A DNA stretch of 47,482 bases from a virus: the IMG/VR virus record IMGVR_UViG_3300046642_000056, positions 1-47,482 of that record. The stretch is one strand, 5' to 3'. A program made the position numbers and the translations under genes. Shown here in pieces: positions 1 through 47,482 of the stretch. Each line of letters begins with the position of its first letter. The first letter of the stretch is position 1. The notes below the pieces were generated by a model. That model made no database searches and was not told where the DNA came from. It was given only the letters and a program-made list of their open reading frames with translations.

Positions 1-386
1 TTCAGAAGCCGTGCGTCCGCCATTAGTCTGCTGCCCACCGAATAGACTTGGTAATGCACCAGAAACTAACTGACCTAATTCCTGTACCTTCTGGAAGAAT
101 GGTAGGACTTCAGGACTTAGATTAGCAGTCTTTAATTCATAGAATGCTTCATTAAGCGGTTTACCTGCCTTAGCTCTAACAGGATAAATAGATCCCGGAG
201 CTACTTCAGTCTGCTGATACTTCTTAAAGTTTAATACATCAGGGTCCGCGAAAGTTTGGCCGATACCGTGTTCAATTGTCTGGAGGACCAGACTGATAAT
301 GTCGTTAGTGATGTCTTGAATGGAGACAAGCTGAGAACCTGAAGGATCAAAGTGAATATAATCAGAGAGTGGATTGTAGGTGAGAG
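1..386. repeat. Terminal overlap, copy 1 (matches 47097..47482)
   Basis: Bases 1-386 match 47097-47482 without gaps, with about 27 substitutions by hand count. All of them appear synonymous in the portal frame. True terminal redundancy would be identical, so this looks like the closure point of a circular assembly made from two closely related strains, or less likely a real partial gene duplication. Confidence 0.9.
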
Positions 387-1569
387 TCCAACAATCGTCA
401 AGACTTTCATTACAAGCATCCGCGAATTCATCATTAACTAATACAACTTTAGCTCCATCGGGGAACTTCTGTTGTAATTCCTTAATTAAGTCTTCATCAT
501 TCAGTACGTTGAACGATGATGGACGAAGCCAGCAATTACGTACTGTAACAGTATTTAGCGGATATTCTCCGTGGTATTGCGGATTAAGACGTGCCCACTG
601 GTCGTATTGGTCAGGTCCACTAATTCCACCTCCCGGTTGTATTTTAGAATTCCCACTTCCTTTATTTCTAAGGGAGGGGTACATTGCAATTGCATTGGAA
701 TAATGAGTTTCATAGGCTTGGATGAGATAAGGACAATCTTCTTGCTTACGAGCATAATTTGGTACCTTAACTACAAGCCCACCGTAAATCTCTAAACAGA
801 TCCGGCTCTTTGGAAACTCATCCGTTGATACTAAACGAGTTACAATAAGTGGAGACTTCTGTAACTCTGGATCTAATTGTGCCGCACACTGTGGACAGAT
901 TGGACCCTTATTAAGTGTATCATCTAATAAAACATCGTCGTTGTCTGGTTGAAATTGATTCTCAAGAGCACTTGACAAAACATCGTCAGGAAGTTGCTGC
1001 TGACAGTTAGGACAGAGATACGCTTCACCATCTTGCTGATCTTCATAATTATTAACCTTGTAAGTTCCATAAGCCTTATCAGACTTAGGATAACTATAGC
1101 AAGCAGTCATTCCCTCTGTGCAAAATACATAGAGAGCATGAAGCCACAGAAGCGATACGTTATTGTGCCGGTAAACTAATGCACCAATCTGATCACCAGC
1201 TTTAGCAGTGATACAGTCTAGGACATTCTCGGCATCATCAGGGAAACATTTAACAGCGGGAACAGTAATAGATAATGCCGCAATGATTGATTCGAGATAG
1301 GCACGAAAAATATTAACGGGCTTGTCATAGAACTGTTGATCAAGATTAGAATCCGCATAAGCCGCTTCGTCCCAAATTCTCCAATCGTGTGCAGTTTCAC
1401 TATACCAAATTCTAGTAAACCCCTCCCAAAGATATTTATAGCGACGCCACTGCCTTACTTGTCGTTCGCGCGTTGACTGATCTTCATTGTCAAACGCATC
1501 TACGACAGTTTGTAGGGCTTTCTTAACTTTCTCGTTATACTTAGGTTCTTTATCTTTAGGATCAGGCAT
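1..1569 (-). CDS. Portal protein, N-terminal part (gene cut by the window edge)
   Basis: The minus frame is open from ATG at 1569 to the edge (523 codons) and continues in the same reading at 47482 to a stop at 46338. It is read as the phage portal, the dodecameric ring through which DNA enters the capsid, because it sits between the large terminase and the scaffold/capsid genes and has a large size (roughly 775 residues when joined). An acidic, aromatic N-terminal helix region (RQWRRYKYLWEGFTRIWYS) is portal-like. An unusual insert carries two CxxC pairs (CPNC and CPQC), a zinc-ribbon pattern at about residues 190-235. The start overlaps the previous stop as TAATG, so translation is probably coupled. 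The portal assignment is by context and general character. Confidence 0.8.
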   Translation of the reverse strand, partial: MPDPKDKEPKYNEKVKKALQTVVDAFDNEDQSTRERQVRQWRRYKYLWEGFTRIWYSETAHDWRIWDEAAYADSNLDQQFYDKPVNIFRAYLESIIAALSITVPAVKCFPDDAENVLDCITAKAGDQIGALVYRHNNVSLLWLHALYVFCTEGMTACYSYPKSDKAYGTYKVNNYEDQQDGEAYLCPNCQQQLPDDVLSSALENQFQPDNDDVLLDDTLNKGPICPQCAAQLDPELQKSPLIVTRLVSTDEFPKSRICLEIYGGLVVKVPNYARKQEDCPYLIQAYETHYSNAIAMYPSLRNKGSGNSKIQPGGGISGPDQYDQWARLNPQYHGEYPLNTVTVRNCWLRPSSFNVLNDEDLIKELQQKFPDGAKVVLVNDEFADACNESLDDCWTLTYNPLSDYIHFDPSGSQLVSIQDITNDIISLVLQTIEHGIGQTFADPDVLNFKKYQQTEVAPGSIYPVRAKAGKPLNEAFYELKTANLSPEVLPFFQKVQELGQLVSGALPSLFGGQQTNGGRTASE

Positions 1570-1763
1570 TACTTTTTTCTACGAATCTTGTCACTCATCT
1601 TAGCACTAGGTGCTGCATATTCTGTCTTGCCTTCACCGGCTTTCTTCTTTTCAGAAAGCATTATTGCAATAGCCTGCTTACGATTAGTAACAGTCGGACC
1701 CTTCTTACTTCCACTGTGAAGTTTACCATACTTCCACTTGTGCATTACTTCTGTGTATGGCAT
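1569..1763 (-). CDS. Small basic protein, DUF6496-like
   Basis: This 64-residue, lysine-rich protein has the pattern SGSKKGPTVTNRKQAIAIML followed by a basic tail, which I recognise as resembling the DUF6496 family of small proteins common in phage and bacterial genomes; no function is established. It lies between the Pro/Thr-rich protein and portal, with a TAATG junction to portal and a short overlap at its own start. Late, morphogenesis-linked expression is inferred from position. No signal peptide or membrane segment is seen. Confidence 0.7.
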   Translation of the reverse strand: MPYTEVMHKWKYGKLHSGSKKGPTVTNRKQAIAIMLSEKKKAGEGKTEYAAPSAKMSDKIRRKK

Positions 1764-2203
1764 CAGTGCCCTCCTGGACTTGTATAAGTTGGAGTCGATC
1801 CTAATATTCTACGCTGTGGTGTCATTGGCTGCCCAAGCACTAAATTAGGAGGTGGCTTAGGCGGCGGACTAACTGTTGCTGCTGCTACAGGAGGTGTAAC
1901 CGGAGGCGTTACTGGAGCAGTAGTAGTATTAGGATCAGTAGGTGGAGGTATTGTTATACTACCACTAATTGTCCCCCCAGTGGGAGGTTGAGTTACAGCA
2001 GGAGGTGGCTGTGTATATTGTGGTCTAGGATCTCCTGTAGTTCCAGTAGGTAAATTAGTTGGTCCTACATTAGCAGGACCAGCAGTAGTAGGATAACTAG
2101 GAACTGTAGTACCAGGGGGATTCTGAACCATATTACTCGCAACAGCCGGAGTTGGACCGGCATTGATTCTATTATTCTGCGCGTAATATGGAAGTACACC
2201 CAC
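1763..2203 (-). CDS. Proline/threonine-rich low-complexity protein
   Basis: A 146-residue protein that is almost entirely Pro, Thr, Ala, Gly and Val, with PPP/TPP runs in its middle (about residues 65-125). The start is GTG at 2203, preceded by TGGAATAGTC, 2 bases after the upstream stop. No catalytic motif is visible. Such linker-like sequences are typical of structural or surface-exposed phage proteins, and the location between large terminase and portal suggests a virion or assembly role. Function unknown. Confidence 0.65.
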   Translation of the reverse strand: MGVLPYYAQNNRINAGPTPAVASNMVQNPPGTTVPSYPTTAGPANVGPTNLPTGTTGDPRPQYTQPPPAVTQPPTGGTISGSITIPPPTDPNTTTAPVTPPVTPPVAAATVSPPPKPPPNLVLGQPMTPQRRILGSTPTYTSPGGH

Positions 2204-2205
2204 GA

Positions 2206-2382
2206 CTATTCCATTTCATCCATTGGATTAGTCTGTCCCGATGGGTTCTGAAGATTCTTCATGAAATTAAACTTAGGCTTTGAGGCTGATGCCTTCTTCG
2301 GAGCGAAGAGTGACTTCTTTTTTCCCTTCATTTTCTTTGTGATCATGTTTGCTACGTTCGCCGATGGATTCGCTTTGAACAT
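2206..2382 (-). CDS. Small lysine-rich hypothetical protein overlapping its neighbour
   Basis: A 58-residue, very basic protein (many KKK clusters). The ATG at 2382 is preferred over the one at 2388 because AGGAG lies directly before 2388 and at good distance (6 nt) from 2382. The first ~110 nt overlap the end of the 2273..2758 gene in another frame. Basic charge suggests nucleic-acid or acidic-scaffold binding; that is inference only. Confidence 0.55.
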   Translation of the reverse strand: MFKANPSANVANMITKKMKGKKKSLFAPKKASASKPKFNFMKNLQNPSGQTNPMDEME

Positions 2383-2758
2383 CTTCATCTCCTAAATTGA
2401 GCACTGTGTTCTGTACAATTCCCAGATTCTTTTCCAATTGCTTGATAGCTTGATCCTGATCCTTTTTCGACTCTGCCAATAACTGAGCTTGTTTTCTATC
2501 TTCGGATTCAAGCATCTGTCGTCTAACATGCCACGGTACGAACTTCGGTAAGATCGGTCCATCCTCTTCTTCATCTTGCTGCCCCTGTTTAGGAGTAGTT
2601 AATGAAGGTTCAGGTTCTAATACATACCTAAGAAGTTTATCTTTCTCGGCATTAGCGAGAGCTAATTGCTCACGTAGTACTTCGCAAGATTCACATTTCG
2701 GACGCGCGTCACATAAATCGCAATGTGGATTAAATAGATGATGTAACCATTTGAACAT
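2273..2758 (-). CDS. Zinc-knuckle/coiled-coil hypothetical protein
   Basis: 161 residues. Near the N-terminus it has clustered cysteines (CDLCDARPKCESC), a probable zinc-binding knuckle, followed by an EQLALANAEKDKLL coiled-coil stretch, an acidic Q/E/D patch and a second helical region (ESKKDQDQAIKQLEKNLG). ATG at 2758 overlaps the large terminase stop (TAATG), so it is translationally coupled to terminase. It resembles no family I can name. A packaging-accessory role is suggested only by position. Confidence 0.65.
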   Translation of the reverse strand: MFKWLHHLFNPHCDLCDARPKCESCEVLREQLALANAEKDKLLRYVLEPEPSLTTPKQGQQDEEEDGPILPKFVPWHVRRQMLESEDRKQAQLLAESKKDQDQAIKQLEKNLGIVQNTVLNLGDEDVQSESIGERSKHDHKENEGKKEVTLRSEEGISLKA

Positions 2759-4407
2759 TATCGAGAACCCCATCTAGAACGATAACGCTTAACTACAACG
2801 GGAGAATCGTCATCAACATTCTCGCCCGCTTCAAGCCCCCGCATGTTACGGTAGAAAGCAGTGAAGTCTCCCGTTGTAGCTAAACGCTGCTCAATCTCAT
2901 TCCTCTTAGTAACTTCTTTGAATTCGTCTTGAGCCAGTTCAAAGTAATTATCTGCAAGGTCAATTAAGTATCGGACTCCATCGAGCGGATCGTCTCCATC
3001 AAATTCCGCAATGTCTTCAATTCGTTTCTTATCGTATGAAGCCGCTTTGATAGATTCAATAACTGCTGGGCACGTGTTAAAGATTTGGAGTTTCGGGATG
3101 TTGTCTTCTTCAGGGGCAATTTCGTATGACTTGACATACTTCTTAAACTCCTGGAGTCCCTTATTGCGTAATAGCCATTCGCCGTACGCTTCATTAAATG
3201 GTAGCTGTTCTCCCTGTGGTACTACAGGCTTCTGCTTCCATCTAAGATATTCATGTAATAATATCTTGCCCGCGATTCTGCTTCCTGGCTTGTTATTTGA
3301 TAAGTCAACATCTCTGCCAAGAGCTGTGCTAATTTGCTGTTGAATTGTATGTTCTTGTCCACGATCCTGTCCGGCTGATTTACAGAATCTAATGAATTTG
3401 GGATTCTCGACTTCGATATATTGTTTAACATATGGTGCCCACAGTTCAATCTTAGTCCGCTTCCACATCATCTCCCGGTAGATGTAAAGCCTTCTCCTAG
3501 GACTAATAGCACCGAATCCCACCCAAGTATTAGCAGCGAAGCCCCAATCTCCAACTACAATCTTCGGCCAATAATCAGGAATCTCAAATGGTTCGATAAC
3601 GTGTAATGCGTTATCTGGTTCATCTGGATACTTATAATCTCTAAAGTCGTCGAATACCTGACCGGAATAAGCGTTCCAATCTCCGTGGAGTTTAGCTCTC
3701 TTTTCCGCTTCAGGTAATGCTTCTAAACTCTGTCTATAATTTGGATCAAGATGCGGATTGTCAGCCGCGGTTGCGTGAATATAAATCCGTTTATTCCCGC
3801 CCCGTCCAATTATAATCTTTCCATCATTAGGTGGAGGACTAGGATCTACGAACCTTTTACGAACCCAAGTGTGACCAATTCCTCCCGGCATTCCAGCCGT
3901 ACGTATAATTGCAGGTAGATTGGGGTTACTAGTTCTTGTTCTTGTAAATCCGATATAGAGATAAATGAATTCGACGAAGGATGTAAGCTCGTCTGGTGAG
4001 AAGAGATTGATCTCCATTGAATCGTATTTATGGACATCATCTTCATCTTCACACTGTCCTAAGAATATTCTGGCTCCATCATTAGTAGAACCACGTCCTC
4101 CAAATTGATCTTCTCTTGGAAACGTCCAACACATATCCGACTTGTTTAGTGTCGCACCAAACTTCGGATAGATTTGCTGACTACGAGGAATTATTTCATT
4201 CCGTAGTTCAGGAAATGTCCGGCGCATAAATACCTGTTTGAAGTCAGGAAACTTATGCCAGCCGTGAATAATTGCATAAACTAATAATACGTCTGTCTTA
4301 GCCGAACCCGCTCCGCCCCCGTATGCAGCTTCTTTAACCGTTACAGGAACAGATAAGAATCTTGCCTGTTTAGGAGTTGGCTTCCACTCACCTTTATTGA
4401 ACGACAT
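2758..4407 (-). CDS. terL: Terminase large subunit (packaging ATPase-nuclease)
   Basis: 549 residues, the usual length. The enzyme cuts concatemeric DNA and pumps it through the portal using ATP. Visible motifs: Walker A GGGAGSAKT (about 30-38), a hydrophobic strand followed by DE (139-140) as Walker B/catalytic glutamate, and the RNase H-like nuclease start VVGDWGF with D287. TerL is followed by small accessory genes and then portal, the standard packaging order. The start ATG lies inside the end of a 38-residue zinc ORF. Confident assignment. Confidence 0.95.
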   Translation of the reverse strand: MSFNKGEWKPTPKQARFLSVPVTVKEAAYGGGAGSAKTDVLLVYAIIHGWHKFPDFKQVFMRRTFPELRNEIIPRSQQIYPKFGATLNKSDMCWTFPREDQFGGRGSTNDGARIFLGQCEDEDDVHKYDSMEINLFSPDELTSFVEFIYLYIGFTRTRTSNPNLPAIIRTAGMPGGIGHTWVRKRFVDPSPPPNDGKIIIGRGGNKRIYIHATAADNPHLDPNYRQSLEALPEAEKRAKLHGDWNAYSGQVFDDFRDYKYPDEPDNALHVIEPFEIPDYWPKIVVGDWGFAANTWVGFGAISPRRRLYIYREMMWKRTKIELWAPYVKQYIEVENPKFIRFCKSAGQDRGQEHTIQQQISTALGRDVDLSNNKPGSRIAGKILLHEYLRWKQKPVVPQGEQLPFNEAYGEWLLRNKGLQEFKKYVKSYEIAPEEDNIPKLQIFNTCPAVIESIKAASYDKKRIEDIAEFDGDDPLDGVRYLIDLADNYFELAQDEFKEVTKRNEIEQRLATTGDFTAFYRNMRGLEAGENVDDDSPVVVKRYRSRWGSR

Positions 4408-4510
4408 GCTTACACTTTATAGCTTCACCACTTGAATTAAGTGTAATGCTATCACCAGCTCGGAAGATAGCACCACACCTCTCACATCGTGGTAATGCCC
4501 TCCTACCCAC
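4394..4510 (-). CDS. 38-residue CxxC...CxH zinc-ribbon miniprotein
   Basis: This short frame starts at GTG 4510, directly after the TAG of the previous gene, with AGGGA 7 nt upstream. It encodes MGRRALPRCERCGAIFRAGD (N-terminal 20) and ends with CKHVVQ, giving CxxC near residues 9-12 and CxH at 33-35, a compact zinc-knuckle. The last 14 nt overlap the terL start. The cysteine pattern and the otherwise unexplained 100-nt gap support it. No homolog is recognised. Confidence 0.5.
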   Translation of the reverse strand: MGRRALPRCERCGAIFRAGDSITLNSSGEAIKCKHVVQ

Positions 4511-4666
4511 CTACGATCCCTGACCGGGATTCAACAGAATATATAAAAGTGATGTAAGGAAGTGAGCCTGTTGCTGAGTATCCATCCCAGATCCTTTTAA
4601 TAAATCAGCAATCTGAATTACCTGTGATGGAGTTAATCCAGCGTAATTAGGACGAAGGGGTGGCAT
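4511..4666 (-). CDS. Small hypothetical protein upstream of terL
   Basis: 51 residues from ATG 4666. The sequence (LTPSQVIQIADLLKG ... QQQAHFLTSLLYILLNP) forms two predicted helices, the second hydrophobic. It fills the gap between the 4678..4893 gene and the zinc miniprotein with only an 11-nt spacer. The ribosome binding site is weak (TAGAGTAGC). No family recognised; a regulatory or packaging-adjacent role is possible but unsupported. Confidence 0.55.
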   Translation of the reverse strand: MPPLRPNYAGLTPSQVIQIADLLKGSGMDTQQQAHFLTSLLYILLNPGQGS

Positions 4667-4677
4667 ATGCTACTCTA

Positions 4678-4893
4678 CTAAACCGTTGGTTTAAGCTCGG
4701 GATGATCCTTATAGATTTGTTCTGTAAGAGCTTCACCCTTCATAATGATTCGTGCAGCAATCGTATCTAACTGTTGCTGCATCTCTTCCTGAGTAGGAAG
4801 CTCACCAGTCTTAGCGAAATGATCGTGGATGAACGATGAAAGTTCAGGAACCACAATATCCTTTAAGATTCCAAGTAATACAACTGAACCCAT
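4678..4893 (-). CDS. Small helical hypothetical protein (lysis-region)
   Basis: 71 residues. ATG 4893 is chosen because AGGTGAC sits 5 nt upstream; the GTG nine bases earlier lacks a site. The N-terminus MGSVVLLGILKDIVVPELSSF is an amphipathic or weakly hydrophobic helix, followed by a charged helical C-terminus. It lies beside a lipoprotein and candidate holins, so it may belong to the lysis block, but no lysis family is recognised. Confidence 0.6.
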   Translation of the reverse strand: MGSVVLLGILKDIVVPELSSFIHDHFAKTGELPTQEEMQQQLDTIAARIIMKGEALTEQIYKDHPELKPTV

Positions 4894-4905
4894 TAAAGTC
4901 ACCTA

Positions 4906-5271
4906 TTAAAGAGCGTTGACAAGCGCGTCAACAAGTTTAGCGGTAATTTGGAGTTTAACTTCCATCTGATCCAATGGAACCTTTGTCTTAACTTCCTGCC
5001 ATGCGGTCTTAACCGTAGCTGCCCAGCCCGTAGGAAGTACACGAAGCGTCTTAGCCGTGGATGTAGTGAACTGGGTATATACCAACGCATGGCTGGGACT
5101 AATACCTTGATTGGCATATAAATCAATTACTAAATCCTGAAACTCTTCAACACGCTGAAGAATCTGTGTAGCCTGAATCTGCTTCTGTACAACTGGATCA
5201 GTAACCGGCGGAGTGTTAGCACCACAACTAACTAATCCCAATAGAAGGACAGACGCGAATAAGTATCTCAC
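4906..5271 (-). CDS. Putative lipoprotein (spanin-like candidate)
   Basis: 121 residues. The N-terminus MRYLFASVLLLGLVSCGA is a lipoprotein signal with the lipobox LVSC, so the mature protein should be lipidated at Cys16. The rest is helical and lacks enzyme motifs. A lipoprotein between membrane proteins in a late phage operon fits an outer-membrane spanin or a superinfection/lysis factor; this is inference from context. ATGA overlap with the upstream gene stop indicates coupling. A lipobox suggests, but does not prove, a diderm host. Confidence 0.7.
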   Translation of the reverse strand: MRYLFASVLLLGLVSCGANTPPVTDPVVQKQIQATQILQRVEEFQDLVIDLYANQGISPSHALVYTQFTTSTAKTLRVLPTGWAATVKTAWQEVKTKVPLDQMEVKLQITAKLVDALVNAL

Positions 5272-5480
5272 TGTTTTAATCCTGTAGCGTTATTAATCTG
5301 AATCTGTTGATGTGTAAATACTGTTAAGCCGGATTCAACTACTAACATTAGTGCTGCAATCTGTTCGGTCGTCATCTTAGAACCGAATGCAGCAATACAC
5401 AGTATACTAGAACGAATGAAGTTCGCCCACTGAACTGGGTAGTTCTGAATTGAGTTCGAGATGTTATTGAAAGCACGCAT
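5268..5480 (-). CDS. Small membrane protein, holin-like candidate
   Basis: 70 residues from ATG 5480 (start uncertain; an earlier in-frame codon at 5504 lies well inside the upstream gene). There are two moderately hydrophobic segments around FIRSSILCIAAFG and QIAALMLVVESGLTVF, joined by SKMTTE. This arrangement is seen in small phage holin-type proteins, but no motif is diagnostic. It overlaps both neighbours by a few bases, in a block with a lipoprotein and another membrane protein. Confidence 0.6.
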   Translation of the reverse strand: MRAFNNISNSIQNYPVQWANFIRSSILCIAAFGSKMTTEQIAALMLVVESGLTVFTHQQIQINNATGLKQ

Positions 5481-5757
5481 TCCGTTCTTCGATTGATTTA
5501 GCACCTTCGGAACAAATAATCCGTAATAATACTAGTGTTTGCTTACTAGTCTGGCTACTAAGCTGTTGGTCCAGTATGTGTTGGGTTACTTCGCCTTGAA
5601 TGGCTTGTAAATTGTCCTGAACCTTCGCGGCCAATAACCAGACTAGATAGCAAGCAATAGCAGTGGGTACACCTACTTTATATACCGCAGTCACCCACCA
5701 CGGAAGTTGTGAACTGGTCCGCATCATGAACCAGATTATTGATTCGTTAATACGCAT
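5464..5757 (-). CDS. Single-pass membrane protein with coiled-coil tail
   Basis: 97 residues from ATG 5757. A transmembrane helix at about WWVTAVYKVGVPTAIACYLVWLL is followed by a soluble, Q/S-rich helical region (VQDNLQAIQGEVTQHILDQQ) and a C-terminal Cys. The architecture (N-terminal TM plus periplasmic/cytoplasmic coiled coil) fits an i-spanin or holin partner of the adjacent lipoprotein; assigned by context only. The start overlaps the preceding gene by about 22 nt and has no clear SD. Confidence 0.6.
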   Translation of the reverse strand: MRINESIIWFMMRTSSQLPWWVTAVYKVGVPTAIACYLVWLLAAKVQDNLQAIQGEVTQHILDQQLSSQTSKQTLVLLRIICSEGAKSIEERNACFQ

Positions 5758-5978
5758 GATGTAGTAGCCGCTGTGCATTTAACAAAACAAGCACCCGGTA
5801 ATACCGCACCACTTGTAGTAGTTGCAGCTACAGCCGTATATGTTCCACCTGTAGTGCCACCACAAACTTGTAGAACATCTTTAGACAGAACCATCTTAGA
5901 CTTACCAGGCATCGCGTACACGGTATTCTGTGCAAGCGTATTGGGTCCATCCGATAGCATCGTTACGTAGTCAGACAT
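5736..5978 (-). CDS. Thr/Ala/Gly-rich small protein (possible virion decoration)
   Basis: 80 residues, rich in T, A, G and V with beta-strand spacing (GTTGGTYTAVAATTTSGAVL) and three cysteines near the end. It is reminiscent of short beta-structured phage decoration proteins, and of the 43559..43783 product in composition, but not clearly homologous. No signal peptide. ATG 5978 follows the preceding stop after 1 base. Confidence 0.55.
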   Translation of the reverse strand: MSDYVTMLSDGPNTLAQNTVYAMPGKSKMVLSKDVLQVCGGTTGGTYTAVAATTTSGAVLPGACFVKCTAATTSCVLTNQ

Positions 5979-5979
5979 G

Positions 5980-6378
5980 TTAATTCTTAATCTTAACTTT
6001 GGTTACAGCGGACGGGCTTGGATTAAGCGACCAAGTAACCGTAGCAGGATCTGACGACTGAATTGTGGTGGGATCTGAATCGATTGTAAAGTTCTGGGCC
6101 ACTACTGACGTAGTGTGAGAACCATACGAAGTAACTGTAATGGGAGCTAAGCAATCGGTAGGAGTACAGTCAGTAGCTTTAACTATAACTGGAGTCCCAC
6201 CATCTGTAGTTACTGAATATTGAACTACAGTCCCTTGATTCGGTGTCCAGTCTGCGTGTACCGTAACTGGAAGAGTCTGTGCGTAAAGGATTGTAGTAAC
6301 TGGATCAGTACAACCCTTAGCTGCCATACTGAGAGCAGCCGCGAATCCTAATATAAGTAAGTATCTCGATCTAGTCAT
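5980..6378 (-). CDS. Exported Ig-like/beta protein
   Basis: 132 residues. The N-terminus MTRSRYLLILGFAAALSMAA is a Sec signal peptide, with a nearby KGC that could be a weak lipobox. The mature part is Thr/Val-rich with strand-turn periodicity and a TDCTPTDC pair that could form a disulfide, as in Ig-like folds. Exported phage proteins in a lysis block can be lysis modulators or superinfection-exclusion proteins; no specific function is supported. The start overlaps the end of the probable small terminase. Confidence 0.65.
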   Translation of the reverse strand: MTRSRYLLILGFAAALSMAAKGCTDPVTTILYAQTLPVTVHADWTPNQGTVVQYSVTTDGGTPVIVKATDCTPTDCLAPITVTSYGSHTTSVVAQNFTIDSDPTTIQSSDPATVTWSLNPSPSAVTKVKIKN

Positions 6379-6970
6379 TTACATCCACCGTTTCAAAGGA
6401 GGATTCTTTAGCGAATCCTGGATTGTACATAACGATGGACGGGCCATTTAGATTCAAGCCGCCATGTCCATTATCCACTGATGGCTCCATATCCTTAATT
6501 ACACCGGACATGGATTTGGCAACTAAAGCTAAGTCTTTAAGATTAGCGTTCTCTAACTTCTCTTCCGTAATATGTTCAATCGCAAGATTCAGTTTATTAC
6601 GAGCTTTAACTGCTACTCGCATCTTAGATGCTTTTAGTTTATCGCTGAGTTTCTTATTAGGATTATTATAAGTAGCAGTTGATGTCGCTCCATTGCTGTA
6701 CGCGGAAACACTGGAGTCAGATACACCGACCATCTTAGCAAATTGTAAAGCAGCCGCCCGTCCGTCCTCAGCAGCCGTGGTACCAATAATTTCTCTAAGT
6801 ACTTCGGGTACGTTCTGATCACCTTGGCTGCGCCCACCTCTATTGATATCAATTATTACAGGATCAGATACAGGAGGAATTTGTGCGGGCTTATTAGATG
6901 GAACGGGACTCCGATTACCGTTCTCAATCTCTAATTCAAAATCGTCGTCTGATACTACGCCTATAGGCAT
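6371..6970 (-). CDS. Probable terminase small subunit
   Basis: 199 residues. The central part contains a helix-turn-helix-like stretch (AALQFAKMVGVSDSSVSAYS, about 93-112) preceded by an acidic/Pro-rich linker and followed by long helices (KLNLAIEHITEEKLENANLK), the layout of DNA-recognising small terminases: HTH, oligomerisation helices, tail. It is the second gene of the late unit, upstream of terL but separated from it by the lysis-like block. The assignment rests on architecture and position, not on a diagnostic motif. Confidence 0.55.
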   Translation of the reverse strand: MPIGVVSDDDFELEIENGNRSPVPSNKPAQIPPVSDPVIIDINRGGRSQGDQNVPEVLREIIGTTAAEDGRAAALQFAKMVGVSDSSVSAYSNGATSTATYNNPNKKLSDKLKASKMRVAVKARNKLNLAIEHITEEKLENANLKDLALVAKSMSGVIKDMEPSVDNGHGGLNLNGPSIVMYNPGFAKESSFETVDVND

Positions 6971-6974
6971 CGTC

Positions 6975-7127
6975 TTAAACTCTAAAGTCCGTAGCAGAAT
7001 CTGTAAATAGCCACTCGAAGAACATTACACTAGTCAATAATACAAGTAATAGAATTAAAGTCGGTAGTATGAACAGAAATTGAAGTATGGATCTGATTGC
7101 GTGTATGCACACACGAATAATATTCAT
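6975..7127 (-). CDS. 50-residue single-pass membrane protein, first gene of the late unit
   Basis: A minus-strand frame from ATG 7127 to TAA at 6975 encodes a strongly hydrophobic segment (FLFILPTLILLLVLLTSVMF) between a short N-terminal helix and a charged C-terminus. It ends 5 nt before the probable small terminase and starts about 35 nt downstream of a promoter-like sequence. No good SD is visible, so the start is uncertain. The hydrophobic profile is unlikely in non-coding DNA. Function unknown. Confidence 0.5.
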   Translation of the reverse strand: MNIIRVCIHAIRSILQFLFILPTLILLLVLLTSVMFFEWLFTDSATDFRV

Positions 7128-7162
7128 TAGAGTAAATATTCATATAGGGCGGGGACGAGAAC

Positions 7163-7192
7163 AGCTTAGCACGACAGTTCCGTTGATGTCAA
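7163..7192 (-). promoter_or_regulatory. Candidate late promoter (minus strand)
   Basis: Read on the minus strand: perfect TTGACA (7187-7192), 18-nt spacer ending in TGC (extended -10), then TAAGCT (7163-7168), a poor -10. It is the only -35-like consensus upstream of the whole leftward unit. The weak -10 could imply activation by a phage factor; inference. Confidence 0.4.
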
Positions 7193-7323
7193 GCAGAATT
7201 TACAACTTTCTTTTACCTACTACCGGCTCGGTCGGGCGGCCATATATAGAGGATGGCCCATTGCCGGGGCTGGCTTGACTCAGGTTCAACGCGGTCAATC
7301 AGATGCGGCCATCAGGACGGACC

Positions 7324-7352
7324 TTGACAGCCGCGCTCCTAGGGCCGATAAT
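7324..7352 (+). promoter_or_regulatory. Early sigma70-type promoter P1
   Basis: TTGACA (7324-7329), 17-nt spacer, GATAAT (7347-7352), directly ahead of the first rightward gene. A short GC-rich hairpin, CCGGC-TTC-GCCGG (7356-7368), falls at the expected transcript start and may stabilise the 5' end. Confidence 0.75.
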
Positions 7353-7393
7353 GGACCGGCTTCGCCGGACTTCATACTACGATTGGATATAAA

Positions 7394-7600
7394 ATGTCTA
7401 CACGTTTCCTTCCTAATCCCGTAACTAAAGTATGTAAGGAATGTCGTAAAGATTTCCAGACTGATCTACGTAGCAGGCGATTCTGCTGTGATAAATGTAG
7501 GAATGAAAACTGGGTAAGACTACATCGCTACAAGGATGGTGAAGAAAGGAAATCTATCCTAGCTAACTACGAGGATTATATTAAAAAAAGAATGCTTTGA
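7394..7600 (+). CDS. Zinc-finger small protein, first early gene
   Basis: 68 residues with CKEC ... CCDKC (C14, C17, C31/C32, C35), i.e. C-x2-C-x13-14-C-x2/3-C, followed by a basic helix (NWVRLHRYKDGEERK). This resembles treble-clef/zinc-ribbon proteins that bind nucleic acid or RNA polymerase. It lies about 35 nt downstream of P1, so it should be among the first phage products; host takeover is a reasonable but unproven role. The start has only GGATATAAA upstream, a poor SD. Confidence 0.7.
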   Translation: MSTRFLPNPVTKVCKECRKDFQTDLRSRRFCCDKCRNENWVRLHRYKDGEERKSILANYEDYIKKRML

Positions 7601-8023
7601 AAATTTTCTGACATAAGCACGATTAATACCACCCCCGGCAAGAACCATGCCAAGCATGCTTCTTTTACAGGGGTGTATACTCCCCTCCAGTATCGCCCGG
7701 CCGACTTTGCAATCCAAAGCTGTAACTCTACAATCCAAAGCTATAACTTTGCGCCACAAATCGGCATACTTTCGGATATTGTTCTGCCGCACAGGTGACT
7801 TATATGTAATGCTAATGGATGACGAAGCCACAGCGAATCGACGTAAACTCAACGGAACAAAGCACTTAGCGTCCTATGCATGTAGGCATTGGACGTGGCA
7901 GACGGTATGCTATATACATACTTGTATTTCGTTCGCGTGCGACGGTAACCGCTACGTTACCGCTAGGATGGAGGTTCTGTTAAGGACTACTCGTGTGTAT
8001 CGCTTCGTTGGTAACGTGTAACC
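7601..8023 (+). other. Non-coding leader with short repeats
   Basis: No convincing gene. It contains tandem ~21-bp repeats CAATCCAAAGCTGTAACTCT / CAATCCAAAGCTATAACTTT (7710-7751), palindrome AAGCATGCTT near 7650, hairpin AGGGG...CCCCT (7667-7684) and GGTAAC-CGCTAC-GTTACC (7944-7961). An ORF ending at 8021 is open but has no good SD and unusual composition; it is rejected as a gene. Confidence 0.5.
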
Positions 8024-8280
8024 ATGCTTCGTGCATACCTGTAGCTCACGCTATCAGGGAGTGTAGTAACACTCTTACACTTAGCCCAGTCCTATGCGCG
8101 GTGTGACTAGCACCGTTCTCCAACCCTGAAAAGGGAGTAGGATGCACGCCGGATATCTAGTTCTCACTTGTCGGTCTTACAAGCTGGCAATAGTTCAAAA
8201 AAGGTCTAGTTCGCTCCGCACAGTTTTGCGGAGTAGGCATAGGAACCTGCATCCTACAACGTAGCGCAGTCATTGCTACG
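8024..8280 (+). ncRNA. Candidate multi-helix structured RNA
   Basis: A 257-nt stretch without a usable ORF contains at least seven stems: ATGC/GCAT (8024-8036), GAGTGT-AGTA-ACACTC (8059-8074), CGGTG/CACCG (8099-8115), CCCT-GAAA-AGGG with a GNRA tetraloop (8124-8135), a long-range 9-bp GTAGGATGC/GCATCCTAC (8137-8145 with 8249-8257) enclosing CTTGT/ACAAG (8167-8183) and CTCCGCA/TGCGGAG (8214-8233), then CGTAGC/GCTACG (8260-8280). Most stems are perfect and ordered without conflict, as in a folded non-coding RNA. It would be transcribed from P1. No known class (tRNA, tmRNA, group I intron, riboswitch) was recognised. Confidence 0.45.
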
Positions 8281-8299
8281 GTATAAGAATAAGGGGAAT

Positions 8300-8446
8300 A
8301 TGACCGGCCTGAGATGGCTTAAAAGGAATATACTAGTAGCGGTGAACGCGATTGTGAGTCTAGTTAGATACTCGGATTTACGGATACGCTGGCTTACCAG
8401 TTATCCTGATACAGTCTTTAACTTTGCCTCATGCTGGTGGGAATGA
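8300..8446 (+). CDS. 48-residue hypothetical protein
   Basis: ATG 8300 is preceded by AAGGGG at 3 nt, a somewhat close but usable SD. The product is basic and partly hydrophobic (RNILVAVNAIVSLVRYSDLR), possibly membrane-associated, and ends in CWWE. It lies immediately after the candidate structured RNA and before another repeat-rich stretch. Part of its sequence (8360-8377) is repeated at 8614-8630, so it may be a chance ORF in a repeat region. Confidence 0.4.
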   Translation: MTGLRWLKRNILVAVNAIVSLVRYSDLRIRWLTSYPDTVFNFASCWWE

Positions 8447-8470
8447 CGCAATTCCCAAATAGCTTGCTCC

Positions 8471-8614
8471 GTCCCTCAATATCACTAGTCAATAAGGCTG
8501 CAGCATATTCGATACGGGGGAGCGCCACCTGATTGCCTATAGGCTGTTAATCGGATACCGGCATTGTCTGAGTATCTTATTAGGCTCACAATCGCACAGT
8601 CTCAGCTGAGGGAC
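8471..8614 (+). ncRNA. Second candidate structured element
   Basis: A 144-nt gene-free stretch closed by GTCCCTCA (8471-8478) and TGAGGGAC (8607-8614). Inside are GATT-GCCTATAGGC-TGTT-AATC (8531-8552, with a 10-bp palindrome) and GATAC/GTATC (8554-8576), and the 10-bp palindrome CTCAGCTGAG (8601-8610) overlaps the closing arm. It may belong to the same transcript as 8024-8280. Confidence 0.35.
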
Positions 8615-8880
8615 TAGTTAGATGCTCGATACTTTACCTATTGAGGTATCAAGCATGAAAGATAACTTGCTCCATCATCTTCTGACCGGCTCACAAAAGG
8701 ATTTTAAGAATACGCAAGCAGCGTATCGTATCCTTATGCGCGCTGGCGTTCCGTTGGATGACGTTATCAGGATTCTGGAGAACGCTGCTTACAATCGCCT
8801 TTCCATGAATCGTCCGGTCGCTGTCGCTACTCGCTAGTCATTAACCTTTTCGTATTGAGCATCTTATTAGTCCCTCAGCT
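8603..8880. repeat. Inverted repeats flanking a small gene
   Basis: CAGCTGAGGGACTAGTTAG (8603-8621) is repeated inverted at about 8862-8880, with a 12-bp perfect core AGTCCCTCAGCT, enclosing the 8655..8837 gene. Separately, GAGTATCTTATTAG (8570-8583) recurs directly as GAGCATCTTATTAG (8857-8870), and CTAGTTAGATACTCGGAT (8360-8377) as CTAGTTAGATGCTCGAT (8614-8630). Confidence 0.6.
8655..8837 (+). CDS. Small helical hypothetical protein
   Basis: 60 residues. ATG 8655 is chosen over 8622 because GAGGT precedes it by about 9 nt. The central part AYRILMRAGVPLDDVIRILE looks like a compact three-helix (UBA/CUE-like) segment; this is a pattern impression, not a family call. The gene is bracketed by inverted repeats and lies among other tiny early ORFs. 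Function unknown. Confidence 0.6.
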   Translation: MKDNLLHHLLTGSQKDFKNTQAAYRILMRAGVPLDDVIRILENAAYNRLSMNRPVAVATR

Positions 8881-8907
8881 AACTTTTACTTGTGAGGTGC
8901 AATTCCA

Positions 8908-9147
8908 ATGTCCACAATGAAACGAGAATACTCGATTCAGTATTTTCAGAATGCCGATTGGATTAGGATTTCTGGCATTTATGAAAATCCTGACGAGATT
9001 AGGACTATCATTGCTGATATGGCTTTTGATGGCCTTATCACAAGAATAGTAGCTAGAAACTATTCTCATGACTTCTGGTCAACAGTTCAGATTTCCAGCA
9101 GTCAACAGATTGTTCTAGGCGATACTATTCATTCCTGTCCTAGGTAA
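8908..9147 (+). CDS. Hypothetical early protein
   Basis: 79 residues. GAGGTG lies 8 nt before ATG 8908, a strong site. The leader TGTGAGGTGCAAT is nearly repeated before the 10241 gene. The N-terminal half (YSIQYFQNADWIRISGIYEN) weakly resembles the product at 9401 (YSLFERPANTTRWTRIST), so the two could be diverged paralogs. No motif of known function. Confidence 0.65.
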   Translation: MSTMKREYSIQYFQNADWIRISGIYENPDEIRTIIADMAFDGLITRIVARNYSHDFWSTVQISSSQQIVLGDTIHSCPR

Positions 9148-9152
9148 TTCCA

Positions 9153-9272
9153 ATGAAACACTTACCCAATTGGACGGCATTAGACTTCATGCTGCTTTAC
9201 ATGTCAGAGGGACATGCAGAGTTAGCGCGAATCTATGCAATCCGCTTAGTCAGGAGTCTTCGCAATGTGTAA
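9153..9272 (+). CDS. 39-residue hypothetical peptide
   Basis: It starts 5 nt after the previous stop; TAGGTAATTCCA precedes the ATG. The product (FMLLYMSEGHAELARIYAIR) is a single helical hairpin, with a basic C-terminus. Its 3' end overlaps the next gene by 8 nt, suggesting a translationally coupled chain of very small early genes. No function assigned. Confidence 0.5.
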   Translation: MKHLPNWTALDFMLLYMSEGHAELARIYAIRLVRSLRNV

Positions 9273-9417
9273 GACTGTTGACGAGCGTTTAGAGCTGATT
9301 CGTAAATCAGTTAGTCTTTTCCAAAAAGAGACTAATACGACTGCTCATGACCGGATGCTACTTGCTAAGTTTATTGAATGGCAAGTAAGGTTAATCCTAA
9401 ATGAAAACAAGCTGTAA
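9265..9417 (+). CDS. 50-residue hypothetical helical protein
   Basis: ATG 9265 lies inside the previous gene, about 11 nt after CAGGAG, a good SD. The product is entirely helical and charged (TVDERLELIRKSVSLFQKET ... FIEWQVRLILNENKL), compatible with a small coiled-coil or adaptor protein. It overlaps the following gene by 17 nt. No family recognised. Confidence 0.55.
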   Translation: MCKTVDERLELIRKSVSLFQKETNTTAHDRMLLAKFIEWQVRLILNENKL

Positions 9418-9622
9418 ACGTTACAGTCTATTCGAGCGTCCAGCTAATACTACTCGCTGGACTAGGATTTCTACAATGGCGTATATTCGTAATACTGCCA
9501 TTCGTATATACGCGCCTGCTATACAGGAATATTTGTTATCAGGCAATACTCGCATTGAACGTGCTATCCGCCCGGTCAATGAACGTCCCTTTCTGGCACA
9601 CTCTAATCAGACCGTTCGATAG
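9401..9622 (+). CDS. Basic hypothetical protein
   Basis: 73 residues, arginine-rich, starting at ATG 9401 within the preceding gene. It contains TTRWTRISTMAYIRNTAIRI, weakly similar in spacing (YS...W.RIS) to the 8908 product. It ends 3 nt before promoter P2, so it closes the first early operon; the lack of a terminator there suggests readthrough. Function unknown. Confidence 0.55.
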   Translation: MKTSCKRYSLFERPANTTRWTRISTMAYIRNTAIRIYAPAIQEYLLSGNTRIERAIRPVNERPFLAHSNQTVR

Positions 9623-9625
9623 TGC

Positions 9626-9654
9626 TTGACTTTCTTGCCCGACTATGATAGAAT
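9626..9654 (+). promoter_or_regulatory. Strong sigma70-type promoter P2 with extended -10
   Basis: TTGACT (9626-9631), 17-nt spacer, TGA then TAGAAT (9649-9654). It precedes a monocistronic-looking gene by a 130-nt leader. Confidence 0.8.
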
Positions 9655-9675
9655 GTCCTTAGTTGGTCGGGCAAG
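9634..9675. promoter_or_regulatory. Perfect 10-bp inverted repeat around the P2 -10 element
   Basis: CTTGCCCGAC (9634-9643) and GTCGGGCAAG (9666-9675) are exact complements, separated by 22 nt that contain the -10 box and start site. The placement fits an operator for a dimeric repressor, or a hairpin at the 5' end of the transcript. The heptamer GTCGGGC also occurs at 7231 and 12956, near P1 and P4. Confidence 0.6.
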
Positions 9676-9784
9676 ACAGCGAATCACTCCGACCGCAAAT
9701 CTCTGGTTCGTTTCGGGACACTACTCGCTACGCTCGTTTAGTTCTAGTTCGTAAACAGTAAACTGTATTTTAGGAGAAAAGACA

Positions 9785-10138
9785 ATGAAGACTGTAAAGT
9801 TCACCGGCACGATGGAAAATGCTTATGGTAAGGTTCTCGCCGAAAAGCTTCCTTTTGAAGGCGAGTTTGACGCGTATGAGAATTTGGATGAAGTTCGCGC
9901 GGCTGGCGAATATCCAAAGGATTCTGAAATTCTCGATTTCGTCAATGGCAAGGTTAAGGCGAATGCGCGTCAGAAGTCAATGAATGCTGCACTTCAGGCG
10001 GCTGGTATTTCCAAGCCTACTCTGGAAGACCCGCAGGTTCAGCTTGCTACGATTATCAAGGCACTCATTGCCGGTGGACGTGATGAGGCTACTGCTACGA
10101 AGCTGGCGGAAGATACTCTCGGCGTGAAGAAAGCGTAA
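9785..10138 (+). CDS. Probably highly expressed early protein of unknown function
   Basis: 117 residues. It has its own promoter (P2), a strong SD (TAGGAGAAAAGACA), and a rho-independent terminator 53 nt after its stop, the layout of an abundant early product. The N-terminal half is beta-like (MKTVKFTGTMENAYGKVLAE); the C-terminal half is helical and ends in GGRDEATATKLAEDTLGV, a motif shared with the 49-residue product at 10241. Codon choice looks more GC-rich and uniform than in neighbours. No family recognised; candidates are a DNA-binding or host-modifying protein. Confidence 0.75.
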   Translation: MKTVKFTGTMENAYGKVLAEKLPFEGEFDAYENLDEVRAAGEYPKDSEILDFVNGKVKANARQKSMNAALQAAGISKPTLEDPQVQLATIIKALIAGGRDEATATKLAEDTLGVKKA

Positions 10139-10190
10139 CTTTCCTAATCCGTTTGCCAGTATCGTATAAACTGGCACATTCATAAACATG

Positions 10191-10224
10191 CCGCCTAGTC
10201 AGTATTTGATTAGGCGGTATTTTT
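10191..10224 (+). terminator. Rho-independent terminator
   Basis: CCGCCTAGTC (10191-10200) pairs with GATTAGGCGG (10209-10218; one G-U), followed by TATTTTTA. A smaller hairpin TGCCAGT...ACTGGCA lies just upstream (about 10154-10176). Confidence 0.85.
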
Positions 10225-10240
10225 ATGTATGTGAGGTGCA

Positions 10241-10390
10241 ATGAAAACTAAAGAGCAACTTCAATACTCGATTCTATTATCCAAAATAATAGATGCTTTA
10301 ATGGAATGTGGATATAAAGAATCCACAGCTACACAACTTGCTAGGAAAATGCTACCTCCTAGACACAAGCTGAAAAAGGACGTGAAATGA
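10241..10390 (+). CDS. 49-residue protein with the same C-terminal motif as the 9785 product
   Basis: ATG 10241 is preceded by GTGAGGTGCA, a strong SD. The product ends with GYKESTATQLARKMLPP, which matches GGRDEATATKLAEDTLGV of the upstream gene (shared G..[E/D].TAT.LA...L), suggesting a small helical domain used alone here and as a tail there. The next gene overlaps by ATGA. Confidence 0.6.
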   Translation: MKTKEQLQYSILLSKIIDALMECGYKESTATQLARKMLPPRHKLKKDVK

Positions 10391-10467
10391 GTTTTCACAA
10401 TTGGCATTTCTTTCCTACTCGATTAGGAAACAAAGTCTACAAGATTCTTTGGCTTGGACAAGACTAA
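10387..10467 (+). CDS. 26-residue peptide ORF
   Basis: ATGA overlap with the preceding stop supports coupling, but the product (MSFHNWHFFPTRLGNKVYKI plus WLGQD) is very short, so coding status is uncertain. It could be a leader peptide for the palindromic region that follows. Confidence 0.3.
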   Translation: MSFHNWHFFPTRLGNKVYKILWLGQD

Positions 10468-10525
10468 CAGTAGTCTTTACATGTAGTCTCGGGGGATGGC
10501 CTATTTTGTGACAGTCTGGGTGGGG

Positions 10526-10737
10526 GTATCCTCTTTCTCTGAGTCTCAAGTAAAAGGCCACAATCGAACGGAGCGACCTGAAAAGAGGACAGCGGCGCAA
10601 GCACAAAGTAAAGATATATTCTTTTTTTTTTTTTTTTTTTTTTTATTATCTTTACTTCTTTTCCGCGCCTGTCCTCTTTTGAGGTCACTCTTGACTTTAC
10701 TGCCCTATCTATGGTATACTCAGAAAGAGAGGATACC
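10526..10737. repeat. 212-nt imperfect palindrome with a T23 run at its apex
   Basis: Three nested arm pairs: GGTATCCTCTTTCTCTGAGT (10526-10545) with 10718-10737 (18/20 complementary), GACCTGAAAAGAGGACAG (10575-10592) with 10669-10686 (17/18), and AAGTAAAGATA (10606-10616) with TATCTTTACTT (10647-10657; perfect). The apex holds T23 at 10622-10644. There is no gene from 10468 to 10826. The layout could be a replication origin, a bidirectional terminator, or a miniature inverted-repeat element. P3 lies in its right arm. Confidence 0.8.
10691..10720 (+). promoter_or_regulatory. Promoter P3, inside the palindrome
   Basis: TTGACT (10691-10696), 18-nt spacer ending TGG (extended -10), TATACT (10715-10720). 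It drives the 10827 operon and lies in the right arm of the palindrome, so cruciform extrusion or binding there could control it. Confidence 0.75.
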
Positions 10738-10759
10738 GGGAGAGAGGGTATGTGTCAAA

Positions 10760-10810
10760 ACGGCACACTTTAGTGTCTCAGGACGGCACACTGTCCGGTT
10801 CTAGGACACT
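10760..10810. promoter_or_regulatory. Operator-like repeats between P3 and the first gene
   Basis: ACGGCACACT occurs twice, 23 nt apart (10760-10769, 10783-10792). AGTGTC (10772) and GACACT (10805), with GGAC (10781) and GTCC (10793), form a nested inverted repeat. This may be a protein-binding site or a leader hairpin. Confidence 0.5.
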
Positions 10811-10826
10811 AATATGTAGGAATAGT

Positions 10827-11036
10827 ATGAAATATCCACAAATTAAGGCAAGTTCATTCAGGGTTAAGTGGAATTTACGAGAAGTGCATAAGATAACACA
10901 GTGGAAAGATGATTGTGTATATCGAACGCGCTCGCTCGGTTTAGTCGTATGCATGCCGGACTATAAACTATTAGGCGAGTCTAAGAATTATATGATTGGC
11001 AGCGTTTCGACTAGGGTAACAAAGGAATTGCAATGA
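10827..11036 (+). CDS. Hypothetical basic early protein
   Basis: 69 residues from ATG 10827 (TAGGA 5 nt upstream). An upstream in-frame codon at 10752 would place the operator repeats inside the gene, so the shorter form is preferred. The sequence is basic with beta-type spacing (SFRVKWNLREVHKITQWKDD) and has no recognisable domain. It is the first gene after P3 and overlaps the next by ATGA. Confidence 0.6.
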   Translation: MKYPQIKASSFRVKWNLREVHKITQWKDDCVYRTRSLGLVVCMPDYKLLGESKNYMIGSVSTRVTKELQ

Positions 11037-11335
11037 GTAGTAAAAATCCCAAGCATGTTCACAAATACTTTAAGGCCAATATGCAATTTGGCAACGTTTG
11101 GGCATGCGCGCTTCCGAATTGTCAGCATTATATGCCAAAGCATATGGAGGACATTTTACCGGGTAAATGGACTGCATGCTGGAGTTGTAGTGGAAAAACT
11201 ACAATGGACAGCAGAACGATGGCTATGGATAAGCCATTATGCGAATCTTGTGACCCTAACGCAATCGGAGTAGAATCGGACCCGGAATTAGTAGAGAAAC
11301 TGAAAGAATTGGGAATTATTGGGAAGTTGGAATAG
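11033..11335 (+). CDS. Multi-cysteine zinc protein
   Basis: 100 residues with cysteine pairs CALPNC (about 25-30), CWSC (49-52) and CESC (70-73), plus several histidines, compatible with one or two zinc ribbons. The N-terminus KHVHKYFKANMQFGNVWACA resembles the start of phage zinc-ribbon proteins. The C-terminus is an acidic helix. It is coupled on both sides. A nucleic-acid-binding or transcription-modifying role is plausible; none proven. Confidence 0.65.
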   Translation: MSSKNPKHVHKYFKANMQFGNVWACALPNCQHYMPKHMEDILPGKWTACWSCSGKTTMDSRTMAMDKPLCESCDPNAIGVESDPELVEKLKELGIIGKLE

Positions 11336-12052
11336 ATGGCAACAATTCCAAACGAATGTGAATGCTGTTCTAATCTAGCAACTAAGGAAGCTCCACTAAA
11401 GCTGTTTATGGCAATGTGGATGTGTCCGGGTTGTGTAGAGAAGAACAAATCATTAACAGCAATTAGTGAAGCAGGAGCAGAAGATAGAGTAAATGCCGAG
11501 CGCGAGCGAGCCAAGGATGTTATTGCAGTTAATAGCATTTTGAAGCAAGCTCAGAGTATTGACAACAATATTCAGATTAAAGCAGACTTGTTCAATGCGG
11601 AAACGGTCGCAATCTATGATATCGCTCAGGCTATTCATGCCGATGCGAACGTGCTTGACAAGCACGGAGCGGTGGCTGAGGCAATGCTTAAGCGATATCA
11701 ACTCTATAAAGAGAAGATATTCGCTAATACGGCTGAAAACGTAGAACTTGCGAATAAACAGAACGCTATTCACAAGTATCTAAACGAACTAAAGGCAAAG
11801 CTCACTGAGGAAGAACGTGAGAAGTATCATCTTCTCAATATCGATTACAAGCCGAATCAGGTTAAGATTAAGCCGATTAATAGTCCTGCTAAGCCTAAGA
11901 AATGGGATAAAGCAGATATCGTTAATGCGGCTAAGCGTGCTAACGTTCCGACTAGTGTAATTCAAATGATTTGCGTAGCTAAGAATATGACTCCTATGCA
12001 GGCGTCAGACAGTTTGCTTAATGCAGGGAGTAAGACAATCGAAGGTGAATAA
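11336..12052 (+). CDS. Zinc-knuckle protein with long coiled coil
   Basis: 238 residues. An N-terminal CECC ... CPGC pattern (C8, C10, C11, C30, C33) suggests a zinc site; a long charged helical region follows (about 45-165: NAERERAKDVIAVNSILKQA and onwards), with a basic linker (NSPAKPKKWDKAD) and a C-terminal helical domain (ANVPTSVIQMICVAKNMTPM). The start codon directly follows the previous TAG. The two-domain build with a coiled-coil spacer suggests an adaptor that bridges nucleic acid and another protein; inference. Confidence 0.65.
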   Translation: MATIPNECECCSNLATKEAPLKLFMAMWMCPGCVEKNKSLTAISEAGAEDRVNAERERAKDVIAVNSILKQAQSIDNNIQIKADLFNAETVAIYDIAQAIHADANVLDKHGAVAEAMLKRYQLYKEKIFANTAENVELANKQNAIHKYLNELKAKLTEEEREKYHLLNIDYKPNQVKIKPINSPAKPKKWDKADIVNAAKRANVPTSVIQMICVAKNMTPMQASDSLLNAGSKTIEGE

Positions 12053-12255
12053 TGAAATGTCAGCAACTAATCGCTGATAATGATATCGAGGGGCGATACG
12101 TTAGAACTTGTAAAAGGAATGCTACTCATGAAATAGTAGCAAAGAAATCTAGTCACTATCCAGAACAGGTATACGAATATCTGTGTAATATCCATACTGC
12201 TAAAGCAGTTAAGATTGGATTAGCAGTAGATGTATTCGCTAGGAAACTTAAATGA
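12052..12255 (+). CDS. Small Cys-containing hypothetical protein
   Basis: 67 residues, starting within the preceding stop (TAATG). C3, C20, C46 and H49 could form one zinc site (CQQ..., CKRN, CNIH). It has a basic centre and a C-terminal basic helix. This layout recalls small phage zinc proteins that carry a CxIH ending. No function assigned. Confidence 0.6.
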   Translation: MKCQQLIADNDIEGRYVRTCKRNATHEIVAKKSSHYPEQVYEYLCNIHTAKAVKIGLAVDVFARKLK

Positions 12256-12470
12256 GTGAGAAGATTATAAGAATCAGTTTTCCATTAAATCTAGAAGATA
12301 GACAATGGAATCTATTAGATGAAGGTGATGAAGTAACAGCAAAAGCAATCGAAGTAATGCTTAGACTTAAGCTAAATGCTGTTAGTATTCCATGCGAAAC
12401 ACTTCATCTTGATGGAGTATGGGATAGTTGGGATGATGCGGGATGGGGCGATATAGACCTGATGAGGTAA
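12252..12470 (+). CDS. Acidic hypothetical protein
   Basis: 72 residues, ATGA overlap with the preceding gene. Acidic with a strongly acidic Trp/Asp C-terminus (WDSWDDAGWGDIDLMR). Helix-rich middle (DEVTAKAIEVMLRLKLNAVS). The charge and Trp-rich tail could mediate protein binding; no family recognised. Confidence 0.6.
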   Translation: MSEKIIRISFPLNLEDRQWNLLDEGDEVTAKAIEVMLRLKLNAVSIPCETLHLDGVWDSWDDAGWGDIDLMR

Positions 12471-12473
12471 CTA

Positions 12474-12734
12474 ATGAAACAACGTATTAATCGGATGAAT
12501 CACAAGTATACGTTGCAACAAATTAATGATAGCACTATCATTAAACGGGACGGAACGGAAGATTCCATTCTAGTGCATGAACATGTAGAAACAATCAGTC
12601 AAAGCTGGTATCATTGGCTGAGTGGGGTAAACATTCAACAGGCATTCCCGTATCTAAACGCGGACGAACGCGAATTTCTACTCACTGGCATTACAGCAGA
12701 GAGATGGAATTCGATGTTCAATACTGAACGCTAA
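12474..12734 (+). CDS. Hypothetical protein
   Basis: 86 residues; GATGAGGTAACT upstream gives a reasonable SD. The first half looks beta-stranded (HKYTLQQINDSTIIKRDGTE), the second helical with Trp (SWYHWLSGVNIQQAFPYLNA). It is the last of the tight cluster before a stable hairpin at 12745-12768. Function unknown. Confidence 0.6.
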   Translation: MKQRINRMNHKYTLQQINDSTIIKRDGTEDSILVHEHVETISQSWYHWLSGVNIQQAFPYLNADEREFLLTGITAERWNSMFNTER

Positions 12735-12744
12735 TACTTGCAAT

Positions 12745-12768
12745 CCTCCCATTCTACGGAGTGGGAGG
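12745..12768 (+). other. Very stable UNCG-loop hairpin between genes
   Basis: CCTCCCATTC-TACG-GAGTGGGAGG: a 10-bp stem (one G-U) closed by C(UACG)G, an exceptionally stable tetraloop. No T tract follows, so it is more likely an mRNA processing or stability element than a complete terminator. Confidence 0.7.
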
Positions 12769-12780
12769 GTTAGAGGTATT

Positions 12781-12978
12781 ATGAAGATTCGATACCCGAT
12801 ATGGTTTGAATCACTCTCAGCATATGCGGTTCAAGGCATATATGAGATAATGAATTTCTTCCTTCCAATAAAGATTGATTGTGAGATTTGTAGTGATAGA
12901 ATGGAAGTAAAAGATATTCATGAACATGTAATGAAACATGTAAAGACTGAACGTAGTCGGGCGAGTGTCTCAAAATAG
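12781..12978 (+). CDS. C2H2-type zinc-finger protein
   Basis: 65 residues; AGAGGTATT precedes the ATG. CEIC (35-38) followed by HEHVMKH (47-53) gives C-x2-C-x8-10-H-x3-5-H, a C2H2-like finger, with a basic tail (KTERSRASVSK). The N-terminus contains an amphipathic aromatic helix (SAYAVQGIYEIMNFFLPI) that may contact membrane or protein. A regulatory role is inferred from the finger and its place just before P4. Confidence 0.65.
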   Translation: MKIRYPIWFESLSAYAVQGIYEIMNFFLPIKIDCEICSDRMEVKDIHEHVMKHVKTERSRASVSK

Positions 12979-12981
12979 GAC

Positions 12982-13010
12982 TTGACAAGTCGCCCAAAGT
13001 GTGCTATACT
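12982..13010 (+). promoter_or_regulatory. Promoter P4 for the replication operon
   Basis: TTGACA (12982-12987), 17-nt spacer ending TGC, TATACT (13005-13010): consensus -35 and extended -10, ahead of the 13046 gene and the SNF2-like helicase. The heptamer GTCGGGC at 12956 lies just upstream. Confidence 0.85.
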
Positions 13011-13045
13011 GAAGTGTAAAATCGGAGTTTGCGGAGATTACATGT

Positions 13046-13273
13046 ATGAAATATTCGTTTAATGAGATAGTCGCACAAGCATTAAAAGACCGCGACACAC
13101 TAAATGCAGGAACTAAATACGATAAACATGCATTCTATGCGGACATAGATGCTAATCGAATTGAAGTAATCGTGCATCCTCAGAATGCTCACGGTTCACA
13201 AATTGCAATCGGACGTTACGTGTATAGAGAAATCCACGGACTAATCGAACGGTTTAGAATCAATCATCTGTAA
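13046..13273 (+). CDS. Hypothetical protein leading the replication operon
   Basis: 75 residues. Helical N-terminus (NEIVAQALKDRDTLNAG), then beta-type segments (AFYADIDANRIEVIVHPQNA) and a final helix. GGAG lies 10 nt upstream of ATG 13046; another ATG at 13042 is out of frame. It is 11 nt ahead of the SprT-SNF2 gene, so probably co-expressed with it. No family recognised. Confidence 0.65.
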   Translation: MKYSFNEIVAQALKDRDTLNAGTKYDKHAFYADIDANRIEVIVHPQNAHGSQIAIGRYVYREIHGLIERFRINHL

Positions 13274-13284
13274 TAGAGGAGTAA

Positions 13285-15387
13285 ATGGAACGTAGTAAAG
13301 CAGTAGAATTGCTACGGGCTGAGTTAGACCAACATGGTCTGACGGATTGGGGCATTCGTCTCAATCAGAACATTAATGCTCCATTCTTAGGATTGTGCAG
13401 CTACAAGGACAAATGCATTATACTTAATGCACATCATGTAGACCAGCATCCTGAAGTGGAGCTAATCAACACAATCAAGCACGAAGTAGCTCATGCATTA
13501 ACGCCTGGTAACGGACATAATAGTGTATGGGCGGAAAAAGCTAGAGAGATTGGTTGTGACAATGTGAATCCTTGTGCTGGATTCGGATTATCACCAAATA
13601 TCATCGATGCTATTCGTAGTGGCGCTGATATTGAAGTGACAATCGATGAAACGGTTACAAGGAATTTCAATTACAAAGTAACACGCTTGCAAGATAAGTG
13701 TGAAACTTGCGGTAAAGTTGCGGTATTCGACAGGGAAATGACGGTTCCGGGTAAAACGGAAACGGACCATGAAGTTAAGATTACATTTCTAAAGTGTGGT
13801 CATATCAAATCAGTAGTTCTGCCGAAGGCAACTCCATTTCACTTAATGACGTGGGGCGGCAGTCTGACATGCAAGCACGAATGGCTACGTAATACTTGCT
13901 TAGAATGTGGCGCAAATCGTCCATTCCCATTCCAAGTAGAAGGAATGAAGTTTGGTGAACGCGCATTAATGATGGGCAAGGGCGTAGGAATAATGGATGA
14001 TATGGGACTGGGTAAAACAGTCCAAGCGGCTGGAATAGTTAAGCATCATCCAGAATTAGGTAAGTTCTGTCTAGCAGTTAAATCAGCAGTAAAGTTTCAA
14101 TTCTTCAAGTCATTCCTTAATATCTGTGGTGATGAATTCCTGCCGCAGATAATCAATTCGTCAAACGATTTCCTGATTCCTCAGTTAAAAGTCTACATCA
14201 TTAGCTACGATATGCTAGTGTTCAAGACGAAAAAGCTGAAGAGTGGGAAAACGGTCAAGCAGGGATTCGACGTTCAGAAGTTAATTGATGCTGGCGTAAA
14301 ATGCCTCATCATGGATGAATGCCAGCAGATTAAGAATCCAGATAGTAGTCGAACACAGGAAATGCGGAAACTTGCTAAGCATTGCAAGATAATCGCATTG
14401 TCAGGAACTCCGTGGAAGAATAATGGTAGCGAATTCTTCTCAGTGCTGAATATGATTGACCCGATTAGGTTCAATTCATACGCTGCATTCTGTGATAGAT
14501 GGGTAGCTACATACTGGGACGGAAACAAGTATAAGACAGGCGGGATTAAGAATCCTAAGCACTTCCAAGACTTCACTAAAGACTTCATCATTAGACGCGA
14601 GCGCGCGACTGTCCTACCAGAACTACCGATTATCAATCGGCAGAAGCTGTTAGTTCAAATGAACGAGATTGAAGAGAAAACGTATAATGATGAAACGAGT
14701 GACTTCGTAAAGTGGTGGAACGATAAAGTTCTCAGTGGTGAAGATACCAAAGCTGATACTGGAATGCAATTGTTAGCGAAGCTCAGTAGATTGCGTCATA
14801 TCAGCGGACTGGCAAAGATTCCAGCTACATTGGAATTCATTGAACAGTTCATGGAGCAAGCTGATAATAAGAAACTACTGATTGGTGTTCATCATATCGA
14901 TGTAGGTAACATATTGTATGATGAACTAAAAGAGAAGTTCGAGCCGCTCGGTGTGAAAGTATTAAAGATTACAGGCGCAATGAATAGCATGGATAAATAC
15001 CATGCACAAGAGGAATTCAATAAGCATCCTCAAGTTCTGTGCGTAGCATCTACATTGGCAGCAGGTGAAGGAATGAATCTTCAGACTGCTAACAATATCC
15101 TAATGCACGAACGGCAATGGAATCCTGCGAATGAACAGCAATTCGAGGATAGAATCATTAGAATCGGTCAGACAGCTAATAATGTGACTGGCACGTATGT
15201 GCTAGGCATAGATACAGTAGATGACTTGTTTGATGGAATCGTGAATCAGAAGCGGAATCAATTCCACAAGTCAATGAATCAGAATGAATTGTCTAATCCG
15301 AACTGGAATGAATCAGACCTGCTGAAAGAACTGGCTAATCTGATTGTATCCAAGTTCCAAAAGAAGCAGAAAGGAATCGCTGCATAA
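13285..15387 (+). CDS. SprT-like metallopeptidase fused to an SNF2-family helicase/translocase
   Basis: 700 residues. The N-terminal ~110 residues look like a SprT/Spartan domain: HEVAH (66-70) with a third ligand in GNGHNSVW (H78) and the typical W-x7-10-G. A cysteine-rich linker follows (C139, C142, C171, C196, C205, C208). The C-terminal ~480 residues are SNF2-type: Walker A DDMGLGKT (238-245), DECQ (344-347), SGTP (373-376), and motif VI EDRIIRIGQ near 621-629. SNF2 motors move on double-stranded DNA; SprT proteases cut proteins crosslinked to DNA. GAGGAG precedes ATG 13285. The fusion suggests repair or clearing of protein-blocked DNA during replication. Confidence 0.9.
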   Translation: MERSKAVELLRAELDQHGLTDWGIRLNQNINAPFLGLCSYKDKCIILNAHHVDQHPEVELINTIKHEVAHALTPGNGHNSVWAEKAREIGCDNVNPCAGFGLSPNIIDAIRSGADIEVTIDETVTRNFNYKVTRLQDKCETCGKVAVFDREMTVPGKTETDHEVKITFLKCGHIKSVVLPKATPFHLMTWGGSLTCKHEWLRNTCLECGANRPFPFQVEGMKFGERALMMGKGVGIMDDMGLGKTVQAAGIVKHHPELGKFCLAVKSAVKFQFFKSFLNICGDEFLPQIINSSNDFLIPQLKVYIISYDMLVFKTKKLKSGKTVKQGFDVQKLIDAGVKCLIMDECQQIKNPDSSRTQEMRKLAKHCKIIALSGTPWKNNGSEFFSVLNMIDPIRFNSYAAFCDRWVATYWDGNKYKTGGIKNPKHFQDFTKDFIIRRERATVLPELPIINRQKLLVQMNEIEEKTYNDETSDFVKWWNDKVLSGEDTKADTGMQLLAKLSRLRHISGLAKIPATLEFIEQFMEQADNKKLLIGVHHIDVGNILYDELKEKFEPLGVKVLKITGAMNSMDKYHAQEEFNKHPQVLCVASTLAAGEGMNLQTANNILMHERQWNPANEQQFEDRIIRIGQTANNVTGTYVLGIDTVDDLFDGIVNQKRNQFHKSMNQNELSNPNWNESDLLKELANLIVSKFQKKQKGIAA

Positions 15388-15389
15388 TC

Positions 15390-15605
15390 ATGTCATTACT
15401 TGAACAAGCAAAGAAATTATCGAGAGGACGAGACGTAAAAGGAATTTCTGAAGAGCATTTGGAATTAGTTGAAGCATGGTTAAATGATGAAATTAATGGT
15501 GTCCAATTGAGAAAAGTTCTCAAGATATCAAATGGTGTTGGACACTATATATTGATAGCCAATGCAGCTAAGACTATCTTTCTTAGAAAGAAAATGGGAA
15601 AATAA
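15390..15605 (+). CDS. Small helical (HTH-like) hypothetical protein
   Basis: 71 residues, 2 nt after the helicase gene. All-helical: EEHLELVEAWLNDEINGVQL, then RKVLKISNGVGHYILIANAA, which has helix-turn-helix-like spacing. C-terminus is basic (LRKKMGK). It could bind DNA, but no family is recognised. TAATG overlap links it to the next gene. Confidence 0.6.
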   Translation: MSLLEQAKKLSRGRDVKGISEEHLELVEAWLNDEINGVQLRKVLKISNGVGHYILIANAAKTIFLRKKMGK

Positions 15606-15805
15606 TGAATCAATACAAAGAAGATGATTTGCTGCGTGATATTAACGCGATTAGAAGCACGATAAAGGAATTCAGAGCGTTCACTACGCGGCTTCTGAAT
15701 CATGTTAATGCAGCTTCAGCTAATGAAATTACCCATGTGGAAAGTAACATCATTCTCATGGAAATGGAAATCCTGAATACGAATATCAAGCGGATTATAA
15801 AGTAA
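15605..15805 (+). CDS. Small coiled-coil protein
   Basis: 66 residues, entirely helical (LLRDINAIRSTIKEFRAFTT ... NTNIKRIIK) with heptad-like hydrophobic spacing. It starts in the stop of the previous gene and its own stop overlaps the exonuclease start (TAATG), a tightly coupled trio. Likely an oligomerising accessory protein. No homolog recognised. Confidence 0.6.
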   Translation: MNQYKEDDLLRDINAIRSTIKEFRAFTTRLLNHVNAASANEITHVESNIILMEMEILNTNIKRIIK

Positions 15806-16758
15806 TGGACATAATCGAATCACCTAAGAAGAACGTCATATTCGACGCTACTCTGGTGAACGGTTTGGCATGTCCAAGATTCTTTGACCTGAGATACAAT
15901 CGTCTACTTCAGCAAAGAACGGGTAAGTCAAATAGTCTTGAATGTGGTTCAATCGTTCACACAGTACTTGAAGTTTACTTCAACAGTACAATTGCAGGTA
16001 TTAAGAAGTCGGACGCGATTCAATATGGTCTTACAGCTGGTCAGCAGTATATTGCTGGGTGTATCCATTGTACTGATTTCCAACCTACTGATTCTATCTT
16101 GGTTCCTAGTTGTGGACACAAGATAAATCAGTATCCTGGTGTACACAATACTCCGCCTGATAACGAAGGCTACAGCATCGGATGGAAGTGGGTACTCGAA
16201 ACGATGGAGCAATACTTCGAGTACTACAAGAATGATTTCTGGGTTCCATTAGAAGTTGAAATAGTTAAACGAGAAGTAATCTACGAAGACGATAATATCC
16301 GTGTAATGTGGAAAGCTAAGCTAGACACACTCATGGATACGCTTCAAGCTATTCTGCCGATGGATCATAAGACGATGAAGCAGAATAGAGATACTGTGGA
16401 CTTGAATATTCAGTTCATGGGTCAGGCGTTCTTAGCTAAGTCTCGACACGTTGTAGTTAATAAGATTGGATTCCAAAAGTCACTTAAGCCGGAGCAGAAA
16501 TTCCTCCGTCCAATCATTACATACACCGCTGATAGGTTGTTAGAGTGGCAGAGTGAAATCATTCCAAGTTATGCGTATCGTATCTTGGGATATAGTGAAA
16601 GTGAATACTGGCCTCCTGATTATTCAAGATGTGAAGGTAAGTTCGGCAATTGCGTATTCATGGATTGTTGTAAGTTAGACCGGAATATGCGAGAGCAGGA
16701 ACTCAATATTAACTTTATCACTGGTCCCAAGTGGGACGTGAGAAATGATAATGACTGA
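15805..16758 (+). CDS. Cas4/RecB-like PD-(D/E)xK exonuclease with probable 4Fe-4S cluster
   Basis: 317 residues. Nuclease core: GSIVHTVLE (H52), AKLDTLMD (D174), PMDHKTMK (D187-x-K189) and a Q-containing helix (QFMGQAF), the RecB/Cas4 order. Cysteines C23 and C276, C283, C288/289 bracket the domain as in the iron-sulfur clusters of Cas4 and AddB. The family digests DNA ends to make single strands. A Sak4-like ATPase and an ssDNA-binding candidate follow within 2 kb, together forming a recombination module. Start ATG overlaps the preceding stop. Confidence 0.85.
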   Translation: MDIIESPKKNVIFDATLVNGLACPRFFDLRYNRLLQQRTGKSNSLECGSIVHTVLEVYFNSTIAGIKKSDAIQYGLTAGQQYIAGCIHCTDFQPTDSILVPSCGHKINQYPGVHNTPPDNEGYSIGWKWVLETMEQYFEYYKNDFWVPLEVEIVKREVIYEDDNIRVMWKAKLDTLMDTLQAILPMDHKTMKQNRDTVDLNIQFMGQAFLAKSRHVVVNKIGFQKSLKPEQKFLRPIITYTADRLLEWQSEIIPSYAYRILGYSESEYWPPDYSRCEGKFGNCVFMDCCKLDRNMREQELNINFITGPKWDVRNDND

Positions 16759-16987
16759 TGAGAAAGACGGACTAGTTCATGATTTTAAGAGTCCGCGTAA
16801 AGCGCATATTATAGACTATAGGATTCACGTCAAGTTCATTCAAGACGGAATCACAGGAGTAATGAATGGTGAAGGAGTTGACTTCATTAAAGATGAACCG
16901 GCTGCCATCATTCGGCATAAGCACATGCGGCTATTTACCGGATTGTCCGGTGTAATTGGTGACTATATCCGGAATAACAAGGTATGA
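16745..16987 (+). CDS. Hypothetical protein
   Basis: 80 residues (an ATG two codons later is equally possible). Mixed alpha/beta with several histidines (IIRHKHMRLF). It overlaps the exonuclease end by 14 nt and the next gene by ATGA, so it belongs to the recombination operon. No family recognised. Confidence 0.55.
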   Translation: MIMTDEKDGLVHDFKSPRKAHIIDYRIHVKFIQDGITGVMNGEGVDFIKDEPAAIIRHKHMRLFTGLSGVIGDYIRNNKV

Positions 16988-17220
16988 GGACGATTAAGGT
17001 TAATGCAATCGTAGAGTTTGAGGAACTCCATTCGATTCCAATGCTAGTAAACGTTCTAAAGACTGTAATCGAGAAGGCTTTCTTTCTAGGAAGCAAAGTA
17101 ATTTTGTTAGAGGTAACTGAAGATGTTATTCCAGCCGAAGGGCTACAAGAGACAGGCGACGTACGCGAATCCGACATTGGAACTCCGGCGTCGCTTAGAT
17201 ACAATGGCAGCAATGAATAA
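16984..17220 (+). CDS. Hypothetical alpha/beta protein
   Basis: 78 residues. It begins with a strand-helix-strand stretch (MRTIKVNAIVEFEELHSIPM ... SKVILLEVTEDVIPAEG), ATGA-coupled to the previous gene. Its last ~98 nt overlap the ribbon-helix-helix gene in another frame. No function assigned. Confidence 0.55.
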   Translation: MRTIKVNAIVEFEELHSIPMLVNVLKTVIEKAFFLGSKVILLEVTEDVIPAEGLQETGDVRESDIGTPASLRYNGSNE

Positions 17221-17365
17221 TTGCAGCCGGTCATATGTAATCACTAAGTTGTTAGCTAAGAGTCTTGGACTCGATGAATTGTGGAGAGAATATGAAGAAC
17301 TTGAAAGAAATTACAACAGAAATAATGCTAATCGGCGCGGTAAAAAGGCTCGAAGAACTAAATAA
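17123..17365 (+). CDS. Ribbon-helix-helix-like DNA-binding protein
   Basis: 80 residues. The core PTLELRRRLDTMAAMNNCSR followed by SYVITKLLAKSLGLDELW has the strand (TLELRRRLD), helix and S/R-YVI..LL pattern of Arc/CopG-type regulators, with a very basic C-terminus (NRRGKKARRTK). It overlaps the genes on both sides (98 and 74 nt), in frames where all three look protein-like. Expected to bind operators as a dimer; possibly the operon's own regulator. Confidence 0.6.
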   Translation: MLFQPKGYKRQATYANPTLELRRRLDTMAAMNNCSRSYVITKLLAKSLGLDELWREYEELERNYNRNNANRRGKKARRTK

Positions 17366-17567
17366 CGAAACAGATCAACTTAAAAAATTGATCGAAAAGT
17401 TACAGCCATCTCCGTTAAAGATGGCAGATTTCGCCAGTCTTCCAAAAACTAAAAATAAGAAGTACACAAGGGCGAAGCCTCATTGGACTCAACTGCCTGA
17501 AAATCAGGAAAAGATGAAGAAGCAACTTCTCAAAATGAGAAAGGCTAGGGATGCCAAATCTAGGTAA
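17292..17567 (+). CDS. Coiled-coil basic protein
   Basis: 91 residues. ATG 17292 is chosen because GGAG lies 5 nt upstream, unlike the codon at 17265. An N-terminal coiled coil (KRLEELNNETDQLKKLIEKL) is followed by a basic tail (KKQLLKMRKARDAKSR). The start region overlaps the RHH gene and the end overlaps the Sak4-like gene by 17 nt. Likely a small nucleic-acid-associated or adaptor protein; unknown. Confidence 0.6.
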   Translation: MKNLKEITTEIMLIGAVKRLEELNNETDQLKKLIEKLQPSPLKMADFASLPKTKNKKYTRAKPHWTQLPENQEKMKKQLLKMRKARDAKSR

Positions 17568-18384
17568 TGTAGACCCCACAATACAATACGTAATGATGAA
17601 AGGCGAGCCAGGTACTCGTAAGAGTACAGCCGCGCTTAGTTATCCTGGTAAACAGTATTGGTTTAGTTGGGATCGTAAGATGTCAGGTATCCTAATTCCT
17701 GCTAAGAAATGGGGACTTGACCTTAAGCAGATTGATTTCGACGATTACGATGACTGGTCTAAAGCAGCAGCGAAGCTACAGAGTTTCCAAGTAAACTGTC
17801 CATACAAGACTCTAATATTCGATTCAATTACTTCTTGTGCAGATATGACATTGCGTCAGACTCTAAGCATGAAGAAAGGTAAGAATAGGCAAAGTGGTGC
17901 AGCCGCGGGTAAGCAGATTGCGGGTATCGCAGTGAATGAAATCGAAGACTATAATGCGGAGTCTTCAGCATTGAATGAACTAATCGCATTAACAAAGGAC
18001 ATCAATAATTTCCATAAAGTGAATATCATTCTGATCGCTCACGTTATGGAAGCATCCTATCAGAATGTAACGAATGGGGAGAATCGGATTAGTCGTACGA
18101 TTGTCACTGCGGGCAAACGTGTTGCTGCTAAGATTCCGGCTTATTGTACTGAAGTGTATCATTTCAATATTAAGAAAGGTTTTGATGTCTCGGCAGGAGG
18201 ACAATATGCATTACTAACTGAGCATACCGGAGACGATTTCGCACGTACAGCACTCGGATTGCCGAAAGAAATTATCATCGGCGATGACCCTTTGTACAGC
18301 AAGTGGGTAGCACCAGCTATCCAGAAATTAAAAGACCTTCCAGACGAACAACAAGTAAAAACTTTCTCACCTACAAAAGCCTAG
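17551..18384 (+). CDS. Sak4-like RecA-fold ATPase (recombination mediator)
   Basis: 277 residues. Walker A GEPGTRKST (18-26), Walker B TLIFDSIT (D91) and a strand IILIAHV in sensor position mark a RecA-fold NTPase of the phage Sak4/AAA_24 type. Sak4 proteins promote single-strand annealing or strand exchange, usually next to an SSB. The ssDNA-binding candidate starts 23 nt downstream and the Cas4-like exonuclease lies upstream. The substitution of R for the usual G before K in the P-loop (TRKST) is seen in this group. Confidence 0.8.
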   Translation: MPNLGNVDPTIQYVMMKGEPGTRKSTAALSYPGKQYWFSWDRKMSGILIPAKKWGLDLKQIDFDDYDDWSKAAAKLQSFQVNCPYKTLIFDSITSCADMTLRQTLSMKKGKNRQSGAAAGKQIAGIAVNEIEDYNAESSALNELIALTKDINNFHKVNIILIAHVMEASYQNVTNGENRISRTIVTAGKRVAAKIPAYCTEVYHFNIKKGFDVSAGGQYALLTEHTGDDFARTALGLPKEIIIGDDPLYSKWVAPAIQKLKDLPDEQQVKTFSPTKA

Positions 18385-18407
18385 TGAGAATGGAGAGGGA
18401 TTAGACA

Positions 18408-18797
18408 ATGACTATTGCAGTCGGATTTCAGGAAAAAGACTTTCTCCGTGGTAAGCTCGTTGCCCCCGCATGGTATCGTATGCGTATCGAAGAGGTCGGA
18501 GAGAAGCCATCTAAGGATGGTGGATCTACGAACTATACCGTAGAAGGTATCGTTCTGAAGAACGCAGACGATGACAGCGAAGATTACGCGGGCGTGCCGA
18601 TCATGTGGAATTTCAATAGCAAGGCTATGGGATTCATGATCGGTTTCTTCCAGTCGTTAGGTCATGAACCTAAGCCGGGTCAGCGTATCGATCTGGAAGC
18701 TGCCGTAGGCGGTACACTGGAGGTATACGTCGAGAACAAGACGTATGAGGGTCGTATCCTCAATTCGGTTAATCACAAGTATCGTCCGGCTAAGTAG
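18408..18797 (+). CDS. Probable single-stranded DNA-binding protein (DUF669-like)
   Basis: 129 residues. GAGAGGGATTAGACA before ATG 18408 is a good SD. The sequence starts with a conserved-looking FQEKDFLRGKLVAPAWYRM and continues with beta segments (TLEVYVENKTYEGRILNSVN), as in the DUF669 ssDNA-binding proteins found beside Sak4 ATPases. It should coat ssDNA and present it to the recombinase. Codon usage is more GC-rich, consistent with high expression. Assigned by pattern and neighbourhood. Confidence 0.65.
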   Translation: MTIAVGFQEKDFLRGKLVAPAWYRMRIEEVGEKPSKDGGSTNYTVEGIVLKNADDDSEDYAGVPIMWNFNSKAMGFMIGFFQSLGHEPKPGQRIDLEAAVGGTLEVYVENKTYEGRILNSVNHKYRPAK

Positions 18798-18805
18798 TTA
18801 GAGTT

Positions 18806-18893
18806 TATGTAAGTAGGATGACTACCGAATATATTGAATAGGTAGACGCATGGTCCCTTTGGCTCGTTGCGCTGTGAACATCCTACTTACATA
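18806..18893 (+). other. 88-nt stem-closed element (15-bp perfect inverted repeat)
   Basis: TATGTAAGTAGGATG (18806-18820) pairs exactly with 18879-18893. Inside are CTACC/GGTAG with a 13-nt loop and CGCA/TGCG, so a three-way junction can be drawn. It lies between the SSB-like gene and an acidic-protein gene, with no T tract and no tRNA T-arm. The GTAGGATG/CATCCTAC core equals the long-range helix of the 8137/8249 element. Possibly a cis-regulatory RNA or processing site. Confidence 0.7.
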
Positions 18894-18920
18894 ATAATTG
18901 TTTAGACTAAAGGAGAGAAA

Positions 18921-19085
18921 ATGGATCTGAATGATATGTACATTCGCTATTGTGTAGGCGAGAAGCCTGACACTACGAATGAAGTAGACACGGATGAAGA
19001 TGACGATGTGTTAGAAGGTGAAGACGACGAAGAGGAAGATGAAGGTGATGAGCCTGAATCTGATGAAGACGCTAAAGACGAGTAA
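18921..19085 (+). CDS. Extremely acidic 54-residue protein
   Basis: AGGAGAGAAA directly precedes ATG 18921, one of the best SDs in the window. By count 28 of 54 residues are Asp/Glu, only three basic; the last 30 are almost all acidic (EGEDDEEEDEGDEPESDEDA). Such proteins can mimic DNA (the class of Ocr and similar anti-restriction proteins) or be acidic tails for SSB/capsid partners; neither is shown. It follows a strong stem-loop, which may control its expression. Confidence 0.7.
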   Translation: MDLNDMYIRYCVGEKPDTTNEVDTDEDDDVLEGEDDEEEDEGDEPESDEDAKDE

Positions 19086-19184
19086 TTGAAATCTATCACT
19101 CATCTTGTCCATTTGACTAGTCCGATTACACCGTACAAGCGGCAGTAGAAAGCGCGCGACTGGAATATAGTGGGAGTGGTAGTA

Positions 19185-19231
19185 GGGCGCCTGTCAAATA
19201 CCCACAAACATGGGAAAACTGACGGGCGCCC
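19185..19231 (+). other. Strong hairpin in the leader of the cold-shock gene
   Basis: GGGCGCCTGTCA (19185-19196) pairs with TGACGGGCGCCC (19220-19231; one G-U), with an inner CCCA/TGGG. Followed by CCTTTATC, so a weak terminator is possible; it lies 38 nt before GTG 19269 and may be a temperature- or protein-responsive leader. Confidence 0.7.
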
Positions 19232-19268
19232 GCCTTTATCTAACGGAAGAATAAAACGGGGTAATAAA

Positions 19269-19562
19269 GTGAGCGAAGCTCAAAGTGGTGAGAAGTTTCC
19301 ATTTGGAAACGAAAGAATTGAAGGGAAGATTATTGCTATTAATCAAAGGGGATTCGGATTTATTTCAACAATGAAGGTTCCATTTACTCGGATCTATTTC
19401 CACTGGACGAATCTAATTCCTACCACGATCAATTTTAAGGAACTTAAACGAAATGATCCGGTAGATTTCGTTCTGGAAATGAAAGAGAATGGAACGTACA
19501 AAGCAATTAAGATTGACGTACTCGAACGCGAAACGCAAACGACTCAGGAAGCAAAAGGGTGA
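19269..19562 (+). CDS. Cold-shock-domain protein
   Basis: 97 residues from GTG 19269 (CGGGG upstream). A longer frame from 19170 would run through the hairpin and is rejected. Motifs: EGKIIAINQRGFGFIS and TRIYFHWTNL match RNP1/RNP2-like strands of the CSD OB fold (GFGFI; FxH), followed by KRNDPVDFVLEMKENGTYKA. CSD proteins bind single-stranded RNA/DNA as chaperones. It ends in a GTGA overlap with the polymerase gene, so the two are co-translated. Confidence 0.75.
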   Translation: MSEAQSGEKFPFGNERIEGKIIAINQRGFGFISTMKVPFTRIYFHWTNLIPTTINFKELKRNDPVDFVLEMKENGTYKAIKIDVLERETQTTQEAKG

Positions 19563-21280
19563 GCGATAACTACGTACCGGGGATGGGTCCAACTAGTCCC
19601 CGAATAATGCTATTGGGTGAAGCCCCCACTACAATGGACGTAATAAAGAAGCGTCCATTTGCTAACACCCGTGAATTAGATTTACTATTAAAAGATGCAG
19701 GTATCCAAAAGGGTAACTGCTGGATGACGAACGTCTTCAAAGAACCTATTCCAGCATCACCAACTAAGAAGAAGATACCAGCATTTGTTAGAGCTGAACA
19801 AGCCGGACTAAATATTAGGCAGTCCCTTCTAGAACTCCAGACGGAGATTAACGGTGTTAAACCGAATATTATAATCGGACTTGGTGGCACAGCACTGTGG
19901 GCACTAACCGGAATTAAACCTAGAGGTAAGAAAAAGAAAAATGAAGACGACCGCGTTTCTCTCCCTCATGGTGGGATTACTGATTATCGGGGTTCTATTC
20001 TGTTTGGAATGGGACGAAAAGTAGTCTGTACATATAATCCAGCACAGCTAGATTGGAATGCATCAGATATTGAATTTAATGGTTACTGGAATCGTCAAGT
20101 AATCATAAACGATTTGAAACGGGGACTTGAAGAATCGTTCGATGAGAAGTTAAATCTGCCACAGCGTACCATTGAAATCTGTAAGTCTTCTGAACAGTTT
20201 GCAAGGTTCAGAGAGATGTACAAGAATAAGATGGAGATGGCAGTAGATATTGAAGCAGGCGGACATTTCCTTCCAGCCGCTATTGGCTTTGCATTTACTA
20301 GAACGCATGCGATGGTCGTTCCACTCTGGAATATAAACGAGTATAAGTTTATTCCAGATAGTGACATGGCTCGGATGTGGCTTCATGTGAGTGAATTATT
20401 ATATGAAAAAGAAATCATCGGGCAAAACTTCAATTACGATCGAGATAAAATTAGGAGAATTGGATTCATCATCCGAAGACTTAAGTCTGATATCATGCTT
20501 AAATGTCATGCAATTAACCCAGAGCTTCCAAAGAGTCTTGCTTTCAACACTTCAATATATACCAAGGAGCCCTTCTATAAAAATGAAGGTATGTACGAAG
20601 GATCGTTTGACGACTTACTACTTGGATGCGGACGGGATTGTTGCGTCACCAAAGAGATTGACGAAGTTACGGAGCCTGAACTTGAAGAAATCGGACAAAA
20701 ATCCTACTTCTACAACTTCATGATGAAGTGGCCGGAACTGTATCTTCTTATGGAGAATACCGGCTTTAAGGTTGATTACGATAAGCGGGATGATTTACTT
20801 CGTAAATATGTAGCATGGACGGAGAAACTACAATATGAACTCTTCCTTCTCACAGGGTTCAATCTTAATGTCAACTCGCCTAAACAGGTTAACTTTCTTT
20901 TATTCGAAGAACTCAAACTTCCTCGCCGTGCAGGTACAAGTGAAGAAGAACTTACGAGTTTGCTTAATCTACAGTCCTTCACTGACGAGAGTAAACGCAC
21001 TATCGTTGAGAAGATTTTGGAAAAGCGGAGGGTTGATAAAAGTATCGGGACTTATCTTATGGCGCTTCCGGATTACGATGGTAGGATGAAAACTACATAC
21101 TTCCCTTGTTTAGATACGGGGCGGAGTAAGACGGGTCAGCAGGAGCCTCCGATTAGACCGACTATTGATATTGTAGATAACGGTAAGAAGAAAAAGAAAT
21201 GCATGGGAACTGCATTCCAAACTATTACTAAGCATGGAGACATTGGACAGGACATCCGTTCAATGTACATTCCCGGTTAG
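19559..21280 (+). CDS. DNA polymerase family A, N-terminal half: UDG-like domain + 3'-5' exonuclease + start of polymerase domain
   Basis: 573 residues, GTG start in a GTGA overlap. About 15-180: uracil-DNA-glycosylase-like fold (LLGEAPTTMDVIKKRPFANT, TNVFKEPIP, CTYNPAQLDW). About 225-375: DnaQ-type exonuclease (AVDIEAGG with D230/E232; GQNFNYDRD; CGRDCCVT). From about 400: polymerase thumb/palm start, with TYFPCLDTGRSKTGQQEPP and IGQDIRSMYIPG, where it stops exactly before motif A. The catalytic rest is in 21506..22375. UDG-PolA fusions are known in phages such as SPO1. The stop makes this half inactive as a polymerase alone. Confidence 0.9.
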   Translation: MSDNYVPGMGPTSPRIMLLGEAPTTMDVIKKRPFANTRELDLLLKDAGIQKGNCWMTNVFKEPIPASPTKKKIPAFVRAEQAGLNIRQSLLELQTEINGVKPNIIIGLGGTALWALTGIKPRGKKKKNEDDRVSLPHGGITDYRGSILFGMGRKVVCTYNPAQLDWNASDIEFNGYWNRQVIINDLKRGLEESFDEKLNLPQRTIEICKSSEQFARFREMYKNKMEMAVDIEAGGHFLPAAIGFAFTRTHAMVVPLWNINEYKFIPDSDMARMWLHVSELLYEKEIIGQNFNYDRDKIRRIGFIIRRLKSDIMLKCHAINPELPKSLAFNTSIYTKEPFYKNEGMYEGSFDDLLLGCGRDCCVTKEIDEVTEPELEEIGQKSYFYNFMMKWPELYLLMENTGFKVDYDKRDDLLRKYVAWTEKLQYELFLLTGFNLNVNSPKQVNFLLFEELKLPRRAGTSEEELTSLLNLQSFTDESKRTIVEKILEKRRVDKSIGTYLMALPDYDGRMKTTYFPCLDTGRSKTGQQEPPIRPTIDIVDNGKKKKKCMGTAFQTITKHGDIGQDIRSMYIPG

Positions 21281-21288
21281 GAGAATCA

Positions 21289-21513
21289 ATGGCTATAATT
21301 GCAGATGACTGGACAATCATTAATACAATGGGTATTAGATATGTTCAAAAAAGTAATGCCGATGAAGCATATGCTAGAAATCCATTAAGTATTTATGGAT
21401 TAATTGTACATTACAAGGGTACTCATGTTCATTATATGTATCCAACTGCCGCGCTTCGTGATGCTCAATTTGATGCCTTGAGAGCTGCAATGGCGACTAA
21501 GAAAAATGGCTGA
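21289..21513 (+). CDS. 74-residue ORF between the two polymerase halves
   Basis: TAGGAGAATCA before ATG 21289 is a good SD. The product (IYGLIVHYKGTHVHYMYPTA ... LRDAQFDALRAAMATKKNG) is alpha/beta, with no homing-endonuclease or intein motif. It overlaps the second polymerase half by 8 nt, so all three are probably co-translated. It may be what splits the polymerase, or a subunit-bridging peptide; unknown. Confidence 0.65.
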   Translation: MAIIADDWTIINTMGIRYVQKSNADEAYARNPLSIYGLIVHYKGTHVHYMYPTAALRDAQFDALRAAMATKKNG

Positions 21514-22375
21514 GATATTCGTACAGGCTGATAGTAGTCAGGCAGAGGCAAGAATCGTCTTCTTGTTAGCTAATGATGAACAAGCACTAAAGGATATAGA
21601 CGAACATGATTATCACGCTCTCACTGCTTCTTGGTTCTTCGGCGGCACTGAATTTGATTATTCTAAAAAAGTGTTGGGATATGAGCATCCGATTAGATTT
21701 GCTGGCAAGACTCTCAGACACGCCGGACATCTCGGAGCAAGTAAAAATCGCGCCACTGTTGAACTTAATACTCAGGCGCGGAAATACAAAATTCCCATCA
21801 AAATAGATCCTGCGACTAGCGACCGCGCTCTTAAGATATTTCATAAGAAGCAGCCGAAGATTCAGGGCGTATTTCAGAATGGAATCGTCGAATGTCTCAA
21901 ACGTAATCGTACACTTGTGGCGCCAATACCGTGGGGATTTGATATCGAATACGGAGGTCGGCGTACTTTCTTTGAAAGATTTGGAGACGATTTGTTCCGA
22001 ATGGCCTTCAGTTATATCCCCCAACGGGGAGTATCTGATAATACTAAAGCCGCTGGGATCAGAATCCTTCGTATCATTGAGGATATCAAGATCATAATGG
22101 AGTCACATGATGCTCTTTTATTCTCTTTCGACGACAAGTATTTGGACACTTACTGTCCTATCATTAAACGTGAGATGGAGCGTCCAATCAATTTCGAGAA
22201 TTGTAGTCTTAAACGGCGCGCTCTCAAGATACCGTGTGATGTGGAAATAGGCTACAATTACCAAGACTTCAAAAAGTATAAACAGATTAAGGAACTCGAA
22301 AATATAGAAATAGAAATACCGAAGGAGGAAGTATGCAAGAAAAAATCATTTATCGTGGACGAGAATACCCTATAG
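21506..22375 (+). CDS. DNA polymerase family A, C-terminal catalytic half
   Basis: 289 residues. Motif A QADSSQAEAR (D9...E14, R16), motif B HPIRFAGKTLRHAGHLGAS (R64, K68), a QGxxAD-like PQRGVSD, and motif C ESHDALLFSF (H201-D202): both catalytic aspartates are present. By alignment to E. coli Pol I, the site of F762 is His72 and that of Y766 is Leu76, both unusual. It needs the upstream gene for exonuclease and thumb. Start ATG 21506 lies in the end of the inserted ORF. Confidence 0.9.
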   Translation: MAEIFVQADSSQAEARIVFLLANDEQALKDIDEHDYHALTASWFFGGTEFDYSKKVLGYEHPIRFAGKTLRHAGHLGASKNRATVELNTQARKYKIPIKIDPATSDRALKIFHKKQPKIQGVFQNGIVECLKRNRTLVAPIPWGFDIEYGGRRTFFERFGDDLFRMAFSYIPQRGVSDNTKAAGIRILRIIEDIKIIMESHDALLFSFDDKYLDTYCPIIKREMERPINFENCSLKRRALKIPCDVEIGYNYQDFKKYKQIKELENIEIEIPKEEVCKKKSFIVDENTL

Positions 22376-22539
22376 TAAATGAGTCCCGGATAATTGGATG
22401 TAAGGATCTTAATCTTAAGGCAAGATATATAATATGTGAGTATTGCATATATGCTGTTCAGACTACTTTAGCAGGTGTAACCTGTCTACATTGCTCTAGT
22501 AATCTTATTACTGTCATTGGAAACGATGAACTGGCTTGA
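22333..22539 (+). CDS. Small zinc-ribbon protein
   Basis: 68 residues. GAAGGAGGAAGT precedes ATG 22333. CEYC (35-38) and CLHC (51-54) make a typical C-x2-C...C-x2-C ribbon. It overlaps the polymerase end by 43 nt and the following gene by 14 nt. Tight coupling with polymerase and the DUF3987-like gene suggests a replication accessory role, unproven. Confidence 0.65.
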   Translation: MQEKIIYRGREYPIVNESRIIGCKDLNLKARYIICEYCIYAVQTTLAGVTCLHCSSNLITVIGNDELA

Positions 22540-23800
22540 TGAAATTGTTAAACAACACTCCGAACTGGAAAGTCCGCTAAGTTTCTGGAGATGGGCAGGA
22601 ATAGCTTCAATTTCGGCGGTAGTGAAGGATAATGTATACTTAAATCGACAGATTTATAACTTATATCCGAACATCTACGTCATGTTACATGCTGATTCTG
22701 GACTGAAGAAAGGTCCACCTATTAGCATGGCTAAGCAACTCGTCAGTAAGGTTGCTAATACTAAAGTTATCTCTGGACGATCAAGTATCCAAGGTATCTT
22801 GAAAGATATGGGATCAGCCCATACCGAAAAGGGAACTGGTAAAGTAGTTGTAGGATCGACCGCATTCATCTGTTCTAATGAGTTGACCAGTTCAATAGTA
22901 GGAGATAAGGTCGCGGCTGACATTCTCACTGACTTATATGACCGAAGTTACAATATAGGTCAGTGGCGTAGCCTACTCAAGATGGAATCTTTCGAGCTTA
23001 AGAATCCTACAATAACAATGTTGACAGCTACGAATGAGGCACATGCTAACGAATTTTTTGGAAATAAGGATGTCCAAGGCGGCTACTTCGCTAGAACGTT
23101 TGTCGTCTTTGAGAATAAGAGGAACAAGATTAATTCGCTTTTGGCTCCTCTCAGTGAACCTCCTAATTACGATAAGTCTGCTGAATATCTTAAAGTCTTG
23201 GCAAATCTTAAGGGAGGATTTACGCCTCTGGCACAATTGGATGAGTCTGATTTACACACTTGGAAGAAAACGAAAGACGGACGTGATTTATACTTTACAG
23301 GAGCAGGTAGAATTTATGATGAATGGTACGACGAGTTCACCCATTCAATCGACAATCTCGAAGAACGCGACGAAACGGGCACATTAAACAGATTCGGAGA
23401 CTCAGTACTTAAAGTCTCTATGATATTAAGTTTAGCGGAACATCCGAAGTTAGAGATAACTGAAGATGCAATGAACGAAGCGATTCGAGTATGTGAAAGA
23501 CTAGTTGGTAATATTAGACGGACGACAATGGGTAGGAAGGGACTATCCGCGTCCGTCCATTTGAAGGGAAAGATAATCAATGAACTTTTACATAGGCCAA
23601 ATCATATCATCAGTCAACAGATATTGATGAAGAAGTTATGGATGGACTATGCAAGCGTTCAGGAGTTCGCGGACATAATGAACTCATTTGATTCAGCAGG
23701 AATCATATCAACTAAGAATATTGGAAATCAAATAGTATACGAAATGAATGCTAAGCACGCTGAGGAACTTAAGAAGTTCCTTGAAGGGAAAAATAAATAA
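22526..23800 (+). CDS. DUF3987-like replication protein (P-loop ATPase/primase-helicase type)
   Basis: 424 residues from ATG 22526 (an upstream TTG at 22517 is less likely). Pattern of the DUF3987/YfjI group: an N-terminal SPLSFWRWAGIASISAVV, a degenerate P-loop MLHADSGLKKGPPISMAK, a strand AFICSNELTS in Walker B position and TMLTATNEAHANEFFG. The C-terminal ~80 residues resemble a winged helix (HIISQQILMKKLWMDY). These proteins occur in phage replication modules where DnaB-type helicases are absent, as here. The non-classical P-loop makes ATPase activity uncertain. Confidence 0.7.
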   Translation: MNWLDEIVKQHSELESPLSFWRWAGIASISAVVKDNVYLNRQIYNLYPNIYVMLHADSGLKKGPPISMAKQLVSKVANTKVISGRSSIQGILKDMGSAHTEKGTGKVVVGSTAFICSNELTSSIVGDKVAADILTDLYDRSYNIGQWRSLLKMESFELKNPTITMLTATNEAHANEFFGNKDVQGGYFARTFVVFENKRNKINSLLAPLSEPPNYDKSAEYLKVLANLKGGFTPLAQLDESDLHTWKKTKDGRDLYFTGAGRIYDEWYDEFTHSIDNLEERDETGTLNRFGDSVLKVSMILSLAEHPKLEITEDAMNEAIRVCERLVGNIRRTTMGRKGLSASVHLKGKIINELLHRPNHIISQQILMKKLWMDYASVQEFADIMNSFDSAGIISTKNIGNQIVYEMNAKHAEELKKFLEGKNK

Positions 23801-23943
23801 TGGATGAATTAATCGATCGCCTGTGGAAAGATTGGCTCGAATTAATGACCATTGATGCACAAATCAAAAAAATACTTGACAAAGCTCGCGTGAATCCTCC
23901 AGTAATTAAGCTGGTTGATTCAAAACCCGAGGTGGACAGATGA
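23800..23943 (+). CDS. 47-residue hypothetical protein
   Basis: ATG 23800 is in a TAATG junction with the previous gene. The product is helical (MDELIDRLWKDWLELMTIDA, IKKILDKARVNPP). It ends in an ATGA overlap with the exported protein. Coding status is supported by the two junctions only. Confidence 0.5.
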   Translation: MDELIDRLWKDWLELMTIDAQIKKILDKARVNPPVIKLVDSKPEVDR

Positions 23944-24248
23944 AGAAGTTGTTAAGTGGCATCGCAATCGCGTCGATCTTAACTCTCGTTGTCTCTACAA
24001 AGGTTACAGCAAAGGATGAATGTAGTGATCTAGTTGCGGCTGCTAATGGCTATGCAGCAGATGCAATGGATTGCATGGATGAAGCAAACAACTGGATGGA
24101 CATCCTATCAAATGATGTTGCTAATAATGAATCAGATGCAGTGCTAGGTGCTGATCAATCCGAGATTGGATTTTGGCAAGGATCTGCAACTTATGCTGCT
24201 GGTGTAGCATCAGCTTATGCAAAGCAGGCTTCTGCAGTGTGCATGTAA
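23940..24248 (+). CDS. Exported early protein
   Basis: 102 residues. MKKLLSGIAIASILTLVVST is a Sec signal peptide, cleavage likely near VTA-KDE (about residue 24). The mature part is acidic, Ala/Asp-rich and helical with four cysteines (C28, C44, C101 and others to check), possibly disulfide-bonded. An exported protein in the early unit is unusual and fits superinfection exclusion or envelope modification; inference. GAGGTGGACAG precedes the ATG. Confidence 0.7.
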   Translation: MKKLLSGIAIASILTLVVSTKVTAKDECSDLVAAANGYAADAMDCMDEANNWMDILSNDVANNESDAVLGADQSEIGFWQGSATYAAGVASAYAKQASAVCM

Positions 24249-24262
24249 GCTAAACTAGGCTA

Positions 24263-24346
24263 CCCTCCGTGGCGAAACAGGCAAACGCATTGGACTTAAA
24301 ATCCAACGTCCGTAAGGACTTCTCAGTTCGACTCTGAGCGGAGGGA
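24263..24346 (+). tRNA. tRNA-Leu (anticodon UAA)
   Basis: Full class II cloverleaf: acceptor CCCTCCG/CGGAGGG, D stem GCG/CGC with GG in the loop, anticodon stem TTGGA/TCCAA with loop CTTAAAA (anticodon TAA), variable arm GTCC-GTAA-GGAC, T arm CTCAG-TTCGACT-CTGAG, discriminator A. CCA is not encoded. The 3' acceptor strand is also the SD of the next gene. Confidence 0.95.
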
Positions 24347-24353
24347 CTTTAAT

Positions 24354-24587
24354 ATGAATAAGGGAAAGAGACTTAGATTCTGTAAAGCATGTGATCGTAA
24401 ACGATTTTGTAGCCGTGTTCCAATTCCAGGATTTAATTTCAAGATAACATGTTCAAAAGGACATACTTGGATAATCCAGGGAATAACTGCTGAACGGTTA
24501 CAAGCAGCATTTGAAGAAGTAATGCTTCCCAAAATAAAAGATTTATTTAACCGAGACGATATTTTTTATCGGTCAATAAAGAGATGA
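24354..24587 (+). CDS. Zinc protein ending in a capsid-N-arm-like peptide
   Basis: 77 residues. CKAC (10-13), C19 and CSKGH (33-37) suggest a zinc site. The C-terminal 20 residues (58-77) match residues 38-57 of this phage's capsid protein at 12 of 20 positions: LPKIKDLFNRDDIFYRSIKR. The SD GGAGGG is formed by the tRNA 3' end, 8 nt upstream. It overlaps the next gene by ATGA. Function unknown; an interaction with capsid or capsid-binding factors is a hypothesis. Confidence 0.7.
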   Translation: MNKGKRLRFCKACDRKRFCSRVPIPGFNFKITCSKGHTWIIQGITAERLQAAFEEVMLPKIKDLFNRDDIFYRSIKR

Positions 24588-24820
24588 TTATAATCAAAAC
24601 TAAACATCTTGAATTCAAATATTATGGAGCATGTCTAATCTTATTCCATGAAGAGGATAAACTTTACATAGAAAGTCATGGAACAATTCCTAGACATGAA
24701 TCCGATGAAATGATCATCTGGGCTAATGATGTATTCGATTGGTTCTGGACGAAAGATATAATCTCAATAGTAGGAATTGATGAACAAGGATCTGCTGATA
24801 AAGCTAACGAAGTTAGCTAA
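24584..24820 (+). CDS. Hypothetical protein
   Basis: 78 residues, ATGA-coupled. Beta-type N-terminus (MIIIKTKHLEFKYYGACLIL, KLYIESHG) and an acidic Trp-rich helix (DEMIIWANDVFDWFWTKD). It overlaps the next gene by 41 nt. No family recognised. Confidence 0.6.
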   Translation: MIIIKTKHLEFKYYGACLILFHEEDKLYIESHGTIPRHESDEMIIWANDVFDWFWTKDIISIVGIDEQGSADKANEVS

Positions 24821-25262
24821 TAATAATCCAAATGATCATGAAGCGAATTCAGCCGCGCGTCGTGTCTGTAGGATGCTGGAAGAAGCCAATTGGAAACTAG
24901 ACGGAATCCATCGGACTACTAAGCCAGATTTTAAGTCTACAGTTCCGCCCACTAACAAGCAGACCGGTTATGGGGCATGGGAAGATTTATTCAATGCTTA
25001 TGGTCAGAGTAGGCACAGGTATCGTGATCCTTTCAGGGATGGCTATGAATCGTGGAAAGAGGCTTGGTACGACGAGCCTAAAGTAAATAAAGAACCCCCA
25101 AATGAACCTGATTGGACAAAAGCGAAGTGGACATATAATGCAATGAAGGATATGGTCCGCTGTCCTAAATGCAAGAGTATATATCCATTAACTAATGTAA
25201 GGGCAAATGCTTACTTCAAGTGTAACTGTGGTCAACCGTGGAATGGAGCAGTGGAGGGGTGA
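24780..25262 (+). CDS. DUF2786-like domain plus C-terminal zinc ribbon
   Basis: 160 residues from ATG 24780 (AGGAATTG upstream; a TTG one codon earlier is less likely). N-terminus LIKLTKLANNNPNDHEANSA followed by ARRVCRMLEEANW fits the DUF2786 pattern (LL.LA.....E.EA..A...A..L). A charged, aromatic middle is followed by CPKC (about 129-132) and CNCG (150-153), a zinc ribbon. The combination appears in phage proteins of unknown function; DNA or RNA binding is plausible. Confidence 0.65.
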   Translation: MNKDLLIKLTKLANNNPNDHEANSAARRVCRMLEEANWKLDGIHRTTKPDFKSTVPPTNKQTGYGAWEDLFNAYGQSRHRYRDPFRDGYESWKEAWYDEPKVNKEPPNEPDWTKAKWTYNAMKDMVRCPKCKSIYPLTNVRANAYFKCNCGQPWNGAVEG

Positions 25263-25498
25263 GAGCTAAGCTACCAATCGAACTTAACCAGGTATATGGT
25301 AAGTTAACGGTAATAGCTTGTGGCGATGCTGATGATTGGGGGCATCAGGGGGTACTTGTTAAATGTGAGTGTGGAAATAGTAAAACTGTCCGGGCATCCT
25401 ATCTAGTAAGTGGTCATACTAAAAGCTGTGGGTGTATTCAACCTAAAGGACTTAAGAGGAGCCGATGGCAAAAAAACTACGAAGAGAAGAAGTCGTAA
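25259..25498 (+). CDS. CECGN...KSCGC zinc domain protein (AP2/HNH-associated type)
   Basis: 79 residues from GTG 25259, in a GTGA overlap with the previous stop (an upstream GTG at 25238 is also in frame). Motif VYGKLTVIACGD ... VKCECGNSKTVRASYLVSGH-TKSCGC is the zinc-binding module commonly found at the N-terminus of phage AP2 or HNH endonucleases. Here it occurs alone, without nuclease, so it may be a stand-alone DNA-binding module or a relic. Confidence 0.65.
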   Translation: MRAKLPIELNQVYGKLTVIACGDADDWGHQGVLVKCECGNSKTVRASYLVSGHTKSCGCIQPKGLKRSRWQKNYEEKKS

Positions 25499-25887
25499 CT
25501 CATGTGACGGGCGCGAAACGATCAGCGCGTAAGCCACGTTACGACTTAATTCCTACTATTGCAGTTTTTAGACTTGCAGAGAGATTTACAGGCGAAATGG
25601 GTCCAGACGGCCCTACAGGTGGAGCACTTAAGTATGGTGCTAATAATTGGCGAAATGGACTGCCTACATCCGACGTATATAACCATGTTATCGACCATCT
25701 AATTCACTGGGCTAGACAATTCCAAGATGCCCAGTTCTTATACGGAGATAACATGGTATCTATCCGTAAACACATGGAAGAGTATAGCGCCATTGATGAC
25801 CATCTCGCAGGCGCTATGTGGGGACTCTGTGTGCTAATGCATCAGGAAGATACTACGATGTATTTCGACCCCCACTATCGTCCTTAA
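25465..25887 (+). CDS. DUF5664-like dATP/dGTP diphosphohydrolase-type protein
   Basis: 140 residues. Signature elements: RKPRYDLIPTIAVFRLAERF, GGALKYGANNWRNG, YNHVIDHLIHWARQFQDA and HLAGAMWGLCVLMHQED, matching the KYG..NWR.G / H...H helical pattern of DUF5664 (annotated as dATP/dGTP diphosphohydrolase, MazG-like). Such enzymes would adjust the dNTP pool during phage replication. It is the last early gene; its TAA overlaps the stop of the convergent late gene (TTAA). Confidence 0.75.
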   Translation: MAKKLRREEVVTHVTGAKRSARKPRYDLIPTIAVFRLAERFTGEMGPDGPTGGALKYGANNWRNGLPTSDVYNHVIDHLIHWARQFQDAQFLYGDNMVSIRKHMEEYSAIDDHLAGAMWGLCVLMHQEDTTMYFDPHYRP

Positions 25888-26087
25888 AAGGGTGCTGGCG
25901 GATCAGGTCCAAAGAACACATAGATTAGAATCAAACAGGCGAACGCGAACTTAAGCAATGTAATAGCTGGTCCAAGCGTTGGAATGCTAATTCCTACCAT
26001 TTGAAATAATAGCGGAACGATCACTATTAAAATAACAACTAGGATCACCGCATATACAACGCGCCAAAGCAAGGACTTAATATTCAT
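25884..26087 (-). CDS. Small two-span membrane protein, last gene of the late unit
   Basis: 67 residues. TGGAGAACAG precedes ATG 26087. Two hydrophobic helices: VVYAVILVVILIVIVPLLF and LLKFAFACLILIYVFFG, joined by a short loop, with a C-terminal DPPAPF. This is a holin-like layout, but it lies far from the M15 peptidase and next to the polyvalent protein, so it could equally help a DNA-ejection protein cross the membrane. Not assigned. Confidence 0.65.
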   Translation of the reverse strand: MNIKSLLWRVVYAVILVVILIVIVPLLFQMVGISIPTLGPAITLLKFAFACLILIYVFFGPDPPAPF

Positions 26088-26099
26088 TCTGTTCTCCAG

Positions 26100-29000
26100 T
26101 TATCGTCCGTAGGTTTGAGTACCTAATCCAGCGATAGATGCTCCAGATGCTAAAGCTCCTTGGAATGCAGACGGCGCTCCAGTATGATTCGGCTTACCCA
26201 TATATTCCTGAACGATCTTAGGAATATTAGGTGCAATAGACGGATCATCTTTCCAGATATCGTATAGATCCTGAGCTACAATAGGAGTGATACGTTTAGC
26301 CATAGCAACTTTAGCATCGAATGGTGTACCATCAAAGTCTTTACCAGCCATCCAACTCCAGACAAAAGATGGTACAGGCGCCAACTTATTAGCTACGAAA
26401 CGTTCGGCTACATCCTTCCTAGTTTGGCCCCCGAATTTAGGATGGGTTAAGTCGGACGTTTTTCCCGTAATAGAACTCGTAGACTGGCCCATTGCAATAC
26501 GAGAAGCAGCTACTAAATACTGCTGGTATCCATCGAACGGATCAACTCTAGTACTACCAAACCGAATCTTTCCAAAGTCAGTATTATACGGATCGTTATT
26601 TACAGTAGCTCCAATCTGCTTAGCTAACTGTCCCATTAGCAGTCCAGTTCCAGCTAATCCAATTACCGACTTTAACATATTAGTACGTACAACTGGAGGT
26701 ACGTTCATGTAGTAGCGTGGATTAAATGCCCTGCCCCACATCTGTAGACGTGAAGCCTGGAATCTAGGTGCAAAGAACATATCAGCTAACATTGGAGCAG
26801 CCGCATCGAACTTAGCACCTAAACTACCACGTCCTGTAGTGACATTGATGTAATCAGCAATCTTTCCTGCATCTACTAGATTATTCTCAGCTCCTGCCTG
26901 CTTAACCATCGACTTAAAGGTATCAGCACGGAGCTTATTGATATAAGCAGTATATGCACGAATAGACGGACGCGCTCCTAACATCTTCTCTGCAAGATGA
27001 GACTGGAAATATTCTTCTCGATGATTAGCTGCATCGGTCAGTTCTAATCCCGCCTTACGAGCAAATGACCCGCCTTTAGCATCTTGGAAGAATCCAGATG
27101 GATCATCCTTGATACTCTGCATAATATTATTATAGGCACCTTCTGATCCCATAGCTTCCATCATGGGCTTCCATGATTTCCACCATTCGGGACGCATGAT
27201 TAATCCAAGTCCCTGCTTACCGGGCGCACTTAAATCATACGCAGTAAGCATAGTACGTTGGAAATTAACCATCTGACGGATAATTCCAGCTTTTTCTTTA
27301 GGCTTAGCAGTCTTTAATGCTTCAACACCATGTTGACCAATATTAGCAATACGCTGTGGTATTTCATGCTGTGGAACATTCTGCTGAACCTGCTTTACTG
27401 ATTCTGTGGTAGATTGTTCAAGGGGGTGGCGTTTTCCGAAAAGTTGTTCTTCTGGAGTGGTTGCTGTGGAAGCAGTTCCGCCTCCATTTGCTGTAGCATC
27501 GCCCTGAACGCTTTTCCCTCTACCTCTGGAAGCGTCTGACTTGATGCCTGTTCTGTTAAGAAGATTTTCCGGAGTGCTAACTCTCCCTTCTCTTTCAGAA
27601 TAGATCCGTAATAGGTCCGGAATCGTTGCATCATTTGCACCACCGGATTGGTTGTAGTCGATGACATCTTTTAATGCTCCAGATGCTTCTTCAAATTTAT
27701 CGGGGCCAAAATTATCATAGATATGCGAGAGACTATTTAACCAGTTTAGTCCATGTCCCGCATCCCTGACAGTATGTGAATGAGATACTTCACTCACATA
27801 ATTCTTCATATAGGGGCCAATATCGGGATGACTCATATCTACATTATCCCATTTGGCTTGATCCCTAATATCACCAATATGACCTACTTCATGCAATGCT
27901 GTAGCAATGTTAAAGTCTGCCGCAGCTTCAGGAGTCATACTACCCATTGAAATGAATGGGTTAATTAGAATAGTCGATTTTCCTGATTTATCAGGATTAG
28001 GAATATGGATACCATGATGATCAGGATCCATAGAAATTCCGATTTTCTCTAATCCTGCTCCCCAACCCTTTTGACCAGCAGCTTTAACAGCAGTATCAAT
28101 AACACTATCCATTAAAGTGCTAAATGCATTGATAAATGGACTACTCTTAATAGCAGCATGTTCTCCTTGAGTTAGGATATCTCCAGGATCGTACAGAACT
28201 ACCGGACGCTTAGTAGGTGTATCCGTCTGAATCGGAGTCATGTCTTTATACATGGCCCGTAGACGATCCTTCTGCTTCTCAAGCGCGCCCGAAATCAAGT
28301 TGTCATTAATCCACTTATTAACAGCCTCATGAGCCGCCTGACTCATATTTTCACGACTACTGTTAAATGGATATCCTTCTTCTCCTTCAACTACATTAGC
28401 ACGAACGTCAGCGGTAACTTTTCCAGGCACACTTCTTAATGGACCATATTCACTATATCGTCCACCTTCATTAAATTGGTGAAGTCCATTATTCTGTACA
28501 TCTAGGCCGAAATTTTGATGAACATCAGCATCAGTCGGCTCATCATAATGAATATTAATATCAGCTCCAGGAATATGAATAGTATCTTGTAATTTGGGCT
28601 TAGACTTAGGAACATAAGTATCAGAATACTTAGATTCAAGTTCAGTTCCAGGTTCACCTTTTAAGAATTTGTTCTGTTCAGAATCCGTATGCATAATATT
28701 ACGGCCAGCAATAATAGGAGAATCATTATTTAATGAATTCTCACCCATATTCTTAATCTGTCTACTTGCATAATAAAAATCATTCGTTTCAGGATAATAA
28801 ACCTTAGCCTGAAATCCAGTAGGCGTACCCGGAGGCATCTCAGTCGTAGTAATCGGAACTCCTTCATCCTGATTCTTTAACTGTTCAGGAGTTCCTTCAA
28901 ATGTATGTTTAAGTATCTTTCCACCTTCTTTAACAATTGATTCATACTTAGAATAAGTTCCACCGAGCATAGGAGCAGCTTTAGCGAAGCCAAATCCCCC

Positions 29001-30797
29001 CGATGCATCTTTTTCATCCATCTTGCCAGATTTGCCAAGATCAGTTAATACAGTATAAATCTGATCCTTAGTTAAGCCTCTTCCCTTATCTTTAACTGTA
29101 AGAGAATTGGCTCTTTTATTTGTAACTGGATCTATATCATACTCATTTGTTAAAGTACGAATTGGTTCTTTCGTACCAGAAATACGATGTTCATCAGCCG
29201 CATTCTGAATCAATTCTTTTGCAGCAATTAACGGACGATCACTCTTATACAGAGTTGTACCAATAATACTCAATACACGAGGATCAGCCCCTCCCATTGC
29301 TACGTTTTCAGGCTTATTCTTAGCTCTCATTTCCTGCGGGAATAAATTCCTCATTTCACTATCAGATTCCCGAGCAAGTCTATCCTTTTCTAAAGACTGT
29401 CGGAATCGGTCTAATAATTCAGGATCTACTTCAGGATGATTAGCTAGTTCTTCTGCTACTTGAGGATCTTCCTTAGCTTTCTCTACAATATCTTCTTCAG
29501 GTGCAGGAGTTTCGCGTGGAGGCTCAGGACTAGTTTCCTTCCTCTTAGCCATAGCATCTGCAACTTGCTTATTACTCGGAATCTCACCCGGCTTAGGTCC
29601 GAATTCTTCCCATCCTTGCTTATTGGTAAATGAAGAATTAAATTTAGTTCCCTTCTCTAAATCAGGTGGAGTACCAAAGAACGGCGGACGGGCTTCAGGT
29701 AAATGGGCACCATCGGGTAAGAATTCATTCGGCATGAATGTATTCCCACCCATATCAAGTCCCTGTTGCTGAGCACCAGAAGTAAACTTAGTAGGCTCCT
29801 GTGGTAAATCTCCAAAATCTAACTGTGTAGGCCGGGTAAATGGAGCAGGATCACCAAAAGCAGGTTGATGCGTTTGCGGTACATTATAATCAAGTAAATT
29901 CATTCCAGGCGGAGCTTCACCTTCAGTCTGTAATGTTAGGGGCTTATTAAACTTGGTAGTTAATGCCTTACCACTAGGACTCTTAGCAGGAGGTGTAACA
30001 GGCTCCCCTGCTGGAGTAGGTCTAGTTTCTTTAGTTAAATCGATTGGCTGATTAAACTGATGAGTTAAAGCATCTGCTGGAGTAGGACCATGCATTACTT
30101 CAGGAGGTGCAGGTGGCATTTCCTTAATAGGAGCGTGAGGACTATGAAACGCGCCCGCAACTCCACCCGCAATTTCAGGAATAGCCTGTAATTTCTCTTG
30201 CCAAGACTTATTAGGATCTAATTCTGTACCCGCACCATGAACAGCAAACGCGGCTCCTCCTAATCTACTTAATGTACGTATTGCCGAACTTAAGAGAGGA
30301 ATATCTCCACCTGTCGGAGCAGCAGTAAGTAATCCTAAATCAGAGGTATATCCTGAAGCAGTATCAGCTAATCCCTTTAATCCACCTGATAAAGCACCCT
30401 GTTCCATAGCAATCGCTTGCTGTGCCTTATCTGCTAAATTAGGAAAATTCTTTTTTACAAAATCAGGAATAGAACGGCTGGCAGCATTGGGATCAGTTAA
30501 TGCTTCTTCAGCGGGTTTGGTATAATCTCCGAAATTAATATGGGGACGATTTAATTCATCCCAAATAGCTTTTCCCGGAGGCGTATCAGGCGGAGCTTCA
30601 GCAGGCAATCTATCAGGATTACCTGTATATGGAGTTTGAGCTTGGACAGGAGGCGTAGCTGTAGGCTCCTGAACAGGCTCAAAACTACTCATATCCGGTT
30701 CTGGAGAAACCGGCTCAAAACTACTTAAATCCGGTCCTTGTGGCTTACGAGCGGGCTTAGGAAAGCCGGATGCATCCTGTAGAATAGGGGGATACAT
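26100..30797 (-). CDS. 1565-residue polyvalent ejection-type protein: GHKL ATPase + HExxH metallopeptidase + conserved C-terminal region
   Basis: Residues 1-440 are Pro-rich linkers. About 500-830: GHKL ATPase motifs in order, N-box KELIQNAADE (E528, N532, D535), G1 KDKGRG (D570, G572, G574), G2 LGKSGK and GGFGFAK (587-606), then a transducer-like segment with FNSSRENMSQ; this recalls T4 rIIA-type ATPases. About 955-1085: a zinc metallopeptidase with ATALHEVGH (H969, E970, H973). About 1160-1565: a long helical region with Gly/Ala-rich hydrophobic stretches, resembling the C-terminal modules of phage polyvalent proteins. It follows two ejection-type proteins, so delivery into the cell with DNA is likely but inferred. 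Confidence 0.75.
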   Translation of the reverse strand: MYPPILQDASGFPKPARKPQGPDLSSFEPVSPEPDMSSFEPVQEPTATPPVQAQTPYTGNPDRLPAEAPPDTPPGKAIWDELNRPHINFGDYTKPAEEALTDPNAASRSIPDFVKKNFPNLADKAQQAIAMEQGALSGGLKGLADTASGYTSDLGLLTAAPTGGDIPLLSSAIRTLSRLGGAAFAVHGAGTELDPNKSWQEKLQAIPEIAGGVAGAFHSPHAPIKEMPPAPPEVMHGPTPADALTHQFNQPIDLTKETRPTPAGEPVTPPAKSPSGKALTTKFNKPLTLQTEGEAPPGMNLLDYNVPQTHQPAFGDPAPFTRPTQLDFGDLPQEPTKFTSGAQQQGLDMGGNTFMPNEFLPDGAHLPEARPPFFGTPPDLEKGTKFNSSFTNKQGWEEFGPKPGEIPSNKQVADAMAKRKETSPEPPRETPAPEEDIVEKAKEDPQVAEELANHPEVDPELLDRFRQSLEKDRLARESDSEMRNLFPQEMRAKNKPENVAMGGADPRVLSIIGTTLYKSDRPLIAAKELIQNAADEHRISGTKEPIRTLTNEYDIDPVTNKRANSLTVKDKGRGLTKDQIYTVLTDLGKSGKMDEKDASGGFGFAKAAPMLGGTYSKYESIVKEGGKILKHTFEGTPEQLKNQDEGVPITTTEMPPGTPTGFQAKVYYPETNDFYYASRQIKNMGENSLNNDSPIIAGRNIMHTDSEQNKFLKGEPGTELESKYSDTYVPKSKPKLQDTIHIPGADINIHYDEPTDADVHQNFGLDVQNNGLHQFNEGGRYSEYGPLRSVPGKVTADVRANVVEGEEGYPFNSSRENMSQAAHEAVNKWINDNLISGALEKQKDRLRAMYKDMTPIQTDTPTKRPVVLYDPGDILTQGEHAAIKSSPFINAFSTLMDSVIDTAVKAAGQKGWGAGLEKIGISMDPDHHGIHIPNPDKSGKSTILINPFISMGSMTPEAAADFNIATALHEVGHIGDIRDQAKWDNVDMSHPDIGPYMKNYVSEVSHSHTVRDAGHGLNWLNSLSHIYDNFGPDKFEEASGALKDVIDYNQSGGANDATIPDLLRIYSEREGRVSTPENLLNRTGIKSDASRGRGKSVQGDATANGGGTASTATTPEEQLFGKRHPLEQSTTESVKQVQQNVPQHEIPQRIANIGQHGVEALKTAKPKEKAGIIRQMVNFQRTMLTAYDLSAPGKQGLGLIMRPEWWKSWKPMMEAMGSEGAYNNIMQSIKDDPSGFFQDAKGGSFARKAGLELTDAANHREEYFQSHLAEKMLGARPSIRAYTAYINKLRADTFKSMVKQAGAENNLVDAGKIADYINVTTGRGSLGAKFDAAAPMLADMFFAPRFQASRLQMWGRAFNPRYYMNVPPVVRTNMLKSVIGLAGTGLLMGQLAKQIGATVNNDPYNTDFGKIRFGSTRVDPFDGYQQYLVAASRIAMGQSTSSITGKTSDLTHPKFGGQTRKDVAERFVANKLAPVPSFVWSWMAGKDFDGTPFDAKVAMAKRITPIVAQDLYDIWKDDPSIAPNIPKIVQEYMGKPNHTGAPSAFQGALASGASIAGLGTQTYGR

Positions 30798-31978
30798 TAC
30801 TCATCGCCTCCCGGTCCAATTAAGTTAGTCAACTGAGGATAATTGGTAAAAGTCTGTGGAGCAGTAGATGGCTTAGTAGATTGAGTACCAGGATTAACAA
30901 TCTCTACACCGGGATGCTGTGCAGCAGTTGGGTCCATATAACCTAACTGTCCATTTACACGAACTAAGACTTTACCATCAGGACGCTGACCGGGAGTAGG
31001 CTGAGCCGAAGACTGCTGACTAGGATTATTCTTATCCACATAAGATGGATTCTGAGCAGGCTGTGCATTAGGCTCACCAAGATATTTCTTAATTAATGCC
31101 CTTTGTGCATCTGTAGGTCCAGTAGGACCAGTAAACACACCTCCAGGAGTAGTTTCATTAATAGATACTATACCACTATTAGGATCTCTAGCAGTCATTG
31201 CAGCTAATTCAGGATGATCGATCTGCAACTTCTGATAAGCATTATTAAATCGTACCTTATCCTGACTAGGTAGCATAGTCGGATTATAAGCACCCGGAGT
31301 CTGCTTCAATTTAATGGCATTTGCACCCTTAGTATTAGCTACATCCTGAGCACCCTGATTACGTAGTTTAATATTAGTCTCTCGATTGGGCTGTTTAGTA
31401 TTTTCAAGATTAACAGCATTCTGACCACGGGCGCCAATCTGATTCATTACATCAGCAGCTTTTTCAGTACCAGTTTCAGTACCCTGAGCTACACCCGTAT
31501 CAACGATTCTACCCGTCTTAGAATCAATATAATAAGCATCCCCACCAGCCGTCTTCATCTGAATATACTTCGGCTGCTGAGAAGTCTGGGACTTAATATC
31601 AAGTCCTTCTTGACCTAACTTATTCTTATCAGCTTCAGTTTTCTGAGCTAATTGTAATTTCTGTCGATCAGTTTCTTCCTTCTCAAATGGATTAAGTTGG
31701 AATCCACCATTTCTTAATCCTGGAGCACTAACTGCACCCCCATTAACATTACTAGGTGAAGTAGGCTGCGGCCCTCCAGAAATACCATTAGATTGCAGGG
31801 CATTCATTTTTGACATATCCTGAAATCGCTGATTTCTCTGGAGATTCATTAAATCAGTTTGTTGTTGAATATGACGGTCTTCTTCACTTTTCTTAAGTGC
31901 TAAGAAATCACCAATAGAAGGAACATCAGTCTTAAGTACTTGGGGGGCACTAAACATGGATGTATCAAACATTCCCAT
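30797..31978 (-). CDS. Gln/Asn-rich ejection or internal virion protein
   Basis: 393 residues. N-terminal helix (FLALKKSEEDRHIQQQTDLM) and long Q/N/P/T-rich stretches with few hydrophobics, typical of podovirus internal/ejected proteins that unfold through the tail. It is TAATG-coupled to the polyvalent gene downstream and to the 31978..32826 gene upstream. No enzymatic motif. Assigned from composition and position. Confidence 0.65.
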   Translation of the reverse strand: MGMFDTSMFSAPQVLKTDVPSIGDFLALKKSEEDRHIQQQTDLMNLQRNQRFQDMSKMNALQSNGISGGPQPTSPSNVNGGAVSAPGLRNGGFQLNPFEKEETDRQKLQLAQKTEADKNKLGQEGLDIKSQTSQQPKYIQMKTAGGDAYYIDSKTGRIVDTGVAQGTETGTEKAADVMNQIGARGQNAVNLENTKQPNRETNIKLRNQGAQDVANTKGANAIKLKQTPGAYNPTMLPSQDKVRFNNAYQKLQIDHPELAAMTARDPNSGIVSINETTPGGVFTGPTGPTDAQRALIKKYLGEPNAQPAQNPSYVDKNNPSQQSSAQPTPGQRPDGKVLVRVNGQLGYMDPTAAQHPGVEIVNPGTQSTKPSTAPQTFTNYPQLTNLIGPGGDE

Positions 31979-32826
31979 TATAAGCCTCCCACTGCACTTA
32001 AGACGCGTAGTTTATTATTAGTATCCTGTTGATTAGCATTCTGTTCTAACTGTGCCTGATTCTGTGCTCCACTCTGCATTAATGCTGTAGTTGCAGGAGT
32101 AGTACCATATAGACTAGTCATTCCACCTAATGCATTACCCTGTAATTCAAATGGTAATGAAAGTGACTTAAATCGATTCTCAAGATTAGCTAAACTAAAC
32201 TGATTCTGCATTCCAGCAGTATCAAGATTAAACTTATTATGAGCATCCTGTTCACCAGCAGTAGTATTAGCCAATGGTACAGAAGCTGCAAGACGATTCT
32301 GAGCCTGATTCTGTGCAATTCCAGCATTAACATTAGTAGTGGCATCAGAGAGTTCACTACCCATCTCTCTTGCCATTTTAGCAGTTACAGCCGTGAGATT
32401 CGGGCTATATCCTCCTTGCAACGCTTTCTGTCTCTGTAAATCTTGCTGAGCGTTAGCATACACAGAACGAATAGGACTAACCCCACGGGCGCGCATATTA
32501 TCAATATCTGCCGCACTATATCCTCCCGTTTTAGACAGATCACTTAGATTTGATATTGCACCTTTATAGTCCGAACTAGTCTGATATGTTGGAATAGTGG
32601 CAGTAGCAGTGAGATTCTGAGTTCCCATACTACCTTCCCTATTATATAAATCATTATACTTACTCATAATATTAGAATAATCATTTCCCTGCGTTTTAGC
32701 CGCAGATCCATATGCTGCATATGCATTTTGAGTAGGAGTATTAGTCTGTCCGACTTGTGTACCACTGGCGGGTACACCTGCATTAGGTTGTGTATATCTT
32801 GGATTCTGAGATACCATTCCAGCCAT
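31978..32826 (-). CDS. Ala/Gln/Asn-rich internal virion protein
   Basis: 282 residues from ATG 32826 (AGGAG ten bases upstream; TAATG junction with the peptidase gene; an earlier codon at 32853 is less likely). Rich in Q, N, A and S, with helical repeats in the second half (GIAQNQAQNRLAASVPLANT). This composition and neighbourhood match ejection proteins as seen in podoviruses such as P22, but without clear homology. Confidence 0.65.
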   Translation of the reverse strand: MAGMVSQNPRYTQPNAGVPASGTQVGQTNTPTQNAYAAYGSAAKTQGNDYSNIMSKYNDLYNREGSMGTQNLTATATIPTYQTSSDYKGAISNLSDLSKTGGYSAADIDNMRARGVSPIRSVYANAQQDLQRQKALQGGYSPNLTAVTAKMAREMGSELSDATTNVNAGIAQNQAQNRLAASVPLANTTAGEQDAHNKFNLDTAGMQNQFSLANLENRFKSLSLPFELQGNALGGMTSLYGTTPATTALMQSGAQNQAQLEQNANQQDTNNKLRVLSAVGGL

Positions 32827-33248
32827 TATGCATTCACTCCTGCTCCGTACCAAAGAGCTAAATGATCACCCGGACGGACATCCACATGGATAAAGGTCTT
32901 GTACTTACCAATACCTCGAATTTGGGATGTTTTAGCAATAATACGGATTACAGAGTAGAATTCATTTAGACTAATATGTGGAGGCGGACGCAAATCAATA
33001 GCTCTGCCCTGAATATGCTGACTATTCTTGGCACCTCCGACACTAGCATTATACGTAGGCGTTCTATAAGCTGAAAGAATCGTAATTGGAGAATTTCCAC
33101 AAGCTGCACGAACTAACTCGAATGCTTCACCCAATATAATGGCTCGATTAGTACGCCATTCATTAGGATAAATCGTTCCATCGTGACAAGCCAATTCTTT
33201 CCAACTTAAATGGGCTGATGGCCCTATACTAGTGTCGATAGGTGTCAT
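32826..33248 (-). CDS. Peptidase M15-type endolysin/virion lysin
   Basis: 140 residues. Metallo-carboxypeptidase motifs: SAYRTPTYN, SQHIQGRAIDLR (H and D of SxHxxGxAxD) and FIHVDVR (HxD). These zinc enzymes cut peptidoglycan peptides. No signal peptide or wall-binding domain is present. Located between tail fibre and ejection proteins, it may act as endolysin with holins elsewhere, or as a virion lysin for entry. TAATG junctions on both sides. Confidence 0.9.
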   Translation of the reverse strand: MTPIDTSIGPSAHLSWKELACHDGTIYPNEWRTNRAIILGEAFELVRAACGNSPITILSAYRTPTYNASVGGAKNSQHIQGRAIDLRPPPHISLNEFYSVIRIIAKTSQIRGIGKYKTFIHVDVRPGDHLALWYGAGVNA

Positions 33249-33616
33249 TAACCAGCGACTCCGATCTCGCCTTCAATTTCGATAGAAAGTGCAGTTGCAG
33301 TATTAGCTCCACCCACAAGAAACTGAGTGGAATCAATACGCTTCATTCCGTACCAATCAAGGTAGGAGTTAGCAGCAACAGTTGTACCCTGCCAGAGAAC
33401 TTCAGTACCGGCTACGTTAGAGTTACTAGCTCCAAGCCAGAATGAAGCAGTCGCGCCCGCAGTAGTCTTATTCACTAGACGAATATGTCTAGCGATAATA
33501 TACTGAGCCGATGATCCTCCGTTTACACCGCCTGAAGCAGCAGGAGGATTGAGAATATTAGTCGTTAATGTTGTCGTAAGCGCGATCGGTCCTGCACCAA
33601 ATGCCTTATTCTGCAT
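33248..33616 (-). CDS. Beta-structured virion protein
   Basis: 122 residues, rich in A, T, G, N with alternating hydrophobics (ARHIRLVNKTTAGATASFWL, DSTQFLVGGANTATALSIEI), like small decoration, tail-tip or fibre-adapter proteins. It lies between the fibre and the M15 gene. No specific family recognised. Confidence 0.6.
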   Translation of the reverse strand: MQNKAFGAGPIALTTTLTTNILNPPAASGGVNGGSSAQYIIARHIRLVNKTTAGATASFWLGASNSNVAGTEVLWQGTTVAANSYLDWYGMKRIDSTQFLVGGANTATALSIEIEGEIGVAG

Positions 33617-33627
33617 CTCAACTCCTA

Positions 33628-35676
33628 CTATGGAATTTCTTTGAACGAAAGTAAAGTAAGTCCATTATTATAAAGTGTTTGTCCAGAATTTGCACCAAAT
33701 CCCCATTCATCTGGAGCAGTCGTGAACTGTGATGTTTTTGCAATTGAGAGTAATTGAACCCAATTCTGACCATCAACAGATGATTGATACAGAAGATTTG
33801 CACCTGAGATTGCAATTGCAAGCCACAAAAATCCTCTAACCGAGAGAGCAATATTAGTAGCATCATTTGCAAGAAAAGTAGTCGGATTAGTCCAATGCTG
33901 AATTGCTATTGTATTACCATCACTTAAAGACATTGTGGCTAATTTACCAGTACCACTTTCACGGAATAAAAGTGCAGTCTGTGACCCCGTTCCATATGTA
34001 TGGGGTAACATTAGAATTTCTAATCTAGTAAATCCTGATAAAGCCTTTTTACGAACTTTCCAACTTGTACCAGATGCAGCAACTACTGCAAGAGCAATTG
34101 CATCTTTATCTGCCGTAACTGTAGCTGTACCTTGATTAACCCATGCAAAGTTAGCATCAATAGGTGCAGTAAGTGCATATAATGGGCCAAATGGACTCCA
34201 TGCACTTCCAGTGTCAAATCCTTGTGAAAATCCGTTATTAGGTAAATATAATCTACCTAATGAACCTGCTGCCGGACGCGCGCTGAATGCTCCGGTACTA
34301 ATACCACTACCATTGCCTGCAGCGATTTCTAATGCAAAATAAGTACTAGTTCCGCCTACTACAGTCTGATTTAGACCGGAAGTTTGAATTACTTTTAATT
34401 CGATATAATCAGTAGCAGATAATGATACTTCAGCAGTTACAGAAGTAGTAGCATTTGCATCAGCTAACGGTACATAACCTTCACCAACTAAAGTAGAACC
34501 ATTCTTATAAATTCGAGTAAAGCAAGGTCCGCCACCCGGAGAAGAAGTTACCGTTGCGATAGCCGAAAGATATGTATTACTACCTCCAACTACTGTTTGA
34601 CTAGATCCAGTTACTTGGAATACCTGTAATTCAATAAAATCACTTGTAACTAAATCTTCCTCGCAAGCGACATTCGATGTACTATTTGCATTTACCGTTT
34701 CAATATAAGACTCACCAATTATAGTAGTTCCATTCTTAAAAATTCGAATAAATGCTGGTCCTGAAGCACCTACACTCCACTTAATTTGTCCAACTATAAC
34801 ATATAATCCTTCTCCCCCAGAAGGTATAGTTAATCTAGTTGGACTACCCGCACTCCAGAATACATTTGTATCAAATTCAGTTCCACTAAATGAAATCTGT
34901 GTAGCTGAATTATTATTAATAGTCTGATTCGTTGATCTATTGACTTTTCCACCAATAATTGCAGCCGGAGTTACTGCACCCGTTACTGTCCACTTAACCT
35001 GACCATGAACGATGTATTTACCATCTTGTCCAGCAGGAACGGTAAGTCTAGTAGGAGATCCGGCACTAAAGTAGCCATTAGTATCATAAACGACTGTATC
35101 TAGTGTTATTGCAGTCTCAGATGCAGTACTAATAGTCTGATTAGTTGAACGATTTACTTGTGCTGCACCCGCTACTAAAGGTTGTGGTGAATTACCTGCT
35201 GGACCCTGTACACCGGGTATAGCATAAGTTTCTCCATCTCCACCATCAAATCCTTGTAATCCTGGAGGTCCAGCCGGTCCAGTTAATCCATTAGTTCCAG
35301 CATTACCTGTTGGTCCTTGTACTCCCGGAATTGCATAAGTTTCACCATCTATACCATCTTCACCAGATAATCCTTGTGGGCCTGCCGGACCTGTAGCACC
35401 ATCATGTCCAATAGTACCATCTGTACCTCTAGGGCCAGGAGATCCCATCTCTCCATCAATACCATCCTCTAACATCATCTGTTGAATGACATTAGTGATA
35501 TTATTTACAACATTACCAGTAGTTCCCCCACCCGATCCAGCCTGTTTACCAACTACATTAACTAATGTACCAATCAAATTGTAGAGAAGCTGGTATAATA
35601 CCGGATCTTTTGCACGTAATGCTGTGCGATCCAGTGTAGAATATAAACGAGAAGGATCTACGCCTGCATTAGCCAT
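33628..35676 (-). CDS. Collagen-like tail fibre with nested C1q-like domains
   Basis: 682 residues. About 85-175: collagen-type Gly-x-y repeats (GPAGPPGLQG) with a duplicated segment containing DGETYAIPGVQGP. About 180-460: two copies of a C1q/TNF-like beta domain, arranged A1-A2-B1-B2: VNRSTNQTI ... SAGSPTRLT appears twice, then IRIFKNG/TRIYKNG ... QTVVGG twice. C-terminal ~180: a LamG/concanavalin-like fold (RLEILMLPHTYG ... SSVDGQNWVQL). It should trimerise and bind a host surface sugar or protein. Confidence 0.8.
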   Translation of the reverse strand: MANAGVDPSRLYSTLDRTALRAKDPVLYQLLYNLIGTLVNVVGKQAGSGGGTTGNVVNNITNVIQQMMLEDGIDGEMGSPGPRGTDGTIGHDGATGPAGPQGLSGEDGIDGETYAIPGVQGPTGNAGTNGLTGPAGPPGLQGFDGGDGETYAIPGVQGPAGNSPQPLVAGAAQVNRSTNQTISTASETAITLDTVVYDTNGYFSAGSPTRLTVPAGQDGKYIVHGQVKWTVTGAVTPAAIIGGKVNRSTNQTINNNSATQISFSGTEFDTNVFWSAGSPTRLTIPSGGEGLYVIVGQIKWSVGASGPAFIRIFKNGTTIIGESYIETVNANSTSNVACEEDLVTSDFIELQVFQVTGSSQTVVGGSNTYLSAIATVTSSPGGGPCFTRIYKNGSTLVGEGYVPLADANATTSVTAEVSLSATDYIELKVIQTSGLNQTVVGGTSTYFALEIAAGNGSGISTGAFSARPAAGSLGRLYLPNNGFSQGFDTGSAWSPFGPLYALTAPIDANFAWVNQGTATVTADKDAIALAVVAASGTSWKVRKKALSGFTRLEILMLPHTYGTGSQTALLFRESGTGKLATMSLSDGNTIAIQHWTNPTTFLANDATNIALSVRGFLWLAIAISGANLLYQSSVDGQNWVQLLSIAKTSQFTTAPDEWGFGANSGQTLYNNGLTLLSFKEIP

Positions 35677-37127
35677 TACTGTGGATATCCAGTGTAAATC
35701 GACTTCGAGAAGATAACTAACGTGCTAACATTCATGAAATCATCTAATGCATCCATATAAACTCGAAGAGATGCATTTTGATCAATAAAATTAGCGATTG
35801 TAAAAGGATTCAAATTATTAGAAGTTCTAAGAGGAAAAGTCGATAGAACTTGAGTATTAATATAATCTAATGACTGGAATACCTGCTTAAGCGTTCCTGC
35901 ACCAGTAACACGCATTCTAGTACCAGTGTAGTGAAGAACTTCGATATCCGGATTGTCAATAAACGCAGTAACAAAAAATGGGGGCGTGATCGCCACGTTT
36001 TGTGTCGTAACCGTAGTAGAAGTAGTAGTTCTGGCATATAATTCATCATGATGAGTATCCTCATCAAATGTATAGATACCGGAGAGATCAGTATTAATTA
36101 CTGTTAATGCACCTAAACTAACAGATCCACTAAATTCCGTACCAACGAAATCTACATCAACAGTAGTAGTATCAACATCTGGAGGAAGATGGATGATAAT
36201 TAGAGTTAAAGTCCAAAGAACTACCCAAGGGTCATTTGGCTTAATCTTTTTACTCTTAACAGTTACAGCTTCGATCTGCTGTGTATCGTCAGGCGGTGGA
36301 ACATGTGGGTCAGGGCGACTTAATTGAAGAATGTCATCCGGCTTTGTAATCGTAGGAGTATCAATCGTCCACTGGCTTGTAAATGGCAATTGCCACGTCA
36401 CAGTCATCTGCCAATTGGTAGTTTCGATGCCACTTTGAACATCAACACTACCAGTAGCGGAAGTAGAACCTCCAGGAGGTGTAGTATCCCACGCACTAAA
36501 TCCTTGAGCTTGAGCTATATAACCAAATACCATATTAGCAAAATTATTAATAAAATCTCCATAAGTACTATAACCAAGTGGAAATGATCCTCCTGGATTA
36601 GTAGTAAAATCAAATACTACATGTGCAACTGCTCCACTGCGACTTAAACTGGCAGATTGTGTCTGAGCACCCACATAACTAAAAGCACTTTGATGAGTAT
36701 CTGTAATACTAAAATTATCATTAGGGGATGCCCAAAACTGATTGGCTGCAGACGGCAGCATATTTAATTGAGCTTTACAAAAAGCTCTAATTGTTCCACC
36801 TAACGTTCCCCCAGGATATGTTAATGTTATATTAGAAGCTGCAGTAAGTGCAGCAGTTTGTATTTGAATATCAACTTTGGTAATTTGAGCATTCGTAGGA
36901 ACTGCTCCAGGAGGACTAGAATGATTAACATCATATATGTAAATAATTTCACCACTTGCTTCTAAAGTTTTATTTATATCTGATACTAACATTGCATAAG
37001 AATTATCAATAGCACTGGCCTGAAGATTACAGCCCGGAGCCGAACCAATATCTACACAATTAATTAAATCATGTTGAACAATAACTTGATTGATTAGATC
37101 AAGACTAGTATATACTGTGACACCCAT
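35676..37127 (-). CDS. Structural protein, probable tail component
   Basis: 483 residues, beta-rich with many Thr/Val and no recognised catalytic motif. A helical, basic-to-acidic start (VYTSLDLINQVIVQHDLINC) and long strands follow. It sits between the fibre gene and the hub-like gene, each with overlapping junctions (TAATG). A tail or adhesin-adapter role is inferred from position only. Confidence 0.6.
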   Translation of the reverse strand: MGVTVYTSLDLINQVIVQHDLINCVDIGSAPGCNLQASAIDNSYAMLVSDINKTLEASGEIIYIYDVNHSSPPGAVPTNAQITKVDIQIQTAALTAASNITLTYPGGTLGGTIRAFCKAQLNMLPSAANQFWASPNDNFSITDTHQSAFSYVGAQTQSASLSRSGAVAHVVFDFTTNPGGSFPLGYSTYGDFINNFANMVFGYIAQAQGFSAWDTTPPGGSTSATGSVDVQSGIETTNWQMTVTWQLPFTSQWTIDTPTITKPDDILQLSRPDPHVPPPDDTQQIEAVTVKSKKIKPNDPWVVLWTLTLIIIHLPPDVDTTTVDVDFVGTEFSGSVSLGALTVINTDLSGIYTFDEDTHHDELYARTTTSTTVTTQNVAITPPFFVTAFIDNPDIEVLHYTGTRMRVTGAGTLKQVFQSLDYINTQVLSTFPLRTSNNLNPFTIANFIDQNASLRVYMDALDDFMNVSTLVIFSKSIYTGYPQ

Positions 37128-38629
37128 TAGAATATATCCGATCCGATGATATCTTCATCAATATTCGTGACAGCAATAGTATTAATTGGCTGTGTGAATG
37201 TCCACTGTTCCCATTGCATCGCTTGGGGATTTAATCCATTCTGATAGAAGCCAACTAAGAGATATCTATCAGGAAGTACGATATAGATACGCTTTTTAGT
37301 AGCATTATTGACGATTTGAACATTATTGAAGTCCGTTCTACTAAGAGATTTCCAAAAATCTTCAATTTTCCAACTTAATTCTGGACTTTGATAGCCGCCA
37401 GTGAATAATGATACTCCCTGATAGGTACAAATGACAAGAAAATCGATACTTTGAGTAGCAGAATTAAGAAATTGTGAAATTCCATGAGGTCTTGTACCTA
37501 AAGCTGCGTCCATTTCCACTAACGGCCATGAAGATGGTACATCTCCATTATCCGTAAATGACATTGAACTGTTTGGACGAAAAACGTATAGAACATCTCT
37601 AAATTCTGCCGCGTTTGAGACTGGAAATCCGTTAGGTTGAGTAGCTAATAAGCCATCAATCTGACTAATAGCCTCTGGCTCACCTTGAGCGGATACAAGA
37701 ACTAGATTAAAATCAGTATGAGTAGCTCCGAGTACTAAACGTCCATGATATTCGGTGAGGAAAGCGCCCGCAGGAATCTCACTATAATTATCAGACAAAT
37801 GCGAAGCATCTTCCAGAAGATCAGCGTCAAAAAATGATACATTATTAAGAGACGTAGACGTATTATCATTGATCACTCCATTAGGAATGAAGAAAAGGGT
37901 ATATCCTAATGGATCTCCATTATAATTAGTAATAGCAATACTAGCTACAAGATGACGTTTGACTACGTTTGGATCGCCTGAAGTTGGAATATTACCAAAA
38001 GATACAGATTGACCCGGAATATTAGTAAATGTAGTTAAAGATCCCGGAGGACTTAAATATCCTGAAATTGTCTCACTAACTACGCCATAAACGTGTAATC
38101 CTGCATCGGTATGGCCTGCCGCGCCTGCCGCTACAGTCATACCTGCACCAATAGCAGCCCCCGCAGCTTTCCTAGCAGCAGTACCATCTCCAGCATAAAC
38201 GTACAGAAATTCGCCTGTTAATCCTTGTTCAATTCCGTTAGATGAAGCAAATGGACTGATATAAGCGCGTCCGCCAAATGGCATGAACGCGAAATCTTTC
38301 ATTCCAACGATTGAAAGAACTGGTCCATGTTGCGTTGTGGAATTAACAACATGATAAATGTTCCCAGTATTAGTCCCAGGATCATAAGACAGGATAATAA
38401 GAGTATTAGCAGTAAGAGTGGGGTAGTTATAAATACGTCGTATATTTTGGAGAGGAACTTGCGCATCAACGTCCTGTGATGGAATGATACCGTCACGAGT
38501 TAATACCGAACGTCCTCGATGACGTATATTATTACTACCCTGAAAATGATCGATGGGAGTATTCTCAGGATCTCCACGGTCAAATAGACCGTTGAAGTTG
38601 TCGATTGGTTGTCCCTGATGATCTCTCAT
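37127..38629 (-). CDS. Probable tail hub/head-tail stopper (gp10-like)
   Basis: 500 residues. N-terminus MRDHQGQPIDNFNGLFDRGD then PENTPIDHFQGSNN and VLTRDGI, a pattern seen at the start of podoviral tail-hub proteins; the rest shows repeated beta segments ending in hydrophobic-G motifs, compatible with a beta-propeller. Length is near that of P22 gp10 (about 470). It follows the connector protein with a short overlap. Moderate confidence; no definitive motif. Confidence 0.55.
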   Translation of the reverse strand: MRDHQGQPIDNFNGLFDRGDPENTPIDHFQGSNNIRHRGRSVLTRDGIIPSQDVDAQVPLQNIRRIYNYPTLTANTLIILSYDPGTNTGNIYHVVNSTTQHGPVLSIVGMKDFAFMPFGGRAYISPFASSNGIEQGLTGEFLYVYAGDGTAARKAAGAAIGAGMTVAAGAAGHTDAGLHVYGVVSETISGYLSPPGSLTTFTNIPGQSVSFGNIPTSGDPNVVKRHLVASIAITNYNGDPLGYTLFFIPNGVINDNTSTSLNNVSFFDADLLEDASHLSDNYSEIPAGAFLTEYHGRLVLGATHTDFNLVLVSAQGEPEAISQIDGLLATQPNGFPVSNAAEFRDVLYVFRPNSSMSFTDNGDVPSSWPLVEMDAALGTRPHGISQFLNSATQSIDFLVICTYQGVSLFTGGYQSPELSWKIEDFWKSLSRTDFNNVQIVNNATKKRIYIVLPDRYLLVGFYQNGLNPQAMQWEQWTFTQPINTIAVTNIDEDIIGSDIF

Positions 38630-39327
38630 CGTCCAGTCCGAGTTTTATAGCCAGCCATGAAAGGCTTACGACGAGTCTGAATATCCTGCTTACCTTTTAC
38701 AGCAATTCCAATTAAACGATCTTTAGCATTCTGTCCATCATTATCTAAACTATCTGCACGGGTAGGATTCTCACCAATGTATCTTGCACATAATGCAGCC
38801 GTCCTAAATTCAAGAAACGTCCTTGAATTCATTACATTGATTGCAGTTGTAGTGGAAGATACAGTATTGGTGAAAACTTGTTTAATATAGTCGATTTTAA
38901 CATCTCTAGGAGTAGTAGCACCAAAAGTCTGAACTTCTTGCTCTAACCACGTCCAATAAATCAAATCACTGACCGGCAGATCATCTAGATAATGGGGAAG
39001 GAAGTCTCTCTTATACATGGGTACGTAAGGATCACTAGATCCCGAGAGTCTTTCCCACAATTGCTGAATTTCTACCAAATCAAGCGGAAGATCATTGGAC
39101 GTGGTGCCCTGAGCAATAATCTTAGTACCTACAGTTACAGTAATTGCAGCATTCGTCTTTTCCATTACAGGAATCTCGCTGAGCTGTAATTCCTCCTGAA
39201 GTTCAGCAAGTGCAATGTTAAAATACGGCAACATAGCCGTATAGGTATAGCTAGTCTTCGCTGTATCATTCATTAGCGAAGCTACTAAATCTAGAATATC
39301 TGATACTGTAACTGCGTTTGTAGCCAT
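38626..39327 (-). CDS. Head-tail connector (adaptor) protein
   Basis: 233 residues. N-terminal helices (SDILDLVASLMNDTAKTSYT; ALAELQEELQLSEI) followed by a strand-rich middle and a basic C-terminus resemble podoviral adaptor proteins of the gp4/tail tubular A type, which dock under the portal. Neighbours are the hub-like protein and a structural zinc protein. The fit is by architecture. Confidence 0.65.
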   Translation of the reverse strand: MATNAVTVSDILDLVASLMNDTAKTSYTYTAMLPYFNIALAELQEELQLSEIPVMEKTNAAITVTVGTKIIAQGTTSNDLPLDLVEIQQLWERLSGSSDPYVPMYKRDFLPHYLDDLPVSDLIYWTWLEQEVQTFGATTPRDVKIDYIKQVFTNTVSSTTTAINVMNSRTFLEFRTAALCARYIGENPTRADSLDNDGQNAKDRLIGIAVKGKQDIQTRRKPFMAGYKTRTGR

Positions 39328-39329
39328 GT

Positions 39330-40022
39330 TTATGCAGAGAACTTAATACCGAGTGACTTAGCCTTTTCAGGATCGTCGATAGCTTTGCAATTCGGACAAA
39401 CAGGATACAGAGGATTCTTAAGACTTCCGCAAGCCTTACAATTAACCATTGCAATAGCCTGGAAGTCTTTCAACCAGACTTTATCAAGAGTTAATTCCTT
39501 TGCAGCAATCTTCATGTCGTCAGAGATAGTTAGGGGATTACCATTGGTACGTGCCCATAACACATCTGCCATCTTCACTAATTCAGTGAACCAATTACGC
39601 TGACGAATATTAGCCTGTTCAATTAATGCTTGATGTTCAGGCTTCTTCAAGTCTTCTAGGGTATGATTACCCGGAATATAGAAAAGTCCCGGACGCTTAT
39701 CGCCCATATCACATCCAAGAATACCCGTCATAAAATCACGGACAACTGAATGTGCTACAGTAATTGAAGAATGCGGAATTTCTAGGAAAGGCTGACCTTC
39801 ATCAGTTTCCTTCCACCAACTAGATCCACCTACTATAAGAATAGCAGGTTTAGCATAACTACCTGCAGGAATATCAAAGATTCCAGGCTGAATAGTATGC
39901 TTAACTTCGTGAATAGGCTTTGGAAGAATAGAAACGATTGTAGTCTTATCGAGTTCATTGACGGGCGCACGAATAGTCATGCGCTTCATATCAATTCCTG
40001 GGAATGATCCTACGGCTCCCAT
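39330..40022 (-). CDS. Virion-associated protein with C-terminal zinc ribbon
   Basis: 230 residues. Mostly alpha/beta with several Pro-rich segments; the C-terminus has CKAC (195-198) and CPNC (209-212), a zinc ribbon. The middle includes GGSSWWKETDEGQPFLEI and NHTLEDLKKPEHQALIEQA. It starts within the stop of the next upstream gene (TAATG). Function unknown; a late structural or assembly role is likely. Confidence 0.6.
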   Translation of the reverse strand: MGAVGSFPGIDMKRMTIRAPVNELDKTTIVSILPKPIHEVKHTIQPGIFDIPAGSYAKPAILIVGGSSWWKETDEGQPFLEIPHSSITVAHSVVRDFMTGILGCDMGDKRPGLFYIPGNHTLEDLKKPEHQALIEQANIRQRNWFTELVKMADVLWARTNGNPLTISDDMKIAAKELTLDKVWLKDFQAIAMVNCKACGSLKNPLYPVCPNCKAIDDPEKAKSLGIKFSA

Positions 40023-40585
40023 TAGTTCACCTTCTCTTTTTCAAAGTTACGCGGAACTACAATAGCTTCTCCATGAGCTAATGCATCTCCTGTATCAGTT
40101 TCATTACCGAATAGTTCCTGTTGAATCGTACTGACTCTCTGCTGAGTCTCTTCTAAACTACCTGCGTTATCATCCTTATACTTACGGAGTGAATGATCTC
40201 CATAAATAGAAGCATGAATCGTATCAATCACAATCTTACAGACTTCGTAACGTGGAGGAAGTGCATTTAGTTTGTTATCCACAAATGACCAGATTGGCTC
40301 ATAGCTAATGCTATTAACCGTCATCTGAGCATTCTCCCCACTCGTATCCACGTAACTTAACCGTTCGAGAATGTATCTGTCAGCCGCCCACTGCTTGTAT
40401 TTCGGAACTTCAAATACTTGTGGCTGAAGTAATTCAACTCCTTCTGGAGTGTATTTGGACATTCTCTTTTCGAGTTGATCATTTGACCAAACAACTCTAT
40501 AGATTGGTCGATCTGAGGTCAATTCAATACCAAACTCATCTCTGAGTCTTTTATTGATTGTTTCAACAGATTCTAAGAGTTCCAT
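40022..40585 (-). CDS. Hypothetical late protein
   Basis: 187 residues, mixed helix/strand, acidic C-terminus. ESVETINKRLRDEFGIEL at the start and EETQQRVSTIQQELFGNE near the end are coiled-coil-like. It lies between the glycosyltransferase and the zinc protein with TAATG-type junctions, so it could be a target or partner of the modification cassette. No family recognised. Confidence 0.55.
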   Translation of the reverse strand: MELLESVETINKRLRDEFGIELTSDRPIYRVVWSNDQLEKRMSKYTPEGVELLQPQVFEVPKYKQWAADRYILERLSYVDTSGENAQMTVNSISYEPIWSFVDNKLNALPPRYEVCKIVIDTIHASIYGDHSLRKYKDDNAGSLEETQQRVSTIQQELFGNETDTGDALAHGEAIVVPRNFEKEKVN

Positions 40586-41373
40586 TACTTCATATCCCTA
40601 AATTGCTGTCCACCTGACATAGCAGGTTCGGCAAAGGGAGATCCAATCGTTACTCCCTGTTTAGCAACTTCAGCATCAACTTCTTCTAATGAAGGAACAT
40701 GCTGCGGAAGTTCAAATACATTCTTCTGATCAAATGTAGCTGCTGTTACCCACGTTCCATCTGGTTTACGCATCGGAAATATGGTAGCAGAAAGCATGTG
40801 ACCAACAGGACACTCCAAGTCACACCAGATTTCATATTTATAAAGGTCACGAGCGCGATTAAAGAAATCGATGTCATCGCACCAATGATCTTTTTCGCAT
40901 TGACCCAAACGGACCCAGGGTAAGTCATCAGACATTTTACGGAACACGTCAGTTTTAATAAGAACTGCGCCTAATCCCGTATTCTTGACTTGGACTAAAC
41001 CCTTTAGGCCCGGTCGAAGTACTGAAAATCGGCAAGCACCATTAGTAAACGACTCATCGAATAAAATCGGAAGATGAGGATGACTCCGCATTAAGTATAA
41101 GCCAGTAACGATATCCTTGTTATGAGAAAGAAGCTGTTTAAGGATATCCGGACGCGGAACGCAATCATCATCAATAAAGAGAATGTGACTGCAATCGTTC
41201 TTCAGGGCGATATCAATCATCGTATTACGATTACGAGCAGGTGACTGCCCATGTGCAAATGACATGATAACAGTCGTATCAGGAATATCCTTATCAATCA
41301 TATTAATATAATCATAGAAATCGGCCCTTCGAGCCATTTCAAGCGTAGGAACACCAATCATTACCTTATTCAT
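40585..41373 (-). CDS. GT-A-type glycosyltransferase
   Basis: 262 residues. VMIGVPTLEMARR at the start, SPARNRNTMIDIAL, and HILFIDDDCVPRPDILKQLL with the DDD metal-binding motif are hallmarks of the GT2-like GT-A fold; a later DIDFFNRARDLY could hold the catalytic base. It would transfer a nucleotide-sugar residue to an acceptor. With radical SAM and methyltransferase genes it makes a three-gene cassette inside the virion operon, so a virion glycan is a likely product; inference. Confidence 0.85.
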   Translation of the reverse strand: MNKVMIGVPTLEMARRADFYDYINMIDKDIPDTTVIMSFAHGQSPARNRNTMIDIALKNDCSHILFIDDDCVPRPDILKQLLSHNKDIVTGLYLMRSHPHLPILFDESFTNGACRFSVLRPGLKGLVQVKNTGLGAVLIKTDVFRKMSDDLPWVRLGQCEKDHWCDDIDFFNRARDLYKYEIWCDLECPVGHMLSATIFPMRKPDGTWVTAATFDQKNVFELPQHVPSLEEVDAEVAKQGVTIGSPFAEPAMSGGQQFRDMK

Positions 41374-41382
41374 TTCTAACTC

Positions 41383-42330
41383 CTAGTAATTCGGAAAGAA
41401 AACTGGTTGGGGGGCAGCAGGTTCTAATCCGTTCAGGATATAATCCGTGCTCCTATTAACGGTACCTTCTAACTTTTCAAGTGAATCGACTATTACCATC
41501 TCCTTGTTCTTGAGTTTGAGTTTAGCAATTGGGAGATATGTTCTCGATACATATTCTTTTGTACCAGTAACGGCGAGACTTCCTTTTCCCTTAAGTGGTA
41601 CACCACATTGGAAGCAATGGTATCTGATTTGATCTTCAAAAGCAGTAATTGGTAACTTCCACCAATCGTCTGTGGGATATAATCCACTAAACTTGTCATT
41701 TCTTAACATCGCTTGAGCGCCTGCAATTTCGCAGAAGAACGCTCGTAATGAACCATCTACCTGACAAAGCATCGCTGACCATAACTGATTAATATCACAG
41801 TTATTAATCAGTTTAACCTTCATTTCATAGGTTAATTCAGGAATATCATTCATTGAAACGTAAACTGGAGAATGTCCACTATCTTTAGTTCCGATAGGAT
41901 TACATTCCGGCCAGTCGCGCTTCATTTCAGCATATTTTTCCATATCCGTATGAACATTTAGGTTCGATACGGCTGGATTGAACGTTTCACGACAAATTTG
42001 ACCATATCCTCGAAGATTATTACTCCAAAGTCCACGATTCTCGAATGGAATATACATTCTAAGAATCTGACAAATCTCTTTGAACTGTGGATGCATCGTC
42101 GGATTTCCACCAAAGATTCCGACTACACCCCAATAATCCTTTAGAGTCTGACAGGCCCATTCAAAGTTCTCAAGACTCATCATTATTGGCTTACCGCCAA
42201 AATTAGATCCTTGAGTACAATGTGAGCAAGCTAAATCACAGGCACGAGTAATATGAATCTGAATGATTCCATTACGCCAAGTTGGTCGCTTGTCGCCGGG
42301 GGCTTTCATATTACCGAACTCAAAACTCAT
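41383..42330 (-). CDS. Radical SAM enzyme
   Basis: 315 residues. CDLACSHC (CxxxCxxC) at about 31-38 binds the 4Fe-4S/SAM site; GGNPTMHPQF matches the usual GG-E/N-P segment, and LWSNN the later strand. C-terminal cysteines (LCQVDG, FFCEIAGA, HCFQCG) suggest an auxiliary cluster (SPASM-like). Substrate unknown; next to a glycosyltransferase and a methyltransferase it may modify a sugar or a virion protein. ATGA overlap with the methyltransferase gene. Confidence 0.85.
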   Translation of the reverse strand: MSFEFGNMKAPGDKRPTWRNGIIQIHITRACDLACSHCTQGSNFGGKPIMMSLENFEWACQTLKDYWGVVGIFGGNPTMHPQFKEICQILRMYIPFENRGLWSNNLRGYGQICRETFNPAVSNLNVHTDMEKYAEMKRDWPECNPIGTKDSGHSPVYVSMNDIPELTYEMKVKLINNCDINQLWSAMLCQVDGSLRAFFCEIAGAQAMLRNDKFSGLYPTDDWWKLPITAFEDQIRYHCFQCGVPLKGKGSLAVTGTKEYVSRTYLPIAKLKLKNKEMVIVDSLEKLEGTVNRSTDYILNGLEPAAPQPVFFPNY

Positions 42331-42887
42331 AGTTTAATCCACCAAATTGATTCGTGAGTTTGTATTCCGGGGCCAAATATATCATCGACCGCATTAATTA
42401 CTCCGGGCCAATTACCAGAATAATCGTGCCCGCACAATAATCCTCCTTCTCTCATTAAATTAATTGCATGAAGAATATCAGCCTTAGCTTTATCAAAAGT
42501 ATGGATCGCGTCTATAAAAATCATGTCAGTGTATGGAACACTGAACTTCGTAAACTTTGTTTTGTGCGGGATGACTTTCCTAGTTACAATATAATCAAAT
42601 AAATTCGTGGTAAATTCAGCGTAGATTGATTTCGGATTATCCTGACTCTTTCTATAATTCTGTAATGCAATATCTGTATCTAAATCAAGTCCATCATATA
42701 AACCGTCCCAAGGGTCAATGGCATGAATTATCCCTGATAGGGTATTATCAGCCATTGCCCTTGTGGAGCGGCCCTTGTATGAACCTGCTTCTAATATAAC
42801 TTTCTTATCAGTCGCATGTTCAGCAAGGAAACGTAGCTCCCCGATACTCATCCATCCTTGAATATTATCTGCGGCAGCTACGTTCAT
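42327..42887 (-). CDS. Class I SAM-dependent methyltransferase
   Basis: 186 residues. ILEAGSYKGRSTRAMA is the SAM-binding motif I; IHAIDPWDG motif II, DMIFIDAIHTFDKAKADI motif IV and GGLLCGHDY motif V match Methyltransf_24-type enzymes. No C-terminal extension. It is the first gene of the modification cassette, directly downstream of the decoration genes. The acceptor could be a sugar or protein. Confidence 0.85.
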   Translation of the reverse strand: MNVAAADNIQGWMSIGELRFLAEHATDKKVILEAGSYKGRSTRAMADNTLSGIIHAIDPWDGLYDGLDLDTDIALQNYRKSQDNPKSIYAEFTTNLFDYIVTRKVIPHKTKFTKFSVPYTDMIFIDAIHTFDKAKADILHAINLMREGGLLCGHDYSGNWPGVINAVDDIFGPGIQTHESIWWIKL

Positions 42888-42891
42888 TAGA

Positions 42892-43239
42892 CTATGGCGC
42901 GGTTGTAGTCAGTACAGCGTACGACGGGTAGTACTTAGCCGACGCAGGATCATACACGAAGAAGTTAGGACGATTATTCCAAGTCGTCCCATTCGTGATG
43001 CTCGCTACAAGAATATTACCCGTAGTCAATACACCAAGCCAATTGGTCGTCTTGGCAATAATGCACAGCATATGCTGTCCCGTAACGGGAGGGGTAATTG
43101 TAACAAGCGCGGTCGTACCTGTAATGAAGGTAACGAACGTAGTAGGTGCAATCGTAGCTACAGCCGTCAGCGTAACCGGAGCAGGCTGTAAGTTGCTCTG
43201 TACTGTACTTAAATTCTGAAAGTTCAGATCACTCATCAT
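42892..43239 (-). CDS. Decoration-type protein, paralog A
   Basis: 115 residues, Thr/Val-rich beta protein: VTLTAVATIAPTTFVTFITG, TTALVTITPPVTG, LTTGNILV. It clearly parallels the next gene upstream (TIAP...GTTA..TI.PP..G...LTTGNI), so the two are tandem duplicates. Location just after capsid suggests head decoration or a fibre head. It is the last structural gene before the modification cassette. Confidence 0.65.
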   Translation of the reverse strand: MMSDLNFQNLSTVQSNLQPAPVTLTAVATIAPTTFVTFITGTTALVTITPPVTGQHMLCIIAKTTNWLGVLTTGNILVASITNGTTWNNRPNFFVYDPASAKYYPSYAVLTTTAP

Positions 43240-43246
43240 CTACTCC

Positions 43247-43537
43247 TTACGAAATCGCGCCAGGATACCACTTCGAGTTAAGCGAACTATAAACAAAGGC
43301 ACATACCTTGCTTGTAGTAAGCGAAACTGCTAAAGCGATATTACCCGTAGTTAACGTGGATACTCCTGCCGCGTCAGTCGCTACAAGAAATAGGACTCCA
43401 CCAAATCCAGCGAAGGGTGGAACGATTGTAGCAATTGCAGTAGTACCCGCAATGATTACTAAATCTCCCCGTGGAGCAATAGTAGCCGCTGCAGTTAACT
43501 TAACTTCACTGATACGAGTTGTTAATCCAGGAATCAT
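43247..43537 (-). CDS. Decoration-type protein, paralog B
   Basis: 96 residues: VKLTAAATIAPRGDLVIIAG, TTAIATIVPPFAGFGG, LTTGNIALAV, WYPGA at the end. Same beta pattern and order as paralog A, including the C-terminal F/Y-WYP. Duplicated decoration genes may build mixed capsid surfaces. GGAGGTTGG precedes the ATG. Confidence 0.65.
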   Translation of the reverse strand: MIPGLTTRISEVKLTAAATIAPRGDLVIIAGTTAIATIVPPFAGFGGVLFLVATDAAGVSTLTTGNIALAVSLTTSKVCAFVYSSLNSKWYPGAIS

Positions 43538-43558
43538 GCCTCCAACCTCCTTATGATT

Positions 43559-43783
43559 CTAGGACAGTGTTAACGTGTAAGTACTACCAGCGGTAGTACC
43601 TGAGACAGTAGCAGCAATCGTGCTGTAACCAGCAAACGTCTGCTGCTTACTTGCCCCCGCAAAAAAGACTGTACAGGTATTACCTAAACAGTCAAATACG
43701 AAGGAAGTAACATCTGAAAGCGTCAACGAAGTAGCTGTCTGACCAGCACCCGTCTTAGCTGTAATTGTAGCTGTACTCGGCAT
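43559..43783 (-). CDS. Small beta virion protein
   Basis: 74 residues, very Thr/Ser-rich (ITAKTGAGQTATSLTLSDVT, TIAATVSGTTAGSTYTLTLS) with two cysteines. It lies 1 nt after the capsid gene. Such short beta proteins adjacent to the capsid are usually decoration or head-completion proteins; not shown. Confidence 0.6.
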   Translation of the reverse strand: MPSTATITAKTGAGQTATSLTLSDVTSFVFDCLGNTCTVFFAGASKQQTFAGYSTIAATVSGTTAGSTYTLTLS

Positions 43784-43784
43784 A

Positions 43785-45095
43785 TTAGTACCCCGATGGA
43801 ACAGCTAAGTTATCAATGTAGGCAGTAGCAGCAGGATTAGAAACGAATACCTGCATACCGACCACCATGTAGAAGATATCTGCGGCCATCACGCCACCTG
43901 AAGCAGCGCGAATCTCGAAGATATTACGTCCATCCGTCTTGTAGAATCCGATCGGAAGGATTTCTCCACGGCCCCAGATATCATCCGTGACGAAATCAAT
44001 ACGAGTCTTATCCCAGTTGAACGAACACTTAACAGGCGCACCTGCCATCTGCATTGAATCGAAGTACATATCCAATGCTTCTTCTTTAGCCTGCTTATGA
44101 ATGACGGACACTAACTGTCCAATCTCTTCATACGCCTGCTTCTGTGCAGGATGCATCCATGCGTTCGGACTGAAATCGTTATCCAATCCCGTACGATTAC
44201 CGATCTTGTTAATCGCTAAACGGGGGAAAGGAAGAACGAGTGCAGAACTATTCGCATTAACACGATTCGAGAGAATCTCAGGAGTCGTATTACGTGCGAA
44301 TCCGAGCCACGTACCAGTGGTAGCATTGCTATCATGATACGGCACTCCGAATAGTGCAGGAAGCGAAGTGGGCGAGCTAATACCATTGGTAACAATTAAG
44401 TCACCGCCAGTAACACTAGCAATCTGCGGAGTCAGGTTAATCGTCTTGTTTTCAACGTCCCACGTAGTAATAAGCGCGCTACCGCGATTAGTAGCTAACG
44501 TGGAGTCGAAAATCTGAACGGTCTGACCATAACGCATTAAGCGTACGCCGAATCCATCGGTAGTACACACAATGACGTTCTGTCCACCCGCAGGCGTATC
44601 AGTAGTAACCGTACCGATAACACCATTACCACTCTGCATTAACTGTGCATCAAGCTGACGACGCAGTTCATCAATAGCAGTAGCAGTAAGACGACGAACA
44701 GCATTGACGATTGCCTTACGGTCATCATCAGTGCTCCACTGCGCTAACTTCGTGTATTCAATATTCTCTGATAAGAATACCGAAGTGAGTACAGCCTTAT
44801 CAAACGTCGGCCCGCCTCCACGTCCTAAATCTCCACCGTTAGGATCAAAATACTGGAAGCTGCCACCGGGACGAATTTCCAGCGGCACGCGCATCTGCCT
44901 ACTAGAAATCTTTTCTACGTCACGCTTCTTAATATTGGCGTAGAACTTATCGTCCCGCTCGAACAGTACCCTAATCTTCGGAATTACACGCTCTAATTCA
45001 AGAGCTGTAACCTGCGACTCGACCAAGGCGTGAAATCTATCCTGCCCGTTGCAAGCAACGACTGCAGAGATAAATTTCGGTAAAAAACTATGCAT
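43785..45095 (-). CDS. Major capsid protein (HK97-type candidate)
   Basis: 436 residues. AAGGACTGAAA gives a good SD for ATG 45095. It follows a scaffold-like gene. Composition (large, neutral, many T/N/G) and elements such as LTATAIDELRRQLDAQLMQS (spine helix-like), PNAWMHPAQKQAYEEIGQLV and NIFEIRAASGGVMAADIFYM fit HK97-fold capsids. Residues 38-57 (IPKIRVLFERDDKFYANIKK) recur almost intact at the end of an early zinc protein. Its gene order (portal, scaffold, capsid) is standard. Confidence 0.8.
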   Translation of the reverse strand: MHSFLPKFISAVVACNGQDRFHALVESQVTALELERVIPKIRVLFERDDKFYANIKKRDVEKISSRQMRVPLEIRPGGSFQYFDPNGGDLGRGGGPTFDKAVLTSVFLSENIEYTKLAQWSTDDDRKAIVNAVRRLTATAIDELRRQLDAQLMQSGNGVIGTVTTDTPAGGQNVIVCTTDGFGVRLMRYGQTVQIFDSTLATNRGSALITTWDVENKTINLTPQIASVTGGDLIVTNGISSPTSLPALFGVPYHDSNATTGTWLGFARNTTPEILSNRVNANSSALVLPFPRLAINKIGNRTGLDNDFSPNAWMHPAQKQAYEEIGQLVSVIHKQAKEEALDMYFDSMQMAGAPVKCSFNWDKTRIDFVTDDIWGRGEILPIGFYKTDGRNIFEIRAASGGVMAADIFYMVVGMQVFVSNPAATAYIDNLAVPSGY

Positions 45096-45097
45096 TT

Positions 45098-46357
45098 TCA
45101 GTCCTTCATGAGGTAATCTCGACTAGACATTCCTTTTGGTAAAGCTCGCGCTTTATCCTTATCGGAATTTCCAGACGATTTACGTTCGGTAGTTTCCCTC
45201 TTAACTGTAGACGGACGGCCCACAGGAAGAGGATTATTCCTCTCATTAGGACGATTGTTGCCCCGTCCTTTAAGGGCTTCGTTGCGTGTCTTACGAATAA
45301 TATCAGGTAATAACCCTTTAGCCTTGGACAAGTAGGCAGAACGAATTTTGTCCAGGGATTCCTGATTGAAATTTACTTCAGCAGCTTTCTCCCAAAGTTT
45401 ATCTAAAATGCTACGGAATCGAGTATCTTTATCGATTTGCTGTGCAAGATTATCTGCACAATCCCGTAAAGCCTTCTGCTTCTGCCAATCATTCATTGAT
45501 TCTTTAGGATCAAGATTCTTATCAATGATTGACTTCACAGTATTGTCGATTCGGGTATTAACCGTATCAACATGCGTGTTTAACTGAGTCGTCCTAAATT
45601 CCTGCTCACGCTGATCTAATTCAGCTTCCTTAGCATCCTTAGTAGCAGGACGATTAGAAAGTCGGACGGGCGGCTCGAATTTATCAGAGTTAAAGATGAA
45701 CTTGTATAATAAAGCCGCAGCCGTCTTAGTATCAGCGTCTTCCGAACGATGCATCATTACAGTAATATTCTTGACTACGTTGCCAAGAACTGTGTAATAA
45801 GCATTCGGATCTACCGATTGCAACTGTTCAAGATAAGTATCAGCCAATGAACCAAATGCTTCAGGATCATCCTCTTTAAGCGCCTTGAGGATTGTTGTAG
45901 CTTTACCCTGAGATAGTTCTTCAGCAAATTTGTCTAACGTGCCAGCTTTATCAACAGCTAACTTTGCATCTGCAAGACTTGGCAGAAGTTCGGAATACTT
46001 CTGTTCACGATAAACTGCCTTATCGAGATGCGGAAATTCTTTGAAGATTTGTGGATATTTAGCTAGAACTTCCTTACGACGAACCGGCATAACCAGTTCA
46101 TCTTCATCTACTTTATCATCTAATTCTTCTTCGAGTTCGTCTTCGAGAGACTTTTCTTTCGTTTCTTTATCGTCTTCTTCTGTTGTTTCTTCAGGATCTT
46201 CTTCATCAGTTTCTGTAGTTTCTTCCAGTTTAAGGTCAATTGGCTCATCATCTTTTAAGTAGTCTGCCATATCTGAGACAGACATCTTACCTGATTCAAT
46301 TGTAGCCGAATCGTCCGATGAATAAAAAGGTTGAAACTTATGATTGAGTGGGAACAT
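45098..46357 (-). CDS. Scaffolding-type protein (acidic, coiled coil)
   Basis: 419 residues. GGAGAAGGATA precedes ATG 46357. About 35-95 is highly acidic (ETTETDEEDPEETTEEDDKE); about 150-345 is helical coiled coil; the C-terminus is basic (NEALKGRGNNRPNERNN ... RKSSGNSDKDKARALPKG), which is where scaffolds usually bind capsid. The first bases overlap the portal end. No protease gene is visible. Confidence 0.7.
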   Translation of the reverse strand: MFPLNHKFQPFYSSDDSATIESGKMSVSDMADYLKDDEPIDLKLEETTETDEEDPEETTEEDDKETKEKSLEDELEEELDDKVDEDELVMPVRRKEVLAKYPQIFKEFPHLDKAVYREQKYSELLPSLADAKLAVDKAGTLDKFAEELSQGKATTILKALKEDDPEAFGSLADTYLEQLQSVDPNAYYTVLGNVVKNITVMMHRSEDADTKTAAALLYKFIFNSDKFEPPVRLSNRPATKDAKEAELDQREQEFRTTQLNTHVDTVNTRIDNTVKSIIDKNLDPKESMNDWQKQKALRDCADNLAQQIDKDTRFRSILDKLWEKAAEVNFNQESLDKIRSAYLSKAKGLLPDIIRKTRNEALKGRGNNRPNERNNPLPVGRPSTVKRETTERKSSGNSDKDKARALPKGMSSRDYLMKD

Positions 46358-47482
46358 TATCCTTCTCCGCTAATGGGGTTGCATTCCCTTTAGGCGCAGG
46401 TTGACTACCTTTATTGGGGGCACCTGCTGCAACTGGTGGAGGTCCGGGATTTACAGTTATTAACTGCATATGCGCTTGCATATGTAAGAGAATATTCTGA
46501 TATCCGTCCTTGTTAGCACTATTCTTTAATTGTCTACCTGCTTCACCTACGAGGAACTTTCTGCAAATTGCTGCATGAATTTCATGATCATCTACAGTAG
46601 GTTCAACAGGTACAGATGGTCCCATTGTAGGCTGACCATCCGGTCCCATTCCTTCTGGAGTAGGAGCACCAATCATTAACTCTTTAATCTCTTCTAACTG
46701 TTTCTCTCTGTCGTCTTCTCCGGGTATATTAAAGTCAGTGAGGCCAATAGCAGTCTGTAAACTATCAATGTTAGAAGGATCAGCGACAACCTTCGCAACA
46801 ATTGGATTAGGATTCTGAAGGAGTTCCATAATGGTATCCTTCTGCTGACTCCAATTGAGCGGAATATTCTCATTAGCTTCTAATTCGATTCGTCCTATCT
46901 TTCCCTCAGTCTCGGCTTTCTTAATGAAGACGTTAAAAAAAGATCCCGCCTCGTCCTGACGAACTTCTTTCTCGTCTTCCTGCATTTCCTGAATGAACAT
47001 TGGAATAACTTTGCCAAAGATATCCTTCCACCATGAGGTGAATATCTTCCAAGTATTCTGTTGCCTCTGCATAGCCTGAGCACGACTCATACTGTATTCA
47101 GAAGCCGTGCGTCCGCCATTAGTCTGCTGCCCACCGAATAGACTTGGTAATGCACCAGAAACTAACTGACCTAATTCCTGTACCTTCTGGAAGAATGGTA
47201 GGACTTCAGGACTTAAGTTAGCAGTCTTTAGTTCATAGAATGCTTCATTAAGTGGCTTACCTGCTTTAGCTCTAACAGGATAAATAGATCCCGGAGCTAC
47301 TTCAGTCTGCTGATACTTCTTAAAGTTTAATACATCAGGGTCCGCGAAAGTTTGGCCGATGCCATGTTCAATAGTCTGGAGAACTAATGAGATGATATCA
47401 TTTGTGATATCTTGAATGCTAACCAACTGAGAGCCAGAAGGATCAAAGTGAATATAATCAGAGAGTGGATTGTAGGTGAGAG
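46338..47482 (-). CDS. Portal protein, C-terminal part (continues from the window start)
   Basis: The frame is open from the right edge to TAA at 46338. The first codons repeat the coding sequence of 1-386 in a variant form, so this segment joins the 1..1569 part to give one portal of about 775 residues. The C-terminal region has a helix-rich start (ITNDIISLVLQTIEHGIGQT), a Q-rich stretch (YSMSRAQAMQRQQNTWKIFT), and a Pro/Gly-rich tail. A TTG at 47426 is only an artefact of the cut. Confidence 0.85.
   Translation of the reverse strand, partial: LTYNPLSDYIHFDPSGSQLVSIQDITNDIISLVLQTIEHGIGQTFADPDVLNFKKYQQTEVAPGSIYPVRAKAGKPLNEAFYELKTANLSPEVLPFFQKVQELGQLVSGALPSLFGGQQTNGGRTASEYSMSRAQAMQRQQNTWKIFTSWWKDIFGKVIPMFIQEMQEDEKEVRQDEAGSFFNVFIKKAETEGKIGRIELEANENIPLNWSQQKDTIMELLQNPNPIVAKVVADPSNIDSLQTAIGLTDFNIPGEDDREKQLEEIKELMIGAPTPEGMGPDGQPTMGPSVPVEPTVDDHEIHAAICRKFLVGEAGRQLKNSANKDGYQNILLHMQAHMQLITVNPGPPPVAAGAPNKGSQPAPKGNATPLAEKDNVPTQS
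47097..47482. repeat. Terminal overlap, copy 2 (matches 1..386)
   Basis: Same portal segment as 1-386 with about 27 silent differences; the 5' 118 bases and the last ~40 are identical, the variants cluster between. Supports circular closure with strain variation. Confidence 0.9.

Follow-up and report, generated by a model that had tools for sequence, protein, structure and literature searches.

A candidate structured leader RNA followed by long-range helices in the early region of a phage genome

A 257-nt stretch without genes, positions 8024-8280 of a viral genome, raises the question of whether an undescribed structured RNA lies there and, if so, where that RNA begins and what stands beside it. 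The whole sequence analysed, referred to here as the window, is IMG/VR virus record IMGVR_UViG_3300046642_000056, positions 1 to 47,482 (47,482 nt). A preliminary description of this DNA had proposed a gene-free RNA of no recognised class with seven stems, transcribed at the start of the early unit from P1. The ORF list contains no credible ORF within 8024-8280, and all seven stems are present in the sequence, including the GNRA-capped hairpin, which lies at 8124-8135, and the long-range helix, which was described as 9 bp and comprises 10 bp in the sequence and 9 bp in the fold. The stems are therefore real, and are as follows (evidence in brackets).

8059-8074: hairpin GAGTGT-AGTA-ACACTC (sequence)
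8098-8116: GC-rich hairpin (sequence)
8124-8135, + strand: hairpin CCCU-GAAA-AGGG with the GNRA tetraloop GAAA (sequence, predicted fold)
8137-8146/8248-8257, + strand: perfect 10-bp helix around further hairpins (sequence, predicted fold)
8168-8190, + strand: hairpin with loop CUUACAA, common to the related phage L127 (local match, compensatory pair)
8214-8233, + strand: hairpin CTCCGCA/TGCGGAG (hairpin count against shuffles)
8260-8280: stem (sequence)

The helix 8137-8146/8248-8257 has no comparative support outside the same phage. Elsewhere in the window, 18805-18894 holds a perfect 16-bp helix, TTATGTAAGTAGGATG/CATCCTACTTACATAA, whose GTAGGATG part is identical to that of helix 8137-8146. 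A possible pseudoknot, a 7-bp match between 8091-8097 and 8237-8243 noticed by eye, was set aside because chance alone is expected to yield a match of this length in a stretch of such size. No intrinsic terminator or attenuator, in the form of a GC-rich hairpin with a T run, occurs within 8024-8280. The claim that the stretch belongs to no recognised RNA class stands, in that the gathering thresholds of Rfam 15 were not reached anywhere over 8024-8280. The only Rfam match in the whole window is a tRNA at 24263, and permissive E-values returned only chance-like matches over 6900-11200.

The folding energy of 8024-8280 had been named as a check on the proposal. Its minimum free energy of -88.2 kcal/mol corresponds to a z-score of -3.45, with none of 200 shuffles as low, and a repeat computation gave -3.18. 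The stretch thus beats its shuffles, but among 24 size-matched segments of the early coding unit (mean z -1.46, sd 1.40), three are as low as 8024-8280. Folding energy alone is therefore weak evidence and was dropped as sole support. These coding segments lend some weight to the explanation that the stretch is ordinary noncoding leader DNA, folding no better than is usual for this genome, with only its promoter conserved and no conserved RNA function. Against that explanation stands the density of hairpins, which number four to seven times those of shuffled copies: three hairpins of 6 or more Watson-Crick pairs whose loops span 3-10 nt are present where 0.41 are expected (3 of 500 shuffles reach three), and six with at least 5 pairs where 1.5 are expected (0 of 300 shuffles reach six).

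Homologues of the stretch itself are scarce. No direct homologue of 8024-8280 was found in the phages collection, nor did the early-region DNA match anything there, and the neighbouring small proteins, used as baits, recovered the same phage or very few others only. Comparison drew on relatives defined as viral contigs with a terminase at about 53-81% identity; no terminase relatives were present in genome_contigs. Among these relatives the only homologue of the whole 257 nt is in the same phage, and their early regions cannot be aligned with the window apart from short conserved elements. These elements include a promoter and a 5' block upstream of position 8024, which define the following features.

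7896-7911, + strand: promoter element of the -24/-12 (sigma-54-like) type, TGGCAGACGGTATGCT (sole exact match to the pattern in the window)
7921-7943, + strand: conserved 5' block of the leader, CTTGTATTTCGTTCGCGTGCGACG region (similar in L127, L101, L018 and L114)
7922-8299, + strand: proposed leader RNA (start from promoter spacing, end at a possible small ORF)

In the relatives, the promoter element takes the form TGGCA(C/T)-N5-(A/T)TGC(A/T), spaced like a sigma-54 -24/-12 promoter, and it is enriched in their early regions (31 occurrences against about 0.2 in shuffles). Promoters of the sigma-54 (-24/-12) class carry GG and GC 12 nt apart. The element of the window and its relatives, TGGCA-N6-TGC, shares this distance between GG and GC, but it lies in phage early regions and is a putative promoter, classed by its sequence. 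The window's copy keeps the 12-nt spacing and deviates by one letter, G for C/T; a scan with the strict sigma-54 consensus gave no excess in the window. Several elements of this type, some of them almost exactly the sigma-54 consensus (TTGGCACGNNNNTTGCT), are crowded together on both strands in the early regions of L113, L114 and L059.

The element occupies the same place in the relatives as in the window. There it precedes a gene-free leader that is bounded by the divergent promoters on one side and by the first small gene on the other, and in the window it lies directly upstream of the proposed leader, before the first small gene. The 5' block at 7921-7943 matches L127 with an E-value of 6e-6 and is also similar in L101, L018 and L114, while a degenerate pattern of the window-type block recovered no additional relative from the viral collection. 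The promoter element, the 5' block and the place of the leader are conserved. The element at 7896-7911, together with its spacing, puts the start of the RNA near 7922, so that the leader transcript probably begins there rather than at 8024, and a possible small ORF (8300-8446) follows directly after the proposed leader. An early leader RNA of about 7922-8299 (fold z -2.36) then probably has 8024-8280 as its 3' two-thirds, and the boundary at 8024 proposed earlier cuts off the 5' part. That the stretch stands at the head of the early unit is borne out; the RNA may be independent of P1 (7324-7352), the conserved promoter at 7896-7911 being closer.

The leaders of nine other sequences end in the hairpin GGCUGAUAAGCGCAGCC, the loop of which can pair further downstream (AGCG with CGCU). 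This GAUAAGCGC pseudoknot motif shows compensatory changes across the nine sequences, with two-sided changes at three hairpin pairs and at one pair of the second stem; in L104, AGCA with UGCU takes the place of AGCG/CGCU. A covarying motif in sister leaders speaks against ordinary leader DNA. A covariance model of this 3' motif, R1, built from the nine sequences, scores its members at 42-75 bits, and its best match in the window reaches 7.5 bits (E 0.6) and lies outside 8024-8280. Since the model misses the window, membership of the window in the leader group rests on its promoter, 5' block and place, and not on the GAUAAGCGC motif. In L018 (5599-5998), L022 (4929-5329) and L013 (5389-5788), the early regions also contain arrays of short repeats such as CGTGTCGTAA, each pairing with another array that lies about 300 nt off; none was seen in the window.

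The body of the window leader cannot be aligned with that of L018 (p 0.58) or L101 (p 0.10), and the leaders of L101 and L084 have weak fold z-scores (-0.5 and -0.85), all of which fits ordinary leader DNA. Conversely, one hairpin is common to the window and L127, where UUGUCGGU-CUUACAA-GCUGGCAA (8168-8190) corresponds to UUAUCGGC-CUGACAA-GCUGGUAA. The two differ by one compensatory pair and one change from U.G to C-G. Local comparison of the window and L127 leaders scores best over this hairpin (p 0.013), and within 208 kb of early regions no further sense hairpin combines this type of loop with a stem of 8 bp; in L101, an identical loop sits on a 4-bp stem. This comparison makes 8168-8190 the one stem of 8024-8280 with outside support, which is suggestive and not proof. 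On balance, an ordinary leader with a conserved promoter alone appears unlikely, though it carries appreciable weight. The leader is best regarded as a candidate for an undescribed structured RNA heading the early unit, a proposal that gains from the relatives' leaders at the same place, the shared 5' block and the L127 hairpin, and that falls short in having no whole-length homologue outside the same phage. The RNAs GOLLD and ROOL occur in bacteria and have a link to phages. Like them, the leader is a multi-stem RNA candidate without a gene; unlike these large ornate noncoding RNAs (PMC12286853), it has no Rfam match, is much shorter and is apparently an operon leader.

The strongest RNA structures at this locus are not the stems of 8024-8280, but two long-range helices within 8348-8882. 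In a helix scan of the whole window, helix B ranked first (8604-8632/8852-8880) and helix A second (8348-8377/8566-8595).

8348-8595, + strand: helix A, arms 8348-8376/8567-8595, loop of 190 nt with no convincing gene inside (helix scan, family member)
8602-8882, + strand: helix B, arms 8602-8632/8852-8882, loop of 219 nt with one small gene inside (helix scan, family member)
8622-8837, + strand: 71-aa early gene inside helix B, start codon in the 5' arm (ORF with a Shine-Dalgarno-like sequence)

Helices A and B are copies of each other, and the pairs that vary between them differ on both sides. Both have the core in the 5' arm and the complementary downstream 3' arm that characterise a family found in the relatives, at one to four helices per phage. 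Sixteen family helices from 10 phages were aligned by eye on this shared core, which centres on GAGUCUARU; they also have in common a central mismatch, most often G.G. In a count over 14 family helices, pairing holds in 95.8% of the cells and 23 of the 24 aligned pairs show two-sided changes, figures to which the selection of the helices for complementarity itself contributes in part. When 5' arms were instead found by sequence alone, all seven with enough downstream sequence had a partner at 21-22 of 22 positions, against at most 16-19 in shuffles. As the first helix scans favoured G.U pairs, the scan was repeated with equal penalties for G.U and A.C. On the strand that is sense for the early genes, the family helices then contain 23 G.U against 2 A.C (p 2e-5), whereas other helices from the same scan contain 55 and 54.

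The G.U bias, the partners of the arms found by sequence and the two-sided pair changes together indicate selection on pairing in the sense RNA. The comparison thus points to a helix family under selection for RNA pairing in the sense strand, and the data support the reading that these helices act as RNA there. The arms are, nevertheless, near-perfect inverted repeats, with copies side by side and a copy number that varies among phages, as might be expected of DNA features, that is, inverted repeats bounding mobile minigene cassettes, or protein binding sites, for which RNA pairing would be a by-product. Yet nothing about DNA repeats would account for a strand bias of 23 to 2 where other helices are even, and neighbouring enclosed-gene families recur in order rather than scattered. 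A purely DNA-level origin of the helices is accordingly quite improbable.

Most loops of 190-384 nt hold one ORF of about 45-93 codons that is led by a Shine-Dalgarno sequence and lies near both arms; in most cases, it starts 11-27 nt after the 5' arm and stops 5-15 nt before the 3' arm. Two enclosed protein families were seen by eye to recur, one MLISPYAR-like (L044, L084, L127, L018 and L096) and the other MDLKHVTF-like (L044 and L127). In the window, helix B encloses one such small ORF, the 71-aa gene, which matched no known family, and helix A does not; one helix of L104 likewise lacks a convincing gene, and no gene lies inside several of the shorter family-like helices. The Shine-Dalgarno-like sequence and start codon of the gene in helix B lie inside the 5' arm, as would suit helices that control translation, with arms that hide ribosome sites or keep the message shut, to be opened by a protein or a ribosome. 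In most relatives, however, both signals lie 11-27 nt past the arm, in the open loop, and translation control in place of processing is therefore rather unlikely.

The nearest known counterparts of the helices, by analogy, are the processing stems of rRNA precursors and the RNase III sites of phage T7. The processing stems of the 16S and 23S rRNA precursors are cut by RNase III. In those stems, as here, two distant arms pair around an RNA unit to be released; the phage helices differ in enclosing a small gene and in forming several units in a row, and their cutting is a proposal only. The early mRNA of T7 contains RNase III sites between its early genes. Like the helices, these are double-stranded elements with internal mismatches among early genes, but they are local hairpins between genes, whereas the arms of the phage helices lie 86-384 nt apart, mostly around a gene.

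Processing of the RNase III type is the best guess for the helices. In the scheme proposed, the leader at 7922-8299 would be transcribed rightward from the conserved -24/-12-type promoter and fold into several hairpins, with the long-range helices directly after it, B around 8622-8837 and A around a short noncoding insert. RNase III, or a similar double-strand-specific enzyme, would cut the early transcript at the helices, with the conserved central mismatch positioning the cut. From this we infer that cutting would leave protected single-gene messages, and that the leader may act at the 5' end of the first unit to govern its stability or translation. The chances of this scheme as a whole are about even.

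A wider generalisation is more tentative, and is somewhat less probable than its opposite: that the early message of this phage group is a chain of RNA units, mostly one small gene in a dedicated long helix with a conserved central mismatch recognised by a protein of the host or phage, and that a folded leader from a sigma-54-type promoter stands at the head of this chain. If so, such a chain of helix-wrapped units would be an undescribed mRNA architecture, and the wrapping of early genes one by one a new way to cut or protect messages, for which the protein that reads the conserved mismatch could be sought. In the open-access literature searched, no account of gene-enclosing helices of this kind or of such a leader turned up, an absence that is weak evidence. 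The -24/-12-type promoters moreover suggest that the phages may make early transcription depend on a host activator, an arrangement that would be unusual.

Several further features of the genome were observed. The ends of the window, 1-386 and 47097-47482, form a direct repeat, 93% identical, inside the portal gene; this repeat makes a circular or permuted genome probable, and the two ends may come from different strains. The gene for a family A DNA polymerase is split into ORFs 19559-21280 and 21506-22375, the former with an N-terminal part that matches the uracil-DNA glycosylase family, a fusion. The gene is continuous in four relatives, but in G016 (L043) a gap of 959 nt interrupts it at about the same place, which makes an intron or similar insertion at 21281-21505 likely; Rfam gave no match to either gap. 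Finally, 10525-10737 folds into a nested hairpin, long at about 213 nt and tipped by a T run, upstream of the gene at 11033, and a similar T run lies upstream of the homologue of that gene in L026.
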